A stretch of DNA of 64,000 bases from Bacillus sp. ISL-7 (GTDB taxonomy: Bacteria > Bacillota > Bacilli > Bacillales_B > DSM-18226): the NCBI RefSeq assembly GCF_018613065.1, contig NZ_JAGGQW010000035.1, positions 124,001-188,000 of the forward strand. Direction: 5' to 3'. Both the position numbers and the translations under genes were made by a program. The notes below the pieces were generated by a model. It did not search any database. It was not told where the DNA came from and saw nothing but the letters and a program-made list of their open reading frames with translations. This document shows positions 1-64,000 of this stretch, in pieces; position 1 is the stretch's first letter; every line of letters starts with the position of its first letter.

Positions 1-55
1 CCCATCCTTCTCAGAACCATTACTCTTGAAGCTCGCACCTCTACCTTCACTTTAA
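1..55 (-). ncRNA. Lysine riboswitch (L-box), 5' part only
   Basis: Read on the minus strand, the first bases contain the hallmark L-box stretch AGAGGTGCGAGCTTCAAGAG followed by AGTAATGG and GAGAAGGATGG, the conserved 5' part of the lysine aptamer. The rest of the aptamer and the controlled gene lie outside the window. In B. subtilis the gene in this place downstream of uvrC is lysC (lysine-sensitive aspartokinase), so lysC is the expected target; that part is inference. Confidence 0.85.
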
Positions 56-89
56 TACGTAAAAGTGATAGTAAATTAAATTTTCACTT

Positions 90-118
90 ATTATAGCATG
101 TTCTATTTTTTCTTACAA
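90..118 (-). promoter_or_regulatory. SigA-type promoter of the lysine riboswitch transcript
   Basis: On the minus strand TTGTAA (113-118) and TATAAT (90-95) are separated by exactly 17 bases, and transcription would start about 30 bases before the conserved lysine aptamer core. The -35 box begins only four bases after the uvrC stop codon, with no terminator between them, so uvrC transcripts may read into the leader. Confidence 0.75.
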
Positions 119-121
119 TCA

Positions 122-1903
122 CTAGGATTGAAGTTTTTTAATTAATTCTTCGGCTACATTCATAGGAATTCCGATATTTGTAAATTCCTCCATACTAGCC
201 TCTTTCATTTTTTTCACAGAGCCAAATTGTTTTAGCAATAGCTTTTTTCGTTTCTCCCCGATTCCTGGAATATCGTCGAGCAAGGATTGAAAGGCACTTT
301 TTCCACGAAGCTGACGATGAAACGTAATGGCAAAGCGATGGACCTCATCTTGAATTCTTTGCAGTAAATAAAACTCCTGGCTGTTTCGGCCTAATGGAAC
401 AATTCCCAAAGGATTGCCGTACAGCAGTTGGGAAGTTTTGTGTTTATCATCTTTGACGAGTCCCGAGAGTGGAATATCCAGTCCTAGCTCATTTTCCAAC
501 ACATCTCTTACGGCTTCAACATGACCTTTACCACCATCGATGATGATTAAATCAGGGAGGGGAAGTTCTTCTTTTAAGGCGCGTGAATACCTTCTTCTTG
601 TCACTTCACGCATGGATTCATAATCATCAGGTCCTTGTACGGTTTTAATTTTATATTTCCGGTACTCCCGATGATTTGCCTTCCCATCAATGAAAACGAC
701 CATGGCTGATACTGGGTCTGTCCCTTGAATGTTGGAGTTATCAAATGCTTCAATCCGGTGCGGAGTATAAATTTCGAGTAATTCCCCCAAGTTCTCGACC
801 GCCTTAATGGTGCGGTCTTCATCCTTTTCGATCAAGGAAAACTTTTCATTTAAGGCAATTTTCGCATTTTTGATTGCCAATTGGACAATATCCTTTTTCT
901 GCCCCCGTTGTGGCTGGAGCACTTTTACTTCAAGCAGTTGTTCCGCCAGACTCAAATCGACTTCATCTTGAATCAGGATTTCCTTCGGCTTGAAGTGATT
1001 AGCTTTCGAATAAAATTGTCCGAGGAAAGTTAGTATTTCTTCCTCAGGCTCATTATAGAAGGGGAACATGGAGACGTCCCTCTCAATTAGTTTCCCTTGG
1101 CGGACAAAAAAGACTTGCACACACATCCAGCCTTTATCGACTGCATAGCCAAAAACATCACGATCCGTAAAATCGTTCATGGTAATTTTCTGTTTTTCCA
1201 TGATGGTTTCGATATGAATGATTTTATCACGGAACTCCTTCGCTCGTTCGAAGTCTAACTCTTCAGCAGCAGCTGACATTTTTGCCTGAAGCTCTTTTTT
1301 TATTTCCTTATAACCGCCATTCAAAAAGCGGGTAATTTCATCCGTCATTTGTTTATACTGTTGTTCCTGAATTTCATTGACACATGGTGCCAGGCACTGC
1401 CCTAAATGGTAGTATAAGCAGACCCGATCAGGCAGGGTTGAGCATTTCCGCAGCGGATAAATTCGGTCAAGAAGCTTTTTCGTTTCATTGGCAGCCGTCG
1501 CATTTGGGTACGGACCAAAGTATTTACCTTTGTCCTTTTTTACTTTTCTTGTAATGATGAGTTTCGGATGCTTTTCAGCTGTCAGCTTAATAAATGGATA
1601 GGTTTTATCATCCTTCAGCATGATATTGTATTTTGGATCGTATTTTTTTATTAGGTTGAGTTCAAGTAGAAGTGCTTCAATATTTGAAGAGGTTACAATA
1701 TATTCAAAGTCCTCAATCTCATTGACTAGTCTAAGCGTCTTTCCATCGTGTGACCCAGTGAAATAAGAACGTACGCGATTCTTTAATACTTTTGCCTTCC
1801 CCACATAAATAATCGTACCCTGACGGTCTTTCATTAAGTAGCAGCCAGGTTGATCCGGCAGCAGCGTCAGTTTTTGCTTGATTATTTCATTCATTCCGGC
1901 CAC
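122..1903 (-). CDS. uvrC: Excinuclease ABC subunit C
   Basis: UvrC makes both incisions around bulky DNA lesions after UvrA/UvrB have marked them. The protein (593 aa, normal length) opens with a GIY-YIG nuclease domain (about residues 12-95, motif [11 protein letters not shown]), has a Cys-rich segment ([13 protein letters not shown]), a UVR UvrB-binding segment near residue 210-245, the RNase H-like second nuclease ([11 protein letters not shown]) and C-terminal helix-hairpin-helix motifs ([11 protein letters not shown]). The listed start is a GTG four bases after GGGAG; an ATG three codons later is an alternative. It stands alone between trxA and the lysine leader, as in B. subtilis. Confidence 0.98.
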
Positions 1904-1986
1904 TTCACTCCCGTATATATATAGTGTCTGTTAAAATTTTAAAGGAAAAGGCTCATAAATGAAAGTGGTAGTCATTTGCAAAAAAG

Positions 1987-2021
1987 AAAAACCTTAGCTG
2001 GATTGGCTCCAGCTAAGGTTT
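1987..2021 (-). terminator. Rho-independent terminator of trxA
   Basis: An 11-bp perfect stem (CCTTAGCTGGA / TCCAGCTAAGG at 1992-2002 and 2008-2018) is followed on the minus strand by a T-rich run. It lies 14 bases after the trxA stop. Confidence 0.85.
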
Positions 2022-2034
2022 TGTCTTTCTATAC

Positions 2035-2349
2035 TTACACGTGTTTTTCTAAAACACTTGCTAATGCATCTTTTGGTTGGAAACCGACTACTTTGTCTAC
2101 CACTTCGCCATTTTTCATTACTAATAATGTTGGAATGCTCATAACACCGAAATTTGCTGCAGTTTGCGGGTTATCATCCACATCAAGTTTAGTGATTTTA
2201 ACTTTTTCGCCCATTTCTAAGTCAAGTTCTTCAAGAACTGGAGCTATCATTTTACAAGGTCCGCACCATGGTGCCCAAAAATCTACGAGAACAAGGCCTG
2301 AACCTGTTTCTGCAGAAAAGTTTTGATCTGTTAAGTGTGAAATTGCCAT
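2035..2349 (-). CDS. trxA: Thioredoxin
   Basis: Small cytoplasmic dithiol reductase that recycles ribonucleotide reductase and other oxidised proteins. The 104-aa product has the classical WCGPC active site (Cys29, Cys32) and the cis-proline loop SIPT near residue 72. Length and sequence match the single essential TrxA of Bacillus. The ATG is preceded by AGGAGGG. It is monocistronic, with terminators on both sides (its own and that of the etf operon). Confidence 0.98.
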
Positions 2350-2470
2350 TTATATTGCCCTCCTAATGATTACTGAATTTCTTACCGAAAGTATAACATC
2401 GTTTGGAAAATCAAGCTAATAAATTGCTTCATCGATCATTTTCCCCCGATTTACTTCAATTTATCCTTAA

Positions 2471-2505
2471 ATAAAGGCGAGCGGAACCCTTCCGCTCGCC
2501 TTTAT
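2471..2505 (-). terminator. Terminator of the lcfA-etfA fatty-acid operon
   Basis: A 14-bp perfect stem (AAAGGCGAGCGGAA / TTCCGCTCGCCTTT, 2473-2486 and 2490-2503) with a three-base loop and a T-rich tail on the minus strand, directly after the etfA stop codon. Confidence 0.88.
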
Positions 2506-2506
2506 A

Positions 2507-3484
2507 TTATGAGTGCACTTTCAGTTTTTTAAACTCTTCAGTTAGTAATGGCACCACATCAAACAAGTCGCCTACGATTCCGTAATCAGCTATTTTGAAG
2601 ATATTAGCCTCTGGATCTTTGTTAATGGCCACAATTACTTTTGAGTTAGACATGCCGGCTAAGTGCTGAATTGCTCCAGAAATACCACAAGCAATGTAAA
2701 GGTCTGGTGTGACTACCTTGCCAGTTTGACCAATTTGTAAAGAGTAATCGCAATAGTCGGCATCACAGGCACCACGTGAAGCTCCTACCGCTCCGCCAAG
2801 GACATTCGCAAGTTCTTTAAGCGGTTCAAAACCATCTGCGCTCTTAACCCCGCGTCCTCCTGAGATAACCACTTTTGCTTCACTTAGGTCCACACCTTCG
2901 CTTGCTTTTCTAACCACTTCTTTAATAATGGCACGTAAGTCTTTGATGTCTACAGAAAGGGTAGAAACCTCGCCGCTTCTGCTTTCATCTTTTTCCAAAG
3001 GCGCAATATTATTTGGACGGACTGTTGCAAAGATTATGCCATCCGTTACAATTTTCTTTTCAAATGCTTTCCCAGAATAGATGGGTCTTGTGAACACGAC
3101 ATTTCCACCTGCAACCTCAACAGCAGTCGCATCTGATATTAAACCTGATGCTAATTTTCCAGCAATTCTTGGAGATAGGTCTTTGCCTAGTGAGGTATGA
3201 CCTAACACTAACCCTTCTGGTTTTTCCTGGTCAAGCACGGCTAACAGCGCCTGAGCGTATCCATCTGAAGTATATAGATTTAATTTTTCATCTTCAACTA
3301 CTACTACGCGGTCGGCACCGTTGTGGATCAACTCCGTACCTAAAGCGCTTACAGAAGCACCTACTAAAACACCAACCACTTCTCCGCCCTCAGCAACCGT
3401 TTTTGCTGCTGCAATCGCTTCGAAAGAAACATTACGTAATGAACCGTCACGAGCTTCTCCTAATACTAAAACTTTTCTTGACAT
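2507..3484 (-). CDS. etfA: Electron transfer flavoprotein alpha subunit
   Basis: EtfA binds FAD and, with EtfB, carries electrons from acyl-CoA dehydrogenases to the respiratory chain during fatty-acid oxidation. The 325-aa protein has the N-terminal ETF fold and the C-terminal FAD-binding domain with the family signature around residues 255-300 (SGAIQHLAGMSNS, then KIADYGIVGD). It is the last gene of the lcfA-fadR-fadB-etfB-etfA run, 38 bases after etfB. A strong terminator follows the stop. Confidence 0.97.
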   Translation of the reverse strand: MSRKVLVLGEARDGSLRNVSFEAIAAAKTVAEGGEVVGVLVGASVSALGTELIHNGADRVVVVEDEKLNLYTSDGYAQALLAVLDQEKPEGLVLGHTSLGKDLSPRIAGKLASGLISDATAVEVAGGNVVFTRPIYSGKAFEKKIVTDGIIFATVRPNNIAPLEKDESRSGEVSTLSVDIKDLRAIIKEVVRKASEGVDLSEAKVVISGGRGVKSADGFEPLKELANVLGGAVGASRGACDADYCDYSLQIGQTGKVVTPDLYIACGISGAIQHLAGMSNSKVIVAINKDPEANIFKIADYGIVGDLFDVVPLLTEEFKKLKVHS

Positions 3485-3522
3485 TCCATATACCTCCTGA
3501 AAACATATTTGTAAAAAGTCGA

Positions 3523-4296
3523 TTAAATTACTTTTGCTTCGGTATGAAGTAGCTGAACAAGTTCTTTTACTTGATCATTCAAATCGCCGGCTAATACTCT
3601 GCCTGCTTCTTTTTTAGGCGGCAAATAAATTTCGATTGTTTTTGTTTTTGCTTCCACATCGTCTTCTTCAAGATCAAGGTCGTCTAATTCTAATTCCTCA
3701 AGCGGCTTTTTCTTTGCCTTCATGATCCCAGGTAATGAAGGATAGCGCGGCTCATTTAGACCTTGTTGTGCAGTTACTAATAGGGGAAGGCTCGTTTCTA
3801 TAACTTCGGAATCGCCTTCAACATCTCTGGTAACGGTTACATTTGTACCGTCGATTTCTAACTTTGTGATTGTTGTTACGTAAGGGATATTAAGTAGTTC
3901 CGCGACACGTGGTCCGACCTGACCTGTACCACCGTCAATCGCCACATTTCCGCCAATGATTAAATCAGCATCTTTATCCTTTAAATATTCAGCAAGGATT
4001 TTTGCTGTAGTAAATTGATCCCCATTTTCCACATCATCTTCTGTATTAATAAGGACGGCTTTGTCAGCGCCCATCGCAAGTGCTGTACGTAATTGCTTTT
4101 CAGACTCTTCCGTACCAACAGTAATGACAGTTACTTCTCCGCCCTTAGCATCGCGAACTTGGATGGCTTCTTCAATCGCATATTCGTCATAAGGATTGAT
4201 AATAAATTCAGCACCGTCCTCATTGATTTTTCCGCCGCTAATCGTAATTTTTTCTTCAGTATCAAAGGTTCTTTTCAGTAATACATAAATATTCAT
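3523..4296 (-). CDS. etfB: Electron transfer flavoprotein beta subunit
   Basis: Partner of EtfA; the 257-aa subunit binds AMP and completes the flavin site. The ETF-beta core is visible (AMGADKAVLI near residue 75, VAIDGGTGQVGPRVAE near residue 118, QGLNEPRYPSLPGIMKAKKKP near residue 183), followed by an acidic stretch and a C-terminal arm that packs on EtfA. It is preceded by AGGAGGG. It lies between fadB (106-base gap) and etfA, the order known from B. subtilis. Confidence 0.97.
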   Translation of the reverse strand: MNIYVLLKRTFDTEEKITISGGKINEDGAEFIINPYDEYAIEEAIQVRDAKGGEVTVITVGTEESEKQLRTALAMGADKAVLINTEDDVENGDQFTTAKILAEYLKDKDADLIIGGNVAIDGGTGQVGPRVAELLNIPYVTTITKLEIDGTNVTVTRDVEGDSEVIETSLPLLVTAQQGLNEPRYPSLPGIMKAKKKPLEELELDDLDLEEDDVEAKTKTIEIYLPPKKEAGRVLAGDLNDQVKELVQLLHTEAKVI

Positions 4297-4401
4297 GGTT
4301 TCCCTCCTAATAAAATTTCGAGCATTCGCTCAGTTTGAAAGATTAAGAAAATTTCCTAGAAAAAAAAGGGCTTCCTTTACAATTATACTACAAAGATACG
4401 T

Positions 4402-5175
4402 TTATTCACCTTTAAATTGTGGTTCCCTTTTTTCAATAAAAGCTTGAATGCCTTCTTTACCATCGCTAGAGACAAAAACTTGACCAAATAACTCAGATTC
4501 TCTTTTCGAACCTTCATAGAACTCTTCTGTTTTTGCATAATTTAATAATTCGATGGCTGCTTTAATAGAGCCTGGACTTTTCTTAGCAATTTTTCCAGCG
4601 AGCTTATACGCCTGCTCTAATACTTCTGCCTCTACATAGGCATGATTCGCTAAGCCATATTTTACGGCCTCAATACCTGTAATTGGCTCGGATGTGAACA
4701 GCATTTCAGCAGCTCTTGCCACACCTACATATTTCGGCAGACGCTGCGAACCGGCAAATCCAGGAATTAAGCCCAGTTGCAGCTCCGGAAGACCGAGTTT
4801 TGCGGTTTCACTGACAAGGCGAATGTGACAAGCCATAGCAAGTTCGAGACCACCGCCAAGCGCCGCACCATGGATTGCCGCAATGATCGGTTTTGGAAAT
4901 TTTTCCATCCGGTCAAATAAATCCTGTCCAAACTTACCAAGATTAGAAAAACCTTCAGCTGAAGAAACCGTTGTAAATTCTTTAATATCTGCCCCAGCCG
5001 AGAAGAACCGCCCTTCCCCATGAATGACAAGGGCTCTAATTTCACGGTTTGATTCGATTTCATCAAGCACTGTCGACAATTCCCTTAAAAGACCTGAAGA
5101 AAGGGCATTTGCCGGTGGACGATCAATCGTGATCGTGGCAATACTGTCTTGATAGGACCATTTTAAATATTCCAA
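4402..5175 (-). CDS. fadB: Enoyl-CoA hydratase/isomerase of beta-oxidation
   Basis: Crotonase-fold protein (257 aa) that hydrates trans-2-enoyl-CoA in the beta-oxidation spiral. The oxyanion-hole segment is clear: RFFSAGADIKEF near residue 56-67 and AAIHGAALGGGLELAMA near residue 98-114. The following GLPELQLGLIPGFAGSQRLP is typical of hydratases. It lies 24 bases after fadR and before etfBA, so it is probably cotranscribed with them and FadR-repressed. Substrate chain length cannot be told from sequence. Confidence 0.93.
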   Translation of the reverse strand: MEYLKWSYQDSIATITIDRPPANALSSGLLRELSTVLDEIESNREIRALVIHGEGRFFSAGADIKEFTTVSSAEGFSNLGKFGQDLFDRMEKFPKPIIAAIHGAALGGGLELAMACHIRLVSETAKLGLPELQLGLIPGFAGSQRLPKYVGVARAAEMLFTSEPITGIEAVKYGLANHAYVEAEVLEQAYKLAGKIAKKSPGSIKAAIELLNYAKTEEFYEGSKRESELFGQVFVSSDGKEGIQAFIEKREPQFKGE

Positions 5176-5199
5176 AATAACTCCCCCCTATTTTAAATT

Positions 5200-5784
5200 C
5201 TACCTGCTTCCGCAGCCATTGATCAAGAGGCGATGGACTGGAGACGCCAGTGCAAGCAAATCATACTTTTCCTCATTCATCACCCACGATGTAACGGTTT
5301 CATCAATTGTACCGAATATCATTTGCCGGGCCAGACGAATATCGAGGTCGATTGAAAACTCTCCTGTTTCTTTACCTTCAATAACAATCTTTTCGATTAC
5401 CTTTAGGTAACCTTTTAGAACATCATTAATTCGGAGTCGCAATTCTATATTGGATTGCCGTAACTCCAATTGCGTTACGATCGCCATGTGATGGTCGTCA
5501 GAAAGCATACTAAAGTGAGCTTCTATCATCATTAATAATTTCTCTGCCGCCGTCCCTTTTCCTGCTATCATTGTATCTATTTTTTCAATGAAACTTCCCA
5601 TTTTTTCTTCAAAGAGAGAGATAAGGATGTCTTCCTTGTTTTTAAAGTATAGATAAATGGTTCCATCAGCCACTCCTGCCTGTTTGGCAATTTTTGAAAC
5701 CTGGGCTTGGTGATAGCCATTTTCTGCGATTACAATCACCGCAGCATCAATAATTTGCATGTATTTTGGTTTATTTTTTTTCAA
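5200..5784 (-). CDS. fadR: TetR-family repressor of fatty-acid degradation
   Basis: Transcriptional repressor that in Bacillus is released from DNA by long-chain acyl-CoA. The 194-aa protein has a TetR N-terminal helix-turn-helix (about residues 24-46, QVSKIAKQAGVADGTIYLYF) and an all-helical ligand-binding C-terminal domain. Identification rests on sequence, on its place between lcfA and fadB, and on a perfect FadR palindrome over its own transcription start. The C-terminus (LINGCGSR) is ordinary and no truncation is seen. Confidence 0.93.
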   Translation of the reverse strand: MKKNKPKYMQIIDAAVIVIAENGYHQAQVSKIAKQAGVADGTIYLYFKNKEDILISLFEEKMGSFIEKIDTMIAGKGTAAEKLLMMIEAHFSMLSDDHHMAIVTQLELRQSNIELRLRINDVLKGYLKVIEKIVIEGKETGEFSIDLDIRLARQMIFGTIDETVTSWVMNEEKYDLLALASPVHRLLINGCGSR

Positions 5785-5854
5785 CTATATCCCTCCTTTG
5801 AAGAAAATTCTGTTACAGTTTATACTGTTGATCTTGACTAAATAAAAGAAAATA

Positions 5855-5872
5855 TGAATGAATAATCATTCA
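5855..5872. promoter_or_regulatory. FadR operator
   Basis: The 18-bp palindrome TGAATGAATAATCATTCA matches the published B. subtilis FadR site TGAATGAnTAnTCATTCA without mismatch. It begins about eight bases downstream of the -10 box of the fadR promoter, so bound FadR would cover the start of transcription. No similar site was seen in front of lcfA. Confidence 0.9.
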
Positions 5873-5879
5873 TATTTTC

Positions 5880-5908
5880 ATAATAATTATTATTCGTTTA
5901 TCTGTCAA
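5880..5908 (-). promoter_or_regulatory. SigA promoter of fadR-fadB-etfBA
   Basis: Minus-strand TTGACA (5903-5908), 17-base spacer and TATTAT (5880-5885), directly upstream of the FadR operator. It allows fadR and the genes behind it to be transcribed independently of lcfA and to be autoregulated. Confidence 0.8.
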
Positions 5909-5980
5909 GATATACTCTATACCTTTTTCATATTCCCAACAAAGGGACAGGCTTAATCTGTCAAAAAAAAGAGGAAGCAA

Positions 5981-7687
5981 TTATGCGTGTTTTTGGTTTT
6001 CTGCTTCTATTTTTTGTTTTTCTTCTTCTACAAGCATCCTTCTTAAAATTTTCCCTACAGCTGTTTTAGGCAATTCTTTTCTAAATTCATATAATCTCGG
6101 GGCTTTATATGCAGCAAGATATTTTCTTGAAAATTGGTTCATTTCATCTGCGGTAACCGATGAACCTTCTTTTAAGACAATATATGCTTTTACCGTTTCT
6201 CCGCGGTACTGGTCAGGAATACCTGCTGCGACCGCTTCAAGAACATCTGGATGTTCATATAATACTTCCTCTATCTCTCTAGGATAAATATTGTAACCTC
6301 CTGCAATAATCATATCCTTTTTGCGGTCCACCACATAAAAGTATCCTTGTTCATCCATATAACCAAGGTCACCCGTATACAGCCATCCATCATGTAAGAC
6401 TTCCTTAGTATCTTCTGGACGATTCCAATAGCCTTTCATGATTTGCGGACCTTTTATGGCAAATTCGCCTATTTCCTTTACTGGGACGGGTTCACCTGTT
6501 TCAATCGATACGATCTTTACCTCAGTATCAGGCCAAGGCACACCAATACTTCCCTTCACCCTTGGTACGTCCCATAAAAAGTTCGAATGTGTTACAGGAG
6601 ATGCTTCCGTTAAACCATATCCTTCAACTAATTTCCCTCCTGTTACGGCCTCAAACTGCTCTTGTACTTCAATTGGCAACGCAGCTGAACCACTTATACA
6701 AGAATGAATGGATGATAAATCATATTTTCTTAGATCAGGATAATTCAATATTCCAATATAAATCGTCGGTGCACCAGGAAACAGAGTCGGGCGCTGTTTT
6801 TGAATGGTTTTTAATGTGGTCTCAACATCAAATTTAGGTAATAATATCATTTTATTTGCCTGCATCACAGAGAAAATAAGAACGGTTGTCATTCCATAGA
6901 CGTGAAAAAACGGGATAATCCCGAGAACTGATTCCTCTCCTGGCTTGGATTTGTAAAGCCATGCCTGGCACATCTTTGTATTGGCTATTAAATTTTTATG
7001 TGTTAACATCACGCCTTTTGGAAATCCTGTTGTCCCTCCTGTATATTGGAGGAGTGCTACGTCTTCCTCAGGGTTGAAATCATAATTTCTTACTTTTTGA
7101 GGCTCCATTTTTAATATTTCCGAAAGTAAATGCGTGCTTCCTTTGTGTTGAACATTAACGACAATTCCATATTGTTTTTTCTGGATGTAGGGATAAATTA
7201 GATTTTTAGGGAATGGTAAGTAGCTCTTGATAGCGGTTACAATTACATGCTGTAATTCTGTTTGCGGCATCACTTTAGATACGCGTGGGTAGAGGATGTC
7301 GAGTGTGATGATGGCCTTTGCTCCCGAATCTTTCATCTGGTATTCAAGTTCACGTTCCGTATATAATGGGTTTGTTTGAACGACAATTCCGCCTGCCATT
7401 AATATGGCAAAATAACTAATTACAGCCTGAGGTGTGTTTGGAAGCATAATAGCAACGCGGTCACCTTTTGAAATGCCTAGGTTTCCTTGTAAATAACCAG
7501 CAAAATTCATTACTTCATTATAAAGTTTCTTATAGGTAATTACTTTCCCCATAAAATGAATGGCCACTTTTTCTGGATATTTTCGAACAGAATTCACTAA
7601 GTATTGCTGTACTGGCTCTGAGGAGTATTCCAGTGTGGCAGGAATTTCTTTTGGGTACAGAGCCAGCCACGGTTTTGATTCATACAT
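5981..7687 (-). CDS. lcfA: Long-chain fatty-acid CoA ligase
   Basis: Activates fatty acids to acyl-CoA using ATP, the entry step of beta-oxidation; acyl-CoA in turn inactivates FadR. The 568-aa ANL-superfamily protein shows the AMP/P-loop motif YTGGTTGFPKGV (near residue 216), YGLTEASP (near residue 357), the hinge region YTGDLGYMDEQGYFYVVDRKKD (about 436-457) and the C-terminal catalytic lysine in PKTAVGKILRR. The start ATG is preceded by AAGGGGG. It is the first gene of the fatty-acid degradation block; 196 bases containing the FadR-controlled promoter separate it from fadR. Confidence 0.95.
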   Translation of the reverse strand: MYESKPWLALYPKEIPATLEYSSEPVQQYLVNSVRKYPEKVAIHFMGKVITYKKLYNEVMNFAGYLQGNLGISKGDRVAIMLPNTPQAVISYFAILMAGGIVVQTNPLYTERELEYQMKDSGAKAIITLDILYPRVSKVMPQTELQHVIVTAIKSYLPFPKNLIYPYIQKKQYGIVVNVQHKGSTHLLSEILKMEPQKVRNYDFNPEEDVALLQYTGGTTGFPKGVMLTHKNLIANTKMCQAWLYKSKPGEESVLGIIPFFHVYGMTTVLIFSVMQANKMILLPKFDVETTLKTIQKQRPTLFPGAPTIYIGILNYPDLRKYDLSSIHSCISGSAALPIEVQEQFEAVTGGKLVEGYGLTEASPVTHSNFLWDVPRVKGSIGVPWPDTEVKIVSIETGEPVPVKEIGEFAIKGPQIMKGYWNRPEDTKEVLHDGWLYTGDLGYMDEQGYFYVVDRKKDMIIAGGYNIYPREIEEVLYEHPDVLEAVAAGIPDQYRGETVKAYIVLKEGSSVTADEMNQFSRKYLAAYKAPRLYEFRKELPKTAVGKILRRMLVEEEKQKIEAENQKHA

Positions 7688-7738
7688 AAGATCCCCCTTT
7701 TCTTTATGGATAATTTTAAAAATTCACACTTTTCTTTT

Positions 7739-7767
7739 ATTATAGTACAGTATTTTACAATTAACAA
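7739..7767 (-). promoter_or_regulatory. Probable SigA promoter of lcfA
   Basis: Minus-strand TTGTTA (7762-7767), 17-base spacer, TATAAT (7739-7744), leaving a leader of about 45 bases before the lcfA start codon. No clear FadR operator overlaps it. Confidence 0.65.
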
Positions 7768-7944
7768 TTGAAGTTGTAAGAAAAGCGGAGGACTTATTTG
7801 TAAACCCTAGTTGTCCTCTCATCTAAAGACATCTGCGGACTTAACGTAATTGTTTAATCTTTATGTTCCATTTTCTGATATGCATACCTATTCAGTGGAT
7901 AAATTTTTTAGATGTGACAGGAGTATACCAGAGGACTCCTTATA

Positions 7945-7995
7945 GAAAAATCCCCAATTTCGCAGTTGTAATCATTACAACTGCGAAATTGGGGA
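7945..7995 (-). terminator. Terminator of the M20-DUF3311-SSS operon
   Basis: Two perfect 22-base complementary arms (7951-7972 and 7974-7995; stem starts TCCCCAATTTCGCAG) around a single central base, followed on the minus strand by TTTTTC. It is an unusually long and perfect hairpin for a Bacillus terminator, 53 bases after the transporter stop. Confidence 0.85.
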
Positions 7996-8048
7996 TTAAG
8001 CCTTTTTGAGTTATTCTCTTGCTTTTGGATTAAAATAATAATTGTTAA

Positions 8049-9530
8049 CTATGCTGATTGAACTTTATCTTTTTCAGATAATTGTTCTCCAAAGCTTCGT
8101 GTTAATAGACTTACAACAATCGTAACAAACACGTTTAAAATGAGGGCAATAATTCCTGTGTTTAATTCTTGTACCCCTTGAGGCAAAGACGGGAACAACG
8201 TGCCAATTGATGCTTTGGTAAGTGTTATATACCCTACTACGAACATTCCGACAATCATACCGGCAGCGGCTCCTTGTTTCGTTACAAAGGTTTTCTTCAC
8301 TAAACAAGCGAGTAGCGCCGGGAATATTTGTGTAACAAAACTATAGGCCATCAAGAGTAAAGTAACAATTCCCTCTCCGCCATTTAAGGTAAAATATACT
8401 GAAATTAGTGCGATCACAGGGACTAACAATTTTGAAAGAGTTAATACTTGCTTATCCGTTGCTGATGGAATCATCACTTTATAAACATTTTTTGCTAGTG
8501 CACTAGAGGAAGTCATTAACATCATCGATCCAGGGACTAATGCTGTTAATAAACCCGCTGCCCCGATTACACCGACAAACCATGGATCAAATGTTTGAAT
8601 AGAAACGCGGAGCAGAGCAAGATCGATTGCAGCTCCCTCTAAACCAGGAACTTGACCGATTGCGGCAAAACCGACTAAGAAAACAAAAAGCAGCATCACA
8701 ACATAAAGCGGTGTGAATATAGCGTTCTTTCTAATGGCTTTTGCGCTCTTTGCCGAATACGCGGAAACGAATATATGAGGCCACATTATCGCACCAAGTA
8801 CAGTCATAATAACGGTAGAGATCAACCAAGACATGCTTAATCCTTTATCAGGTATCGTTAAAAATCCTGGATTAGCCTCATTAATTTGCTCAAACATTGG
8901 CTGTATTCCTCCATAATAGTGAAAAGGAATATATAATCCGATAAAAATAACGATTCCAAAAATCATAATATCCTTAATAACAGCTGTCCAAGCCGAGCCG
9001 TGAATACCAGAAATCATTACATAAATGGTCACGGAAATTGCTGCAATCCAAATCGCAATAGTTGGAGAAATCGTTCCATATGAAGCTTCTGAAACAATAA
9101 TCCCAAGCCCTTTTAACTGAAGGACGATATAAGGGATCATCGATATCACACCGATAAAGGTTACAAGTACTCCAAGATATTTACTTTTGTACTTACTAAC
9201 AAAGTAGTCAGATTGCGAAACTAAATTATGGTCTTTTGCATATTTCCAAACGGTAGGAAATACCCAGTAGATTAAGACATATAAAAGACTTAAATAAGCG
9301 AGAATGTATAGAGCAGGCCCACCTTTTCCGTAGGCCCAAGAACTTGCACCAAGGAACGTAAAAGTCGTGAATGATTCACCCGCCATTAAAAGGAAGACAA
9401 AGATTGCACCAAAACCTCGTCCACCCACAGTCCACTGTTCAAGGTTCATTTCTTTTCCTTTCTTTGCCTTTATTCCTAAATAAAGTGCAAAAATTAAAAA
9501 ACCAAAGATAACTAAAAGGGCAGAATTCAT
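8049..9530 (-). CDS. Sodium:solute symporter family transporter
   Basis: Membrane protein of 493 aa with about 13 hydrophobic helices, from the SSS (sodium/solute symporter) family. It starts MNSALLVIFGFLIF and continues with the typical region EQWTVGGRGFGAIFVFLLMA (residues 31-50), the substrate/sodium core of this family. It overlaps the DUF3311 gene by four bases (ATGA), so the pair is translationally coupled, like yhjC-yhjB of B. subtilis. With the upstream M20 hydrolase and the divergent regulator it forms an uptake-and-hydrolysis cassette. The substrate is unknown; an N-acyl or amide-linked amino acid is a guess from the neighbour. Confidence 0.88.
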   Translation of the reverse strand: MNSALLVIFGFLIFALYLGIKAKKGKEMNLEQWTVGGRGFGAIFVFLLMAGESFTTFTFLGASSWAYGKGGPALYILAYLSLLYVLIYWVFPTVWKYAKDHNLVSQSDYFVSKYKSKYLGVLVTFIGVISMIPYIVLQLKGLGIIVSEASYGTISPTIAIWIAAISVTIYVMISGIHGSAWTAVIKDIMIFGIVIFIGLYIPFHYYGGIQPMFEQINEANPGFLTIPDKGLSMSWLISTVIMTVLGAIMWPHIFVSAYSAKSAKAIRKNAIFTPLYVVMLLFVFLVGFAAIGQVPGLEGAAIDLALLRVSIQTFDPWFVGVIGAAGLLTALVPGSMMLMTSSSALAKNVYKVMIPSATDKQVLTLSKLLVPVIALISVYFTLNGGEGIVTLLLMAYSFVTQIFPALLACLVKKTFVTKQGAAAGMIVGMFVVGYITLTKASIGTLFPSLPQGVQELNTGIIALILNVFVTIVVSLLTRSFGEQLSEKDKVQSA

Positions 9531-9730
9531 CCTATATCACCTTCCTTATTCGCAGGGTCAAGTTTATAAACGATTGCTAATATGATCGATGTCAAAATAA
9601 CCCAGACCATAACCCAAAAAAATATAAATGGTAATCCTAAAATATATGGTTCTACCTTATTTACAAATGGCAGAACCCCTAACATACCAATAAACGGAAG
9701 CAATGAAAGCAGCGCAATTACAGGCTTCAT
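9527..9730 (-). CDS. DUF3311 small membrane protein, transporter partner
   Basis: A 67-aa protein with two hydrophobic helices (LLSLLPFIGMLGVLPF and a second one around FIFFWVMVWVILTSIILAIV), matching the DUF3311 family found directly before SSS transporters. The start chosen is the ATG preceded by GAGGGGG; longer in-frame upstream extensions have no ribosome binding site. Its stop overlaps the transporter start by four bases. By analogy with PanF/YhdT-type pairs it probably assists or stabilises the transporter, but no function is proven. Confidence 0.85.
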   Translation of the reverse strand: MKPVIALLSLLPFIGMLGVLPFVNKVEPYILGLPFIFFWVMVWVILTSIILAIVYKLDPANKEGDIG

Positions 9731-9818
9731 TAATATTCCCCCTCGTATAAAGTTGAACGCCGCTCCCTCCCCAGTATGTTTTAACCTAAGAGGGAGCACT
9801 TATAACTTTTTTGTTAAT

Positions 9819-11030
9819 TTAATTTACATAGGATTTACCTTGATTTACATTTGAATGTTCAGATAAATAATCAAAAACAGCACTTATAAATAGTTTTCCA
9901 ATATTAATCATAGCCCGTTCATCAACATCAAATCTTGGATGGTGATGTGGGTATGTCGCATTGATTTCGGGGTTTGCTCCGCCAACCCAAATAAAAGTTC
10001 CAGGTACTTCTTTTACATAGTAGGCGAAATCCTCCATTCCCATCATCGCTTCTATATGCTGAACATTGTTTTCTCCAAACAATGCTGTGGCTAATTTTTC
10101 AATTCGTTTCGTTTCCTCAGGATGGTTCCATACAGCTGGGTAGCCTCGAGTATATTTAAAGTCGGCAGCTGCTCCAACCCCTTTGCATGCATTTTCGACA
10201 ACTTGTCCCATTTGTTCCTCAATCATATCCCTAACATCTTCATCAAATGTCCGAACTGTCCCAATAATTCTCGCTTTATCCGGGATCACATTAAAACCGC
10301 TGCCGCTATTAAATGCTCCAACTGTAACAACTGCTGTTTTAATAGGATCAACTCGTCTGCTTACAATTTGCTGCAAATTCATGACGATCTGGCTGCCAGT
10401 TACAATCGGATCAATCGTTAAATGAGGAGTCGCTCCATGACCGCCTCTACCTTGAATTTCAATTTCAAATGTATCTCCACAAGCGCAGATGTACCCTTCT
10501 TTAATACCAATTGATCCGTACGGTTGCATAGAAGATACGTGTGCTCCGAAAATCACATCTACTCCATCTAAACAGCCATCCTCAATCATCGATTTCGCCC
10601 CGCCAGGTATCACCTCCTCGGCAAACTGATGAATAAACACAACATTTCCTTCTATTTCGTCTCTTACTTTACTTAGTACTTTTGCAACACCAAGTAAAGA
10701 GGCAGTGTGGATATCATGTCCACATGCATGCATTACACCTGGAACCTTAGATTTGTATTCAACATCTTTTTCGTCTTGAATCGGCAATGCGTCAAAATCA
10801 GCCCGCAAAGCAACAGTTTTCCCTGGCTTTCCTCCCCGAATCAATCCCGTAACACCTCTGCCGCCAATTCCTGTTTTCACTTCCAAACCTAAGTTAGTTA
10901 AAAACTCTGCTACTTTCTTCGGTGTATTCACCTCATGAAAAGATAGTTCAGGATGCATATGCAGATCTCTCCGAATTGCAACCATTTCTGAGTACAGTTT
11001 TTCCAAATCATCAAAAAGTTGTTGTTGCAT
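9819..11030 (-). CDS. M20-family amidohydrolase (IAA-amino-acid hydrolase type)
   Basis: Zinc metallo-amidohydrolase of peptidase family M20D, 403 aa. The metal-binding motif HACGHD is near residue 100, EEVIPGG follows with the catalytic glutamate near residue 135, and the dimerisation domain occupies about residues 185-300 (GRGGHGATPH). Relatives cleave N-acyl amino acids, indole-acetyl amino acids or hippurate; the substrate here is unknown. The start is the ATG behind AGGAGG; an upstream extension lacks support. It is the first gene of the cassette that ends with the SSS transporter, and it has its own promoter. Confidence 0.9.
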   Translation of the reverse strand: MQQQLFDDLEKLYSEMVAIRRDLHMHPELSFHEVNTPKKVAEFLTNLGLEVKTGIGGRGVTGLIRGGKPGKTVALRADFDALPIQDEKDVEYKSKVPGVMHACGHDIHTASLLGVAKVLSKVRDEIEGNVVFIHQFAEEVIPGGAKSMIEDGCLDGVDVIFGAHVSSMQPYGSIGIKEGYICACGDTFEIEIQGRGGHGATPHLTIDPIVTGSQIVMNLQQIVSRRVDPIKTAVVTVGAFNSGSGFNVIPDKARIIGTVRTFDEDVRDMIEEQMGQVVENACKGVGAAADFKYTRGYPAVWNHPEETKRIEKLATALFGENNVQHIEAMMGMEDFAYYVKEVPGTFIWVGGANPEINATYPHHHPRFDVDERAMINIGKLFISAVFDYLSEHSNVNQGKSYVN

Positions 11031-11093
11031 TAGATAACCTCCTTTTATTGATAACAAAATATAAATTTTCTAACTTTTCTAATACTTGTAAAA

Positions 11094-11122
11094 ATTATAA
11101 ATTCACTATACAATTATTACAA
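11094..11122 (-). promoter_or_regulatory. SigA promoter of the M20-DUF3311-SSS operon
   Basis: Minus-strand TTGTAA (11117-11122), 17 bases, TATAAT (11094-11099), in the divergent intergenic region facing the PucR-type regulator gene. The regulator probably acts here, but no operator was identified. Confidence 0.7.
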
Positions 11123-11187
11123 TGTAGGCTTTCACAATATATTGCCGAAATAATGTATGTTTTTACACTTGGGGGTTGTGATGGGAC

Positions 11188-13296
11188 ATGATAGAATCGG
11201 TCTTGTTTTTTTTAGAAAACAATTTCATTGATTCTTCTTTTCAAATTTGGGCAGGTCAGCAGCATGAGCAAAAACATATTTATAGTAGAGGCGTAAATGC
11301 ACCATTATCACCACCTAGTTTTTCACTTTTAAAACCACTTAAAACTTATAAGATTCATAGGCAAAATGGGATGACCTTCCTCTTTTTTTACTATCCGGAA
11401 GATTTTCATATTTGTGTATGTATTTTCAAAGAAAATTTGCTAATTACCGATGAATCACTTGATCAGCTGCACTTTTTTTTCTATCCATTATATAGTCAGG
11501 AAATACTTCAAAAAAGAGATCATGAGTGGAAAATAGTGATGGAAACAACAAGATCCATTAATTCATCAATTAATACCGACGAGTTGTTAACGAATATCGT
11601 CCGAAATGCTATAAAGGTGATCCCTGCCGCAGATGCAGGGTATTTACAGCTATATGACGAGAATCGGGAACGACTTGTTCTAAAGGCCTCTGTTGGTTTC
11701 AATGAAAACATTAACTACTTCCAGCCAAAATGCGGCGAGTCCATTACCGGAATGACTTTTCTTGATGAAAAAACGAGAATTTACTATTCTAGAAAAGAAA
11801 TATTGGATGCGATGAGCGAACAAAAGATTACGGAGGAAAATTACCGTTATATTATTTCTTCTATTGATGACCATTTTCTTAGAGGAGGTATTTGCGTAGC
11901 TGTTTCAATTGGAGAGAAACGAATTGGTGTCATGATGGTACACCAATTTTCCGCAAAAGGTAGGTTAACGAAGCGAGATATCATTTTACTACAAGGGTTT
12001 GCAGCACAGGCAGCGATTGCCATTCAAAATGCGGCTCTTTTTTCAGAAGTAAAGAAAAATGTAGCTGAGTTGACAGATCTAAGTAAGCAATTGAAAGAAA
12101 AGAATGCTGTGTTACAAATGCGTAATCAAGTTCATGAAACGTTAACGCAAATTTCACTAAAAAATAAAGGGGCAAAAACAATTATTTCAGAATTAAGCAA
12201 AATGATTGAAATCCCCATTTCTTTTTATGATTGTATCCAAGATGAGTTTTTCTGCAGCCACCAAAACCAGTATCATATTTTCAATACTGAAGAAGTGAGG
12301 AAAAGAATTAGTACGTATCAGTCCCCACAGTACGTTGAATTACATAAAGATAAGAATACCCATTATTATCTTTATCCAATCAAGAATGGAACAGCTTATT
12401 TCGGTTGCTTAATTGCTGCTACAAATCCGCTTAATAAAATGGATATTGTTACGATTGAACAAGGAGGGGCTGTCCTTGCGTTAGAATTAGTAAAAAAACA
12501 TACACTCACAGATATTTATTATAAGAAAACGCATGAGTATTTTTCTGCACTCATTAAAAATACGAATCCACAATCGCTTTATCAACAAGGATCAGTTCTT
12601 GGGTTAATTCCAACGTCCTATATATGCGCTGGGGTATTTGAAATAAAAACATATCATGACTTGCAGCAGTTAGAGGCAAACATTCATCGCCTAGTATCGT
12701 TTATTAGAAAAAGCTTTTCAGCGACAAACTTATTAATCTATGGCTTTCATAATAAAGTCAATCTTCTCATCTCTTCTGATAATCCAATTACACAAACTAA
12801 AATAACAGAAAAACTCGGACATTTAATCACATTGTGGAAAAATAATGGAGGCCCGGACTTAACGGCTGGCATTGGTTTAACTTATAAAGGGATTGAAAAT
12901 ATTTCAAAGAGCTATGATGAAGCGGAAAAAGCGCTCGCCTATTTAAGGAATCGAAACAGCCCGAATATTATTCATTATGAAAACATTGGAGTAAACCGTT
13001 TATTTATCCACCAACAACCACAGGAAATCGATCAATTTTTACAGGAAACATTCGCACCGCTCTTGTCAGATAAGAACACTCGTGAACTCGAACATACACT
13101 CCTTACATTTATTCAATTGAACAGGTCAGCTGCTGAAACGGCAAAACAGCTTCATATTCATATTAATACCCTATACAAACGGTTAAAAAGGATTGAGGAA
13201 CTATTATCGATAAGTTTTAACAACCCCGAAGATAACTTACAAATACAATTAGCATGCCATCTCAAAGGTTCATACAAAACAAATACTGCGTTTTAG
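11188..13296 (+). CDS. GAF-domain PucR/CdaR-type transcriptional regulator
   Basis: A 702-aa regulator transcribed away from the M20-DUF3311-SSS operon. After a unique N-terminal part (about 1-110) comes a GAF sensor domain (about 115-285, ending AAIAIQNAALF), then a CdaR GGDEF-like segment (about 465-600) and a C-terminal PucR helix-turn-helix (about 640-695, LNRSAAETAKQLHIHINTLYKRLKRIEELL). Family members activate transport and catabolic genes in response to a bound metabolite. The ATG follows GGGGG at a long spacing; an in-frame stop nine bases upstream rules out a longer form. The divergent operon is the most likely target (inference). Confidence 0.85.
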   Translation: MIESVLFFLENNFIDSSFQIWAGQQHEQKHIYSRGVNAPLSPPSFSLLKPLKTYKIHRQNGMTFLFFYYPEDFHICVCIFKENLLITDESLDQLHFFFYPLYSQEILQKRDHEWKIVMETTRSINSSINTDELLTNIVRNAIKVIPAADAGYLQLYDENRERLVLKASVGFNENINYFQPKCGESITGMTFLDEKTRIYYSRKEILDAMSEQKITEENYRYIISSIDDHFLRGGICVAVSIGEKRIGVMMVHQFSAKGRLTKRDIILLQGFAAQAAIAIQNAALFSEVKKNVAELTDLSKQLKEKNAVLQMRNQVHETLTQISLKNKGAKTIISELSKMIEIPISFYDCIQDEFFCSHQNQYHIFNTEEVRKRISTYQSPQYVELHKDKNTHYYLYPIKNGTAYFGCLIAATNPLNKMDIVTIEQGGAVLALELVKKHTLTDIYYKKTHEYFSALIKNTNPQSLYQQGSVLGLIPTSYICAGVFEIKTYHDLQQLEANIHRLVSFIRKSFSATNLLIYGFHNKVNLLISSDNPITQTKITEKLGHLITLWKNNGGPDLTAGIGLTYKGIENISKSYDEAEKALAYLRNRNSPNIIHYENIGVNRLFIHQQPQEIDQFLQETFAPLLSDKNTRELEHTLLTFIQLNRSAAETAKQLHIHINTLYKRLKRIEELLSISFNNPEDNLQIQLACHLKGSYKTNTAF

Positions 13297-13514
13297 GCCT
13301 AGTGACAGGGTTGCTGCTGCAATCCGCTAAGTATTTTACAATATATGGGGTGCTACCAGCGAAATTACTATAGTCCGCAATCAGCGAATTAATACCTGTC
13401 AAATGCTTTTGTTTTCGGTCAAGATTACTCTGGAAAACGATCTGAATGTATTTTCCAATAACCGTCAAAGTGGTCCTTTAATATTTGTTTGATGATTCCA
13501 CTCTTTTAAACGAC
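13297..13514. other. Short convergent intergenic stretch
   Basis: Follows the PucR-type regulator gene and precedes a terminator on the opposite strand. No gene, hairpin of note or promoter was recognised. Two CAGCGA words (13357 and 13382) are spaced 25 bases apart and do not form a convincing array. Confidence 0.4.
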
Positions 13515-13552
13515 AAAAAAATCACCGCTGATATCTCTCAGCGATGATTTTG
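13512..13552 (-). terminator. Terminator downstream of the DUF350/micro-ORF genes
   Basis: Stem ATCACCGCTGA / TCAGCGATGAT with one mismatch and a six-base loop, followed on the minus strand by a run of seven T (complement of 13515-13521). It ends transcription from the mutS2-DUF350 side. Confidence 0.7.
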
Positions 13553-13554
13553 AG

Positions 13555-13638
13555 TTAAGCAAAAAACAACATATAGATCAAGCCGATTAGCAAAAATAAG
13601 CCGCATAATCCAAGAAGTACTTTAGCTAAGGTCTCCAC
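13555..13638 (-). CDS. Predicted 27-aa single-helix membrane peptide
   Basis: A GTG-initiated ORF of 27 residues starts nine bases after AGGGAG and encodes a short N-terminus (VETLAK) followed by an almost wholly hydrophobic helix rich in Leu, Gly and Phe (GLCGLFLLIGLIYMLFF). It lies 15 bases behind the DUF350 gene and in front of a terminator, so it could be the last gene of that transcript. No family was recognised. The good ribosome binding site and position favour a real gene, but it is too short for sequence alone to prove it. Confidence 0.5.
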   Translation of the reverse strand: METLAKVLLGLCGLFLLIGLIYMLFFA

Positions 13639-13653
13639 TTTTTTATTCTCCCT

Positions 13654-14067
13654 TTACGTAATTCCTGCACCGATTACAATCGATAAGCCAATAGAAATAA
13701 CCATCGAAATAAAACCAACTGCGCGGTTATCCTTTTGGATTTCTTCGTCAATTTTGAATTTTGGCGTTAAAAATTCAAAGATAAAATAACCGACTATTAA
13801 TAGTATAAAGCCATAGATTCCCCAACCAACCATTGCAAGCAGCGAATTATTCTGCTCAATTGTATAGCGAAAGATATTGGCAACGCCCAAAATTTTCCCT
13901 CCGGTTGCCATCGCCACAGCTACATTACCTTTTTTGATTTCTTCCCAATTTTTATATTTGGTTACCATTTCAAAAATCGCTAAAAAGACAACCAAGCATA
14001 AAATCACGACGCTATAATTAGCAGCTATTTGGATATATTCATTCTCCCAAAACTGGTCCATTGCCAA
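13654..14067 (-). CDS. yshE: DUF350 membrane protein (YshE-like)
   Basis: A 137-aa integral membrane protein with four hydrophobic helices (about residues 14-33, 53-70, 77-98 and 113-135), matching DUF350. The short hydrophilic link carries FLTPKFKIDEEIQKDNRAVGF, the charged signature of the family. Function unknown. It follows mutS2 by 13 bases, the arrangement seen in B. subtilis (yshE next to mutSB). Confidence 0.85.
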   Translation of the reverse strand: MAMDQFWENEYIQIAANYSVVILCLVVFLAIFEMVTKYKNWEEIKKGNVAVAMATGGKILGVANIFRYTIEQNNSLLAMVGWGIYGFILLIVGYFIFEFLTPKFKIDEEIQKDNRAVGFISMVISIGLSIVIGAGIT

Positions 14068-14080
14068 AACTCCCCGGACA

Positions 14081-16438
14081 TTATTTAAACTCCACGATGG
14101 TTACGCCAGACCCGCCTTCCCCCGCTTCTCCAAAGCGAATTTTTTTAACTTGACGATGGTTTCTTAAGTATTCCTGAACTCCCTGTCTTAATGCACCAGT
14201 CCCTTTCCCGTGGATAATCGAAACACGCGGATAACTGGATAGCAGAGCATCATCAATATATTTTTCCACCTTAAGGAGCGCATCTTCATACCTTTCCCCG
14301 CGTAGATCTAACTCCAGTTTAACAAATGAATCCCGACCTTTTACAATCGCCATCGGCTTGGTTTCTACTTGTTTCGGGGTACTCATATATTCGATGTCTT
14401 TTTCTTTTACTTTCATTTTGAGAATTCCGATTTGAACCTGCCATTCATTCGAAGAAACTCTGTCAACCAGCGTGCCTTTTTGACCAAAGGTAAGCACTTT
14501 CACCTCATCACCAGGCATATACGTATGTTTTTTCACTTTCTTATTTGCGAGCTTGGCTGATTTTGGGACTTCCGGTGCTGCTCCTTCTAGACGCCGCTTT
14601 GCATCAATTAATTCATGCTCCTTAATTTCTGCGTGCTTTTCTGTTCTCAGTTTACGCAGGTCGCGGATTACCTTGTCGGCCTCACTTTTCGCCTCTTCCA
14701 CGATTTCTCCAGCTTTTTCTGCTGCTTTTTCGAGCATAGAGTCTTTTTTCTCGTAAAACTCCATCAGTTGGTTTTGCAGGTCTTGATGCAGCTTTTCAGC
14801 AGATTTTAAATAATCGCGGGCTTCCTCCTGCTCTTTTTCTGCCAGCCGTTTGCTGTCTTCCAAGGATGCGATCATCTTATCGATTTGGTTCGTATCTTCA
14901 CTCACATGGGAACGTGCAGCCAGAATGACCCGTTCATTTAAGCCCAGCCGTTTCGAGATTTCAAAGGCATTACTCCGGCCTGGGACTCCTAGCAGTAGTT
15001 TATATGTAGGGCTTAATGTTTCAACATTAAACTCGACACTCGCATTTAACACACCCTCACGATTATAACCATATGCCTTTAACTCCGGATAGTGGGTCGT
15101 AGCAATCACCCTTGCCCCGCGTTTGTGGACCTCATCTAATATAGAAATAGCTAAGGCAGCGCCTTCCTGTGGATCCGTTCCCGCACCTAGCTCGTCAAAT
15201 AACACAAGGCTATTAAAATCCACTCTATTTAAGATTTCGACGATATTGACCATATGGGAGGAAAATGTACTTAAGCTTTGTTCAATCGACTGTTCATCGC
15301 CAATATCAGCATACACAGCATCAAAGACGGCAAGCTCAGATCCGTCATAGGCTGGAACCTGCAATCCCGCCTGAGCCATTAATGTACATAAGCCCAGTGT
15401 TTTTAAGGTAACTGTTTTACCGCCCGTATTCGGGCCAGTAATCACAATAGTAGTGAAGTCTTTCCCAAGCATGATATCGTTAGCAACCACTTCATCGATC
15501 GGAATGAGCGGGTGTCTTGCCTTATATAAAGCAATTCTCCCCTCATTATTCATAATCGGCATCGATGCTTTTATTCGTTTCCCATATCTTGCTTTTGCAA
15601 AAATAAAGTCCAAATTAGCCAGGACTTCCACGATCACTTTGAGTTCGCTCTCATGCTCGGCTGCTTCAGCTGATAGTGCTGTTAGAATTCGATCGATCTC
15701 CAGCTGTTCCTTGACACGAATATCCTGCAGTTGATTATTTAACTGGACAATGACCTGAGGCTCGATAAACAGTGTTTGTCCGGATGCACTCTGGTCATGA
15801 ATAATTCCGCCGTAGTGACCGCGATACTCCTGTTTAACAGGAATAACAAAGCGGTCATTACGAATAGTGACTATGGCATCGGAAAGCATTTTGCTGGCAT
15901 TTGATGACCGAATCATACTTTCAAGTTTTTCCCGAACCCGTGACTCATTGGTCCTGAGTTGATGCCTTAATGAACGAAGCAGGTCACTTGCGCTGTCTAA
16001 CACCTCGCCGCTTTCATCAATCGCTTGTTTGATCGATTGCTCGAGATTGGTGAGCGGAATAATCCGCTCTGCTTGTTCAGATAAAATCGGAATTTCTGTT
16101 CTTTCGTCAGCGAAATCCTCAATAAATCGTTTCATTTGCCGGCTGGCATGGATGGTGCTAGCAATTTGGACCAGTTCATGCGGACTTAATACACCGCCAA
16201 TTACGGAACGTTTGATGTGTGCAAGAATATCATGGACACCTGAGAGTGGAACATTTCCTTTTACACGAAACACGGTTGCCGCCTCATCTGTTTCTGCTTG
16301 AAGTTTGACCACTTCATCAAAATCAGTGGAGGGGACTAAGTCCTTTATTTTTTTTCTACCAAGTGACGATGCAGCATTTTCTAAAAGCTGCTCTTTTACT
16401 TTAGTAAATTCTAATACCTTTAAAGCTTTTTCTTGCAT
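14081..16438 (-). CDS. mutS2: Endonuclease MutS2 / ribosome-rescue ATPase
   Basis: A MutS-family ATPase of 785 aa lacking the mismatch-recognition domain and carrying a C-terminal Smr nuclease domain. Walker A GPNTGGKT is near residue 334 and Walker [12 protein letters not shown] near residue 412; a long coiled coil spans about 515-620, and the Smr domain begins [19 protein letters not shown] with the catalytic-region motif [10 protein letters not shown]. In Bacillus MutS2 has been linked to recombination and to splitting collided ribosomes. ATG behind AGGAGG; it follows polX by 13 bases. Confidence 0.96.
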
Positions 16439-16451
16439 GGAGATAACCTCC

Positions 16452-18170
16452 TTATCCTCGATTATGCAAAAATTCTAGCAGGTCATTTTTATCAAGTGCA
16501 TTTATTACGGATGATTTTTTGATCCAGCCCTTTTTGGCTGCAGAAACACCGATTTCCATATGCTTTAATGTATCCATTTTATGTGCATCGGTATTGATGA
16601 GAATTTTCACCCCTGCTTCCTGTGCTCTTCGTAAATATTCAGCTGCAAGGTCAAGCCGGTTGGGATTGGCGTTTAATTCTAGCGCCGTATTGGTTTCTTT
16701 GGCGAGTTGGATAAGTAAATCAATATCGACATCGTACCCTTCGCGGCGGCCGATTTTTCTGCCGGTAGGATGGGCAATTAAATCCACATGAGCATTCGTC
16801 AACGCGTTTTTAAGCCGCTCCATAATTTTTTCCTTTGATTGGGAAAAAGCAGAATGTATGGAGGCAATAACGAAATCCATATCAGCTAGGAATTCGTCGT
16901 CATAATCAAGCGTGCCATCAGGAAGAATATCCATTTCCACACCGGCTAGAATAAGAAAATCGTCGAACTTTTCATTTAATTTTTTAATTTCTTCTCTTTG
17001 TTTTAAAAGTCTTTCACGAGTTAGACCATTCGCCACCTTTAAATACTGTGAATGGTCAGTAATCGCCATATATTGATAACCTCTAGCTCGACAGACTTGA
17101 GCCATTTGTTCGATCGAATGGGCACCATCACTCCAAGTGGAATGCATATGAAGGTCACCCTTGATATCTTCGAGCTCAATTAATTCCTCAGTAGCAGAGA
17201 ACGTTTCTACTTCCCTACCGTCCTCTCTAATTTCCGGAGGAATGAATGGAAGATCAAAATGCTTGAAAAATTCCTCTTCAGAAGAAAACGTGCGAATTTC
17301 TCCCGTCTCCACGTTTTCCACGCCATACTCACTGATTTTTTCACCGCGTTCCTTCGCCAATTGTCGCATCCGTACATTATGTTCTTTTGATCCGGTAAAG
17401 TGGTGCAAGGTAGTTGTAAATTCTTCCGGCTTAACCAGACGGAAATCGACGGAAATATCATAATCATATCCAAAAACTACCGAAACCTTGGTATCGCCCG
17501 CACCAATCACTTCTTTTATATTTGGCAATTGTAATAGATGCTCGCGCACTCGTTCCGGTTCTTTAGTGGCGATAATAAAATCAAGGTCTTTGATCGTCTC
17601 TCTCATCCGGCGCAAACTTCCCGCACGTGAAAACCGATAAATATCAGGTAATTCGGTTAAGATTGCTTCAATTTGCTCTGCAATCGGAAGCATGTATGCT
17701 AACGGTAATCGATCCGGTCTTGAGCCGACATTGGCAATCGCACTTAGGATTTTTTCTTCTGTTTTTTTACCAAAACCAGCGAGCGCTTGTACTTGCCCTG
17801 CTTCACATGCTTCTTTTAAACTGGAAACATCAACGACCTTTAATTCTTTGTATAGTTTAGCAATTTTCTTTCCGCCAAGCCCCGGAAGCTGCAATAACGG
17901 GATTAGACCTGTTGGGACTTCCTCCTTCAACTCCTTTAATACCGAAGAAGTACCATCCTTTATGTATTCATCAATGACAGCGGCCGTGCCTTTACCGATT
18001 CCAGAAATAGCGGTAAAGTCTTCAATCTCTGTTACGTCGCGTTCGTCGGCTTCCAAAGCGTTAGCCGCTTTCCGAAAGGCTGAAACCTTGAAAGGGTTTT
18101 CCCCCTTTAACTCCATATAGACCGCAATCGTTTCTAGCAAACGAATGATTTCTTTTTTATTAACTTCCAT
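16452..18170 (-). CDS. polX: DNA polymerase/3'-5' exonuclease PolX
   Basis: Bacterial family-X DNA polymerase fused to a PHP exonuclease, 572 aa. The N-terminal part has helix-hairpin-helix segments ([29 protein letters not shown]) and the polymerase palm with metal-binding aspartates (KDLDFII near residue 195; [10 protein letters not shown] near residue 243). The C-terminal PHP domain begins near residue 338 with [15 protein letters not shown]. It acts in gap filling and base-excision repair. It lies directly upstream of mutS2, as in B. subtilis. Confidence 0.95.
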
Positions 18171-18245
18171 TTAATTATCCACCTACCTATTATTTAGCAT
18201 TTTCATTTTATCCTACTTTAAGGCATGAATAGAAAAACTTCTCTG

Positions 18246-18800
18246 CTACAGAGAAGTTAAAGCAGCTGTATATTCAATCCACATGCTCTTTATTTGCTGT
18301 GAAAGGATAGGAGTGTGATTCACAATTGCTTTTGCCATAATCGAATGATCCAAAGCATTTTGTAAAAATTCAATTGGTACCAGGGCTGAAATATATAATA
18401 AAATAAAAATAACTAAATATACTTCAATGAAACCAAAAAGGCCTCCTGCCCAAACATTTAACTGCCTAAGTACTGGTAAATGGGCAATAAAGTCAAGCAT
18501 TGAACCAATAATTTGCAATAACACTTTTACAGCAACAAAGATAATAACAAAGGCGATCGCTCGGTAAAAAGCTGCCTCCATATTACTGCTATCAGTTAGA
18601 AGTTTTAATGTAGCAATATTTCCAAAGTTTGGATAAGGAATCCATAATGTTAACTTGGGGGCTAACTGTTCGTAGTATGAATTTGCCACTACATATGCAA
18701 TAATAAAACCTATTAAATGAACAAGCTGCAGTATTAAGCCTCTTTTTAGGCCTATAAAGAATCCAATAATTAAAAAGATGATAATTGCTAAATCCAACAT
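18246..18800 (-). CDS. yshB: CvpA-family membrane protein
   Basis: A 184-aa protein with four to five hydrophobic helices that matches the CvpA family (starting MLDLAIIIFLIIGFFIGLKRG, the usual family N-terminus). CvpA-like proteins are linked to colicin V production in E. coli and to envelope stress in others; the molecular role is unsettled. It follows zapA by five bases and is presumably cotranscribed. Confidence 0.88.
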   Translation of the reverse strand: MLDLAIIIFLIIGFFIGLKRGLILQLVHLIGFIIAYVVANSYYEQLAPKLTLWIPYPNFGNIATLKLLTDSSNMEAAFYRAIAFVIIFVAVKVLLQIIGSMLDFIAHLPVLRQLNVWAGGLFGFIEVYLVIFILLYISALVPIEFLQNALDHSIMAKAIVNHTPILSQQIKSMWIEYTAALTSL

Positions 18801-18805
18801 ATTTT

Positions 18806-19066
18806 TTAGTCCTTTTCTTTTAGTTGTTCTGATTGAAGCCGATCCAATTGGTCTTTCATTTTGAGATAATCATTGACTGCGTTTACGGCTGTTAAAACGG
18901 CGAGTTTACTTGCGTCTAAATTTGGATTCTTAGAACTGATTTCGCGCATTTTATTGTCAACTAATGAAGCCACATGCCGGATGTGGCTTGGACTTTCCGT
19001 GCCCATAATAACGTAAGCTTGACCGTATATATCTACGGTTGTTCTATTTTTTTGATTATTCGACAA
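18806..19066 (-). CDS. zapA: Cell division protein ZapA
   Basis: Small (86 aa) FtsZ-associated protein that promotes Z-ring bundling. It has the ZapA beta-strand region (TVDIYGQAYVIMG) and a C-terminal coiled coil (AVNAVNDYLKMKDQLDRLQSEQ). It begins with a TTG codon seven bases after GGAGG. It lies between divergent rnhC and the cvpA gene, the order known in Bacillus. Confidence 0.92.
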   Translation of the reverse strand: MSNNQKNRTTVDIYGQAYVIMGTESPSHIRHVASLVDNKMREISSKNPNLDASKLAVLTAVNAVNDYLKMKDQLDRLQSEQLKEKD

Positions 19067-19173
19067 CGTCCTGCCTCCATTCAGAGAATCCTACTCTATA
19101 TCATAACATGAACCGTTATCTGTGGAAAAGTTAAAGCATATTTTATATTATTTAGAAATGTGGTGTTTGTAGT

Positions 19174-20121
19174 ATGGGTAATGTTGTATTGAATTTAGAA
19201 ATGAATAAGATAATGGAAATGAGAAACTTTTACGGGAAAAATTTATTAGATAAAAACATCCCTGGAAGTGTGTTTGCAGCGAAAACGGCTGCTTGTATGA
19301 TCACAGCTTATAAATCAGGTAAAGTTTTATTTCAAGGAAATGATAGTGAAAAAGAGGCAGGTCGATGGGGCAGTGCAAGCGCCTCCTCAAAGAAGCCGAG
19401 CTCTTCCCATTCGAAATCTGTTGCGAAGGGTGACCTTCCAACTGGCATCGGACAAATGTCTGCTATTGGTTCCGATGAAGTCGGTACGGGAGACTTCTTC
19501 GGGCCGATTACAGTGGTGGCAGCCTACGTGAAAAAGGAAAATATCCCTTTATTAAAAGAATTAGGTGTCCGCGACTCGAAGGATTTAAACGATGAAAAAA
19601 TCATTGCGATCGCAAAGGTCATTAAAGATATTATTCCCTTTAGTTTGATGACGTTAAAAAACGAAAAATATAATCAGGTTCAGCAGTCAGGCATGTCGCA
19701 AGGGAAAATGAAGGCAATTTTACATAATCAAGCGATCTTAAATGTGTTAGACAAAATTTCACCTGAGAAACCTGAGGCGATTCTCATCGACCAATTTGTT
19801 CAAGCTAGTACCTATTTTCAGCATTTAAAAAGCCAAAAAGCGATTGCCAAAGAGAATGTTTATTTTAGTACGAAAGCTGAAGGTATCCATTTGGCTGTCG
19901 CTGCTGCAAGTATTCTCGCCCGCTATGCCTTTATCCAATATATCGATAAACTTAGCGAGGCGGCCGGCTTTAAGATCCCAAAAGGTGCCGGGGCACAGGT
20001 GGATGTAGCAGCAGCCAAGCTGATTATGAGCAAAGGCCGCGACATCCTCCCATCTTTTGTTAAGCTCCACTTCGCTAATACCGACAAAGCGACGGCACTT
20101 GTTAATAAAAAACGAAAATGA
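19174..20121 (+). CDS. rnhC: Ribonuclease HIII
   Basis: Cleaves RNA in RNA-DNA hybrids and helps clear R-loops and Okazaki primers. The 315-aa protein has the N-terminal TBP-like substrate-binding domain (about 1-85) and the catalytic domain with IGSDEVGTGDFFGP (near residue 97-110, carrying the DEDE-type Asp/Glu), RDSKDL and EGIHLAVAAASILARY. No strong ribosome binding site precedes the ATG. It is transcribed divergently from zapA, as in B. subtilis. Confidence 0.95.
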   Translation: MGNVVLNLEMNKIMEMRNFYGKNLLDKNIPGSVFAAKTAACMITAYKSGKVLFQGNDSEKEAGRWGSASASSKKPSSSHSKSVAKGDLPTGIGQMSAIGSDEVGTGDFFGPITVVAAYVKKENIPLLKELGVRDSKDLNDEKIIAIAKVIKDIIPFSLMTLKNEKYNQVQQSGMSQGKMKAILHNQAILNVLDKISPEKPEAILIDQFVQASTYFQHLKSQKAIAKENVYFSTKAEGIHLAVAAASILARYAFIQYIDKLSEAAGFKIPKGAGAQVDVAAAKLIMSKGRDILPSFVKLHFANTDKATALVNKKRK

Positions 20122-20177
20122 CATGTTTTTTGGAGTTGATGCGAATAGATTTAATAGAAACGGTGTTTGGAGGGATT

Positions 20178-20471
20178 ATGGTGGCCAATCGACTAAGTGA
20201 AGCGGAGATTACTTCCGCTGTTGCGGGATTATCAGGCTGGAAACTGGACGGAAAATTGATCGTGAAAAAGTACCGCTTCCGTGAGTTTTTACAAGGCGTG
20301 GCGTTCGTGAATGTCATTGCCCAGCTCTCGGAAGAAAAAAATCATCACCCATTTATTGCGATCGATTATAAATTAGTGACACTAAGACTAACCTCATGGA
20401 ACGCAGGCGGATTAACCGATTTAGACATGGTCTTAGCGAAAAACTATGACTCCATTTTTGAGAAAATATAA
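20178..20471 (+). CDS. 4a-hydroxytetrahydrobiopterin (pterin) dehydratase
   Basis: Pterin-4a-carbinolamine dehydratase family (about 97 aa): it dehydrates the 4a-hydroxy pterin formed by aromatic amino-acid hydroxylases; in many bacteria lacking such enzymes the physiological role is uncertain. The motif EKNHHPFIAIDY and the C-terminal GGLTDLDMVLAKNYD are diagnostic. The start is the ATG that follows GGAGGG at seven bases; the ORF could extend upstream and overlap rnhC by four bases, but without a binding site. It lies 56 bases after rnhC and is probably cotranscribed with it. Confidence 0.88.
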   Translation: MVANRLSEAEITSAVAGLSGWKLDGKLIVKKYRFREFLQGVAFVNVIAQLSEEKNHHPFIAIDYKLVTLRLTSWNAGGLTDLDMVLAKNYDSIFEKI

Positions 20472-20624
20472 TTTAATGCGGAATTTGAAGGAGGTTGTAC
20501 TTTGGTGCAACCTTTTTTTGTGATTTTTAGCGATTTTTCTTAAAAATATGATATTTACTCTTTTTAAAAAGAACAATTTAAATAAAAAATGCACAAATTT
20601 ACTACCATAATAGAAATTTTTAAT

Positions 20625-20707
20625 TATATCAGCGCAAAATAGAGTTTTATCAGCGATTCCGAACCATTTATCAGCGATTATATATTTTTATCAGCGAAAT
20701 CGAAGTT
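20625..20707. repeat. Downstream array of ~21-bp repeats with core TATCAGCGA
   Basis: Four direct repeats with the core TATCAGCG (A or C next). TCAGCG starts at 20629, 20650, 20671 and 20691, i.e. spacings of 21, 21 and 20 bases. The ten to eleven bases between cores differ in each unit. The array abuts the stop codon of the NERD gene that follows (which runs on the minus strand). A matching array in the same orientation lies upstream of that gene. Confidence 0.85.
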
Positions 20708-21681
20708 TACCATGGTAAAGTCTTCGGAAAGTAAATGCGTCCCTTTTTTGTTCCCGAAAAATTCAGATTTACAGAAAGCAGTAATCTTTTTGCTGTATCA
20801 TGTGATTTTATTTGAGCAAACTCCCGAAACTGCTGATTTGTAATTTTCGAATCAAAGAGGAGAAAGTAATCTCTCAGGGTATTAATATGAGCATCTTTTG
20901 AAAATTTATCGCATGAAGAGCAGTACCATTTCTTTTTCACTCGAATAAGTGGAACATAATTGCAGTCAGGGCAGCAGACACCGGTTAATAAATCCGCTTT
21001 TTTAATTCCATACTTATTCAAAATATAACTTGTCGGTACCTTATTCAACTTTACAAGGAGTCGGCTCAGTTTTCGGAGATCTTTCGCATAAAGGAGAGGA
21101 TTAGTATATTGTTTTTCAAAAAACTGAATTTTATTTATGAATGCATCTGACTTACATATTCGCGGCTTCACTTTATGAGCATTTTTCCCGGTGATGACAT
21201 ATGAAGCATATCCATTGCTGATAACTACTAGATAATCAACTGGAACCTTAGGAAATTTATGTTCTGCCATCAGTTTTTCTATATACACTTTATGCCTTTC
21301 TGATTGAGCAATCGGATCAGGGTACCCTTTTTCCTTGTCATTGATTATTTGGGTAAACTGCTCATTATCTGTATCAAATATTAATTTACCAGTCATATTT
21401 TTCACTTCAATTATTAGGGCGAATTCTGGTGTGAGGAGAAGGGTATCAATTTGGCAGTTGTAGTCTCCATCAGGAAGGTTTAAATCGTGAAGGATCTGGT
21501 ATTTATCAATGGAAAGGAGACGTAAATAATAATCAAGACTCACCTCACCTTTGTATCCGGCATGCCTCCCCCCAAGCTCCTCTAAAATTTGCTGATACTT
21601 TGGGTAATTCAGAGGGAGACGCCGGCATAATGCCTCTAAAATTAGAATTACTAATGGAATTGTCCTTGCTTTTATGATCAA
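20707..21681 (-). CDS. NERD-domain nuclease-like protein with zinc ribbon
   Basis: A 324-aa protein with an N-terminal nuclease-related NERD domain: KGE, then NCQIDTLLL and IIEVKN form the putative PD-(D/E)xK-like catalytic set. A four-cysteine zinc ribbon follows (CCPDCNY and CSSCDK, about residues 235-257) and then a C-terminal helical segment that may be a DNA-binding helix-turn-helix. The preferred start is a TTG eight bases after AAAGGGG; an upstream ATG would add six residues. Function is unknown; relatives are called nuclease-related only. It sits between two repeat arrays, and a paralogue lies at 51298-52209. Confidence 0.85.
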   Translation of the reverse strand: MIIKARTIPLVILILEALCRRLPLNYPKYQQILEELGGRHAGYKGEVSLDYYLRLLSIDKYQILHDLNLPDGDYNCQIDTLLLTPEFALIIEVKNMTGKLIFDTDNEQFTQIINDKEKGYPDPIAQSERHKVYIEKLMAEHKFPKVPVDYLVVISNGYASYVITGKNAHKVKPRICKSDAFINKIQFFEKQYTNPLLYAKDLRKLSRLLVKLNKVPTSYILNKYGIKKADLLTGVCCPDCNYVPLIRVKKKWYCSSCDKFSKDAHINTLRDYFLLFDSKITNQQFREFAQIKSHDTAKRLLLSVNLNFSGTKKGRIYFPKTLPW

Positions 21682-21779
21682 ACCTAACACCCCTTTCATT
21701 TTACTACTATAATTCTGATCAAAGAATGAAATCCCTGCCGAATTTTAGCGAAATTTGTTAATAATATTTGTCTATTTAT

Positions 21780-21884
21780 TTTTTCAGCGCGAATGATTAA
21801 TTTATCAGCGAAGCTAGCCAATATATCAGCGATAACCCACCATATATCAGCGATAAATGCTATTTTATCAGCGAAGCGAAATTT
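21780..21884. repeat. Upstream array of exactly 21-bp-spaced repeats with core TATCAGCGA
   Basis: Five direct repeats in which TCAGCG starts at 21784, 21805, 21826, 21847 and 21868: four spacings of exactly 21 bases. Four units have TATCAGCGA plus A or T; the first is degenerate (TTTCAGCGC). About ten bases per unit are conserved and eleven are variable. The array lies between the NERD gene and the pheT terminator, in the same orientation as the array on the other side. Confidence 0.88.
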
Positions 21885-21898
21885 CCCCCTCAGAAATA

Positions 21899-21941
21899 CA
21901 AAAAAAGCCAGCCCGAAAATCTACACATTCGGGCTGGCTTC
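21899..21941 (-). terminator. Terminator of pheST
   Basis: Stem AGCCAGCCCGA / TCGGGCTGGCT (about 21906-21916 and 21929-21939) followed on the minus strand by seven T, eight bases after the pheT stop. Confidence 0.9.
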
Positions 21942-21948
21942 TATTAAT

Positions 21949-24363
21949 TTAACCTCTTAGAACGGCTCCTGCCTTTTCTTTCAAGGTATTAAGCACTTTC
22001 TCATGAACCTTCGTTACCTCTTCATCAGTCAACGTACGCACTGGATCAACATATTTCAAAGAGAACGCGATCGATTTCATGCCCTCTTCCATCTTGTCTC
22101 CCTCATATAAATCAAACACGTTAACCTCTTTCAAGAGCGGTGCACCATTTGTTAAAATAATTTCCTTTAGGGTGCCTGACACCGTTTCTCTGTTTACCAC
22201 AAGGGCAATGTCTCTTGTGATCGAAGGGAAGCGCGGGATGGCTTCGTACTGTAATGCTGGTGTTTCTGCTTCAAGTACTGCTTTTAATGAAAGTTCAAAT
22301 ACGTAGGTATCTTTCAAATCCAGCTCTTTTTGAACCGTTGGGTGGACTTGCCCGATAAAGCCGATTTTCTCACCGTTTAGGTGAATTTCCGCTGTACGGC
22401 CAGGGTGCATACCATCTATCTGTGCTTGAACAAATTGAACCTGTTCAAGAAGGCCAAGCTTAGCAAACATTCCTTCTAAAATACCTTTAACAACGAAGAA
22501 GTCAACAGTTTTCTTCTCCCCTTGCCAAGAATGACTGGACCAAATCCCGGTAACGGCTGCTGCTAAATGTTCTTTTTCAGTTGGAAGAGTGTCTGTGCCA
22601 TTTGCTAAGAACACCGCACCTGTTTCATATACACCCAAACTATCATTTTGGCGAGCACTGTTATATTTTAATACTTCCAAAAGTTGTGGCATGATGCTCA
22701 AACGAAGGATGCTGCGCTCTTCACTCATTGGCATCGAAAGACGAATTGTATCCCGCTTTTCAAGCGCAAATTGTGCTGCTTTCTCCTCACTTGTCAGTGA
22801 ATACGTAACAGCTTGGTATAAGCCTGCTCCCTCAAGATATTGACGAACCACACGGCGCTTTTTCTGATACTCAGACAAACCACCTGGTGTAGTTGATCCA
22901 ATCGGCAACGTTTTTGGAATATTATCATAACCAAAAAGGCGAGCTACTTCTTCCAGTAAATCTTCTTCTATCTTAATATCTCCGCGGCGTGTCGGTGCCG
23001 TTACGGTGATGGTATCTTCTTCGATACTTACACCGAATTGAAGACGATCAAAGATTTCCTTCACGTCCTTCATCACAAGGTCTGTGCCAAGGACACGATT
23101 GATTTTTTCTAAAGTAATCGAAACAACTGCCGGCTCAACCGTCATTGTGTCTGCTTCAGCAGCACCTTCCAATACTTCACCGCCCGCGTATTTTGCCATT
23201 AGATAGGCGGCACGCTCTCCAGCAGCACGAACACGATTCGGGTCGACACCTTTTTCAAATCGAGCGCTCGCTTCACTTCTTAAACCATGATCTTTCGAAG
23301 CTTTTCTGATCGTAGCCCCGTTAAAGTAAGCTGATTCAAGTAAAACAGTCGTAGTGTCTGAAATTACTTCTGAATTTGCTCCCCCCATAACACCAGCTAG
23401 GGCAACAGGTTCAGTTCCATTTGTAATGACTAAATGATCAGCTGTAAGTGTACGTTCTGCATCATCGAGCGTGACAAATTTCTCCCCATCTGCTGCACGG
23501 CGGACAAGGATTTCTTTTGAACCTAAGCGGTCATAATCAAACGCATGGAGCGGCTGACCGTATTCAAGAAGAATATAGTTAGTAATATCAACCACGTTAT
23601 TGTGCGGACGAATTCCTGCTGACATCAAGCGCGTTTGCATCCATAAAGGTGATGGACCGATTTTTACATTTTTAATGATTTTTGCCACATATAATGGGTT
23701 ATCTTCTTTTGCCTCAACGACAATTTTCACATAATCAGATGCTTTTTCAGTTGCAGACTGAAGGTTCGTTTCCGGAAGTTTAACCTCTCTCCCAAGGATC
23801 GCCGCCACTTCATAGGCAACTCCTAACATGCTTAAGCAATCAGCGCGGTTTGGAGTCAAGCTCAGCTCAAGGATCTCATCGTCACGATTTAACATGGCAA
23901 GTGCATCAACACCCACTTCAGCATCCGCTGGAAAAACAAAGATTCCCTCAGAATATTCTTTCGGTACAACTTTTCCTTCCATCCCTAACTCAGTAAGCGA
24001 ACAAATCATTCCGTTCGATTCTTCGCCGCGTAGTTTCGCCCGTTTAATTTTAAAATTACCTGGAAGAACTGCACCAACTGTGGCCACTGCAACCTTTTGA
24101 CCTTGGGCCACATTCGGAGCACCGCAAATAATTTGGACCGGTTGTTCTCCGCCGACATCAACAAGACACTTACTTAATTTATCAGCATTTGGGTGCTGCT
24201 CGCGTTCAAGGACATGACCAACGACTACGCCTTGGATGCCGTCGTTAAGGATTTCTACTCCTTCGACCTCAATACCGCTTTTTGTAATTTTTTCAGCTAA
24301 TTCAGATGCAGTTACTCCAGTTAAATCAATATAATCCTGGAGCCATTTATATGAAACGAACAT
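21949..24363 (-). CDS. pheT: Phenylalanyl-tRNA synthetase beta subunit
   Basis: Large subunit of the alpha2-beta2 PheRS. The 804-aa chain begins [14 protein letters not shown], has an EMAP/tRNA-binding domain (about 40-150), the B3/B4 editing domain (near 210-390), B5 (about 405-475) and a C-terminal FDX-ACB anticodon domain (begins [16 protein letters not shown]). The start is the ATG eight bases behind GGAGG; a nine-residue upstream extension would overlap the binding site. It follows pheS by 58 bases and is controlled by the same T-box. Confidence 0.97.
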
Positions 24364-24421
24364 GTCGTCATCCTCCTTTATTTTTATCAAACTTCAACGG
24401 CTTGGGTTGAAGCATTCAGTT

Positions 24422-25459
24422 TCACTCGTGTTTTGAAAATTGTTTTAAGAAACGAACATCATTTGTATAGAAATGTCTGATATCATCCACACCGTACTTT
24501 AACATCGCAATCCGCTCTGGTCCCATACCGAAAGCAAAGCCAGTGTATTTTTTAGAGTCATATCCAGCCATCTCCAGAACGTTAGGATGGACCATACCGG
24601 CACCAAGAATTTCGATCCAGCCTGTTCGCTTACAAACGCTGCAGCCATGACCACCGCAGATTTTACAAGAAATATCCATTTCTACTGAAGGTTCAGTAAA
24701 TGGGAAAAAGCTTGGACGCAGGCGGATTTCACGATCTTCGCCGAACATTTTTTTCGCAAAAACTTCTAATGTTCCTTTTAGGTCACTCATGCGGATGTTC
24801 TCACCGACCACAAGACCTTCGATTTGCATAAATTGATGGGAGTGTGTCGCATCATCATTATCACGACGGTACACCTTTCCTGGGCAGATAATTTTGATAG
24901 GACCCTTGCCTTGGTGCTTTTCCATCGTACGAGCTTGAACAGGTGATGTATGGGTACGGAGCAGGATATCTTCTGTGATATAGAAAGAGTCCTGCATGTC
25001 GCGGGCCGGGTGCCCCTTCGGTAAATTAAGCGCTTCGAAGTTATAATAATCCTGCTCTACTTCAGGACCTTCCGCTACCTGATACCCCATGCCAATGAAT
25101 AAATCCTCAATTTCTTCGATGATTCTTGTCAGTGGATGGTGGTTTCCAACCTTAACTGGTCGTCCTGGGAGGGTAACATCGATGCTTTCAGAAGCTAATT
25201 TTTCTAAAACAGCCGCCTCTTCTAACCCCGTATGTTTGGCTTCAATTTTAACGGCAATCGTTTCACGGACTTCGTTTGCTAATGCCCCCATAACTGGACG
25301 CTCCTCAGCAGAAAGCTTTCCCATTCCGCGTAGTACTTCCGTGATTGGGCCCTTTTTACCTAGGTAGGCAACACGAATGTCATTTAATTCTTTTAAGCTT
25401 ACCGACTGTTCAATTTTTTGAATAGCCTCTTCCTGCAATTCCTTTAAACGTTCTTGCAT
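24422..25459 (-). CDS. pheS: Phenylalanyl-tRNA synthetase alpha subunit
   Basis: Catalytic subunit of PheRS, 345 aa. An N-terminal coiled coil (about 1-85) is followed by the class II catalytic core with motif 2 ([21 protein letters not shown]) and motif 3 ([17 protein letters not shown]). A zinc-like cluster [17 protein letters not shown] is present, as in other Bacillus PheS. First gene of pheST; a T-box leader and promoter lie upstream. Confidence 0.97.
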
Positions 25460-25509
25460 GTCAATTCCTCCTTAATATTAATCAGTTGATCGGTGTCAGG
25501 CACCAATGA

Positions 25510-25795
25510 AAAAACAAAAAAACCCCATCCCTGGAAAGGGACGAGGTTTATAGTTCGCGGTACCACCCTTGTAAACACGTTATGTAAAGAAACATTGTGT
25601 TCGCTTCATTCGGATAACGGCATCTGCCGGTGCATCTTTACATTTTCGTTAGCGAAAATGGTCCCGATGCCAACTCAGGAGGTGAACTTCGCTTATCATT
25701 TCCATAAAAGTGCTTTCAGTCGCGGCACTTTCTCCCTAAATGGTCACTAAATAAGGTACTTTTCTCCGTCATCGTTCTTTAATATTCAATATTGT
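25510..25795 (-). ncRNA. T-box leader of pheST
   Basis: The minus strand carries the T-box sequence GGGTGGTACCGCG (complement of 25557-25569) directly before a terminator stem (AACCTCGTCCC / GGGATGGGGTT, about 25519-25550) ending in a T run. Its upstream part folds into a long stem I. A UUC (complement of 25684-25686) in the context GAAGTTCACC is the probable Phe specifier; that assignment is inference. Uncharged tRNA-Phe would favour the antiterminator and pheST expression. Confidence 0.92.
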
Positions 25796-25800
25796 TCATT

Positions 25801-25830
25801 ATTATATAATAATTTCCCTGTAAAGGTCAA
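25801..25830 (-). promoter_or_regulatory. SigA promoter of pheST
   Basis: Minus-strand TTGACC (25825-25830), 18 bases, TATAAT (25801-25806), at the right distance from the start of the T-box leader. Confidence 0.75.
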
Positions 25831-25842
25831 ACTAGTTTCCGC

Positions 25843-26592
25843 CTATTTTTTCAAATAATAGAGTAGAATCCCTGTTGCAACAGCAACATTCAAGGATTCA
25901 CTTTTGCCGTAAATCGGGATATACAGGTTGGCTGTGGTGCTTGAGAGTATGTCTTTCCCGACGCCATTCCCTTCGTTTCCAACGATCAGGGCAAACGAAT
26001 CACCAGTGGAAATGTCAGTATATGCAGATGCCCCTTCAAGTGCTGTACCGTATACAGGAATATTTTTTTCCTGAAGTTTGTCCATCCATTCATGAAGGTC
26101 GCCTCTTATTATCGGAAGGTGAAAATGGCTTCCTTGTGCCGACCTAAGGACCTTTGAGTTGTAAATATCCACACTTCCCCGTCCTACCACAACGGCGTCG
26201 ATCCCTGCTGCATCTGCTGTGCGAATCATTGTTCCGAGATTTCCTGGGTCCTGAACGGCATCAATAAATAGGAAGGTCTTGGCATCTACCACTTCAGCAT
26301 TTGCTATTCGGCAAACCCCATAAACTCCTTGTGGTGCCTCTGTATCTGTTAATGCATTCGATATCTCTTCCGTGACTTGTATTACTGGCGTCGAACCAGT
26401 ATCGAAGCGGGAAGGTAAATCTACTTTTTCAGAAACGATGATTTCTACAATTTGCTCTCCTTGTTTTAGCGCTTCCTCCACTAAATGAAAGCCTTCAACT
26501 AAAAACGTTCCTGACTTATCCCGTTCTTTTTTGGTTAAAAGCTTTTTCCACTGTTTTACTTTAGGGTTATTTATCGATTCAATATATTTCAA
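25843..26592 (-). CDS. ysgA: TrmH/SpoU-family rRNA 2'-O-methyltransferase
   Basis: SPOUT-class methyltransferase of 249 aa with an N-terminal substrate-binding domain (about 1-95, FLVEGFHLVEEAL) and the knotted SAM-binding domain: motif NLGTMIRTADAAG (motif 1), LIVGNEGNGVG (motif 2) and IYGKSESLNVAVATGILLY (motif 3). The likely substrate is 23S rRNA; the exact nucleotide is not evident. It is monocistronic, between the pheST promoter and divergent sspI, as ysgA is in B. subtilis. Confidence 0.88.
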   Translation of the reverse strand: MKYIESINNPKVKQWKKLLTKKERDKSGTFLVEGFHLVEEALKQGEQIVEIIVSEKVDLPSRFDTGSTPVIQVTEEISNALTDTEAPQGVYGVCRIANAEVVDAKTFLFIDAVQDPGNLGTMIRTADAAGIDAVVVGRGSVDIYNSKVLRSAQGSHFHLPIIRGDLHEWMDKLQEKNIPVYGTALEGASAYTDISTGDSFALIVGNEGNGVGKDILSSTTANLYIPIYGKSESLNVAVATGILLYYLKK

Positions 26593-26711
26593 AACCCGCT
26601 CTCCTTTTACAATTACGATGATTTTTTAATTATAGCCTAATAAAAATACATAATAAAACCAAAAGTAGAAAAACTATTTAAGAAATACAGGATAAAAAGG
26701 AGTGCATATAC

Positions 26712-26918
26712 ATGAATTTAAATTTACGTAATGCCATTGTTCACAATGTTTCGGGAAATACACAAGATCAATTAGAAGATACCATTGTTGATGCCATTCA
26801 AAATGGGGAAGAAAAAATGCTCCCAGGTCTTGGTGTTTTATTTGAAATCATTTGGAAAAATTCATCCGAAGATGAGAAAAAAGAAATGCTTACAACCCTT
26901 GAAAGCGGGTTAAAGTAA
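26712..26918 (+). CDS. sspI: Small acid-soluble spore protein I
   Basis: A 68-aa minor spore protein found in the spore core; sequence ([20 protein letters not shown]) and length match SspI of Bacillus. AAAAAGGAG lies eight to nine bases ahead of the ATG. A terminator follows. Expression is expected in the forespore under SigG; a CATAATA box about 45 bases upstream resembles a SigG -10 but its -35 is poor. It sits between ysgA and an M42 peptidase. Confidence 0.95.
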
Positions 26919-26931
26919 TCATTTGTTGAAG

Positions 26932-26959
26932 CTGCCGATTACCCATCGGCAGTTTTTTA
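26932..26959 (+). terminator. Terminator of sspI
   Basis: Stem CTGCCGAT / ATCGGCAG (26933-26940, 26946-26953) with a five-base loop and TTTTTT tail, 14 bases after the stop. Confidence 0.85.
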
Positions 26960-26963
26960 TTTA

Positions 26964-26994
26964 AAAAAATCCCCGGCAAAGTTCATCCGGGGAC
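26964..26994 (-). terminator. Terminator of the M42 peptidase gene
   Basis: Stem TCCCCGG / CCGGGGA (26971-26977, 26988-26994) with a T run on the minus strand, immediately behind the peptidase stop. Confidence 0.8.
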
Positions 26995-27005
26995 CCCACA
27001 AAAAG

Positions 27006-28091
27006 TTATTCAAACGTAATTTTGTCAACAGTCTCTCGGTCTAAGCGCTTAATAACTTCGACAATCAACTTCACTGCGTTTTCATAATCATCACGATGGA
27101 GCATAGCCGCATGTGAATGAATATAGCGCGTCGCAATCGTAATCGGAAGCGCCGGAACCCCATGATGTGTCAAGTGGATTGACCCTGCATCTGTACCGCC
27201 GCCAGGAATGGACTCGAATTGATAAGGGATGTTCAATTCATCGGCTGTATCGGTCACTAAATCACGTAAACCTTTATGCGCTACTAGTGAGGCATCATAG
27301 ATAACAACTTGTGGTCCCTTCCCCATCTTACTCATTGCTTCTCTTTCCGAAATTCCAGGTGTATCTCCGGCAATACCGACATCAACAGCAAAGCCGATAT
27401 CCGGTTTGATTTTTGCAGTGGCTGTCTTAGCACCGCGCAACCCTACCTCTTCTTGAACATTACCTACCCCATAAACAACGTTCGGATGATCTACACCCTT
27501 TAATTGTTTCAGGACATCAATGGCAATTGCACAGCCAATCCGGTTATCCCAAGCCTTGGCTAATAGCATTTTTTCATTGTTCATCACTGTAAATTCAAAA
27601 TATGGCACAACCATATCACCTGGACGAACGCCCCATTCAGTGGCTTCCTCACGGCTAGATGCACCAATATCAATAAACATGTCTTTAATTTCAACCGGTT
27701 TTTTGCGAGCTTCCGGTGATAAAATATGCGGAGGCTTAGAACCGATAATCCCGGTTACATCTCCTTTTCTTGTAACAATCGTCACACGCTGTGCAAGCAT
27801 GACCTGCCCCCACCAGCCGCCAACCGTTTGAAAACGAAGGAAACCTTTGTCATCGATTTGAGTAATCATAAACCCGACTTCATCTAAGTGACCAGCCACC
27901 ATGATTTTCGGGCCGCCCTCTTTACCTACCTTTTGAGCAATCAAACTGCCAAGTCCATCGGTTGTGATTTCATCAGCGAATGGAGCTATGTATTTTTCCA
28001 TGACCTCGCGAACTTCACGCTCATTGCCGGGAATACCCTTGGCATCAGTTAACTCTTTTAACATCGTCAAGGTTTCATCTAGTTTTTCCAT
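27006..28091 (-). CDS. ysdC: M42-family glutamyl aminopeptidase/deblocking aminopeptidase
   Basis: Dinuclear-metal aminopeptidase of 361 aa from family M42, similar to B. subtilis YsdC. Metal-binding and catalytic residues are visible: [12 protein letters not shown] (near residue 65), [12 protein letters not shown] (near 180), [13 protein letters not shown] (near 210) and AVDVG, ending with [17 protein letters not shown]. The start is the ATG behind GGGGGCGAAATA; a nine-residue extension is unsupported. It probably degrades peptides in the cytoplasm. In B. subtilis ysdC lies next to ysdB, but here a germination operon and dut are between them. Confidence 0.9.
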
Positions 28092-28336
28092 TATTTCGCC
28101 CCCTTTGTATAGGTACAATTTTATTATACAGAAGTAAATTGTAAAGTTACAAATTTCGCTCTGATTGGTTTAAATAACTCAGCATCCTTTGATTCTTTAA
28201 GAGGTTCACGGAATCTAGTCTTCATGGATAACATGTATCTTTATGGAGAATATTAAGTAAAAAGGAATACTTTGTTAAGGACGGGTTTGCTTTTGTATGT
28301 CATAAGCTTTTCTTACTGCAAAAGGGAGATAAATTA

Positions 28337-29434
28337 ATGATTAAGGAAAAAATCAGTGCAATCCAGCTTTTTTATTTAATGGCAGGCTATGTATTAGGCA
28401 CCGCGATGATTTTGGGATTAGGGGCAGACACGAAGCAGGATGCATGGATCTATATCTTAATCGGAATGGTATCCAGTCTATTATTAATGGTTGTTTATAC
28501 GCAATTATCAACCTATTATTCAGGGGATACACTCGTTCAGATGCTTCCAAAGATAATCGGAAGGTTTCTTTCCTATCCCATTATCCTGCTTTATATTGCG
28601 CATTTTACCTATTCTGCTGCAAGAGCTTGCAGAGAATTGGGGGATCTGATTGTCTCAACCATCCTAACTAAAACCCCAATCTTAGTGGTAATAGGAAGCT
28701 TTATGGTGTTAATGATATATTGCTTGCTGGGCGGAGTAGAGACTTTGGGGCGAATGGCGGAAATCGTCTTTCCTATATATATTTTTGCTCTTATCCTGAT
28801 TTGGCTTCTATTACTAAGTGTTGATCCATTTGATGTAAAAAATCTAACTCCTGTATTAGGTAATGGTGTAACGCCCCTATTGAAAAAAGCAGTTCCAACA
28901 GCCATAAACTTCCCATTTGGCGAAACCGTTGTCATTATGATGTTTTTTCCTTTTCTAAGTAATAAACAAAATATAAGAAAGATAGGATTGTTCAGTCTAA
29001 TTATCGGAGGAATCCTGTTAACAGTTAATACTATTATGATGATTTCTACATTAGGACCGGAAATTTACAGCCAGGACCTTTTTACACTGCTTGCTGCAAC
29101 TCAAATGGTTTCTGTTGCAGACTTTCTTGAGCGGTTTGATGCCCTAGTTATTTTAATGATGGTAGCAGGAGTATTTTTTAAGGTGGGAGGATTTACATTC
29201 GGTGCTTCCATTGCTATTTCTCAATTATTCAAGTTAAAACAAACTCGTTCCGTATTGATTGCACTAGGGTTAATTATTACCCCCTTATCGCTCATAAGCT
29301 CACCTAATTATGTTGAACATTTAGTTTTTGGATTTAAGTTTTATGTTCCATATTTTATGACTCTATTACAAATCATGGTGCCAATTTTATTACTTTTCAT
29401 CGCAATGATTCGTAAAAAATTGGGCCTTCTATAG
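28337..29434 (+). CDS. Spore germination receptor permease subunit (GerAB type)
   Basis: Inner spore membrane subunit B of a nutrient germinant receptor, 365 aa with about ten membrane helices from the amino-acid permease-related spore family. It starts MIKEKISAIQLFYLMAGYV and contains GGVETLGRMAEIVFPIY, typical of GerAB proteins. GGGAG precedes the ATG. It is the first gene of a three-gene operon in the order B-A-C; the more usual orders are A-B-C or A-C-B. Expected to be forespore-expressed; no clear SigG box was found. The germinant is unknown. Confidence 0.92.
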   Translation: MIKEKISAIQLFYLMAGYVLGTAMILGLGADTKQDAWIYILIGMVSSLLLMVVYTQLSTYYSGDTLVQMLPKIIGRFLSYPIILLYIAHFTYSAARACRELGDLIVSTILTKTPILVVIGSFMVLMIYCLLGGVETLGRMAEIVFPIYIFALILIWLLLLSVDPFDVKNLTPVLGNGVTPLLKKAVPTAINFPFGETVVIMMFFPFLSNKQNIRKIGLFSLIIGGILLTVNTIMMISTLGPEIYSQDLFTLLAATQMVSVADFLERFDALVILMMVAGVFFKVGGFTFGASIAISQLFKLKQTRSVLIALGLIITPLSLISSPNYVEHLVFGFKFYVPYFMTLLQIMVPILLLFIAMIRKKLGLL

Positions 29435-29465
29435 TCTCATTTAATCAATAAGGGTGGTACGTTCA

Positions 29466-31025
29466 TTGAGAAATTTAAGACGGATTAAAAAATTAAATTC
29501 GACTATCCAAAATCAAAACCGAGACAAAATTCAGGAGGAAAAAGGAAACGATCAATTATCAGGGTTTCTTCAGGAAGATTTTTTACAGGTAAGGAAGTAT
29601 TTTGAAGGGGCTTCAGATTTTAGATATCGTGAGCTTGAAATAAGCTCTACATACTCGGCTATGATTCTTTATCTCGATGGACTAGTGGGTATAGAAAGAA
29701 TTGAATTAAATGTCATAACTCCTTTAGTCAAAAACAATGATGCATTCCTAAATAACCCTAAACCGACAATTGGTACCATAGTAGAAGAACTAAGTTCAGC
29801 TCAAGTAAAACAAGGAGAAACAATTCAGGAAGTGATTAATCATATTTTGTTAGGTGACACCGTTTTACTAATTGATGGTTTTAAACAATTCCTTTTTATT
29901 AGTGAACAAGCATGGGAAAAGCGCTCAATTGAAGAACCTTTATCCGAAGCAGTCGTTTTAGGACCAAGAGAAGGCTTTACTGAAAATATCCGAACCAATA
30001 CAAGCATGATTCGAAGACGCTTAAAAACAACTAAACTTAAATTCGAAAGTATAAAAATCGGGAACCTTTCCCAAACCGAAGTAGTCATTTCCTATCTTGA
30101 TGGGATTGCACAGCATTCAATCGTAGAAGAAGTTCGCAGTAGATTAAACCAGATTAATATCGATGCGATTGAGGACAGCGGCTACATTGTAGAGCTTATT
30201 GAGGATCATCCTTTCTCAGTGTTTCCGCAAATATTGCAAACTGAACGACCAGATCGAGTGGTCGGTAACCTTCTTGAAGGCAGGATTGGGATTATCGTTG
30301 AAAATAGCCCTTTTGCTCTTGTTGTTCCTGTGACTTTTTTTCAAATGATGAGTTCTCCTGAAGACTATTATGGAAAGTTTATCATGGCAACATTTATTCG
30401 ATTCATCCGTTATCTATTTTTATTGGTTGCACTATTATTTCCCTCCATTTATATTGCTGTGACTACCTTCCATCAGGAATTACTGCCAACCAATCTTTTG
30501 TTTAGTGTTGCGGCTTCACGGGAAACGGTGCCCTTTCCAGCGGTTATCGAAGCCCTATTAATGGAAATAACCTTTGAAGCATTGCGTGAAGCAGGGTTAC
30601 GATTGCCGCGTCCAATTGGATCAACCGTTAGTATTGTTGGGGCATTAGTAATCGGCCAAGCAGCTGTTGAGGCAGGAATTGTTTCTGCTCCATTAGTCAT
30701 CGTTGTATCCACTACAGGCATTGCATCATTTATGTTTCCTAGTTATACCTTAACAGGAGCTATTCGGATCCTTCGGTTTTTAATGATTTTTTTATCCGCA
30801 ACGTTAGGGTTTTATGGGATCTTATTAGGAGTTTTCTTTATTTTAGTTCACCTTGTTCAACTTCGTTCCTTTGGTGTTCCTTATTTGGCCCCTGTTGCCC
30901 CACTTAATTTTAACAACCTTAAAGACGTTTTTATTCGTGCTCCTTGGTGGATGATGAATGAACGCCCAGAACAAACAGGAAAAAGGAATTTGAAGAGATT
31001 AGGTCCCCGGAACCGTAAATACTAG
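29466..31025 (+). CDS. Spore germination receptor subunit A (GerAA type)
   Basis: GerA-family receptor subunit (519 aa). A hydrophilic N-terminal half with the GerA cytosolic domain (SDFRYRELEI, GPREGFTENIRTN) is followed by about six membrane helices (from VPVTFFQMMSSPEDYYGKF onward). The preferred start is a TTG eight bases after AAGGGTGG; a GTG 12 bases earlier has no room for a binding site. It is the middle gene of the B-A-C operon, 31 bases behind the permease subunit. Confidence 0.92.
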   Translation: MRNLRRIKKLNSTIQNQNRDKIQEEKGNDQLSGFLQEDFLQVRKYFEGASDFRYRELEISSTYSAMILYLDGLVGIERIELNVITPLVKNNDAFLNNPKPTIGTIVEELSSAQVKQGETIQEVINHILLGDTVLLIDGFKQFLFISEQAWEKRSIEEPLSEAVVLGPREGFTENIRTNTSMIRRRLKTTKLKFESIKIGNLSQTEVVISYLDGIAQHSIVEEVRSRLNQINIDAIEDSGYIVELIEDHPFSVFPQILQTERPDRVVGNLLEGRIGIIVENSPFALVVPVTFFQMMSSPEDYYGKFIMATFIRFIRYLFLLVALLFPSIYIAVTTFHQELLPTNLLFSVAASRETVPFPAVIEALLMEITFEALREAGLRLPRPIGSTVSIVGALVIGQAAVEAGIVSAPLVIVVSTTGIASFMFPSYTLTGAIRILRFLMIFLSATLGFYGILLGVFFILVHLVQLRSFGVPYLAPVAPLNFNNLKDVFIRAPWWMMNERPEQTGKRNLKRLGPRNRKY

Positions 31026-31046
31026 TTCGTTTTAAAAGGACGGGAT

Positions 31047-32207
31047 GTGCTTATGAAAGCGATTAGAAAGCTGCTAATAGTCGGCATAAACGTTTTTTTG
31101 CTTACAGGTTGTTGGAACCGGATTGAAGTGAATGATATTGCCATTGTAACCGCGATTGGATTAGACCTTGTTGAAGACGATATGATTCGCTTAACCCTTC
31201 AAGTAGCCATACCATCTAAGTTAGGACCCTCTGGAGGAAGTAATGGAGGAGGAAAAGAACGCAGTACATTTGTCATTTCAGAGAAAGGTGTGACCGTTTC
31301 TGAAGCTTACCGAAATTTACAACTGAAGCTATCAAGACGTGTATTTTTTTCTCAAAGCAGGATCTTATTGATCGGTGAGGCTTTAGCTAGGAAGGGAGTA
31401 TCTAATATTATTGATTTTTATAAAAGGTTCCATCAATCTCGAATGAACAGTTTTATCATGTTTACAAAAGGAGAGGCTTCCGATGTTATTAAAAACATAC
31501 CAAATTTAGAAAGTATTTCGGCAGAAGAAACAAAGGAACTTGCAAAGCTAAGTGTAGGTTTAAAGGTTTATGTCAGAGACTTTTTGAACATGCTTCTTAC
31601 AGATGGATTAGAACCATATGCCCCTCAGTATAAATTAACTTCATTAGAAGTAGATACAAAAAATGAATCAGGAAAAACACAGGCTATTAATGGGGCTGCT
31701 GTATTTAAAAAAGACAAGCTAATAGGCTGGATGGATGAAACTGAAACCCGTGGAATTTTATGGCTTCGTAATGAAATAGAAGGAGGAGTCATTTCCATTG
31801 AAGTCCCAAAGGAAAAAGGCGGGGGAAATATTAGTTTTGATATTATTAGATCAAAAACCAAAATTCTTCCCCATCTTGAACATGGACAAATGAAACTTAC
31901 TGTAAATGTTACCTCAGAACTGAGTGCAATTGAAAATTCTTCAAAGCTAGTATTATTTAATCCAAAAGTAATCGAAGAGACCCAAAAAAATATTGAAAAG
32001 GAGATAAAAGCCCGAATTCAATTGGTAGTAAATGGGGCTCAAAAAGACTTTCAATCAGACATATTTGGATTTGGCCATGCCGTTTACAGAGAATATCCAA
32101 AAGCATGGAATACGTTTTATAAGAAGAATTGGAACCAGGAGTTTTCACAAGTAGACGTAAGCATCCATTCAAAAGTTTTTATAAGAAGAATCGGCTTAAG
32201 TAAGTGA
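31047..32207 (+). CDS. Spore germination receptor lipoprotein subunit (GerAC type)
   Basis: Subunit C of the nutrient receptor, 386 aa, anchored in the inner spore membrane by a lipid on the cysteine of the lipobox LLTGC (Cys22). The following WNRIEVNDIAIVTAIGLD is the canonical GerAC N-terminus, and GNISF/SKVFIRRIGLS marks the C-terminal domain. Start: GTG six bases after AAGGA, or an ATG two codons later. Last gene of the operon. A palindromic element, not a classical terminator, lies in the next 180 bases. Confidence 0.93.
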   Translation: MLMKAIRKLLIVGINVFLLTGCWNRIEVNDIAIVTAIGLDLVEDDMIRLTLQVAIPSKLGPSGGSNGGGKERSTFVISEKGVTVSEAYRNLQLKLSRRVFFSQSRILLIGEALARKGVSNIIDFYKRFHQSRMNSFIMFTKGEASDVIKNIPNLESISAEETKELAKLSVGLKVYVRDFLNMLLTDGLEPYAPQYKLTSLEVDTKNESGKTQAINGAAVFKKDKLIGWMDETETRGILWLRNEIEGGVISIEVPKEKGGGNISFDIIRSKTKILPHLEHGQMKLTVNVTSELSAIENSSKLVLFNPKVIEETQKNIEKEIKARIQLVVNGAQKDFQSDIFGFGHAVYREYPKAWNTFYKKNWNQEFSQVDVSIHSKVFIRRIGLSK

Positions 32208-32317
32208 AGAAATACTTCATAAAAAAAATAGAAAATGTTCTAATCTTTTTTGGTATAAAAGGGGAACCATACCTATTTTTATTCTCAGAAGATTATCGAT
32301 TAAAATAGTATGAAAAG

Positions 32318-32386
32318 GGACATTCTCACCTTATTGAAGAAATTTGATGCTGCAAAGCCCAAATTCTAATTAAGGAACGAATGTCC
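32318..32386. repeat. 69-base nested palindromic element
   Basis: Three nested pairs of complementary arms: GGACATTC/GAATGTCC at the ends (32318-32325 and 32379-32386), CCTTA/TAAGG (32329-32333, 32371-32375) and AATTTG/CAAATT (32341-32346, 32360-32365). It lies between gerC-type and dut genes, which converge. From memory it resembles dispersed hairpin repeats of Bacillaceae whose ends are GGACA...TGTCC; I could not check this. It may double as a terminator. Confidence 0.6.
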
Positions 32387-32396
32387 AATAATACTT

Positions 32397-32831
32397 TTAT
32401 TGACCGGAAGAACCGAATCCACCTTCTGATCTACCCGTATCCGATAATATTTCTGTTTCTATAAGGTTAACTTTTAATACTGGGGCAATAACCATTTGGG
32501 CAATTCTCATTTGTTTTTCAATTGTAAAATCCTCTTTCCCATGATTAATAAGGATAATTTTTATTTCCCCTCGGTACCCTTCATCAATAGTCCCAGGACT
32601 ATTAAGCACAGTTATGGAGTGATTTAAGGCTAGACCGCTTCTAGGCCTAATCTGCGCCTCGGTTCCTTTAGGTAATTCAATTTGTATACCCGTTCTTATT
32701 AAACCAGCTTCCCCTGCTTTGATTATTTTTTCCTCTATAGAAAATAAATCTAATCCAGCATCACCTTCATGCGCTCGATAGGGTAATAAAGCATCATCGT
32801 TTATTAATTTAACTTTCAATTTATATTCCAT
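32397..32831 (-). CDS. dut: dUTP diphosphatase
   Basis: Hydrolyses dUTP to dUMP, keeping uracil out of DNA and feeding dTMP synthesis. The 144-aa protein shows the trimeric dUTPase motifs: AGLDLFS (motif 1), PRSGLAL (motif 2), [11 protein letters not shown] (motif 3), [10 protein letters not shown] (motif 4) and [12 protein letters not shown] at the C-terminus (motif 5). CGAGG lies ahead of the ATG. It is a chromosomal single-copy type and not obviously phage-derived. Confidence 0.93.
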
Positions 32832-32943
32832 TTCGAACCTCGTTTCAAGAAATTTTTATGTAGCTTAATTGTTGATTAATATATTGTCTTGTTTTTACTA
32901 TTGTTTAATAATCAAGCCCGCCAATTTCCATAAATGATAAAAG

Positions 32944-32969
32944 TGAAACTTTTTTCCTGATGAATCGTA
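32944..32969 (+). promoter_or_regulatory. SigW-type promoter of ysdB
   Basis: TGAAAC (32944-32949), 16-base spacer, CGTA (32966-32969), exactly the sigma-W consensus. Transcription would start near 32976, which rules out a ysdB start at 32960 and supports the ATG at 33002. ysdB is a known sigma-W regulon member in B. subtilis. Confidence 0.85.
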
Positions 32970-33001
32970 TTAGAAGGAAAAAAGGTGTAGGAGGCTTAGC
33001 C

Positions 33002-33379
33002 ATGATATGGTTGTTGCGCTTCGTATTGTTGTTTTTCCTATTCTTCTTATTTAGCTATGTGTTAAAATCCCTTTTTACATCGAAACGAAAACTAGAAGCT
33101 GCCCGTAAACATAAACGTTTTTTATTAATTGATGATCAGGATGTCAGAAAAAATTTCTTACTTACTTATAAAGGTGCTATATTTGCTGGTGAGAAATACA
33201 TGGGTGCTGCTGACAACACCTTTGACGTCGTCTCGATCATCATCTCGCCTGAAAATGCAGTCTCGCTAAAAGGGCTAGTTAAGGATGACTTTTTTTATAT
33301 GGATAAAAAAATCCTTGAGTGTTATCCGAATGCTGAAATCCATTGGAAAAGTCCGGTGAAGGAATTTTTGCAGGATTAG
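33002..33379 (+). CDS. ysdB: Sigma-W pathway protein YsdB
   Basis: A 125-aa protein with one N-terminal membrane anchor (WLLRFVLLFFLFFLFSYVL) and a cytoplasmic domain (KRFLLIDDQDVRKNFLLTYKGAIFAGEKY) characteristic of YsdB. The molecular function is unknown; regulation by the envelope-stress factor sigma W is supported by a perfect promoter. The start follows GGAGG at eight bases. Confidence 0.85.
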   Translation: MIWLLRFVLLFFLFFLFSYVLKSLFTSKRKLEAARKHKRFLLIDDQDVRKNFLLTYKGAIFAGEKYMGAADNTFDVVSIIISPENAVSLKGLVKDDFFYMDKKILECYPNAEIHWKSPVKEFLQD

Positions 33380-33397
33380 CCGCCATTCATGCTCTTT

Positions 33398-33664
33398 TTA
33401 GAGCAGAAACTTAATGAGAAGAACGAGTTCGATTACTGCTAGGACAGGAAAACCAATTTTAAACGATGTATGCTTCGTTTTATGGCGGTAAAGCTGCATC
33501 CCTGCCGTCGTACCGACAGCGCCCCCAAATAATGCCACCAGCCACAAGGTCCTCTCTCGGATTCGGTACTCATGTTTTTTTGCCCGCTTCTTATCCTCCC
33601 ACATAATCACGAGTCCTGCGATATTCATGATTAGATAGGCCAATAACCATATTTTCATATCCAA
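33398..33664 (-). CDS. ysdA: DUF1294 membrane protein (YsdA)
   Basis: An 88-aa membrane protein with about three hydrophobic segments and the DUF1294 signature (MWEDKKRAKKHEYRIRERTLW then GGAVGTTAGMQLYRHKTKH). Function unknown. Found behind infC-rpmI-rplT in Bacillus; here the rplT terminator stands between, so it is probably expressed separately or by readthrough. AAGGGGG precedes the ATG. Confidence 0.88.
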   Translation of the reverse strand: MDMKIWLLAYLIMNIAGLVIMWEDKKRAKKHEYRIRERTLWLVALFGGAVGTTAGMQLYRHKTKHTSFKIGFPVLAVIELVLLIKFLL

Positions 33665-33674
33665 TACCCCCTTA

Positions 33675-33710
33675 TAGAAAAAGCCATCCTCATCAAAGAG
33701 AATGGCCTTT
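33675..33710 (-). terminator. Terminator of infC-rpmI-rplT
   Basis: Nine-pair stem GCCATTCTC / GAGGATGGC (one G-U) on the minus strand (complement of 33683-33691 and 33698-33706) followed by TTTTT. Confidence 0.8.
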
Positions 33711-33713
33711 ACA

Positions 33714-33754
33714 TATGTCTAGCTCCAGCGCCTAAGCGCGCTTTTAGCTTTTCT
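33714..33754. repeat. Fragment of a widespread Bacillaceae intergenic repeat
   Basis: The string TGTCTAGCTCCAGCGCCTAA between rplT and its terminator-like stem strongly resembles the start of a repeat (TGTCTAGCTCCAGCGCCTAG...) that I remember from many Bacillaceae genomes. The rest degenerates into GCGCGCTTTTAGC. Identification is from memory and unchecked. Confidence 0.45.
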
Positions 33755-33756
33755 AA

Positions 33757-34116
33757 TTACTTGTTAATGTTTTGTTTTGCAGCGTTTGCTAATTCAGCAA
33801 ATGCGTTTGCATCGCTTACTGCTAATTCAGCAAGCATCTTGCGGTTTACTTCGATACCAGCAAGCTTTAAGCCATGCATTAAACGGCTGTAAGAAAGACC
33901 GTTGATACGAGCTGCTGCATTGATACGAGTAATCCATAATTTGCGGAAGTCGCGTTTTTTCTGACGACGATCGCGGAAAGCATACATTAATGATTTCATA
34001 ACCTGTTGGTTAGCAACTTTGTATAATGTATGTTTTGAACCGTAATAACCTTTTGCTAATTTAAGAACTTTTTTACGACGCTTGCGCGTAACTGTACCGC
34101 CTTTTACACGTGGCAT
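33757..34116 (-). CDS. rplT: 50S ribosomal protein L20
   Basis: A 119-aa 23S rRNA-binding assembly protein and, in Bacillus, the repressor of its own operon through the infC leader. Basic N-terminus ([20 protein letters not shown]) and conserved [15 protein letters not shown]. Start chosen at the ATG behind GGAGGG; a five-residue extension has no binding site. Third gene of infC-rpmI-rplT. Confidence 0.98.
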
Positions 34117-34154
34117 GTAATTTCCCTCCAATATATAAATCGATCACTAAATTT

Positions 34155-34355
34155 TTACTTCATGTAAGTTAACATTTGACGAATGCGTTTGAAATCACCT
34201 TTAGAAACAAGGGATGCTTTGCGAAGCTTACGCTTTGCTTTTGTAGATTTGTTAGCAAATAAGTGGCTTGTATAAGCGTGGTCACGTTTAAGTTGACCTG
34301 AACCAGTTTTCTTGAAACGCTTTGCAGCGCCACGGTGAGTTTTCATTTTTGGCAT
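34155..34355 (-). CDS. rpmI: 50S ribosomal protein L35
   Basis: The 66-aa L35 protein of the large subunit ([21 protein letters not shown]-terminal [11 protein letters not shown]). It is between infC (17-base gap) and rplT (38-base gap), and is subject to the L20 feedback loop acting on the leader. Confidence 0.98.
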
Positions 34356-34372
34356 TTGGGATATCCTCCTTA

Positions 34373-34891
34373 TTACTTGTCGATTTTAGGTGCTAAAACC
34401 AGGAACATGCTCCGGCCATCCATTTTAGGATGGGATTCGATCGTTGCAACTTCCTTGCACGCTTCTGAAAAACGGTCTAACACACGTTGACCAATTTCTT
34501 TATGGGTAATCGCCCGGCCCTTGAAACGGATTGAAGCTTTTACCTTGTCGCCTTTTTCCAAGAACTTAATCGCATTACGTAACTTTGTATTAAAGTCATG
34601 CTCATCAATCGTTGGGCTGAGACGAACTTCTTTAGTAGTAATGATTTTTTGATTCTTCCGAGCTTCTTTTTCTTTCTTTTGCTGCTCGAATTTAAACTTG
34701 CCATAGTCCATAATTCTGCCGACTGGAGGCTTTGCATTTGGTGCTACTAGTACCAAATCAAGATTCACTCTTCCGGCAATCTCTAAGGCTTCAGTTTTGG
34801 TTTTAATCCCTAACTGTTCGCCATTTTGATCAATTAGGCGGATTTCGCGAGCGCGAATGCCCTCATTTAACAACATGTCTTTGCTAATAAT
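34373..34891 (-). CDS. infC: Translation initiation factor IF-3 (AUU start)
   Basis: IF-3 (172 aa) prevents subunit association and checks the start codon. The protein starts [20 protein letters not shown]; the first codon is ATT, five bases after GGAGGTGG, the rare start that allows IF-3 autoregulation, as in other bacteria. An ATG-initiated reading 23 codons upstream has no binding site and no homologous extension. Domains: N-terminal (about 1-75, [30 protein letters not shown]) and C-terminal. First gene of infC-rpmI-rplT. Confidence 0.93.
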
Positions 34892-35181
34892 TAGCCACCT
34901 CCAAGGTTTTATCACGAATACAACGTTTTGGTCAAGAAAATCATAAGGAACCCTTTTCAACCTAAACGTCTGACACCCTATTGAATCAACAGGTAGTAAA
35001 GCTTTTTAGCAGTGCTATTAAGTGAACAAACAAAAAAGTGCGGATGAATGCACCCACACTTTACAGAACATAAGTAATAAAACCAAAAAGTTCACGTAAA
35101 CCTGCCAACTGCCAATTGCGTCAATCAGGTGAGAAGCGGGTGCTTCTTCTTTTCCCAAAAACAAGTATTCAATTTTCCACC
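34892..35181 (-). ncRNA. infC leader (L20-binding autoregulatory leader)
   Basis: About 290 bases of leader between the promoter and infC contain a terminator hairpin (AAGTGTGG / CCGCACTT then TTTTTT; complement of about 35034-35062). This matches the known L20 leader architecture of Bacillus, where L20 stabilises the terminator and lowers infC-rpmI-rplT expression. The precise L20-binding pseudo-knot was not drawn here. Confidence 0.8.
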
Positions 35182-35187
35182 TTAGTT

Positions 35188-35217
35188 AATATAACATAAG
35201 CAAAGACGTAATGTCAA
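35188..35217 (-). promoter_or_regulatory. SigA promoter of infC-rpmI-rplT
   Basis: Minus-strand TTGACA (35212-35217), 18 bases, TATATT (35188-35193), about 290 bases ahead of infC. Confidence 0.75.
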
Positions 35218-35293
35218 ACAAACTATTTCCTTTGACAACGAAATTTATTTTAGCAAGAAACTGAAAATTATTCAATATATTTTTTTATTATAA

Positions 35294-35323
35294 AAAAAGA
35301 AAGAGAGATTACTCCCTCTTCCG
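35294..35323 (-). terminator. Terminator of thrS
   Basis: An imperfect stem of GAGGGAG with CTCTCTTTC (with G-U pairs) then seven T on the minus strand, directly behind the thrS stop. Confidence 0.65.
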
Positions 35324-35331
35324 AATAAAAA

Positions 35332-37266
35332 TTATCCTCTTTTCACTTCAGCAACGATTGCTGCTAAAAACTCTGAAAATGGCTTTGTTTCTGAGTTTTG
35401 TTCACCATATTTACGGACATTGACAGCTTGGTCTTCGACTTCTTTATCACCAACAACCAGCATATATGGTATTTTTTGCATTTGAGCTTCGCGAATTTTA
35501 TAGCCGATTTTTTCATCACGGCCATCTAATTCGACACGTAATCCTTCATTTTGAAGTTGCTCCTGTACTTGCTTAGCATAATCATAGTGTGCACCAGGAG
35601 ATACTGGAATAACCTGTACCTGTACTGGAGCCAGCCAAGTAGGGAAAGCGCCTTTGTATTCTTCAATTAAGAAGGCAACAAATCGTTCCATTGTTGACAC
35701 AACGCCACGGTGGATAACGACTGGACGATGCTGCTTGCCGTCCTCACCAACATATGTTAAATCAAAACGTTCTGGTAATAAGAAGTCTAATTGAACAGTG
35801 GAAAGTGTTTCTTCTTTCCCTAGAGCTGTCTTAACTTGAACGTCAAGCTTAGGACCGTAGAATGCTGCTTCTCCTTCTGCCTCATAGTAGTTAAGACCAA
35901 GATCATCCATGGCATCCTTCAGCATCGATTGTGCTTTTTCCCACATCGCGTCATCGTCAAAATACTTTTCAGTATCTTGCGGGTCACGGTAAGATAAACG
36001 GAAGGAATAGTCATTAATATCAAAGTCTTTATAGACCGCTAAGATTAGGTTAACAACCCGTTTGAATTCATCTTTAATTTGGTCAGGACGAACAAAAATA
36101 TGTGCATCATTTAAAGTCATTCCACGAACACGCTGTAGTCCTGAAAGGGCACCAGACATTTCATAGCGATGCATTGTTCCAAGTTCGGCAATTCGGATTG
36201 GAAGTTCACGATAGCTGTGAATGCTGTTCTTGTACACCATCATATGATGTGGACAGTTCATTGGACGAAGAACTAATTGTTCATTGTCCATTTCCATGAT
36301 CGGGAACATATCTTCCTGGTAATGATCCCAGTGACCTGAAGTCTTATATAAATCAACACTGCCCATGACCGGAGTGTACACATGGTCATAACCTAGACGC
36401 TGTTCTTTATCAACAATATAACGTTCAACCACACGACGAATTGTTGCGCCTTTCGGAAGCCATAATGGTAATCCCTGTCCTACCAATTGGTTACTAGTGA
36501 AAAGGTTTAACTCTTTACCAATTTTACGGTGGTCACGTTCTTTCGCTTCTTCAAGCAAGCGAAGATGCTCAGCTAAATCCTCTTTCTTAAAAAAGGCTGT
36601 TCCGTAGATACGTTGTAACATTTTATTTTTGCTGTCACCGCGCCAGTATGCACCCGCAATGCTTAACAATTTAAATTCTTTAATTTTTCCTGTCGATGGA
36701 ACATGGACACCACGGCAAAGGTCAAAAAAGTCACCTTGCTCATAGATTGTCACTGTTTCCTCATCAGGAATGGCCTCGATTAGTTCCAGCTTATAAGGGT
36801 CACCCGCTTCTTTAAATAGCTGAACAGCGTCCGCACGGCTTACTTCCTTGCGAACAATTTCAATATTTTCATTGACGATTTTCGCCATTTCTTTTTCAAT
36901 CCTTGGCAGATCTTCAGGAGTTAATGATTCCTCAAGGTCCATATCATAATAAAAACCACCCTCAATAACAGGACCAACTCCTAAATTCACACCAGGATAA
37001 AGCCTTTTAATAGCCTGTGCCATTAAGTGTGCTGTACTGTGCCGTAAAATCTCTAAAGCATCATTGGAATCAGGGACGACGATTTCTATTGAACCGTCTT
37101 CATTAATTGGACGGCGAAGATCATAAAGTTGACCGTTCCATTTACCGGCAATCGCTTTTTTCTTTAGGCCGGGGCTGATGGAAGCGGCGATATCTTCCGT
37201 TGTTGTTCCACGTGGGAACTCCTTTACTGCCCCATCTGGAAACGAAATCTTAACAACGTCTGACAT
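35332..37266 (-). CDS. thrS: Threonyl-tRNA synthetase
   Basis: Charges tRNA-Thr and edits misactivated serine. The 644-aa enzyme starts [20 protein letters not shown], with the N-terminal TGS domain (about 1-62), editing domain ([10 protein letters not shown] near residue 75), class II core (motif RPMNCPHH, about residue 335) and anticodon domain (begins [13 protein letters not shown]). The start ATG follows AGGAGG; a 37-residue upstream extension would run into the T-box terminator. Monocistronic, T-box controlled. Confidence 0.97.
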
Positions 37267-37334
37267 GGTAATTCCTCCTTTGTAATGAAGCGTCTTCGGG
37301 TCATTTTTGCCCAGAAAATTCGCTTTTGAAAAAT

Positions 37335-37616
37335 AAAAAAACCCGTCCCTGGAATAGGGACGAGTTTTGATAAACACGTGGTTCCACCCAATTTTTCATT
37401 TTCGAATGGCACACATTGAAAATGACTTTGGTCAGTTAACGGCTGTAGCCGTCAACAATTACTGACTTCATAGAAAACATGAAGTGTTCACTGCTGAAGT
37501 TTAAAGGTGGTAAGTATTATTTTCGTGTTAGGAGGCTTTCAGCCCTGTCCTCCCTCTCTAGAAACCGTAAAAAATACTGTTATCCTTATCATTACTTTTG
37601 CTATGAATATTCTATG
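37335..37616 (-). ncRNA. T-box leader of thrS
   Basis: The minus-strand T-box GGGTGGAACCACG (complement of 37377-37389) precedes a terminator stem (AACTCGTCCC / GGGACGGGTT; complement of about 37341-37365) ending in a T run. The upstream 200 bases form long helices (stem I). tRNA-Thr is the expected effector from the gene; the specifier codon could not be assigned with certainty. Confidence 0.9.
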
Positions 37617-37622
37617 TACGTT

Positions 37623-37651
37623 ATTATAATGACTAATTCCCTAAAAATCAA
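37623..37651 (-). promoter_or_regulatory. SigA promoter of thrS
   Basis: Minus-strand TTGATT (37646-37651), 17 bases, TATAAT (37623-37628), just before the leader start. Confidence 0.75.
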
Positions 37652-37697
37652 GGGACATCAACCTACAAAAACAAATTATTACAAAAATTCCTGTATC

Positions 37698-38576
37698 TCA
37701 AGCATGGTTTTCCGAAGAATTATTATCTGCCGCCCATTTTTTAACTTCACGGAGGGACGCAAACGATTTCACAGTTACTCTTTCTTCAAAGATGTTTTTG
37801 ATTGTTCGAACTAAGGGTTCTTCTGGGTCTTTTGTATACAGAAAAATAGTTGTAGGCGCAAGCGATAAAAGTGGTGCAATGGAAGCAGAATCGACATAAA
37901 CAGGATGATTAACAAGTAACTTTCGGTCAATCAATCTAATTAATTCAGCTCTTTTCATCTCTACAAACTGGTCGTTATAAAAAGTAATTTCCTCGTCAAA
38001 CAATAAATGAAGAACGTCCATTTTGGGTTCCCTGTTCATTAAAAAGTCCCTGAGCATTTGCACAAACATTTGATACTCCTGCTCCATTTTATATTCATCA
38101 ATGGCAATCTCAACATAACCTTCCAGTAACTGGAGGTATGGCCGCAAACGAAATTTATGAAAGGAGTCAAACGAAAAAGAAATATCATCCTGAAAGATAT
38201 ACTCGATAGCTGCTCTAATATTAGGCTCTTCATTTCTATCCTTCAAAAAGACAATCAGATCTTCTCTTTGACCTTCAAGAATGGAATAGATAATTTCCAT
38301 TATTTGTTGCTGCACTTCTAGATCCTCATAAAAATAACGGTTTTTTAATATTTCCCTGAACCAATCGTCACGTTTTATGTTCGTAATAAATTCGTAAAAT
38401 GCATTTTTAACCATAGTAGAAATTTCAATGGATAAGAAGCTACCTAAAAATTTTACTATATGTTGATCTTCTATTAGAAGAATAGTTTCTTTATCATAAT
38501 TATTTGGTAAGTACTCCAGCAAGTGGTAATAAAACTTTTGAGCATCCAGCTTGCTTTGGAAGATGATTTCCGCCAA
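37698..38576 (-). CDS. ytxC: Putative sporulation protein YtxC
   Basis: A 292-aa soluble protein with no catalytic motif recognised. It matches YtxC-like proteins by position (between dnaI and thrS) and character; YtxC is annotated as a sporulation protein, with an unknown function. The preferred start is a TTG (encoding LAEIIFQSK) six bases after GGGGGG; an upstream ATG would add 48 residues that run through the dnaI terminator region, which is unlikely. Confidence 0.7.
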   Translation of the reverse strand: MAEIIFQSKLDAQKFYYHLLEYLPNNYDKETILLIEDQHIVKFLGSFLSIEISTMVKNAFYEFITNIKRDDWFREILKNRYFYEDLEVQQQIMEIIYSILEGQREDLIVFLKDRNEEPNIRAAIEYIFQDDISFSFDSFHKFRLRPYLQLLEGYVEIAIDEYKMEQEYQMFVQMLRDFLMNREPKMDVLHLLFDEEITFYNDQFVEMKRAELIRLIDRKLLVNHPVYVDSASIAPLLSLAPTTIFLYTKDPEEPLVRTIKNIFEERVTVKSFASLREVKKWAADNNSSENHA

Positions 38577-38680
38577 CCAAATCCCCCCTTTAAGCCAATC
38601 TTTGTTAATATATATGGGGGACTTGGCTAAAATAGAAGTTAGCTGACAGTTGCTTTTGTTATTTACAGAAAAAAATCCCA

Positions 38681-38708
38681 AAAAAAGACTGCTGACCTGT
38701 TTCAGCAA
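38681..38708 (-). terminator. Terminator of dnaI
   Basis: Stem TGCTGA / TCAGCA (38690-38695 and 38702-38707, six-base loop), then GTCTTTTTTT on the minus strand, 16 bases after the dnaI stop. Confidence 0.6.
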
Positions 38709-38723
38709 TCCGGAAAACACGTT

Positions 38724-39653
38724 TTATTCCCGTCTGTTTGGACCATCGACCATCACTGGCACACTCAGGGAGCGGATTCTCTCCATGATTCGTCGGGCTT
38801 TCATTTTCTCTTCTTCGCCCCGCTGGCTGTAGGTTAAATGATGCTCTAGCTCCCCAAAATTAAAGTTTGAGGTAAAAAATGTCGGCAGGCTTTCAAGCAT
38901 ACGGAACTGTAAAATTGGCCCTAAAACTTCATCCCTTGTCCAACTTGAGACAGCTTCTGCACCAATATCATCAAGCATTAGGATCGGTTCTCTTTTTAAT
39001 GCTTCAATTTTTTCATTCAAAGTCGAATCAGCAATCGAACTTTTCATTTCCCTTAATAGTTCAGGGACATAGACAATCATCGAAGAAATCTGTTTTTTTG
39101 CCAATTCATTGGCGATTGCCCCTAATAGATAGGACTTTCCGACACCGAATTTCCCGTAAAGAAAGAGGCCCTTTGGTTTTTTACCTGCCTCATAATTCAT
39201 TAAAAAGGTTGCGGCCTTATCTCCGGCATCCAGCCTACCTGAGTCTCCTTCAAAGTCTTCAAAGGTGGCCTCAAGTATGTCTCTTGGCACATATAGACTT
39301 TTGATTAGTTTTTCATTTTTCTTTTTTTCATCTGCCATGATTTTTCGAGGACAGCGTTTATAAACAACATCAATGGAGTTTCGGGATAATACCAATTCTG
39401 GGTGAAATCCCTTCATGAAATTGATGCAGCTATCCAGACTTTCACATTTGTGGCATTCCTTGCTTTGGTTCGTATACTCGTACAGTTTACTCATGCTTTT
39501 ATCAATCATGGATTGATCAATCTCATTTTGATGTTGTTCTAAAAAGGCTTGAATATCCGGATTTTCAAGGACTTGCCTGCGTTGTTGCTCATATCGTTTT
39601 TGAAAGCTTTCATTAGAAGCTAATCTTTTCAATGTTCGATTGATTTTTTCCAA
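38724..39653 (-). CDS. dnaI: Primosomal protein DnaI, helicase loader
   Basis: AAA+ ATPase (309 aa) that loads the DnaC replicative helicase in Bacillus. The N-terminal helicase-interaction domain carries a zinc-binding CHKCESLDSCINF near residue 68-80; Walker A YGKFGVGKSYLL (about residue 168) and Walker B ILMLDDIGAEAVS follow. It is 13 bases behind dnaB, as in B. subtilis. Confidence 0.96.
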   Translation of the reverse strand: MEKINRTLKRLASNESFQKRYEQQRRQVLENPDIQAFLEQHQNEIDQSMIDKSMSKLYEYTNQSKECHKCESLDSCINFMKGFHPELVLSRNSIDVVYKRCPRKIMADEKKKNEKLIKSLYVPRDILEATFEDFEGDSGRLDAGDKAATFLMNYEAGKKPKGLFLYGKFGVGKSYLLGAIANELAKKQISSMIVYVPELLREMKSSIADSTLNEKIEALKREPILMLDDIGAEAVSSWTRDEVLGPILQFRMLESLPTFFTSNFNFGELEHHLTYSQRGEEEKMKARRIMERIRSLSVPVMVDGPNRRE

Positions 39654-39666
39654 TTTTGGTCACCTC

Positions 39667-41055
39667 CTATTTGCGAAACGCTTTTAACTTTTCTTCAATC
39701 GCACGCTTTTTCGCTTCAACTTCACTGTTGTTTCCTTGCGCGGGATCTTTGCCCGCATCTTTTGTACTTTCATCAAACCAGTCAGGAATTAATTCTGTCC
39801 GTATTGGTTTTTTATTAGTCGATCTTGTAGTTTTTTTACTTTCTGTTACCTTGTGTTCCTCATTCTTCGCGAGCTCCATCGCTTCTTTCACCGTTTTCAC
39901 TTGTTTCCTTGCCCAATGACTAGCGATTGTCTCGACAAAACCCTTTGTAAATTTCATGTCCGTTTTTCTCATAACCACTTCAATTAGGACATTTACCACA
40001 CCTGGGGGAAGTTTATATTTAATCATGATCTCTTCTAAGGTTTTCAAATTGGCATTCGAAGGTTCAACGCCGCCCGAGATTTCTTTAAAAACGATGAGTG
40101 GCGGGGTCGTCTCATACGAGCGAATTAATTTTTCTTCCTGTGTTTTAGGTTCGGTGATTTGAGTTTGATGAACAATTGGTTGTGTTCGGTTAATAAGACT
40201 CGGAAGCTGGTCGTAATTGACAAATTGATACCAATCACGAGCCCCCTTTCTCAAGTCCTCTATATCAATTTCTTCATGCTCATTAATAGCACCTAAGATG
40301 AAATTTTTCATTTCGATTGCATCTATTTGGTACAGAAATGCAAGATTACTAATTACACTTTTTACTTTTGGCGTTAGCGCTTTTTTGGGAACAAGTGATT
40401 CATTCAGCCCTGCAGTTAACAAATCAAAATCAAACGTGTCCACACCAATTTGGATCGGACTCGGCTCATTTCGACCGATAAACTGTTGATTTTCTTCCTC
40501 TTGTAATTCTTCGGAAAGGGCTTGAATATATTGCATACTGCCAGGTGCTGCTGATGCAAACACGTCCTGAAAGGCTCTTGTAACATCTACATACTCGTCT
40601 TCCCTTGGCTTTTGTTGATCACTAAAAAAGCGCTTCAGACGAGAGAAATGGTTTTTTCCAATTTTTCGATAAAGATAAATATTTAACATCCCATCTAAAA
40701 AGAATTGCTCAGGACTTAAAGGTGGATGCAGTTCATAGATGAAGGACCGTCCCCCTTCATCTGTTTTGACACGAGTCTTTAATAAACCAATGCCTTCTAG
40801 CTTCAATCTGGCTTCGTAAATATCCTTTAAGTTCATCTCTAAGAGATTCATCAATAAATGATGAGTGGAAGACTCAGACCAGAGCCGATTTTCCTCTAAC
40901 TCCGCCCAGAGCGTCATATACAAACTAAAGCAAGTTGACCCAATCAAGGGCTGATATAAAAACGTCAGCACTTTACGGTCATACTCATGCAGCAGCCCAT
41001 CAGCCGCAACTATATAACGGTCGATAGGGAGAATTTCCTGCCAATGCTGCGCCAT
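39667..41055 (-). CDS. dnaB: Replication initiation and membrane attachment protein DnaB
   Basis: Gram-positive DnaB/DnaD-family primosomal protein (462 aa) that recruits the helicase loader to oriC and attaches it to the membrane. The N-terminal winged-helix domain (ADGLLHEYDRKVLTFLYQPLIG) and the DnaD-like C-terminal domain (EIMIKYKLPPGVVNVLIEVVM) are visible. This is not the E. coli DnaB helicase. It lies between nrdR and dnaI. Confidence 0.95.
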   Translation of the reverse strand: MAQHWQEILPIDRYIVAADGLLHEYDRKVLTFLYQPLIGSTCFSLYMTLWAELEENRLWSESSTHHLLMNLLEMNLKDIYEARLKLEGIGLLKTRVKTDEGGRSFIYELHPPLSPEQFFLDGMLNIYLYRKIGKNHFSRLKRFFSDQQKPREDEYVDVTRAFQDVFASAAPGSMQYIQALSEELQEEENQQFIGRNEPSPIQIGVDTFDFDLLTAGLNESLVPKKALTPKVKSVISNLAFLYQIDAIEMKNFILGAINEHEEIDIEDLRKGARDWYQFVNYDQLPSLINRTQPIVHQTQITEPKTQEEKLIRSYETTPPLIVFKEISGGVEPSNANLKTLEEIMIKYKLPPGVVNVLIEVVMRKTDMKFTKGFVETIASHWARKQVKTVKEAMELAKNEEHKVTESKKTTRSTNKKPIRTELIPDWFDESTKDAGKDPAQGNNSEVEAKKRAIEEKLKAFRK

Positions 41056-41081
41056 ATCACTCCAACCTTTCTTGTTATAAA

Positions 41082-41114
41082 ATCAAAAAGAGCCAAAAAC
41101 TCTTTAGCTCTTAA
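41082..41114 (-). terminator. Possible terminator/attenuator behind nrdR
   Basis: Stem AAGAGC / GCTCTT with a 13-base loop (complement of 41088-41093, 41107-41112), then TTTTTGATTTT on the minus strand. It separates nrdR and dnaB, cotranscribed in B. subtilis, so it may only attenuate. Confidence 0.5.
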
Positions 41115-41572
41115 GATTTTTCTTTTTTGATTAATTCTTTTAATTCATCAATAAAAACATTAATATCTTTAAACTGACGGTAAACGGATGCAAACCGTAC
41201 ATAGGCGACTTCGTCCACGTGTGCCAGCCTGTCCATGACCATTTCACCGACTGCTTCACTTTTTATTTCAGAAATCCCCTGACTCCGCAGATCCTTTTCA
41301 ACACCATGCGTTATATCTTCTAATTCCTTTAAGGCTACCGGCCGCTTCTCACATGCCTTAATCAAGCCACGTAATATTTTATCACGGCTAAACTCTTCTC
41401 GGGTCCCTTCTTTCTTGACTACAATCAGCGGGATCTCTTCAATCTTCTCAAACGTAGTAAAACGATACCCACATTCTTCACATTCGCGTCTCCTCCGTGT
41501 TGCTCGACCTTCATCAACTGGGCGAGAGTCGAGGACGCGTGTACCATAATTTTGACAAGATGGGCATTTCAT
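41111..41572 (-). CDS. nrdR: Transcriptional repressor NrdR
   Basis: Zinc-ribbon ATP-cone repressor of ribonucleotide reductase genes, 153 aa. The N-terminal zinc ribbon ([16 protein letters not shown] then [12 protein letters not shown], with RRRR between) precedes the ATP-cone ([20 protein letters not shown]). The start is the ATG coding MKCPSC; a five-residue upstream start is unlikely. It lies upstream of dnaB and downstream of speD. Confidence 0.95.
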
Positions 41573-41662
41573 TGTAATCAACTCCAAATCTACACTTTAC
41601 TCCCGAACAAAAACGCTTACTTTCATCTTATAAAAAAGACTATCTTTATACAAGTAGTAGTA

Positions 41663-42058
41663 CTAGGAGTTTTTTATTCCTATAAAGGTATGTAATTGAT
41701 TAATTCGCTCGTAATAAGAATTAATCCGCTTTTTTAAATCGGGATAGGTGCCGAGTAAGGAAAATTTTTCAGATGAAATATTAAAGTCTACCGCTGTTTC
41801 CATTGGCTTTACTCCCACAATTGTAACAATTAGAAAGCAGGGGATGGGTTTACTGATTTCAACAGCAATTTCTCCATGTTCTTTAGAAACAGTGGTGACC
41901 CGGCAATCAGCATCTTCATGGAATAACTTTTCAACAGATGCAAATAATTGATTAAACATCGCCTTATAATAATGCGTTTTTAAGGAATCATCCTTAATCT
42001 GATCTGAAGTCTCAATTTGCTTTTTAAAACGAACAAATAGGTTACCTAACATAGCCAT
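41663..42058 (-). CDS. Hypothetical cytosolic protein
   Basis: A 131-aa soluble protein between speD and nrdR. It begins MAMLGNLFVRFKKQIE and has alternating strands and helices; no motif, signal peptide or membrane segment was recognised. Its position between the polyamine and nucleotide-reductase regulators gives no firm clue. AGGAATAGT-like spacing before the ATG is moderate. Probably a real gene because reading frame length and codon use resemble its neighbours. Confidence 0.65.
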   Translation of the reverse strand: MAMLGNLFVRFKKQIETSDQIKDDSLKTHYYKAMFNQLFASVEKLFHEDADCRVTTVSKEHGEIAVEISKPIPCFLIVTIVGVKPMETAVDFNISSEKFSLLGTYPDLKKRINSYYERINQLHTFIGIKNS

Positions 42059-42168
42059 ACTATTCCTCCCATGATGTAGCTTTGTTCTTATTGTACAACA
42101 TTAGTCTAGAAAATATAAAAAGAGGTGTATGTATAAATACACCTCTACGTTGATTATTTTTATAGTGA

Positions 42169-42549
42169 TTATAAAACCTTTGCCTGTTTTACATGAACAG
42201 GACCCATGCCACGCGGAATTTCAATATTTTCACGTGTTTGTGCATTTAATGCTTCAGCAATATAATCGGCCGCAACATTAGGATTCAAATCGCCGCAAGT
42301 GTATACATCTATGCTGGCATATCCATGTTCAGGGAAGCTGTGAATGGTAAGATGTGATTCAGAGATAATAACCACACCACTTACACCTTGTGGGGCAAAT
42401 TTATGAAATGCTACTTCACGGATTTCCGCACCTGATCTAAGAGCTGCTTCAACAAAAGTTGTTTCAATAAAATTCATATCATTTAATTTTTCAAAGTCGC
42501 ATCCCCAAAGCTCAGAGATTACGTGACGTCCCATTGTTTCCATATTCAT
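42169..42549 (-). CDS. speD: S-adenosylmethionine decarboxylase proenzyme (prokaryotic type)
   Basis: Decarboxylates S-adenosylmethionine, supplying aminopropyl groups for spermidine. The 126-aa proenzyme cleaves itself between Glu64 and Ser65 in [14 protein letters not shown], giving the pyruvoyl cofactor; Cys85 (VYTCGD) is a catalytic residue. It is the short bacterial SpeH-like class. A second ATG two codons in is also possible. It follows gapB after a terminator and has its own promoter and long structured leader. Confidence 0.95.
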
Positions 42550-42690
42550 TTTTCCCCCTCTAACCTTTTATGTTCTTTCTTGAAATCCTGTTATTGACGG
42601 TATCCGAGTAACTACCACGGGGGAAAGTTAGTCCAGAGAGGTCCTAACCCTTTAAGTAATTAATAGCTACCTGATTTCAAGAAGTTCACG
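42550..42690 (-). ncRNA. Structured 5' leader of speD with possible anti-Shine-Dalgarno
   Basis: The leader is closed by an 11-bp perfect helix: TTCTTGAAATC near its 5' end and GATTTCAAGAA near its 3' end (complements of 42673-42683 and 42577-42587). Between them TTTCCCCC (complement of 42619-42626) is fully complementary to GGGGGAAA at the speD ribosome-binding site (complement of 42551-42558). This is riboswitch-like; no known class was recognised. Confidence 0.55.
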
Positions 42691-42696
42691 ATGACT

Positions 42697-42725
42697 AGTA
42701 TACTTTGTTTATATTTTTTTTGCAA
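42697..42725 (-). promoter_or_regulatory. SigA promoter of speD
   Basis: Minus-strand TTGCAA (42720-42725), 17 bases, TATACT (42697-42702); the start would be about 140 bases before speD, at the base of the closing helix of the leader. Confidence 0.75.
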
Positions 42726-42853
42726 CCTATCAATATAAAAAACTTTATATGTTAATTTTGTAACAAGGTTAATGGGCATGTTCCATTTTTCATTCGATAA
42801 AAAAACACTAAATCAAAGCTATTTTATGCAAAAAACACCCAAATGGCTCAAGC

Positions 42854-42888
42854 AAGGCAAAAAAAATGCTGTCTATCGACAGCATTTT
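42854..42888 (-). terminator. Terminator of gapB
   Basis: Stem ATGCTGTC / GACAGCAT with a four-base loop and a run of T on the minus strand, immediately after gapB. In B. subtilis gapB and speD share a transcript; here speD has its own promoter. Confidence 0.8.
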
Positions 42889-43918
42889 ATCCAACCTTTA
42901 TTTGTGATGATTTTGCTATTTCCTCTGCAACATACATGGTGAGATCCACGACACGTGAAGAATACCCCCACTCATTATCATACCATGCTAAAACCTTTAC
43001 TTTTCTTGTTCCCATCACCATTGTGGAAAGACCATCAATGATGGCAGAATGTTCATTAGTATTAAAGTCAACGGATACTAATGGTTCCATCGTCAAATCC
43101 AAAATGCCTTTTAATGGGCCATTTGCCGCTTCAATAAATGCGTTATTGACATCATCAAGGGTCACATCATGATTAAGATCAACTACTAAGTCAACAAGTG
43201 AAACGTTTGGTGTTGGCACACGAAGTGACATCCCATGTAATTTACCTTTTAAGTGTGGTAACACAAGTGAAATTGCCTTGGCCGCTCCTGTTGTTGTTGG
43301 TATGATAGATTGTCCACATGCACGAGCCCTTCGTAAATCTTTATGAGGGTTATCGATATTTTTTTGATCATTTGTATAGGCATGAATCGTTGTCATTAAT
43401 CCGCTTTCAATGCCAAATTTTTCATCTAACACCTTTGCAACAGGTGCAAGGCAGTTGGTGGTACATGATGCATTTGAGATAATGTCATGATGATTGATAT
43501 CAAGCATTTCTTCATTAACACCCATTACAATTGTGACATCCTCATTTTTCCCTGGTGCAGTTAAGATCACTTTCCTGGCTCCTGCTTCTAAGTGCAGTGC
43601 AGCCGCTTCACGAGCATTAAACTTTCCTGTCGCTTCTATAACAATATCAATACCAAACTCTCTCCAGGGAAGTTCCTCTGGATTACGACTGCTTAATAGT
43701 TTAATTCTTTTGCCATTGACGATTAACTCATCATCTAAAGGGATAACTTCTCCCTGAAATGGTCCATGATTTGTATCATATTTAAGTAAATGTGCTAATG
43801 TTTCCGCTGGATAGCTTGCATTTATGGCAACAACCTCAAGCTTATTTTCAAGGATCGCTTTTCTAAAAACCATCCTGCCAATTCTCCCAAATCCGTTTAT
43901 TGCAACTCTCGTCTTCAT
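42887..43918 (-). CDS. gapB: NADP-dependent glyceraldehyde-3-phosphate dehydrogenase (gluconeogenic)
   Basis: GAPDH of the gluconeogenic direction, 343 aa. N-terminal Rossmann fold (MKTRVAINGFGRIGRMVFR) and the catalytic cysteine in SNASCTTNCLAPV are clear. The nucleotide-binding loop has INASYPAE instead of the NAD-type IND, in line with NADP preference. It is the GapB type because of its speD neighbour and a CcpN site upstream; the glycolytic gapA is not in this window. Start is the ATG at MKTRVAI; the ten-residue extension is unsupported. Confidence 0.93.
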   Translation of the reverse strand: MKTRVAINGFGRIGRMVFRKAILENKLEVVAINASYPAETLAHLLKYDTNHGPFQGEVIPLDDELIVNGKRIKLLSSRNPEELPWREFGIDIVIEATGKFNAREAAALHLEAGARKVILTAPGKNEDVTIVMGVNEEMLDINHHDIISNASCTTNCLAPVAKVLDEKFGIESGLMTTIHAYTNDQKNIDNPHKDLRRARACGQSIIPTTTGAAKAISLVLPHLKGKLHGMSLRVPTPNVSLVDLVVDLNHDVTLDDVNNAFIEAANGPLKGILDLTMEPLVSVDFNTNEHSAIIDGLSTMVMGTRKVKVLAWYDNEWGYSSRVVDLTMYVAEEIAKSSQIKVG

Positions 43919-43973
43919 TTTACATCCCCTTTTTTGCATTAATGTCATACTTAATACTTGTATTGTTGTAATT

Positions 43974-43984
43974 AGTATAACATA
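43974..43984 (-). promoter_or_regulatory. CcpN operator over the gapB promoter
   Basis: Minus-strand TATGTTATACT fits the B. subtilis CcpN consensus TRTGHYATAYW at every position and overlaps the probable -10 box TATACT. A second, degenerate half (TATGACATTAA) lies about 35 bases further downstream. CcpN represses gapB during growth on glucose. Confidence 0.75.
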
Positions 43985-44057
43985 TTTAGGTTTAATTGTG
44001 ATGAATAAAATGCGGATTTTTAAAATGTTTTATAATTCAGGCAACTTAGAAACAGAA

Positions 44058-44082
44058 AAAAGAGAAGGTTGCCCTTCTCTCC
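44058..44082 (-). terminator. Terminator of coaE
   Basis: Stem GAGAAGG / CCTTCTC (44062-44068 and 44073-44079) followed on the minus strand by TCTTTTTTC, just behind the coaE stop. Confidence 0.75.
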
Positions 44083-44084
44083 CA

Positions 44085-44699
44085 TTACTTATGATTATTT
44101 ATATCGATGCCAAACTGGGCTAAAATTTCAAGAAGTTGTTTTTTTGTATCTGCGATCGAACCATTATTATCAATTACAGCATCCGCGAGCTTTATTTTTT
44201 CAGACAGGGGCATCTGAGAACGAACCCTTGCTTCGGCATCCTCTACTGATAGATTATTTCTCTTGATTAATCTTTTTAATTGTGTTTCATCGTCAACATA
44301 AACAAGTAACGTTTTATCCACCATATACGTAAGTTTACTTTCAAATAATAAAGGAATATCAAGAACAACCACTTCTTCACTGTTTTTTATTGCCTGATCG
44401 ACTTGGTCCCTCATTCTTTTTCTAACCTCAGGGTGGACGATTTCGTTTAAAATTTGCCGTTTTTCAGCGTGATGGAAAATAATTGCGCCAAGCTTTTGCC
44501 TGTCAATTTCACCATCTTCCAATAAAATATCACGGCCAAACTCTTCAATAATCTTAAAATAAGCGGATTCACCTTGCATTACCGCTAGGCGTGATTCTAT
44601 ATCAGCATCGACTACAGTGATATCCATTTCTTTGAAAAAGTTTGAGACTGTGCTTTTTCCACTGGCGATTCCGCCTGTTAAACCGATAACTAATGACAT
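44085..44699 (-). CDS. coaE: Dephospho-CoA kinase
   Basis: Catalyses the last step of coenzyme A synthesis. The 204-aa P-loop kinase has Walker A GLTGGIASGKSTV at the N-terminus, the lid region (RKRMRDQVDQAI) and the CoA-binding DIPLLFESKL. The start is the ATG at MSLVIGLTGG, behind GGAAAGGA; a 13-residue extension lies in the ytaF intergenic DNA. Last gene of the phoP-phoR-polA-mutM-ytaF-coaE run. Confidence 0.95.
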   Translation of the reverse strand: MSLVIGLTGGIASGKSTVSNFFKEMDITVVDADIESRLAVMQGESAYFKIIEEFGRDILLEDGEIDRQKLGAIIFHHAEKRQILNEIVHPEVRKRMRDQVDQAIKNSEEVVVLDIPLLFESKLTYMVDKTLLVYVDDETQLKRLIKRNNLSVEDAEARVRSQMPLSEKIKLADAVIDNNGSIADTKKQLLEILAQFGIDINNHK

Positions 44700-44718
44700 G
44701 ATCTTTTCCTTTCTAGAT

Positions 44719-45354
44719 TCATAACTTCCATATTCCAATTATGATTAATAAAATCCCTGGCAAAAACGTGAACTTTTGGATCCAATCAAACTTATGAAAA
44801 AAAGTTCCGCTTTTTATCCCTAATAGAACAAATAATGAGCTCATAATCGCGACAGTAAATGCTAAATAAAAAGGAGAGAAACCAAGCATCGCTGCACCAA
44901 TCCCGGCTCCAAAGGCATCCAGCGACAAAGCAAAGCCTAACATTAAAGCTTCGATCCCCGTAATCGTACCCGATTGGTCAAAGTCAGCCGACATCGGCTT
45001 TTTCAAGATGTTGATGGCTAATCCTAGGGATTTAATTTCAAAATTTACGATTGTTTTTTCATGTTCTAGTACGTCTTTTTCCTTTTCTGGTTTGAAAAAT
45101 TGAAACAAAACCCATGCACCAAGAGCAATTAGAATGATTCCTCCTAGGCTTGCCGTAATACTTGGAGATAGAACTTTTTCAAGTCCATGCCCAATTGACA
45201 CGGCAATCATTAGAGAAATAGCCGAGCAACTTGCAATAATAATCACTGATCGGATCGGCATGACCATTTTCCTTAGTCCATAGGTAAAACCCACGCTAAA
45301 GCTATCAAGGCTGAGAGCAAAAGCAAGTATGAGAAGTGAGAACAACTGAACCAT
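44719..45354 (-). CDS. ytaF: YtaF-type sporulation membrane protein (MntP fold)
   Basis: A 211-aa membrane protein with six hydrophobic helices of the MntP/YtaF family. Repeated FALSLDSFSVGFTYGLRKM and FALSLDAFGAGIGAAML motifs carry the paired Asp residues typical of the family. B. subtilis YtaF is listed as a sporulation protein and MntP relatives export manganese; the substrate here is not known. Preferred start at MVQLFSLL; the AAGGAG is 11 bases away, so the start is not certain. Confidence 0.82.
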   Translation of the reverse strand: MVQLFSLLILAFALSLDSFSVGFTYGLRKMVMPIRSVIIIASCSAISLMIAVSIGHGLEKVLSPSITASLGGIILIALGAWVLFQFFKPEKEKDVLEHEKTIVNFEIKSLGLAINILKKPMSADFDQSGTITGIEALMLGFALSLDAFGAGIGAAMLGFSPFYLAFTVAIMSSLFVLLGIKSGTFFHKFDWIQKFTFLPGILLIIIGIWKL

Positions 45355-45457
45355 GATGTCTAGGGCTCCTTCCTCCAAAATCATTACGATAGTATATGGC
45401 AGGAGCCTATCAAAGGTTAATATTATTCAATTCTCACTTTTTTTACTTTTTTCCCAC

Positions 45458-46285
45458 TTAAATCTTTTGGCACTGCGGGCAGTAATGGGTTCCTCTGCCC
45501 CCTACGGTCGTTTTTTCTAATGGTGTTCCACATCGTTTACACTCTTCTCCTTTACGACCATAAGCGTATAATTCAAGCTGAAACATACCTATTTCCCCTT
45601 GGGAGTTAACATATGAGCGGATCGTACTTCCGCCCTTTTTGACGGCTTCGCTTAAGGTCGCAACAATTTCACGGTGAAGAAGGGCAAGTTCATTTTTATT
45701 TAATGTATTAGCAATACGTTCTGGGTGTATTCCTGCCCGAAAAAGTGCCTCATCCACATAGATATTACCGAGCCCCACAAAAAGTTTTTGGTCCAATAGA
45801 GCTGTTTTAATTTTTCGATTCGTTTTTTCAACCTTCTTAGTCAAGTACTCTACCGTAAATTCATCTGAAAAAGGTTCAGGACCAAGCCCTATGAGCGGTT
45901 CCGTTAAGAATTCGTCCCCTTTTTTGTATAAGTGCATCGTTCCAAATTTCCGAACGTCCCTATACCTTAATTCTGTTCCATCTGTAAAGTGAAAGAGTAC
46001 ATGTGTATGTTTATCAAAGGGTTCTTCCTTAGGATAAAGCCCATACTTTCCTTCCATTCTCAAATGCGATACTATCGCGAAATGATCCGTATAAATGATT
46101 AAAAATTTCCCTCTTCTGCCTACATCAACAATGGTCTCCCCTGCTAAAGCATCAACAAATTGTTCCACTTCAAGTGGGCTTTTAATGATTTTTGGCCAAA
46201 AGACGGTTATATCTTTGATGGTTTTATTGACAACTAATCTTTTTAACGTTTTCCTTATGGTTTCTACTTCTGGAAGCTCCGGCAT
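45458..46285 (-). CDS. mutM: Formamidopyrimidine-DNA glycosylase
   Basis: Removes 8-oxoguanine and formamidopyrimidines from DNA and nicks at the abasic site. The 275-aa protein has the catalytic N-terminus PELPEVETIR (Pro2, Glu3), the H2TH segment (LLDQKLFVGLGNIYVDEAL) and a C-terminal zinc finger (CKRCGTPLEKTTVGGRGTHYCPQC, four Cys). Directly after polA (18 bases) in the DNA-repair operon. Confidence 0.97.
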   Translation of the reverse strand: MPELPEVETIRKTLKRLVVNKTIKDITVFWPKIIKSPLEVEQFVDALAGETIVDVGRRGKFLIIYTDHFAIVSHLRMEGKYGLYPKEEPFDKHTHVLFHFTDGTELRYRDVRKFGTMHLYKKGDEFLTEPLIGLGPEPFSDEFTVEYLTKKVEKTNRKIKTALLDQKLFVGLGNIYVDEALFRAGIHPERIANTLNKNELALLHREIVATLSEAVKKGGSTIRSYVNSQGEIGMFQLELYAYGRKGEECKRCGTPLEKTTVGGRGTHYCPQCQKI

Positions 46286-46303
46286 TGCTGAGGGGTCCCC
46301 CTT

Positions 46304-48940
46304 TTATTTGGCGTCAAACCATGTTGGTCCATAGGCATAGTCCACTTTCAACGGCACCTTCAATTCGAGGGCATTTTCCATCACGTCTGGGACTAACTTC
46401 TTTAAAATTTCCAATTCGTCCTCAGGTGCTTCAAATATCAATTCATCGTGCACTTGAAGTAAGAGGCGCGTCTTTAAACCCTTGTCCTTTAAAGCATCGT
46501 CCATATCAATCATTGCTTTTTTTATGATATCAGCGGCACTGCCCTGAATTGGTGTATTCATGGCTGTCCTTTCTGCAAAGCTTCTGATGTTAAAATTACG
46601 AGCTGTAATTTCAGGAAGGTATCTTCTTCGCTGCATCAAAGTGGAGACATAGCCCTTTTGTTTTGCCGAGTGAATAATATCATCCATGTATTCTTTGACA
46701 CCTGGATAGGTATCTAGATAACGATTAATGAATTGACCAGCTTCCTTCCTTGTAATTCCTAAGGATTGGGACAGACCATAATCACTGATTCCATAAACAA
46801 TTCCAAAGTTAACAGCCTTTGCCTGACGCCTCATATTGGAAGTTACCTCATCTTTATTGACATGAAAAACTTCCATTGCTGTTTTTGTATGAATATCCAT
46901 ATCTTCTTTGAAGGCCTGAATCAGCTTTTCATCACCAGCAATATCCGCAAGGACACGCAGTTCGATCTGTGAATAGTCGGCTGCAAAAATGATCCAGCCT
47001 TCCTCTGATGGAACAAAGGCTTGGCGGATTTTACGTCCCTCTTCAAGGCGAATCGGTATATTTTGCAAATTAGGATCAATTGAACTTAATCTGCCAGTCG
47101 CAGTTAAAGTTTGTTGATACCTGGTATGGACTTTTCCCGTTTTAGGATTAATAACCTTCAGTAATCCTTCTATATAGGTAGATTGAAGCTTACCTAATTG
47201 TCTGTATAGAAGAATATGCTCGATGATTTCATGATCTTCTGCTAATTTTTCCAATACATCTGCTGAAGTTGAATGACCTGTTTTCGTTTTCTTAAACGAA
47301 GGAAGGTTTAATTTTTCAAATAAAATTACACCTAGTTGCTTCGGTGAATTGATATTAAACTTTTCACCTGCTAATTCACAAATCTTCTCTTCAATCTCGA
47401 CGAGTCTCTCATTTAGCTCCTTACCCATTGCCTGAAGACGTTCCTGTTCCACCTTGATCCCGCACGATTCCATATCAGCCAAAATCAGCGATAAAGGCAT
47501 TTCAAGCTCAGTAAATAATTCATATTGTTCATTTTTTCTTAATTCATCTTCTAGTTTTTCTTTAATATCAGACATTGCAAGGCTTTTCCGAACTAGATGT
47601 TCAGCGAGCTTAGACACTTCAGGGACTTTTCGTTTCGCCCCTTTCCCATAAAACGATTCATCAGATTGAATATTATGTAGATCGAATCTTTTCGTTATTG
47701 CAGCGAGGTCTTCAATGTTTTCTGAAGGATTTATGATATAGGAAGCCATTAGAATATCAAAATTGGCCCCTTTTAGATGAATATCATGTCTTCTTAATGA
47801 AACTTCAGATCGCTTGGCATCATAAACTATTTTCTTTTTACTCTCATCTTCCGCCCATTTTTTAAAAGCTTTTGACTGTAATGCCAAGTCAGTTGGCAAG
47901 TAGAAATGTCCTATTTCATTGACAAGAGAGAAACCGATAATCTCTGCATAATGATAATTATCATCCAGCATTTCAACGTAAAAATAATTAGTGTCTGCAA
48001 ACAGTTCTTCTGTTATTTCAGTTGGAATATGAAAATCAATATCTTCAAGTTCCTGCTCTTCAATAGTGTCTGGACCTTCTCCAAGCTTGCCCAATAATGA
48101 ATGAAAGCCTAATTCTTTAAATAAGGCTACTAATTTTTCGCGCGTAAAGCCCTCGTATGCGACGTTTTCTAAATCCACTTCGACAGGTGCTTGTCTTTCA
48201 ATCGTAGCAAGTTCTTTACTCATTAATGCTTGGTTCTTAAATTCTTCAAGCTTCTCTTTCAGTTTGTTCCCAGTTACTTGTTCAACGGAGTTTAATAAAT
48301 TTTCGAGGGTTGAAAACTCCTTCAACAATTTGATCGCTGTCTTTTCACCTACCCCAGGAACACCAGGAATATTATCGGAAGGGTCCCCCATTAACCCTTT
48401 CATATCAATGATTTGTTCTGGTGTAAGTCCATACTTTTCGGCTACATGTTCAGGGGTATATTCTTCAATATCTGTAATACCCTTTCGAGTAATTCCGACG
48501 GTTGTAGTGGCGGAAGAGAGTTGGGTTAAATCTTTGTCTCCTGAAATCACTTTTACTTCGTACCCATCCTTTTCTGCAGTTAATGAAAGGGTACCAATGA
48601 TATCATCGGCCTCATAATTTTCAAGCTCATATCTGGAAATTCCATAAGCATCAAGAAGATCACGGATAAACGGAAATTGTTCGGATAGTTCGGGTGGGGT
48701 TTTTTGCCTTCCACCTTTATACTCACTAAAGGTTTTATGGCGAAAAGTAGTTTTTCCAGCATCAAATGCGACAAGTAAATGTGTTGGCTTTTCATCTTCA
48801 AGAATTTTCATCAACATCATCGTAAAGCCATATACCGCATTCGTGTGGATTCCTTTATCGTTATTAAGCAGGGGTAATGCAAAAAATGCTCGGTAAGCAA
48901 TACTATTACCGTCAATCAGGACAAGTTTCCTTTTTTCCAT
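46304..48940 (-). CDS. polA: DNA polymerase I
   Basis: Fills gaps and removes RNA primers. The 878-aa chain has the 5'-3' exonuclease domain (about 1-290, KLVLIDGNSIAYRAFFALP), an intermediate 3'-5' exonuclease-like domain (about 300-465) in which the usual catalytic acids are not evident, as in Bacillus enzymes, and the polymerase domain with motif A (AADYSQIELRVLADIAGD), motif B (RRQAKAVNFGIVYGIS) and motif C (QVHDELIFE). It follows phoR by 20 bases. Confidence 0.97.
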   Translation of the reverse strand: MEKRKLVLIDGNSIAYRAFFALPLLNNDKGIHTNAVYGFTMMLMKILEDEKPTHLLVAFDAGKTTFRHKTFSEYKGGRQKTPPELSEQFPFIRDLLDAYGISRYELENYEADDIIGTLSLTAEKDGYEVKVISGDKDLTQLSSATTTVGITRKGITDIEEYTPEHVAEKYGLTPEQIIDMKGLMGDPSDNIPGVPGVGEKTAIKLLKEFSTLENLLNSVEQVTGNKLKEKLEEFKNQALMSKELATIERQAPVEVDLENVAYEGFTREKLVALFKELGFHSLLGKLGEGPDTIEEQELEDIDFHIPTEITEELFADTNYFYVEMLDDNYHYAEIIGFSLVNEIGHFYLPTDLALQSKAFKKWAEDESKKKIVYDAKRSEVSLRRHDIHLKGANFDILMASYIINPSENIEDLAAITKRFDLHNIQSDESFYGKGAKRKVPEVSKLAEHLVRKSLAMSDIKEKLEDELRKNEQYELFTELEMPLSLILADMESCGIKVEQERLQAMGKELNERLVEIEEKICELAGEKFNINSPKQLGVILFEKLNLPSFKKTKTGHSTSADVLEKLAEDHEIIEHILLYRQLGKLQSTYIEGLLKVINPKTGKVHTRYQQTLTATGRLSSIDPNLQNIPIRLEEGRKIRQAFVPSEEGWIIFAADYSQIELRVLADIAGDEKLIQAFKEDMDIHTKTAMEVFHVNKDEVTSNMRRQAKAVNFGIVYGISDYGLSQSLGITRKEAGQFINRYLDTYPGVKEYMDDIIHSAKQKGYVSTLMQRRRYLPEITARNFNIRSFAERTAMNTPIQGSAADIIKKAMIDMDDALKDKGLKTRLLLQVHDELIFEAPEDELEILKKLVPDVMENALELKVPLKVDYAYGPTWFDAK

Positions 48941-48960
48941 TTATATCCACCTTCCAAAAA

Positions 48961-50379
48961 TCATATCAAATATTTATGTAGTTCAATAATAAAGTCGCTT
49001 CCTTCACCCAAATTACTTCTAACACTTATGTTACCATGATGCGCTTCTATTAAGTGTTTTACGATTGCTAATCCAAGGCCTGTCCCACCCGAGTTACGAC
49101 TTCTGGCACGGTCCACTCGGTAAAATCGTTCAAAAATACGTGGAATCTCTTCTTTACTAATTCCTACCCCTGAGTCTTTCACATGGATCCGTACGTTCTC
49201 ACCATGTTCGAGAAGGATAATTTTTACGTCCCCTTCTGGCGGGGTATAGTTAATTGCGTTGCCGATTAAATTGATAAATACTTGTTTTAAACGGTCCGAA
49301 TCGCCATTGATTAACACTTGATTTTGCTTGCTGTAAAATTCAAGCTTGATATTCTTTGCTTCTGCTTTTCCTGTAAGAATCGTGATTACTTCTTTTAATA
49401 ACATATGCAAATCTATTTCTTGAATGTTTAATCTGAAGCCTTGCTGCTCTATTTTTGAAAGCTCTAACAGGTCTTGTATAAGTGTTTGCAGGCGATCACT
49501 CTCTTTTAAAATGATCGAAAGAAACGCTTCTAATGTTTCTTTATTGTTCATGGCACCGTCCAGCAATGTTTCAGTAAATCCTTTAATAGACGTTACTGGG
49601 GTTTTTAATTCATGCGAAACATTGGCGACAAAATCCTTCCGCATTTGCTCGAGTTTTTTTATTTCGGTTATATCATGAAAAACAAGCAGTACCCCTTTCC
49701 AAACATTATTTGTTCCAATTATCGGGACACCATACACAACAAAATACCTTCGTTCGATCAAAAAAGGCACAAGTAATTGTTCACTTACCTTCTTTTCAGT
49801 CCGAAAAACCTCTGCTACTAAATGACAAATTCCTTCATATTCAATCACTTCATAGTAGAGTTTATTTAAATAATCACTTGGATTCACCTGAAAAATATCA
49901 ATAAACCCTTTATTAATGAGATTAATGTAACCGCGACTGTCTATTAAGACTAATCCTGCTCCCATATTTTCAATTAAAGCACTTAACCGGTCCTGTTGCA
50001 TTTCTTGTGCTTTAACAAGTTCTTGGAGGTTTTCGGCAAGCATATTGATCGATGACCCAAGCATGCCGGTTTCATCCAATCGATCTACTTTTGTTCGTGC
50101 CCGGTAGTTTCCGTTTGCCAGTTCAACCGCTACATTTGTGGCGGCTTCAATTGGTTTTGTATACTTTGAGGTGATTCTAATGGATAGAAAAATAATTATT
50201 ATTATTGCAATCCCTAGACAGATGGAAAGGACCCACAAGATTTCAACTTTAAAATGTTCATTTAGAGACTCTAGGTAATAGCTTTTAAAAAATTGGCCCA
50301 GCAATATTCCTAATCCAACTAAAACAGCCATAATTAATAAGATTAGTGTAATTAGCAGACCTTTTCGGTATTTGGTCAT
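48961..50379 (-). CDS. phoR: Phosphate-response sensor histidine kinase, lacking the extracellular domain
   Basis: Sensor kinase of the PhoPR system, 472 aa. Two helices (about residues 8-30 and 45-66) are separated by a loop of about 14-15 residues; HAMP (about 67-120), PAS (about 122-230), HisKA with VSHELKTPVTSIKGF (about residue 250) and HATPase with GTGLGLAIVKHLIE follow. B. subtilis PhoR is about 579 aa with a large extracellular PDC-type domain between these helices, which is missing here. phoR overlaps phoP by four bases (ATGA). Confidence 0.92.
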   Translation of the reverse strand: MTKYRKGLLITLILLIMAVLVGLGILLGQFFKSYYLESLNEHFKVEILWVLSICLGIAIIIIIFLSIRITSKYTKPIEAATNVAVELANGNYRARTKVDRLDETGMLGSSINMLAENLQELVKAQEMQQDRLSALIENMGAGLVLIDSRGYINLINKGFIDIFQVNPSDYLNKLYYEVIEYEGICHLVAEVFRTEKKVSEQLLVPFLIERRYFVVYGVPIIGTNNVWKGVLLVFHDITEIKKLEQMRKDFVANVSHELKTPVTSIKGFTETLLDGAMNNKETLEAFLSIILKESDRLQTLIQDLLELSKIEQQGFRLNIQEIDLHMLLKEVITILTGKAEAKNIKLEFYSKQNQVLINGDSDRLKQVFINLIGNAINYTPPEGDVKIILLEHGENVRIHVKDSGVGISKEEIPRIFERFYRVDRARSRNSGGTGLGLAIVKHLIEAHHGNISVRSNLGEGSDFIIELHKYLI

Positions 50380-51092
50380 TCTCCTTTCGGCTCCTCCAAT
50401 TTATAGCCCAAGCCCCGTAACGTTTTAATATAGGCCGGCTTTTTCGTATCCACTTCAACTTTCTCTCTTAAATGTGATATATGTACATCCACAATTCTAG
50501 TATCTCCAGCAAAGTCATAATTCCAAACAGCACTTAGTAATTGATCACGCGTCAAGACGCGGCCTTTATTTTGCGCGAGATAAAGAAGTAATTCAAATTC
50601 CTTTAAGGTTAACTCCAAAAGTTTTTCGTTAAAATAAGCCTCATATTTTTCAGGATCGATTCTTAAATTAGCGATCACTAGTTGACCCGTCTCTTTTTCA
50701 CCTACGTCAATTGCCTCCGTTTGGACTTGTGTCCTCCTAAGAATTGCTTTCACGCGGGCGATCACTTCTCTAGGACTGAAAGGCTTAACCATATAATCAT
50801 CTGCACCAAGCTCTAAACCTAATATTTTATCGAGCTCATCATCTTTTGCAGTTAACATTAAAATCGGAGTCATTATACTCTTTTGACGGAGCTGCTTACA
50901 TACTTCCATTCCATCCAACTTCGGTAACATGAGGTCTAATACAATGATATTAGGGTCTTGTGTCTCTGCAAGATGTTTCCCCTCTTCACCATCCATTGCA
51001 GTAATCACTTCATACCCGGCCTGCTCCAAATTATATTGAAGCAAAGTAACAATTGACTGTTCATCATCGACAACAAGTATTTTATTTTTCAT
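50376..51092 (-). CDS. phoP: Phosphate regulon response regulator PhoP
   Basis: OmpR/PhoB-family response regulator (238 aa) controlling phosphate-starvation genes. Receiver domain (KNKILVVDDEQ, phosphoacceptor Asp in VLDLMLP near residue 53) and a C-terminal winged helix (RDQLLSAVWNYDF, RIVDVHISHLREKVE). The start is the ATG after GGGGG; an upstream ten-residue extension is unsupported. First gene of phoP-phoR-polA. Confidence 0.95.
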   Translation of the reverse strand: MKNKILVVDDEQSIVTLLQYNLEQAGYEVITAMDGEEGKHLAETQDPNIIVLDLMLPKLDGMEVCKQLRQKSIMTPILMLTAKDDELDKILGLELGADDYMVKPFSPREVIARVKAILRRTQVQTEAIDVGEKETGQLVIANLRIDPEKYEAYFNEKLLELTLKEFELLLYLAQNKGRVLTRDQLLSAVWNYDFAGDTRIVDVHISHLREKVEVDTKKPAYIKTLRGLGYKLEEPKGE

Positions 51093-51152
51093 AATATCCC
51101 CCACTAAATAAGTTACCTCCATTATAATAATAAAAATTACATATTATCTAGT

Positions 51153-51169
51153 TTTACAAAAATTTAACA
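51153..51169 (+). promoter_or_regulatory. Possible PhoP box pair upstream of phoP
   Basis: TTTACA and TTAACA with a five-base spacer, on the strand opposite phoP, agree with the PhoP binding consensus (TT(A/T/C)ACA repeated every 11 bases). A further TTCACA lies 11 bases on but out of register. Autoregulation of phoPR is known in B. subtilis. The evidence is limited to two boxes. Confidence 0.45.
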
Positions 51170-51297
51170 TTAAAGGAATGTTCACATACCCATCGAAACG
51201 AGTTTGAATTTATTTAAAATAATTAACAAAATATCCACTTTTGGTGTCAAATTTCGCCATAATTTTTTATAAAATTAACTATGAAAGGGAGTGGAAT

Positions 51298-52209
51298 ATG
51301 GCTTACAAACCACGTTTTGAAACAAGTGAATTATTGATCCTAAGAATTTTGAATAAACGAATGAATTTAACAACTGAGGAGCAGCTGCATTATAAAAACA
51401 AGGAAAAAGGCTTTGAAGGTGAAGTTCAGTTTGATTTATTAACAGAGAAGCTTCAATGTGAGTGCTTCATTTTAAACGATCTGCTGCTTGAGGTTAACAA
51501 TTCTAAATTCCAAATTGATACCACTATTATTTTTCAAGAAACGATTTACCCTTTTGAGGTAAAAAATTATGAATGCGACTTCATTTTCAAACCTGACAGG
51601 CTTAAGAGGATTTCCGGTAAAGATTATAAAAATCCACTAGACCAATTGAAACGCACCAAATTCATGCTCCGCCAGTTACTGCAAAATCTAGGATATAATA
51701 TCCCCATTGAGGGAACCGTTGTGTTTATTAACCCCGAGTTTACATTATATCAAGCGCCCCTAAACGAACCCATTGTTTATCATTCACAACTACATCGATT
51801 CATGAAAAAATTAGATATGCAGCGCTCAAAACTAACTAGTCGGCATAAGAAGCTAGCTGACAAGCTTATTTCCTTACATCAAGTTGAATCACCTTATAAA
51901 AGGCTACCACCATATAAGTATGAGCATCTAAGAAAGGGGTTTACTTGTGCGAAATGTAATTCATTTTCACTTTTTGTAAATGGAAATCATTTAGCGTGTA
52001 ACCAATGTGGGCACCAGAAAGGGATAGAGTCGGCTGTTTTGTGCAGCGTGGAGGAAATTAAACTACTATTTCCGGAAAAGAAGATTTCCACCAATTGTGT
52101 TTATGATTGGTGTGGGGAGGTTGTGTCTAAAAAGAAAATCAATAGGATATTAACAAGATATTATAAAAGAATGGGGCGAGGTAGGTTTTCTTACTATGTT
52201 GATAAATGA
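51298..52209 (+). CDS. NERD-domain nuclease-like protein with zinc ribbon (second copy)
   Basis: A 303-aa paralogue of the NERD protein at 20707-21681, with the same plan: start MAYKPRFETSELLILRILNK, NERD domain (GEVQFD, KFQIDTTII, PFEVKNYEC), a four-cysteine zinc ribbon (CAKCN and CNQCG, about 220-240) and a C-terminal helical tail (VSKKKINRILTRYYKRMGRGR) that may bind DNA. Start at the ATG behind AAGGGAG. It is inserted between phoP and mdh, next to a 52-bp hairpin repeat array. Function unknown; the catalytic set E/D/ExK is intact. Confidence 0.85.
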   Translation: MAYKPRFETSELLILRILNKRMNLTTEEQLHYKNKEKGFEGEVQFDLLTEKLQCECFILNDLLLEVNNSKFQIDTTIIFQETIYPFEVKNYECDFIFKPDRLKRISGKDYKNPLDQLKRTKFMLRQLLQNLGYNIPIEGTVVFINPEFTLYQAPLNEPIVYHSQLHRFMKKLDMQRSKLTSRHKKLADKLISLHQVESPYKRLPPYKYEHLRKGFTCAKCNSFSLFVNGNHLACNQCGHQKGIESAVLCSVEEIKLLFPEKKISTNCVYDWCGEVVSKKKINRILTRYYKRMGRGRFSYYVDK

Positions 52210-52268
52210 ATGTAAGCGACTAGACCCACTGTTTTCCTTTAGGGTTATGTTTTTTAATTAATTACAAC

Positions 52269-52420
52269 TCATGAGGACAACTTTGGCTCTTCTCTTGCGG
52301 TATTTGTCCTCATGAACCCCTCATGAGGACAACTTTAGCTCTTCTCTTACATTTTTTGTCCTCATGAACTCCTCATGAGGACAACTTTAGCTCTTTCCAA
52401 ACCTTTTTTGTCCTCATGGA
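52269..52420. repeat. Three tandem 52-bp hairpin repeats with core TCATGAGGACAA
   Basis: TCATGAGG starts at 52269, 52321 and 52373: exactly 52 bases apart. Each unit also holds the inverse, TTGTCCTCATGA, at 52304, 52356 and 52408 (last one ends GG instead of GA), giving a 12-bp stem with a 23-base loop. The loop starts CTTT(G/A)GCTCTT in all copies. It begins about 60 bases after the second NERD gene. Confidence 0.9.
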
Positions 52421-52502
52421 CCACTATTGAACACAGGTATTACTTAGTGATCCAGTTTTCCAGCATCATTTCAGTAAAAATACTGGATCCTTATCAACTT
52501 TA

Positions 52503-52979
52503 TTAAAAATTATCCAGAGTCCTACCATGTATTTCCTCCAAACGATGTGGAGGACAAACTTTAACCCTTCCCAGTATGACAGTTTCATTTTTTTCATTCA
52601 TTCCAATGACACTGATCACAATGGTATGCTCATCTCTTACAACCTCAATCACTTCAAACAAAAACTCGACGGTTCCATAATGATATACCGGCTTAGGAAA
52701 CTCAATTTCTTGGCTTAAGATATGGCTCCCAGGACCGGGTAAATATTTTGAGATGGCAGAGGTTATCATTCCCGTAAGCATAATACTAGGAACGATTGGT
52801 TTTTCAAAAGGAGTCTGTGAAGCATAATCATGTTGAATATAGAGAGGATTGGCATCGTCTGTTAATCCTAAATAAAGAAGGATATCCTTGTCTTCTATCT
52901 TTTCAGACATAGACAATTTTTCACCGACAGTAATTTCTTCAATCCTTCTGCCTAACTTTCTTTTTTTACCTAAAAGCAT
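52503..52979 (-). CDS. MaoC/hot-dog-fold dehydratase-like protein
   Basis: A 158-aa hot-dog-fold protein of the MaoC-like dehydratase family (core LTDDANPLYIQHDYASQTPFEKPIVPSIMLTGMITSA, where the D/H pair corresponds to the hydratase 2 active site). It may hydrate a 2-enoyl-CoA/ACP, but no neighbouring lipid gene narrows this. It lies between the repeat array and mdh, an arrangement also known from other Bacillus species. Confidence 0.82.
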   Translation of the reverse strand: MLLGKKRKLGRRIEEITVGEKLSMSEKIEDKDILLYLGLTDDANPLYIQHDYASQTPFEKPIVPSIMLTGMITSAISKYLPGPGSHILSQEIEFPKPVYHYGTVEFLFEVIEVVRDEHTIVISVIGMNEKNETVILGRVKVCPPHRLEEIHGRTLDNF

Positions 52980-53020
52980 ATAACTCCACCCCTGTTGTAA
53001 GCGATTTCATTTGAATGCAA

Positions 53021-53055
53021 AGAAATTCGGGGAAACCCTTGCAGCCCCGAATTTC
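53021..53055 (-). terminator. Terminator of the icd-mdh transcript
   Basis: Ten-base stem AAATTCGGGG / CCCCGAATTT (53023-53032, 53044-53053) with an 11-base loop, followed on the minus strand by CTTTGC; 15 bases after the mdh stop. Confidence 0.75.
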
Positions 53056-53069
53056 TCTATTATAATTTT

Positions 53070-54008
53070 TTATGCTAACACTTGCATTACATTGCGAACG
53101 GATTCCGCTGATTTATCTAATGCAGCTTTTTCGTCAGCAGTTAACTCAAGCTCAATTATTTTTTCAATACCATTTGCACCAAGGATCGTTGGTACTCCGA
53201 GGTAAATGCCATCGTAACCAAATTCGCCTTCAAGATAAGCAATGGAAGGAATCACTCGACGTTGATCTTTAAGGATTGCTTCACACATTTCTACTAAAGA
53301 AGCTGCAGGCGCATAATAAGCACTTCCATTACCTAGAAGGTTTACAATTTCACCGCCGCCTTTTCTTGTGCGTTCTACAATTGCTTCTAGACGGTCTTTA
53401 GGAATTAATGTTTCTAATGGAATACCACCAGCATAGGAGTAGCGTACAAGAGGAACCATATCATCTCCATGTCCACCCAATACAAATCCTGTAATGTCTT
53501 TAACAGAAAGATTTAATTCTTGAGCAACAAATGTGCGGAAACGAGCACTATCTAGAACCCCAGATTGACCAATTACACGGTTTTTAGGGAATCCTGATTC
53601 TTTAAATACAGTATATGTCATTGCATCTACTGGGTTGGTTAGAACAAGAATCGTACAGTTTGGAGAATACTTTACAATCTCCTGTGTAACACTTCTCATT
53701 ACCTTCTGGTTTGTCTGGACTAAATCATCGCGGCTCATTCCAGGTTTGCGGGCAATACCAGCAGTGATAACGACAATATCAGAATCCCGAGTATCTTCAT
53801 AATTTGAAGTACCTGTAATATTAGAATCAAAGCCTTGTACTGGACTCGCTTCAAGCATATCTAACGCTTTACCTTTTGTTGGGTTTTCCATTTGCGGGAT
53901 ATCAACTAGAACTACATCGCCAAGTTCCTTTTGTGCCAGTAAAAATGCAGTGGTTGCTCCTGTAAATCCGCCGCCGATAACAGATACCTTTTTACGTTTT
54001 AATGACAT
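53070..54008 (-). CDS. mdh: Malate dehydrogenase
   Basis: LDH-like malate dehydrogenase of the Krebs cycle, 312 aa. Nucleotide-binding [15 protein letters not shown], the substrate Arg in [10 protein letters not shown], catalytic His in [14 protein letters not shown] and the [10 protein letters not shown] segment are all visible. It forms citZ-icd-mdh, the last gene of that run. Confidence 0.97.
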
Positions 54009-54114
54009 TTTAATTCTCCCCCTTGAACTTTTTAATGTTTCACTTGAATCTAGAAAAGGCAGAAGGGGCTATTTTTATTATTAACAGCCCGCATCTGCTC
54101 TCCACTTTCCCTTC

Positions 54115-55383
54115 TTATTCCATGTTCTTAATTAGCTCGTCACCGAATTCAGAAGTTTTTACTTCAGTTGCTCCGTCCATTAAACGAGCAAAATCATAAG
54201 TTACAACTTTAGAAGCAATTGTTTTTTCAACAGATTTAATAACCATTGTAGCCGCTTCATTCCAGCCTAAGTGCTCAAGTAATAACACACCTGATAAAAT
54301 GACAGAAGAAGGGTTTACTTTATCAAGACCCGCATACTTAGGTGCAGTACCATGTGTTGCTTCAAAAATTGCATGTCCTGTTTCATAGTTGATGTTGGCG
54401 CCTGGTGCAATACCAATACCGCCTACTTGCGCTGCAAGTGCATCAGAAATGAAATCTCCGTTCAAGTTCATTGTTGCAACCACATCAAACTCACGTGGAC
54501 GTGTAAGGATTTGCTGTAAGAAGATATCAGCAATAGCATCTTTTACGATGATTTTGCCTGAAGCTTCTGCATCAGTCTGAGCCTTATTAGCAGCTTCAGA
54601 ACCTTGTTCCGCTTTAATGCGGTCATACTGTAACCATGTAAATACTTTGTCGCCGAATTCCTTCTCAGCAAGCTCATAACCCCAGTTTTTAAACGCGCCT
54701 TCAGTGAATTTCATGATATTTCCTTTATGCACGAGTGTAACGGATTTACGGCCTTCTTTAATAGCATAATTGATCGCTGCACGTACTAGACGGCTTGTTC
54801 CTTCTTCCGAAACTGGTTTAATACCGATACCTGAAGTTTCAGGGAATCTGATTTTCTTAACACCCATTTCGTTTTGTAGGAAGTCAATAACCTTTTTAAC
54901 TGCTTCAGTACCTTTTTCATATTCAATACCCGCATAAATATCTTCAGTGTTTTCACGGAAAATAACCATATCCGTATCTTGTGGGCGCTTAACAGGGGAA
55001 GGAACACCTTCGAACCATCTAACTGGACGTAAGCAGACAAACAAATCTAATTCTTGTCTAAGAGCAACATTTAATGAACGAATTCCTCCGCCAACAGGAG
55101 TGGTTAATGGACCTTTAATGGCAATTAAATACTCTCTGATCACGTCAAGCGTTTCACTTGGAAGCCATTCACCTGTTTTGTTAAATGCCTTTTCTCCAGC
55201 TAAAACTTCTTTCCAAATCAATTTACGCTCGCCTTTATAGGCTTTTTCAACTGCTGCATTTAAAACTCGCTCGGAAGCTGCCCAAATATCTGGACCGATA
55301 CCATCACCTTCAATAAATGGGATGATTGGATTATTTGGTACATTTAATACTCCGTTTGTAACCGTGATTTTTTCGCCTGACAT
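54115..55383 (-). CDS. icd: NADP-dependent isocitrate dehydrogenase
   Basis: Oxidises isocitrate to 2-oxoglutarate. The 422-aa protein shows the isopropylmalate/isocitrate dehydrogenase signature [19 protein letters not shown] and the substrate site ([17 protein letters not shown] with Ser/Arg cluster [13 protein letters not shown] upstream). Lies between citZ (135-base gap) and mdh (106-base gap). Confidence 0.97.
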
Positions 55384-55518
55384 AGTTGATTCACCCTCCT
55401 ATTATGTAAAAGAAAACTAAAAAACTTACACCCTTTGTCTTATCAAAGGTTAGAGAGGTTAGTCTCTAACCTTTTCATACATATCTATTAGACCAATTAT
55501 TCTAACAAAAGTAAAATA

Positions 55519-56637
55519 TTAGCCTCGTTGCTCGATTGGAACATATTTTTGCATTCCAGGACCAATATAATCTGCACGCGGTCGAATTAACCGGTTGTTC
55601 TCATATTGTTCAAGAATATGTGCAAGCCATCCTGATACCCTGCTGACAGCAAAGATTGGTGTCATTAAGTCATGATCAATCCCTAAACTGTGATAAACAG
55701 AGGCTGAATAGAAATCCACGTTAGGTGGCAAATTCTTTTCACCTGTGACAATGCTTTCAATTTTTTCAGACATATCATACCAATGTGGTTCGCCCGTTAG
55801 TTCAGTTAATTTTTTAGACATTGCTCTTAAGTGCTTGGCACGTGGGTCACCTTGTCGATATACACGGTGGCCAAAGCCCATGATTTTTTCTTTCTTCTCA
55901 AGTTTACCACGGACGAATGGCTCTACATTTTCAAGCGTGCCAATTTCTTTTAGCATTTTCATTACAGCTTCATTTGCCCCACCGTGAAGTGGTCCTTTTA
56001 GGGCTCCAATTGCGGCAGTTACTCCAGAATAAACATCTGATAACGTAGCTACACAAACACGTGCTGTGAATGTAGATGCATTCAATTCATGGTCCGCATG
56101 TAATACGAGCGCTTTATTTATTGCTTCTTCAGCAATTGGTTCTGGTTCCTTGCCAGTTAACATGTATAAGAAATTCGCTGCAAAGCTTAATTCCTTTTTA
56201 GGAGGAATTGGCTCAAGTCCTTTTCTAACACGTGCAAATGTTGCAACAATGGCTGGCATTTTTGCTTGAAGGCGAATTGCTTTTCGGTAATTTGATTCTG
56301 TGTCCATTAAATCAGCTTCTTCGTCATATAAACCTAAAAGGGAAACGGCTGAACGAAGGGCTGCCATTGGGTGGACCTTTTGGATTGGGTACATTTTAAA
56401 ATGCTCAATTACTTCCTGTGGAAGTGCTGCATTCTCAGAAAGTTGTTTTTTCAATTCTGTTAACTGCTCTGCATTTGGCAGCTTTAAGTGCCATAATAAA
56501 TAAATTACCTCTTCAAAACTAGCATTCACAGCTAGATCATCAATGTCATAGCCAACATATGTTAGCGTGTCATCAATAATTGAACTGATTGAGGAAGTTG
56601 TTGCCACTACCCCTTCTAAACCGCGTGTTACTGTCAT
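55519..56637 (-). CDS. citZ: Citrate synthase II
   Basis: First enzyme of the Krebs cycle, 372 aa. His and Asp catalytic residues lie in ADHELNASTFTAR and KKEKIMGFGHRVYR; VDFYSASVYHSLGI is also typical. Start is the ATG behind AAGGAGAGA; the six-residue upstream start has no binding site. A promoter with a perfect cre box over its start site points to carbon-catabolite repression by CcpA. First gene of citZ-icd-mdh. Confidence 0.97.
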   Translation of the reverse strand: MTVTRGLEGVVATTSSISSIIDDTLTYVGYDIDDLAVNASFEEVIYLLWHLKLPNAEQLTELKKQLSENAALPQEVIEHFKMYPIQKVHPMAALRSAVSLLGLYDEEADLMDTESNYRKAIRLQAKMPAIVATFARVRKGLEPIPPKKELSFAANFLYMLTGKEPEPIAEEAINKALVLHADHELNASTFTARVCVATLSDVYSGVTAAIGALKGPLHGGANEAVMKMLKEIGTLENVEPFVRGKLEKKEKIMGFGHRVYRQGDPRAKHLRAMSKKLTELTGEPHWYDMSEKIESIVTGEKNLPPNVDFYSASVYHSLGIDHDLMTPIFAVSRVSGWLAHILEQYENNRLIRPRADYIGPGMQKYVPIEQRG

Positions 56638-56822
56638 AGTATATCTCTCCTTCACATTCTAAATTTCCCCACACCTTTTTAAAAAATTATTCCCCTTATT
56701 CCATCCTTTAAGTTGACTGAGCGATTGCTCGGGTAAAAAGCAAATAGTTAAAATGAGATTCCTTTTAGAGGCACAAATTGATTTATAAACAATTCAGCAT
56801 ATCTATTTGGTTTATGTAAAAA

Positions 56823-56837
56823 AGGATACGCTTACAA
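56823..56837 (-). promoter_or_regulatory. CcpA cre box at citZ
   Basis: The minus strand reads TTGTAAGCGTATCCT, matching WTGNAANCGNWNNCW at all defined positions. It spans the predicted transcription start of citZ, so bound CcpA would block transcription; catabolite repression of citZ is known in B. subtilis. Confidence 0.85.
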
Positions 56838-56841
56838 GCCT

Positions 56842-56870
56842 ATTATAAACAATTATCAGATTTTTGTGAA
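56842..56870 (-). promoter_or_regulatory. SigA promoter of citZ-icd-mdh
   Basis: Minus-strand TTCACA (56865-56870), 17 bases, TATAAT (56842-56847), start near 56835, giving a 198-base leader before citZ. Confidence 0.75.
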
Positions 56871-56916
56871 TGAAAAGGAACCGAAAAATGCAAAAAAATA
56901 TTATTTTACAAAAAAT

Positions 56917-57378
56917 CTAGGTAAAAAAACTAAAAATTCTCATTGCTGTATAGGCAATTCCAGCTCCAATTAGAGGGCCAACTGCGACCCCTTTAAAAAT
57001 TGACACAGATAAAATAGTGCCAAGAACTAGTGCTGTTGTAATCTGTGGATCATCTGCTAGTAACTTAACCCCTCCTTTTGCCAGCATAGCGACAATCATG
57101 CCCGAGATCAGGGCAATCCAAGCATATGATGATTTAAATGCTCCTGTTAAGTCTTTAAAACCAATTTCTCCACTTGCAATCGGGACTAATACCGCAATTG
57201 TAATAATTGTGACACCCCAATTAATACCTTTGGACTGTATAAATGAGAATGCCTTTGTATCCAATCCTACTACCTTTAAGGTAATGAGCACTGCAATGGC
57301 AACCAGTAAGGAACTGTTTTTCGCAATAAAACCAATAACGAGCAATAACAGTAAAAATAAAAATGACTCATTTAGCAT
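56917..57378 (-). CDS. ytwI: DUF441 membrane protein (YtwI)
   Basis: A 153-aa protein with about five hydrophobic helices, matching DUF441 (LVIGFIAKNSSLLVAIAVLI and GVKLLADDPQITTALVLGTI are typical). No function is known. It stands between divergent ytvI and the citZ promoter, exactly as ytwI does in B. subtilis. Confidence 0.88.
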   Translation of the reverse strand: MLNESFLFLLLLLVIGFIAKNSSLLVAIAVLITLKVVGLDTKAFSFIQSKGINWGVTIITIAVLVPIASGEIGFKDLTGAFKSSYAWIALISGMIVAMLAKGGVKLLADDPQITTALVLGTILSVSIFKGVAVGPLIGAGIAYTAMRIFSFFT

Positions 57379-57597
57379 GTTCTCACCATCCCATTTCCAA
57401 ATTATCGTAACATAATACCTGCTAAAGCATGAAATTAATGATTACAATAAGTTTCTGTTCAATCTCCTTGCGAATCCTTCAAATAAAATGTTCGTAATAT
57501 TTTTAAGACTATTATATTTATCTGGAAAAGTTATGCAGTTTATTTCATAAAATGTTAAACTAGAACTACCAAACATACATATAAAGGAGGTTTGTCT

Positions 57598-58713
57598 TTG
57601 AATCTAAAGTACTTATACCGGACAATACGATTCTTAATTGTAATAGGTGCTATTGTTTTGGCGCTTTACTCTTTTTACTTTCTGTCAAAAGTGACCTATC
57701 CATTTTTAATTGGACTAATTATTGCGTTTATGATTAATCCACTTGTAGATATTTTTGAAAAAAAGGCTAGAATGCCTCGTGTATTAGCTGTTTTTATTGC
57801 ACTTATTCTTATTTTTGCCTTATTTGCAGGTTTAATTACACTACTAATAGCCGAGATTGTCTCTGGTGCAAATTATTTGTCTACGGTAGTCCCCGAACAT
57901 CTAGATACGTTAATTGAATATATAGAGAAATATTTTACTGCTCAAATTCTTCCGATATATGATCAATTAACAAGTGTGTTTAATAAACTTGAATCAGGGC
58001 AGCAGGATACGATTATTGGAAATATACAGAATGTTGGGACGAGAATTGGCTCAACCGTTGGCAATTTTATTCAGAACCTATTTGGTATTATCCCAAATAT
58101 CATCGCTTGGCTTCCAAATGCAGCTACCGTATTAATCTTTTCCTTATTGGCTACTTTTTTTATCAGTAAGGATTGGTACCGTTTATCGACATTGGGCGGC
58201 AGACTCTTACCTGAGAAAGCAAAAACAAGCAGCCGGTCAGTTTTTGTTGATTTAAAAAAGGCGCTGTTTGGTTTTATTAAAGCCCAATTAACACTGATAT
58301 CGATTACCACGGTTATTATTCTAATTGGCCTACTTATTCTTCGTGTTGATTACGCGATAACTATCGCTTTAGTAACAGGAGTAGTGGATGTTATTCCTTA
58401 CCTGGGTACGGGTGCTGTTTTTGTCCCATGGATTATTTATGTGGCGATTGGAGGCAATACAGGTCTTGCCATTGGCTTAGGGGTTCTTTATATTGTTGTC
58501 ATCGTTCAACGGCAAGTCATGGAGCCCAAAATCCTTTCTTCTAATATTGGACTTGATCCATTAGCCACACTGATTGCGTTATTTGTCGGTTTTAAAATGA
58601 TTGGTCTTTTAGGATTAATTGTTGGCCCCGTCACCCTTGTCATTATTAGCACCTTGTATCGTGCGAATGTTTTTAATGATTTATGGGTTTTTATTAAAGG
58701 AAAAGAGGTTTGA
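57598..58713 (+). CDS. ytvI: Sporulation integral membrane protein YtvI (AI-2E exporter-family fold)
   Basis: A 371-aa membrane protein with about eight helices of the AI-2E transporter/PerM family (VLIFSLLATFFISKDWYRL and the conserved region VVDVIPYLGTGAVFVPWII). B. subtilis YtvI is listed as a sporulation protein. The start is a TTG seven bases after AAGGAGG; another TTG six bases earlier lies too close to the binding site. It is transcribed convergently with fxsA and divergently from DUF441. Confidence 0.85.
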   Translation: MNLKYLYRTIRFLIVIGAIVLALYSFYFLSKVTYPFLIGLIIAFMINPLVDIFEKKARMPRVLAVFIALILIFALFAGLITLLIAEIVSGANYLSTVVPEHLDTLIEYIEKYFTAQILPIYDQLTSVFNKLESGQQDTIIGNIQNVGTRIGSTVGNFIQNLFGIIPNIIAWLPNAATVLIFSLLATFFISKDWYRLSTLGGRLLPEKAKTSSRSVFVDLKKALFGFIKAQLTLISITTVIILIGLLILRVDYAITIALVTGVVDVIPYLGTGAVFVPWIIYVAIGGNTGLAIGLGVLYIVVIVQRQVMEPKILSSNIGLDPLATLIALFVGFKMIGLLGLIVGPVTLVIISTLYRANVFNDLWVFIKGKEV

Positions 58714-58721
58714 GACTTCTT

Positions 58722-58764
58722 AATAAGAAAAGTCAGCCCCAATTGGATGCTGACTTTTCTTATT
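58722..58764. terminator. Bidirectional terminator between ytvI and fxsA
   Basis: A 16-bp perfect stem (AATAAGAAAAGTCAGC / GCTGACTTTTCTTATT; 58722-58737 and 58749-58764) with an 11-base loop. It overlaps the fxsA stop codon and serves both convergent genes. Confidence 0.85.
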
Positions 58765-59146
58765 TTATGATTTTAATATTTCCTTTATTAATCCGTCTTC
58801 GCCACGCTTTGAGGATTAGAAATTTTATCGGCTTTCTGGTTGGCGGGAAAAGAAATAGGAACCCAGTAACATCAGTGATAAATCCTGGCGTTAATAAAAG
58901 TGTTCCGCCAATTAAGATACAAATTCCATCTAATAGAGCTTCGCCTGGAATCTGACCGTAGCTTAGTTGTTCCTGCACCCTTCTGATTGTCTGGAGTCCC
59001 TCTCTTTTAGCTAAATACGCCCCAATGATTCCTGTTAATAAAATTAGGGCAATGGTTGGCCAAACACCGATAGCTTTACCTGAAAAAAGTAAAACACCAA
59101 TATCCATAGCAGGAATTACAATGATCAATAAAAATAAATAACGCAT
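58760..59146 (-). CDS. fxsA: FxsA-family membrane protein
   Basis: A 128-aa membrane protein with about four hydrophobic helices from the FxsA family (ILLTGIIGAYLAKREGLQTIRR, then GGTLLLTPGFITDVTGFLFL). In E. coli FxsA counteracts phage-exclusion by the F plasmid; in Bacillus no role is known. Behind pyk, separated from it by a terminator. Confidence 0.88.
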   Translation of the reverse strand: MRYLFLLIIVIPAMDIGVLLFSGKAIGVWPTIALILLTGIIGAYLAKREGLQTIRRVQEQLSYGQIPGEALLDGICILIGGTLLLTPGFITDVTGFLFLFPPTRKPIKFLILKAWRRRINKGNIKIIK

Positions 59147-59211
59147 AGATTGTCCCCTTTCAAACGGCTTATTCTTATTATATTACCAATGGGGATGATT
59201 TTGTGGTTATT

Positions 59212-59242
59212 AAAAAAAGAAGGGGTCTCCCCTTCTTTTTTC
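59212..59242. terminator. Terminator of pfkA-pyk
   Basis: Eight-base stem AGAAGGGG / CCCCTTCT (59218-59225, 59229-59236) with T runs on both sides; nine bases after the pyk stop. Confidence 0.85.
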
Positions 59243-59250
59243 CTTATCTC

Positions 59251-61014
59251 TTATAGGACACTAGCATGACCGTTGTAGATAACTCCACTAGTAGCATCTA
59301 CGGTTATTTCTTGGCCATCTTTAAACAATTCTAAGGCATTATCTACCCCAACAACAACTGGGATGCTTAGGTTTAGTCCAACCACTGCTGCATGGCTCGT
59401 TAATCCACCCTCTTGGGTAATAACGGCCGCACATTTTTCAAGTGCTGGCACCATATCACGGTCCGTACCAATTGTCACAAGAATCGAACCTTGCTTTACT
59501 TTTTCTAAAGCTTCTTTCGCATCATGGGCAACTACCACTTTCCCAAAGGCTGACCTACGGCCAATTCCTTGCGCTTTTGTAATAATATCGCCGACAACAT
59601 GGATTTTCATTAGGTTTGTTGTACCGGCTTCACCCACTGGCACACCAGCTGTAATGACAACTAAATCACCACGGTTAACGATACCGCTATTTAAGCTTTC
59701 TTCAACGGCAATATCTAACATTTCGTCTATTGAGGTAGCGACTCTCCCAAATTGCGGGTAAACACCCCAAACAAGGGATAAACGGCGGCATACATGTTCA
59801 ACGGAAGTTACCGCAACGATGGAAGCTTTTGGACGATATTTAGAAATCATTCTAGCAGTATGGCCGCTTTCAGTAGGGGTAATAATTGAATTTACTTCAA
59901 GATTTAAAGCAGTATGTGCAACAGATTGTCCAATCGCATCTGTAAGATTATGTTCTGTATCTTTACTGCGGCTTGAGAGTATTTCTTTATGATCTAAAGC
60001 TGATTCTGCTCTGGAAGCAATATTGTGCATCGTTTGGACTGCTTCAACAGGATATTGTCCAGCAGCAGTTTCACCAGAAAGCATAATTGCGTCAGTCCCA
60101 TCAAAAATCGCATTCGCTACATCACTAGCTTCTGCACGAGTTGGTCTAGGATTTCTCTGCATGGAATCAAGCATTTGAGTCGCAGTAATAACTGGTTTGC
60201 CCTGCGCATTACATTTCTTAATTAACATCTTTTGGACAAGTGGAACTTCTTCAGCAGGGATTTCTACGCCAAGATCTCCACGAGCAACCATTAAGCCATC
60301 AGAAATTTCTAAGATTTCGTCAATGTTATCGACGCCTTCCTGGTTTTCAATCTTAGGAATAATGTGGATATGTGTAGCATTATTTTCTTCTAATAACTGA
60401 CGGATTTCTAAAACATCCTTTGCACGTCGAACGAAAGAGGCAGCAATAAAATCAACACCTTGTTCAATTCCGAAAAGAATATCTTGAGTATCTTTTTCTG
60501 TAATTCCAGGCAGGTTCACTGATACACCTGGAACGTTAACACCTTTTTTATTTTTCAATGTACCGCTATTTAAAATTTTGGTATGGATTTCATTTGCCGA
60601 TTTATCCACATTCGTTACTTCTAAGCCAATTAAGCCATCATCTAAAAGAATCTTTGAGCCTACATGGACATCTTCAATTAGCCCTGGATATGTAACTGAA
60701 AACTTTTGAAGCGTTCCTTCTACTTCGGTCATGGAAACGATAATATTTTCTCCAGCCGTTAGCTCAAGTGCACCGTTTTCCATGTTGTTTGTCCGAATTT
60801 CAGGACCTTTTGTATCTAATAGTATGGCAACGATTTTGCCAGTTTGTCTGGATGCTTCGCGAATATTTTGGATTCGTGCACCATGTTCTGCAAAATCTCC
60901 ATGTGAAAAATTTAATCGAGCTACGTTCATACCCGAATTGATTAATTGTGTTAATTTTTCAACGCTCTCACTAGCTGGACCAATTGTACAAACGATTTTT
61001 GTTTTTCGTAACAT
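59251..61014 (-). CDS. pyk: Pyruvate kinase with C-terminal PEP-utiliser domain
   Basis: Makes pyruvate and ATP at the end of glycolysis. The 587-aa enzyme has the catalytic TIM barrel ([39 protein letters not shown]), the PK C-terminal domain, and the extra domain of about 110 aa typical of Bacillus ([22 protein letters not shown]) related to PEP-utilising enzymes. It follows pfkA by 59 bases, forming the known glycolytic pair. Confidence 0.97.
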
Positions 61015-61073
61015 TCTTATTTTTCCTCCCGTATTAGAAAAGCAATTTTGCCATTTCTTAAATTCATAATTCC

Positions 61074-62342
<1,269 letters not shown>

Positions 62343-63320
62343 TTAATTAACCCCGATGTATTCATTGGCAATTGCAAACTCACCAATAGTCCTGAAACGG
62401 TTGTAACGATCAGCAATTAATTCATCTTCTGAAAGCTTAAGCAGCTGCTGCAACGCTGTCTTAAGTACATTATCAATTTCTTCTGCTTGCTTGATTGCGT
62501 CTCTTTGGGCACCGCCCTTAATTTCGGGAATGATCCCATCAATGACGCCTAGTACTTTTAAGTCCGGTGCGGTTATTTTCATTGTTTCGGCTGCATTTTT
62601 AGCCAGAGCTGCATCTTTCCATAATATTGCCGCAGCACCCTCCGGTGAAATAACCGAGTAGGTTGAATTCTCCAGCATATAGATACGATTACCAACTCCA
62701 AGTGCAAGAGCGCCGCCACTCCCGCCTTCACCAATCACTATACAAACCACTGGAACCCTAAGACCAGCCATTTCAAACAAATTACGAGCAATTGCTTCAC
62801 TTTGCCCGCGTTCTTCTGCTGCCTTTCCAGGATAGGCACCCTTTGTATCAATGAAACAGATAATCGGTCGATTAAATTTATCTGCTTGTTTCATTAATCG
62901 AAGTGCTTTTCTGTAGCCTTCTGGATGTGGCATTCCAAAGTTTCTGCGAATATTCTCTTTCGTGTCTCTTCCGCGCTGATGACCAATCACTGTTACAGGT
63001 AATCCTTTATATTTAGCAATTCCGCCCACTATTGCCTCATCATCAGCAAAGGTTCGGTCGCCATGACATTCAAAGAAATTCTCAAACAGATAGGGAATAT
63101 AATCTAGCGTTGTCGGCCTGTTCGGAAGACGAGCAATTTGTACCCGATCCCAAGGCTTAATGTTTTCATAGATACTCTGCTCAAGCTTTTCAAGCCTAGT
63201 CTCTAATTTGCTAATTTCTGAACTTAAGTCAACATCAGCGGTTTTGGTGAACTCTTTTAAATCAGTGATTTTCTTTCTCAGCTCGATGACCGGGCGTTCA
63301 AATTCTAATTCTCCTACCAT
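62343..63320 (-). CDS. accA: Acetyl-CoA carboxylase carboxyltransferase subunit alpha
   Basis: Alpha half of the carboxyltransferase that makes malonyl-CoA for fatty-acid synthesis, 325 aa. Crotonase-superfamily fold with the conserved [20 protein letters not shown] and [13 protein letters not shown] (oxyanion glycine) and a coiled-coil N-terminus. It overlaps the end of accD by seven bases, which couples their translation. Confidence 0.97.
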
Positions 63321-64000
63321 CTGAGCACACCTCCAGGTTGATGGATTTCTAGAATGTTTGTGACTTTCTCAACTAAGTCATTTCGAACGATAATTGCATC
63401 CAACTGACCGTGTTTTAACAGAAACTCTGACGTTTGAAAATCCTCAGGCAATTCTTCGCGGATGGATTGTTCAATAACTCTCCGTCCAGCAAATGCAATA
63501 AGCGCACCTGGTTCAGCTAGGTTGAAATCTCCCAATGATGCGAAGCTCGCAGATACACCACCAGTTGTCGGATGCGTCATAATCGAAATGATTAATCCAC
63601 CATTATTACTAAACCTTTTTAAGGCAACACTTGTTTTTGCCATTTGCATTAAGCTTAAGGCACCCTCTTGCATCCTCGCTCCACCTGATGCGGTAAAAAT
63701 AATAAACGGAACATTTAACTCATCCGCTTTTTCAATAGCTAGCGTAATTTTTTCGCCAACAACTGAGCCCATGCTTCCCATTCGGAACGATGCATCCATA
63801 ATGGCGAGAACAATTTTATGACCGTTAACTGTTCCAATTCCAGTGACAACAGCCTCGTTCAATTTACTCTTTTGTCGGTCTTTTTCAAGCTTTTCAAGGT
63901 AGTCAGGAAAGTTTAATGGATTTTTTGAAATCATATTATCATTCATTTCCATGAAACTTCCTTCATCTATGAAAGTGTCAATCCGTTCTTTTGAATTCAT
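63314..64000 (-). CDS. accD: Acetyl-CoA carboxylase carboxyltransferase subunit beta, 5' end cut off
   Basis: The 228 residues seen correspond to about residues 60 to the C-terminus of AccD. The first visible Met ([14 protein letters not shown]) is an internal residue of the family; the N-terminal zinc finger (four Cys) would lie beyond position 64000. The catalytic core [25 protein letters not shown] and [11 protein letters not shown] is present. The gene continues past the window edge and is not truncated in reality (inference). Confidence 0.95.

Follow-up and report, generated by a model that had tools for sequence, protein, structure and literature searches.

A NERD protein of Bacillus sp. 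ISL-7 and the phased DNA repeats beside its gene are best explained as a self-cognate pair, a reading to which we assign a probability of roughly 0.7. The window, the whole 64,000-nucleotide stretch that was analysed, carries two such arrays, one on each side of the gene. Arrays of this kind accompany NERD genes in many Bacillales, and their bases track the recognition helix of the neighbouring protein. Such helix-matched repeats suggest a system of protein and repeats that has not been described before, with copies at many places in the genome.

The preliminary description of this DNA had reported nine cores in a single orientation, four past the stop codon and five before the start. All nine are present on the plus strand (Table 1). 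Its claim that both arrays are phased at 21 bases stands for the upstream array, where every step is 21 and the cores start at 21782 (TTTCAGCGC), 21803, 21824, 21845 and 21866. It does not hold strictly elsewhere, as the outermost upstream core is degenerate and the last step of the downstream array, with cores starting at 20627 (TATCAGCGC), 20648, 20669 and 20689, is 20 bases. With at most one mismatch, TATCAGCGA occurs 27 times on the two strands of the window, compared with 10.86 occurrences expected (sd 3.16; maximum of 100 shuffles 20). We used an array detector that is motif-free and scores chains of 8-mers at 19-22 bp in flanks of at most 400 bp, with a threshold score of 28. Both window arrays reach this threshold.

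Table 1. Features of the NERD locus, in positions of the window.
Feature	Position	Strand	Detail
Downstream phased array, four cores TATCAGCGC/A	20627..20697	+	spacing 21, 21, 20
NERD gene	20707..21699	-	330 codons as listed; Pfam NERD match
C-terminal winged helix-turn-helix, residues 266-330	20710..20904	-	
Recognition helix, residues 300-309 (H300, K304)	20773..20802	-	AlphaFold and helix/core comparison
Zinc-ribbon cysteines 243/246/260/263	20911..20973	-	alignment of relatives
NERD domain, residues 47-161	21217..21561	-	Pfam and alignment
Leader, upstream array to gene	21700..21781	-	AACAAATTTCGcTAAAATTCGGCAGGgATTTC-like block repeated in several close relatives
Upstream phased array, five cores, outermost degenerate	21782..21874	+	spacing 21, 21, 21, 21

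The gene was correctly described as encoding a NERD/zinc-ribbon protein. The window protein matches the Pfam NERD family (PF08378) with E=2.4e-23 and 83.2 bits, above the curated cut-off of 22.1, and its four zinc-ribbon-type cysteines are conserved. Of these, Cys 260 and Cys 263 never vary and the other two, Cys 243 and Cys 246, hardly do, in zinc-ribbon fashion. In the NERD domain, the PD-(D/E)XK-type motif residues E52, D85, K100 and Q132 are invariant in an alignment of 110 sequences, and position 98, a glutamate in the window protein, is variable (entropy 1.0 bit). Judged by its residues, the window protein carries the E...D...(D/E)xK motif of the PD-(D/E)XK superfamily. An AlphaFold model (mean pLDDT 92.1) has a C-terminal winged helix, with residues 300 and 304 both on helix 300-309. 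Fold matches include winged helices, among them CadC and BigR, which we take to be of the ArsR type, together with a weak resemblance to nuclease chains of Can2, Cdn1 and McrBC. Foldseek gave no match at E<=0.001, and a sequence search of solved structures gave a best E of 0.18.

The nearest named relatives of the window protein are mostly from Neobacillus. By Pfam, the gene lies between a pterin dehydratase gene, which adjoins an RNase HII-family gene, and pheT/pheS. It may start at an alternative TTG at 21681 (residue 7; region 21679-21699), because many relatives start at that position; with this start, ATGAAAGGGGTG would carry the ribosome-binding site. Between array and gene, the leader block AACAAATTTCGnTAAAATTCGGCAGG recurs, by eye, in several close relatives and does not clearly resemble a sigma-A promoter. 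The Rfam matches in the window are ordinary: two T-box leaders and an L20 leader at 25534-25781, 37353-37601 and 35026-35157, all on the minus strand.

Arrays are found beside nearly all of the NERD genes that we collected. An array lies at most 400 bp away at 103 of 110 NERD loci of relatives, a non-random sample of which 30 loci were chosen by a tool and 80 by hand from a scored match list. At the same threshold, arrays were found in 0 of 218 dinucleotide-shuffled NERD flanks (maximum score 20), and the remaining genes of the window had arrays in 0 of their 108 flanks (maximum 16). The larger count covers 158 distinct NERD genes, that of the window included, drawn from Neobacillus and further members of the Bacillales; two loci with more than three stops (L037 and L228) and 31 duplicates had been removed beforehand. 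A 20/21-bp phased array lies within 400 bp of 145 of these genes, upstream in 116 cases and downstream in 81. An array is present at 42 of 48 newly added named loci, including loci from Neobacillus, Peribacillus, Fictibacillus, Virgibacillus, Salibacterium, Lentibacillus, Sporolactobacillus, Bhargavaea and Sporosarcina. Of the six loci that fall short, L236, L240, L243 and L244 do so barely, with scores of 26 or 27.

The preliminary description had proposed measuring how often arrays lie near NERD genes, and had named arrays at random distances and homologues free of repeats as evidence against a link. The association at 145 of 158 genes, with no array in either control, supports the link. Two of the conditions named call for caution, as many arrays are distant from every NERD gene and 13 of the 158 loci lack an array at threshold in flanks of up to 400 bp. 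The proposed helical phasing is borne out in relatives, as 7-mer recurrence in NERD flanks shows clear peaks only at lags of 20, 21 and 40-42. Among 197 arrays, a length of five units is the commonest (77), followed by six (51) and four (33). Some NERD arrays, those of L091, L156, L246, L248, L249, L253 and L255, reach 10-15 units, far above the usual five.

By eye, cores are mostly common to orthologues across species and distinct between paralogue groups. The groups have cores GTCCAAAAC, TTGGCGGAAT, GCGAGTAAA, AAAATGAGCCAAT and GTGGCnnATAA, and the window class has CGCnnATA. When the proteins were sorted by recognition helix, the cores were sorted too. We compared residue 300 with the second variable base of the core in the 144 well-placed arrays that have both the residue and a called base. 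Arginine goes with C in 25 of 35 arrays, isoleucine or valine with A in 33 of 39, and proline, histidine or serine with G in 47 of 48.

We ranked all 330 protein columns by leave-cluster-out prediction of the core bases, in a main test that omits the 50 of 197 arrays with a poor fit to the common template and in an all-array test that keeps them. For N2, column 300 ranked best at 90% clustering (0.847 vs 0.623 for the next column) and at 50% clustering (0.728 vs 0.641). It ranked second at 60% clustering (0.830 vs 0.900 for W330) and over all 197 arrays (0.636 vs 0.692 for I169). For N1, column 304 was best only at 90% clustering (0.719 vs 0.581) and fell outside the eight best columns at 60% clustering, at 50% clustering and over all 197 arrays. 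Because of these ranks across clustering levels, residue 300 looks like a fairly general determinant of the core and residue 304 like a local one, operating among closer relatives only.

The two arrays of a locus also agree with each other. Where both were scored, 36 of 42 loci have the same dinucleotide on the two sides (shuffle mean 6.5, maximum 15), as do 30 of 36 after thinning at 90%; the dinucleotides are unlike at 6 of the 42. Because related genomes do not count as independent observations, the p values in this work err on the optimistic side. The near-universal association, the group-specific cores and the helix-core correlation argue strongly for the earlier suggestion that the arrays are the target site of the NERD protein. 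Given these strong correlations, it is very likely that the protein reads its own array.

A natural test of this covariation is offered by the pheT/rnhC site of the window gene, which is shared by 16 of 56 named close relatives. At this site, helix SHDTAKR is found with CGCTGATA, SIHTAKR with CGCTAATA, and SDDIAKR or SEDTAKR with CGCCGATA, in each case on both sides of the gene; three of the 16 loci (L184, L189 and L204) have one array at threshold, and the upstream flank of L183 is cut. Between species, helix and flanking arrays vary together while the gene has not moved. The Neobacillus soli gene (L181/L034) combines a SIDTAGR helix and a downstream CGCAAATA array, the pairing of other SIDTAGR genes, with an upstream array that is still CGCTGATA. 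We read this locus as a specificity switch caught half-way.

A mobile element carrying the NERD gene was considered and rejected. The phage collection gave 0 matches and the plasmid collection 3 partial ones, at 24-34% identity and none covering 80%. The idea that the repeats are remains of the gene's mobilisation thus finds no support, with 16 of 56 relatives at one site and nothing close on phages or plasmids. The dispersed part is the arrays, not the gene.

Cognate arrays also occur at a distance from the gene, in intergenic gaps whose neighbouring genes are unrelated. We searched for pairs and triples of AATGAGCG, TATCAGCG and TATNNGCG at core spacings of 20-21. TATNNGCG triples number 721 in the 15 genomes searched, one of which has zero, compared with 18 for the reversed pattern. 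AATGAGCG pairs occur in 6 of 6 genomes whose window-class NERD has an SRxxxKR helix and in 1 of 42 others, as a single stray pair. These counts include pairs beside the NERD gene, each of the six genomes having at least one pair elsewhere, and the comparison left out the partial window-class genes of genomes G037 and G015 and locus L119, which has no readable helix. The search gave 62 real AATGAGCG pairs and 117 for the reversed control, which is larger because reversal yields GCGAGTAA, a core that belongs to a different class of arrays (L083, L106 and L121). The 117 GCGAGTAA pairs, at 20-21 bp in nine genomes, are another dispersed array class.

Pairs of TATCAGCG are present in 34 of 48 genomes, heavily in those with a matching helix and also in some without one. 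Seven genomes with a matching helix have 8 to 72 pairs, more than the 41 others (rank test p=1e-4), in a grouping made by hand from the helices with the related-helix genomes G002, G010, G011 and G014 placed among the 41. Genome G026 stands out with 70 TATCAGCG pairs, although we found no NERD gene of the window class in it; the NERD gene read there (L278) has another core, a GACGGGTA repeat of three units, below threshold. Genome G024 has four array classes (TATCGGCG, TATTAGCG, TATTTGCG and TATCTGCG) and a single window-class NERD gene that we found, leaving three classes with no recognised cognate.

We also examined two further cores in 29 genomes of the same genus, with nine-letter patterns at spacings of 20-21. 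For GTCCAAAAC, arrays are present in 7 of 7 genomes with a homologue of at least 67% identity and in 1 of 22 others; the lone pair of G021 may be due to chance, as the reversed control matched there too, and the count is 6 of 7 without it. TTGGCGGAA arrays occur in 7 of 7 genomes with a close homologue and in 3 of 22 others, a difference that depends on excluding 54-60% homologues as cognates (p=0.25 if they are included). The TTGGCGGAA arrays of G001, G026 and G028 have no close cognate. Outside the 29-genome count, one other-genus genome each has one or two pairs of GTCCAAAAC and TTGGCGGAA (G049 and G056). A close NERD gene is a good predictor of arrays. The converse prediction, from arrays to a NERD gene, is poorer, which would be expected if arrays outlive the gene or a cognate was missed.

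Array positions are inherited for a while and then turned over. A gap in common with a fetched G023 array was found for 5 of 7 fetched G013 arrays and 2 of 2 from G029, and for 0 of 11 from G041, G031 and G026. In three orthologous solo array pairs, summed after one near-identical pair was dropped, 4 of 120 core positions differ, compared with 21 of 114 spacer positions. The lower divergence of cores is suggestive only, because the arrays were found via exact cores and the test is biased accordingly. One intergenic gap holds a TTGGCGGAA array in G006 (L157) and a GTCCAAAAC array in another species, G008 (L173); the genes flanking it are presumably recD2/TPR-like and mnmA-like.

If the NERD protein were a plain autoregulated transcription factor, the array beside its gene would be an operator, the solo arrays would serve a regulon in the same way, and the nuclease fold would be vestigial. 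The upstream position of the array at 116 of 158 loci, a median of 112 bp ahead of the gene match, fits such a role, as do the ArsR-type winged helices among the fold matches. However, the fetched G023 arrays lie in convergent and tandem gaps by unrelated genes, with 2 of 18 in divergent gaps. Promoters in the interval from array to gene are not clearly in excess (34 of 116 vs 26 in shuffled sequence), and a promoter scan of the window found 3 vs 6.7 in shuffles. Array positions also turn over, with none of the 11 sampled G041, G031 and G026 arrays in a gap with a fetched G023 array, and the catalytic-type residues are kept. We regard this plain-regulator reading as unlikely.

The TTGGCGGAA arrays have a distribution of their own (L157-L167 in G006, L176, and G013/G023): they lie on nearly a single strand and are clustered over several hundred kb around the NERD gene. 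In the complete genome G006, 41 of 41 pairs are on the minus strand and 40 lie at 3.99-4.68 Mb, with the cognate gene at 4.676 Mb. In the complete genome G013, 13 of 14 pairs are on the plus strand, at 0.91-1.30 Mb, with the cognate gene at 0.914 Mb. The orientation of these arrays is independent of neighbouring genes. This strand bias and clustering hint at a chromosome-scale role and are the main reason for keeping a further alternative, in which NERD proteins would bridge or act on oriented arrays in a chromosomal neighbourhood, as part of a chromosome-organising or replication-polarity system. The window class does not fit this explanation, as its pairs in G023 have no strand bias (35 forward and 37 reverse) and are spread around the chromosome, and the linkage between gene and arrays could equally come from local duplication. 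Such a system seems to us improbable.

A genome can hold several diverged NERD paralogues (up to 15 matches), which, along with the weak fold resemblance to Can2, Cdn1 and McrBC chains, might suggest a defence or self/non-self device with orthogonal specificities. We think this quite improbable, since the best PADLOC match, PglW at E=0.093, does not identify a known anti-phage system, and the gene neighbours are housekeeping genes. The sole viral-contig match for TATCAGCG triples, in IMG/VR, likewise proved to be a seven-residue repeat in coding sequence, and arrays in viruses were rejected. It is very improbable that another factor binds the arrays and that NERD genes are merely adjacent: arrays with no recognised cognate exist, but core bases track NERD recognition-helix residues in both syntenic orthologues and distant paralogues, and no array lies in the 108 flanks examined around the remaining genes of the window.

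Two further readings were rejected. Twenty arrays folded on both strands as RNA gave z scores from -1.61 to 4.55, 27 of 40 above zero, and there is no Rfam match at the arrays. CRISPR repeats are about 23-50 bp long and alternate with spacers. The cores here are about 9 bp at a spacing of 20/21, and the four neighbouring genes scanned include no cas gene, so a CRISPR array was rejected because of size and neighbours. The preliminary description had rightly judged the cores too short for CRISPR; the CRISPR-like layout it saw is superficial, with no RNA fold and no Rfam match at the arrays.

Returning to the self-cognate pair, we propose that the PD-(D/E)XK-type NERD protein reads the phased array via its C-terminal winged helix, with several monomers side by side. 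The array commonly has five cores of 9-10 bp, one every two helical turns and all facing one side, and this spacing would line the docked units up along a single face of the helix, about five in a row. As residues 300 and 304 change in evolution, the arrays would follow, giving several NERD specificities per genome. An array beside the gene would make the system self-referential, and we put the chance that it lets the protein control its own expression at about even. Given the conserved PD-(D/E)XK-type residues, docking may license a cut or nick. In the weakest step of the proposal, this cut or nick at a docked array could lead to arrays being copied into new gaps. Our suggestion that the nuclease domain acts at or beside the arrays and helps them to arise and persist, as is thought for TnpA-REP/RAYT, is a tentative one. 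Equally speculative is the broader idea that NERD-winged-helix proteins are a new paralogous class of site-specific nucleases with a readable residue-to-base code, in which every protein maintains and spreads a chromosomal population of arrays of its own; the system would have arisen independently of REP/RAYT and would have switched specificity repeatedly.

If the code is true, an H300R substitution would move binding from CGCTGATA towards CGCTCATA cores, and the window protein would prefer its own array over CGCAAATA and CGCTCATT arrays. From sequence alone, one NERD branch acquires a probable target, a probable helix for reading it and a code open to testing. If borne out, the system would offer naturally occurring DNA-binding proteins that form an orthogonal series, and would account for a set of intergenic repeats in Bacillales.

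The NERD domain was described about two decades ago. We found no report of its DNA target in the literature, and among the open-licence PMC matches listed there is no description of the NERD-array pairing or of these intergenic repeats of Bacillales. Relative to the NERD family (PF08378), the cognate arrays and the specificity residues are new. Plasmid iterons lie next to the gene of the winged-helix replication initiator that binds them and are direct repeats some two helical turns apart. NERD arrays are likewise direct repeats at about two turns next to the gene of a winged-helix protein. Unlike iterons, they are chromosomal with many dispersed copies, and there is no replication-initiator domain among the Pfam matches of the protein. 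As a 2022 article puts it, no experimental study of NERD domain function existed to its authors' knowledge (PMC9040797).

The known arrangement whose logic appears closest to that of the NERD arrays is REP/RAYT. As described in the cited accounts, a chromosomal nuclease-type gene is flanked by its own repeats, which are class-specific, have many extragenic copies and co-evolve with it (PMC8266576, PMC3116915). The RAYT gene is given there as non-mobile and single-copy, with repeats in its flanks and class-specific copies genome-wide (PMC3116915, PMC8266576), and RAYT as a HuH transposase that acts on folded single-stranded palindromes (PMC8266576). We found no HuH (Y1) transposase among the three Pfam matches that the NERD protein has with E no greater than 1, namely NERD itself and two that fall below cut-off, and no palindromic hairpin repeats, the cores having one orientation and the lowest fold z score of 40 being -1.61. 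The NERD-array system is not a member of REP/RAYT because its enzyme is not HuH and its repeats are not palindromes. Unlike RAYT, the NERD protein has a zinc ribbon and a winged helix, and its arrays are non-palindromic, in one orientation, at 20/21 bp. Like REP/REPIN-RAYT (TnpA-REP, the "REPtron"), it has a gene beside its own short repeats, dispersed intergenic copies and several classes, and, if our reading is true, would represent a second, unrelated solution to the same arrangement.
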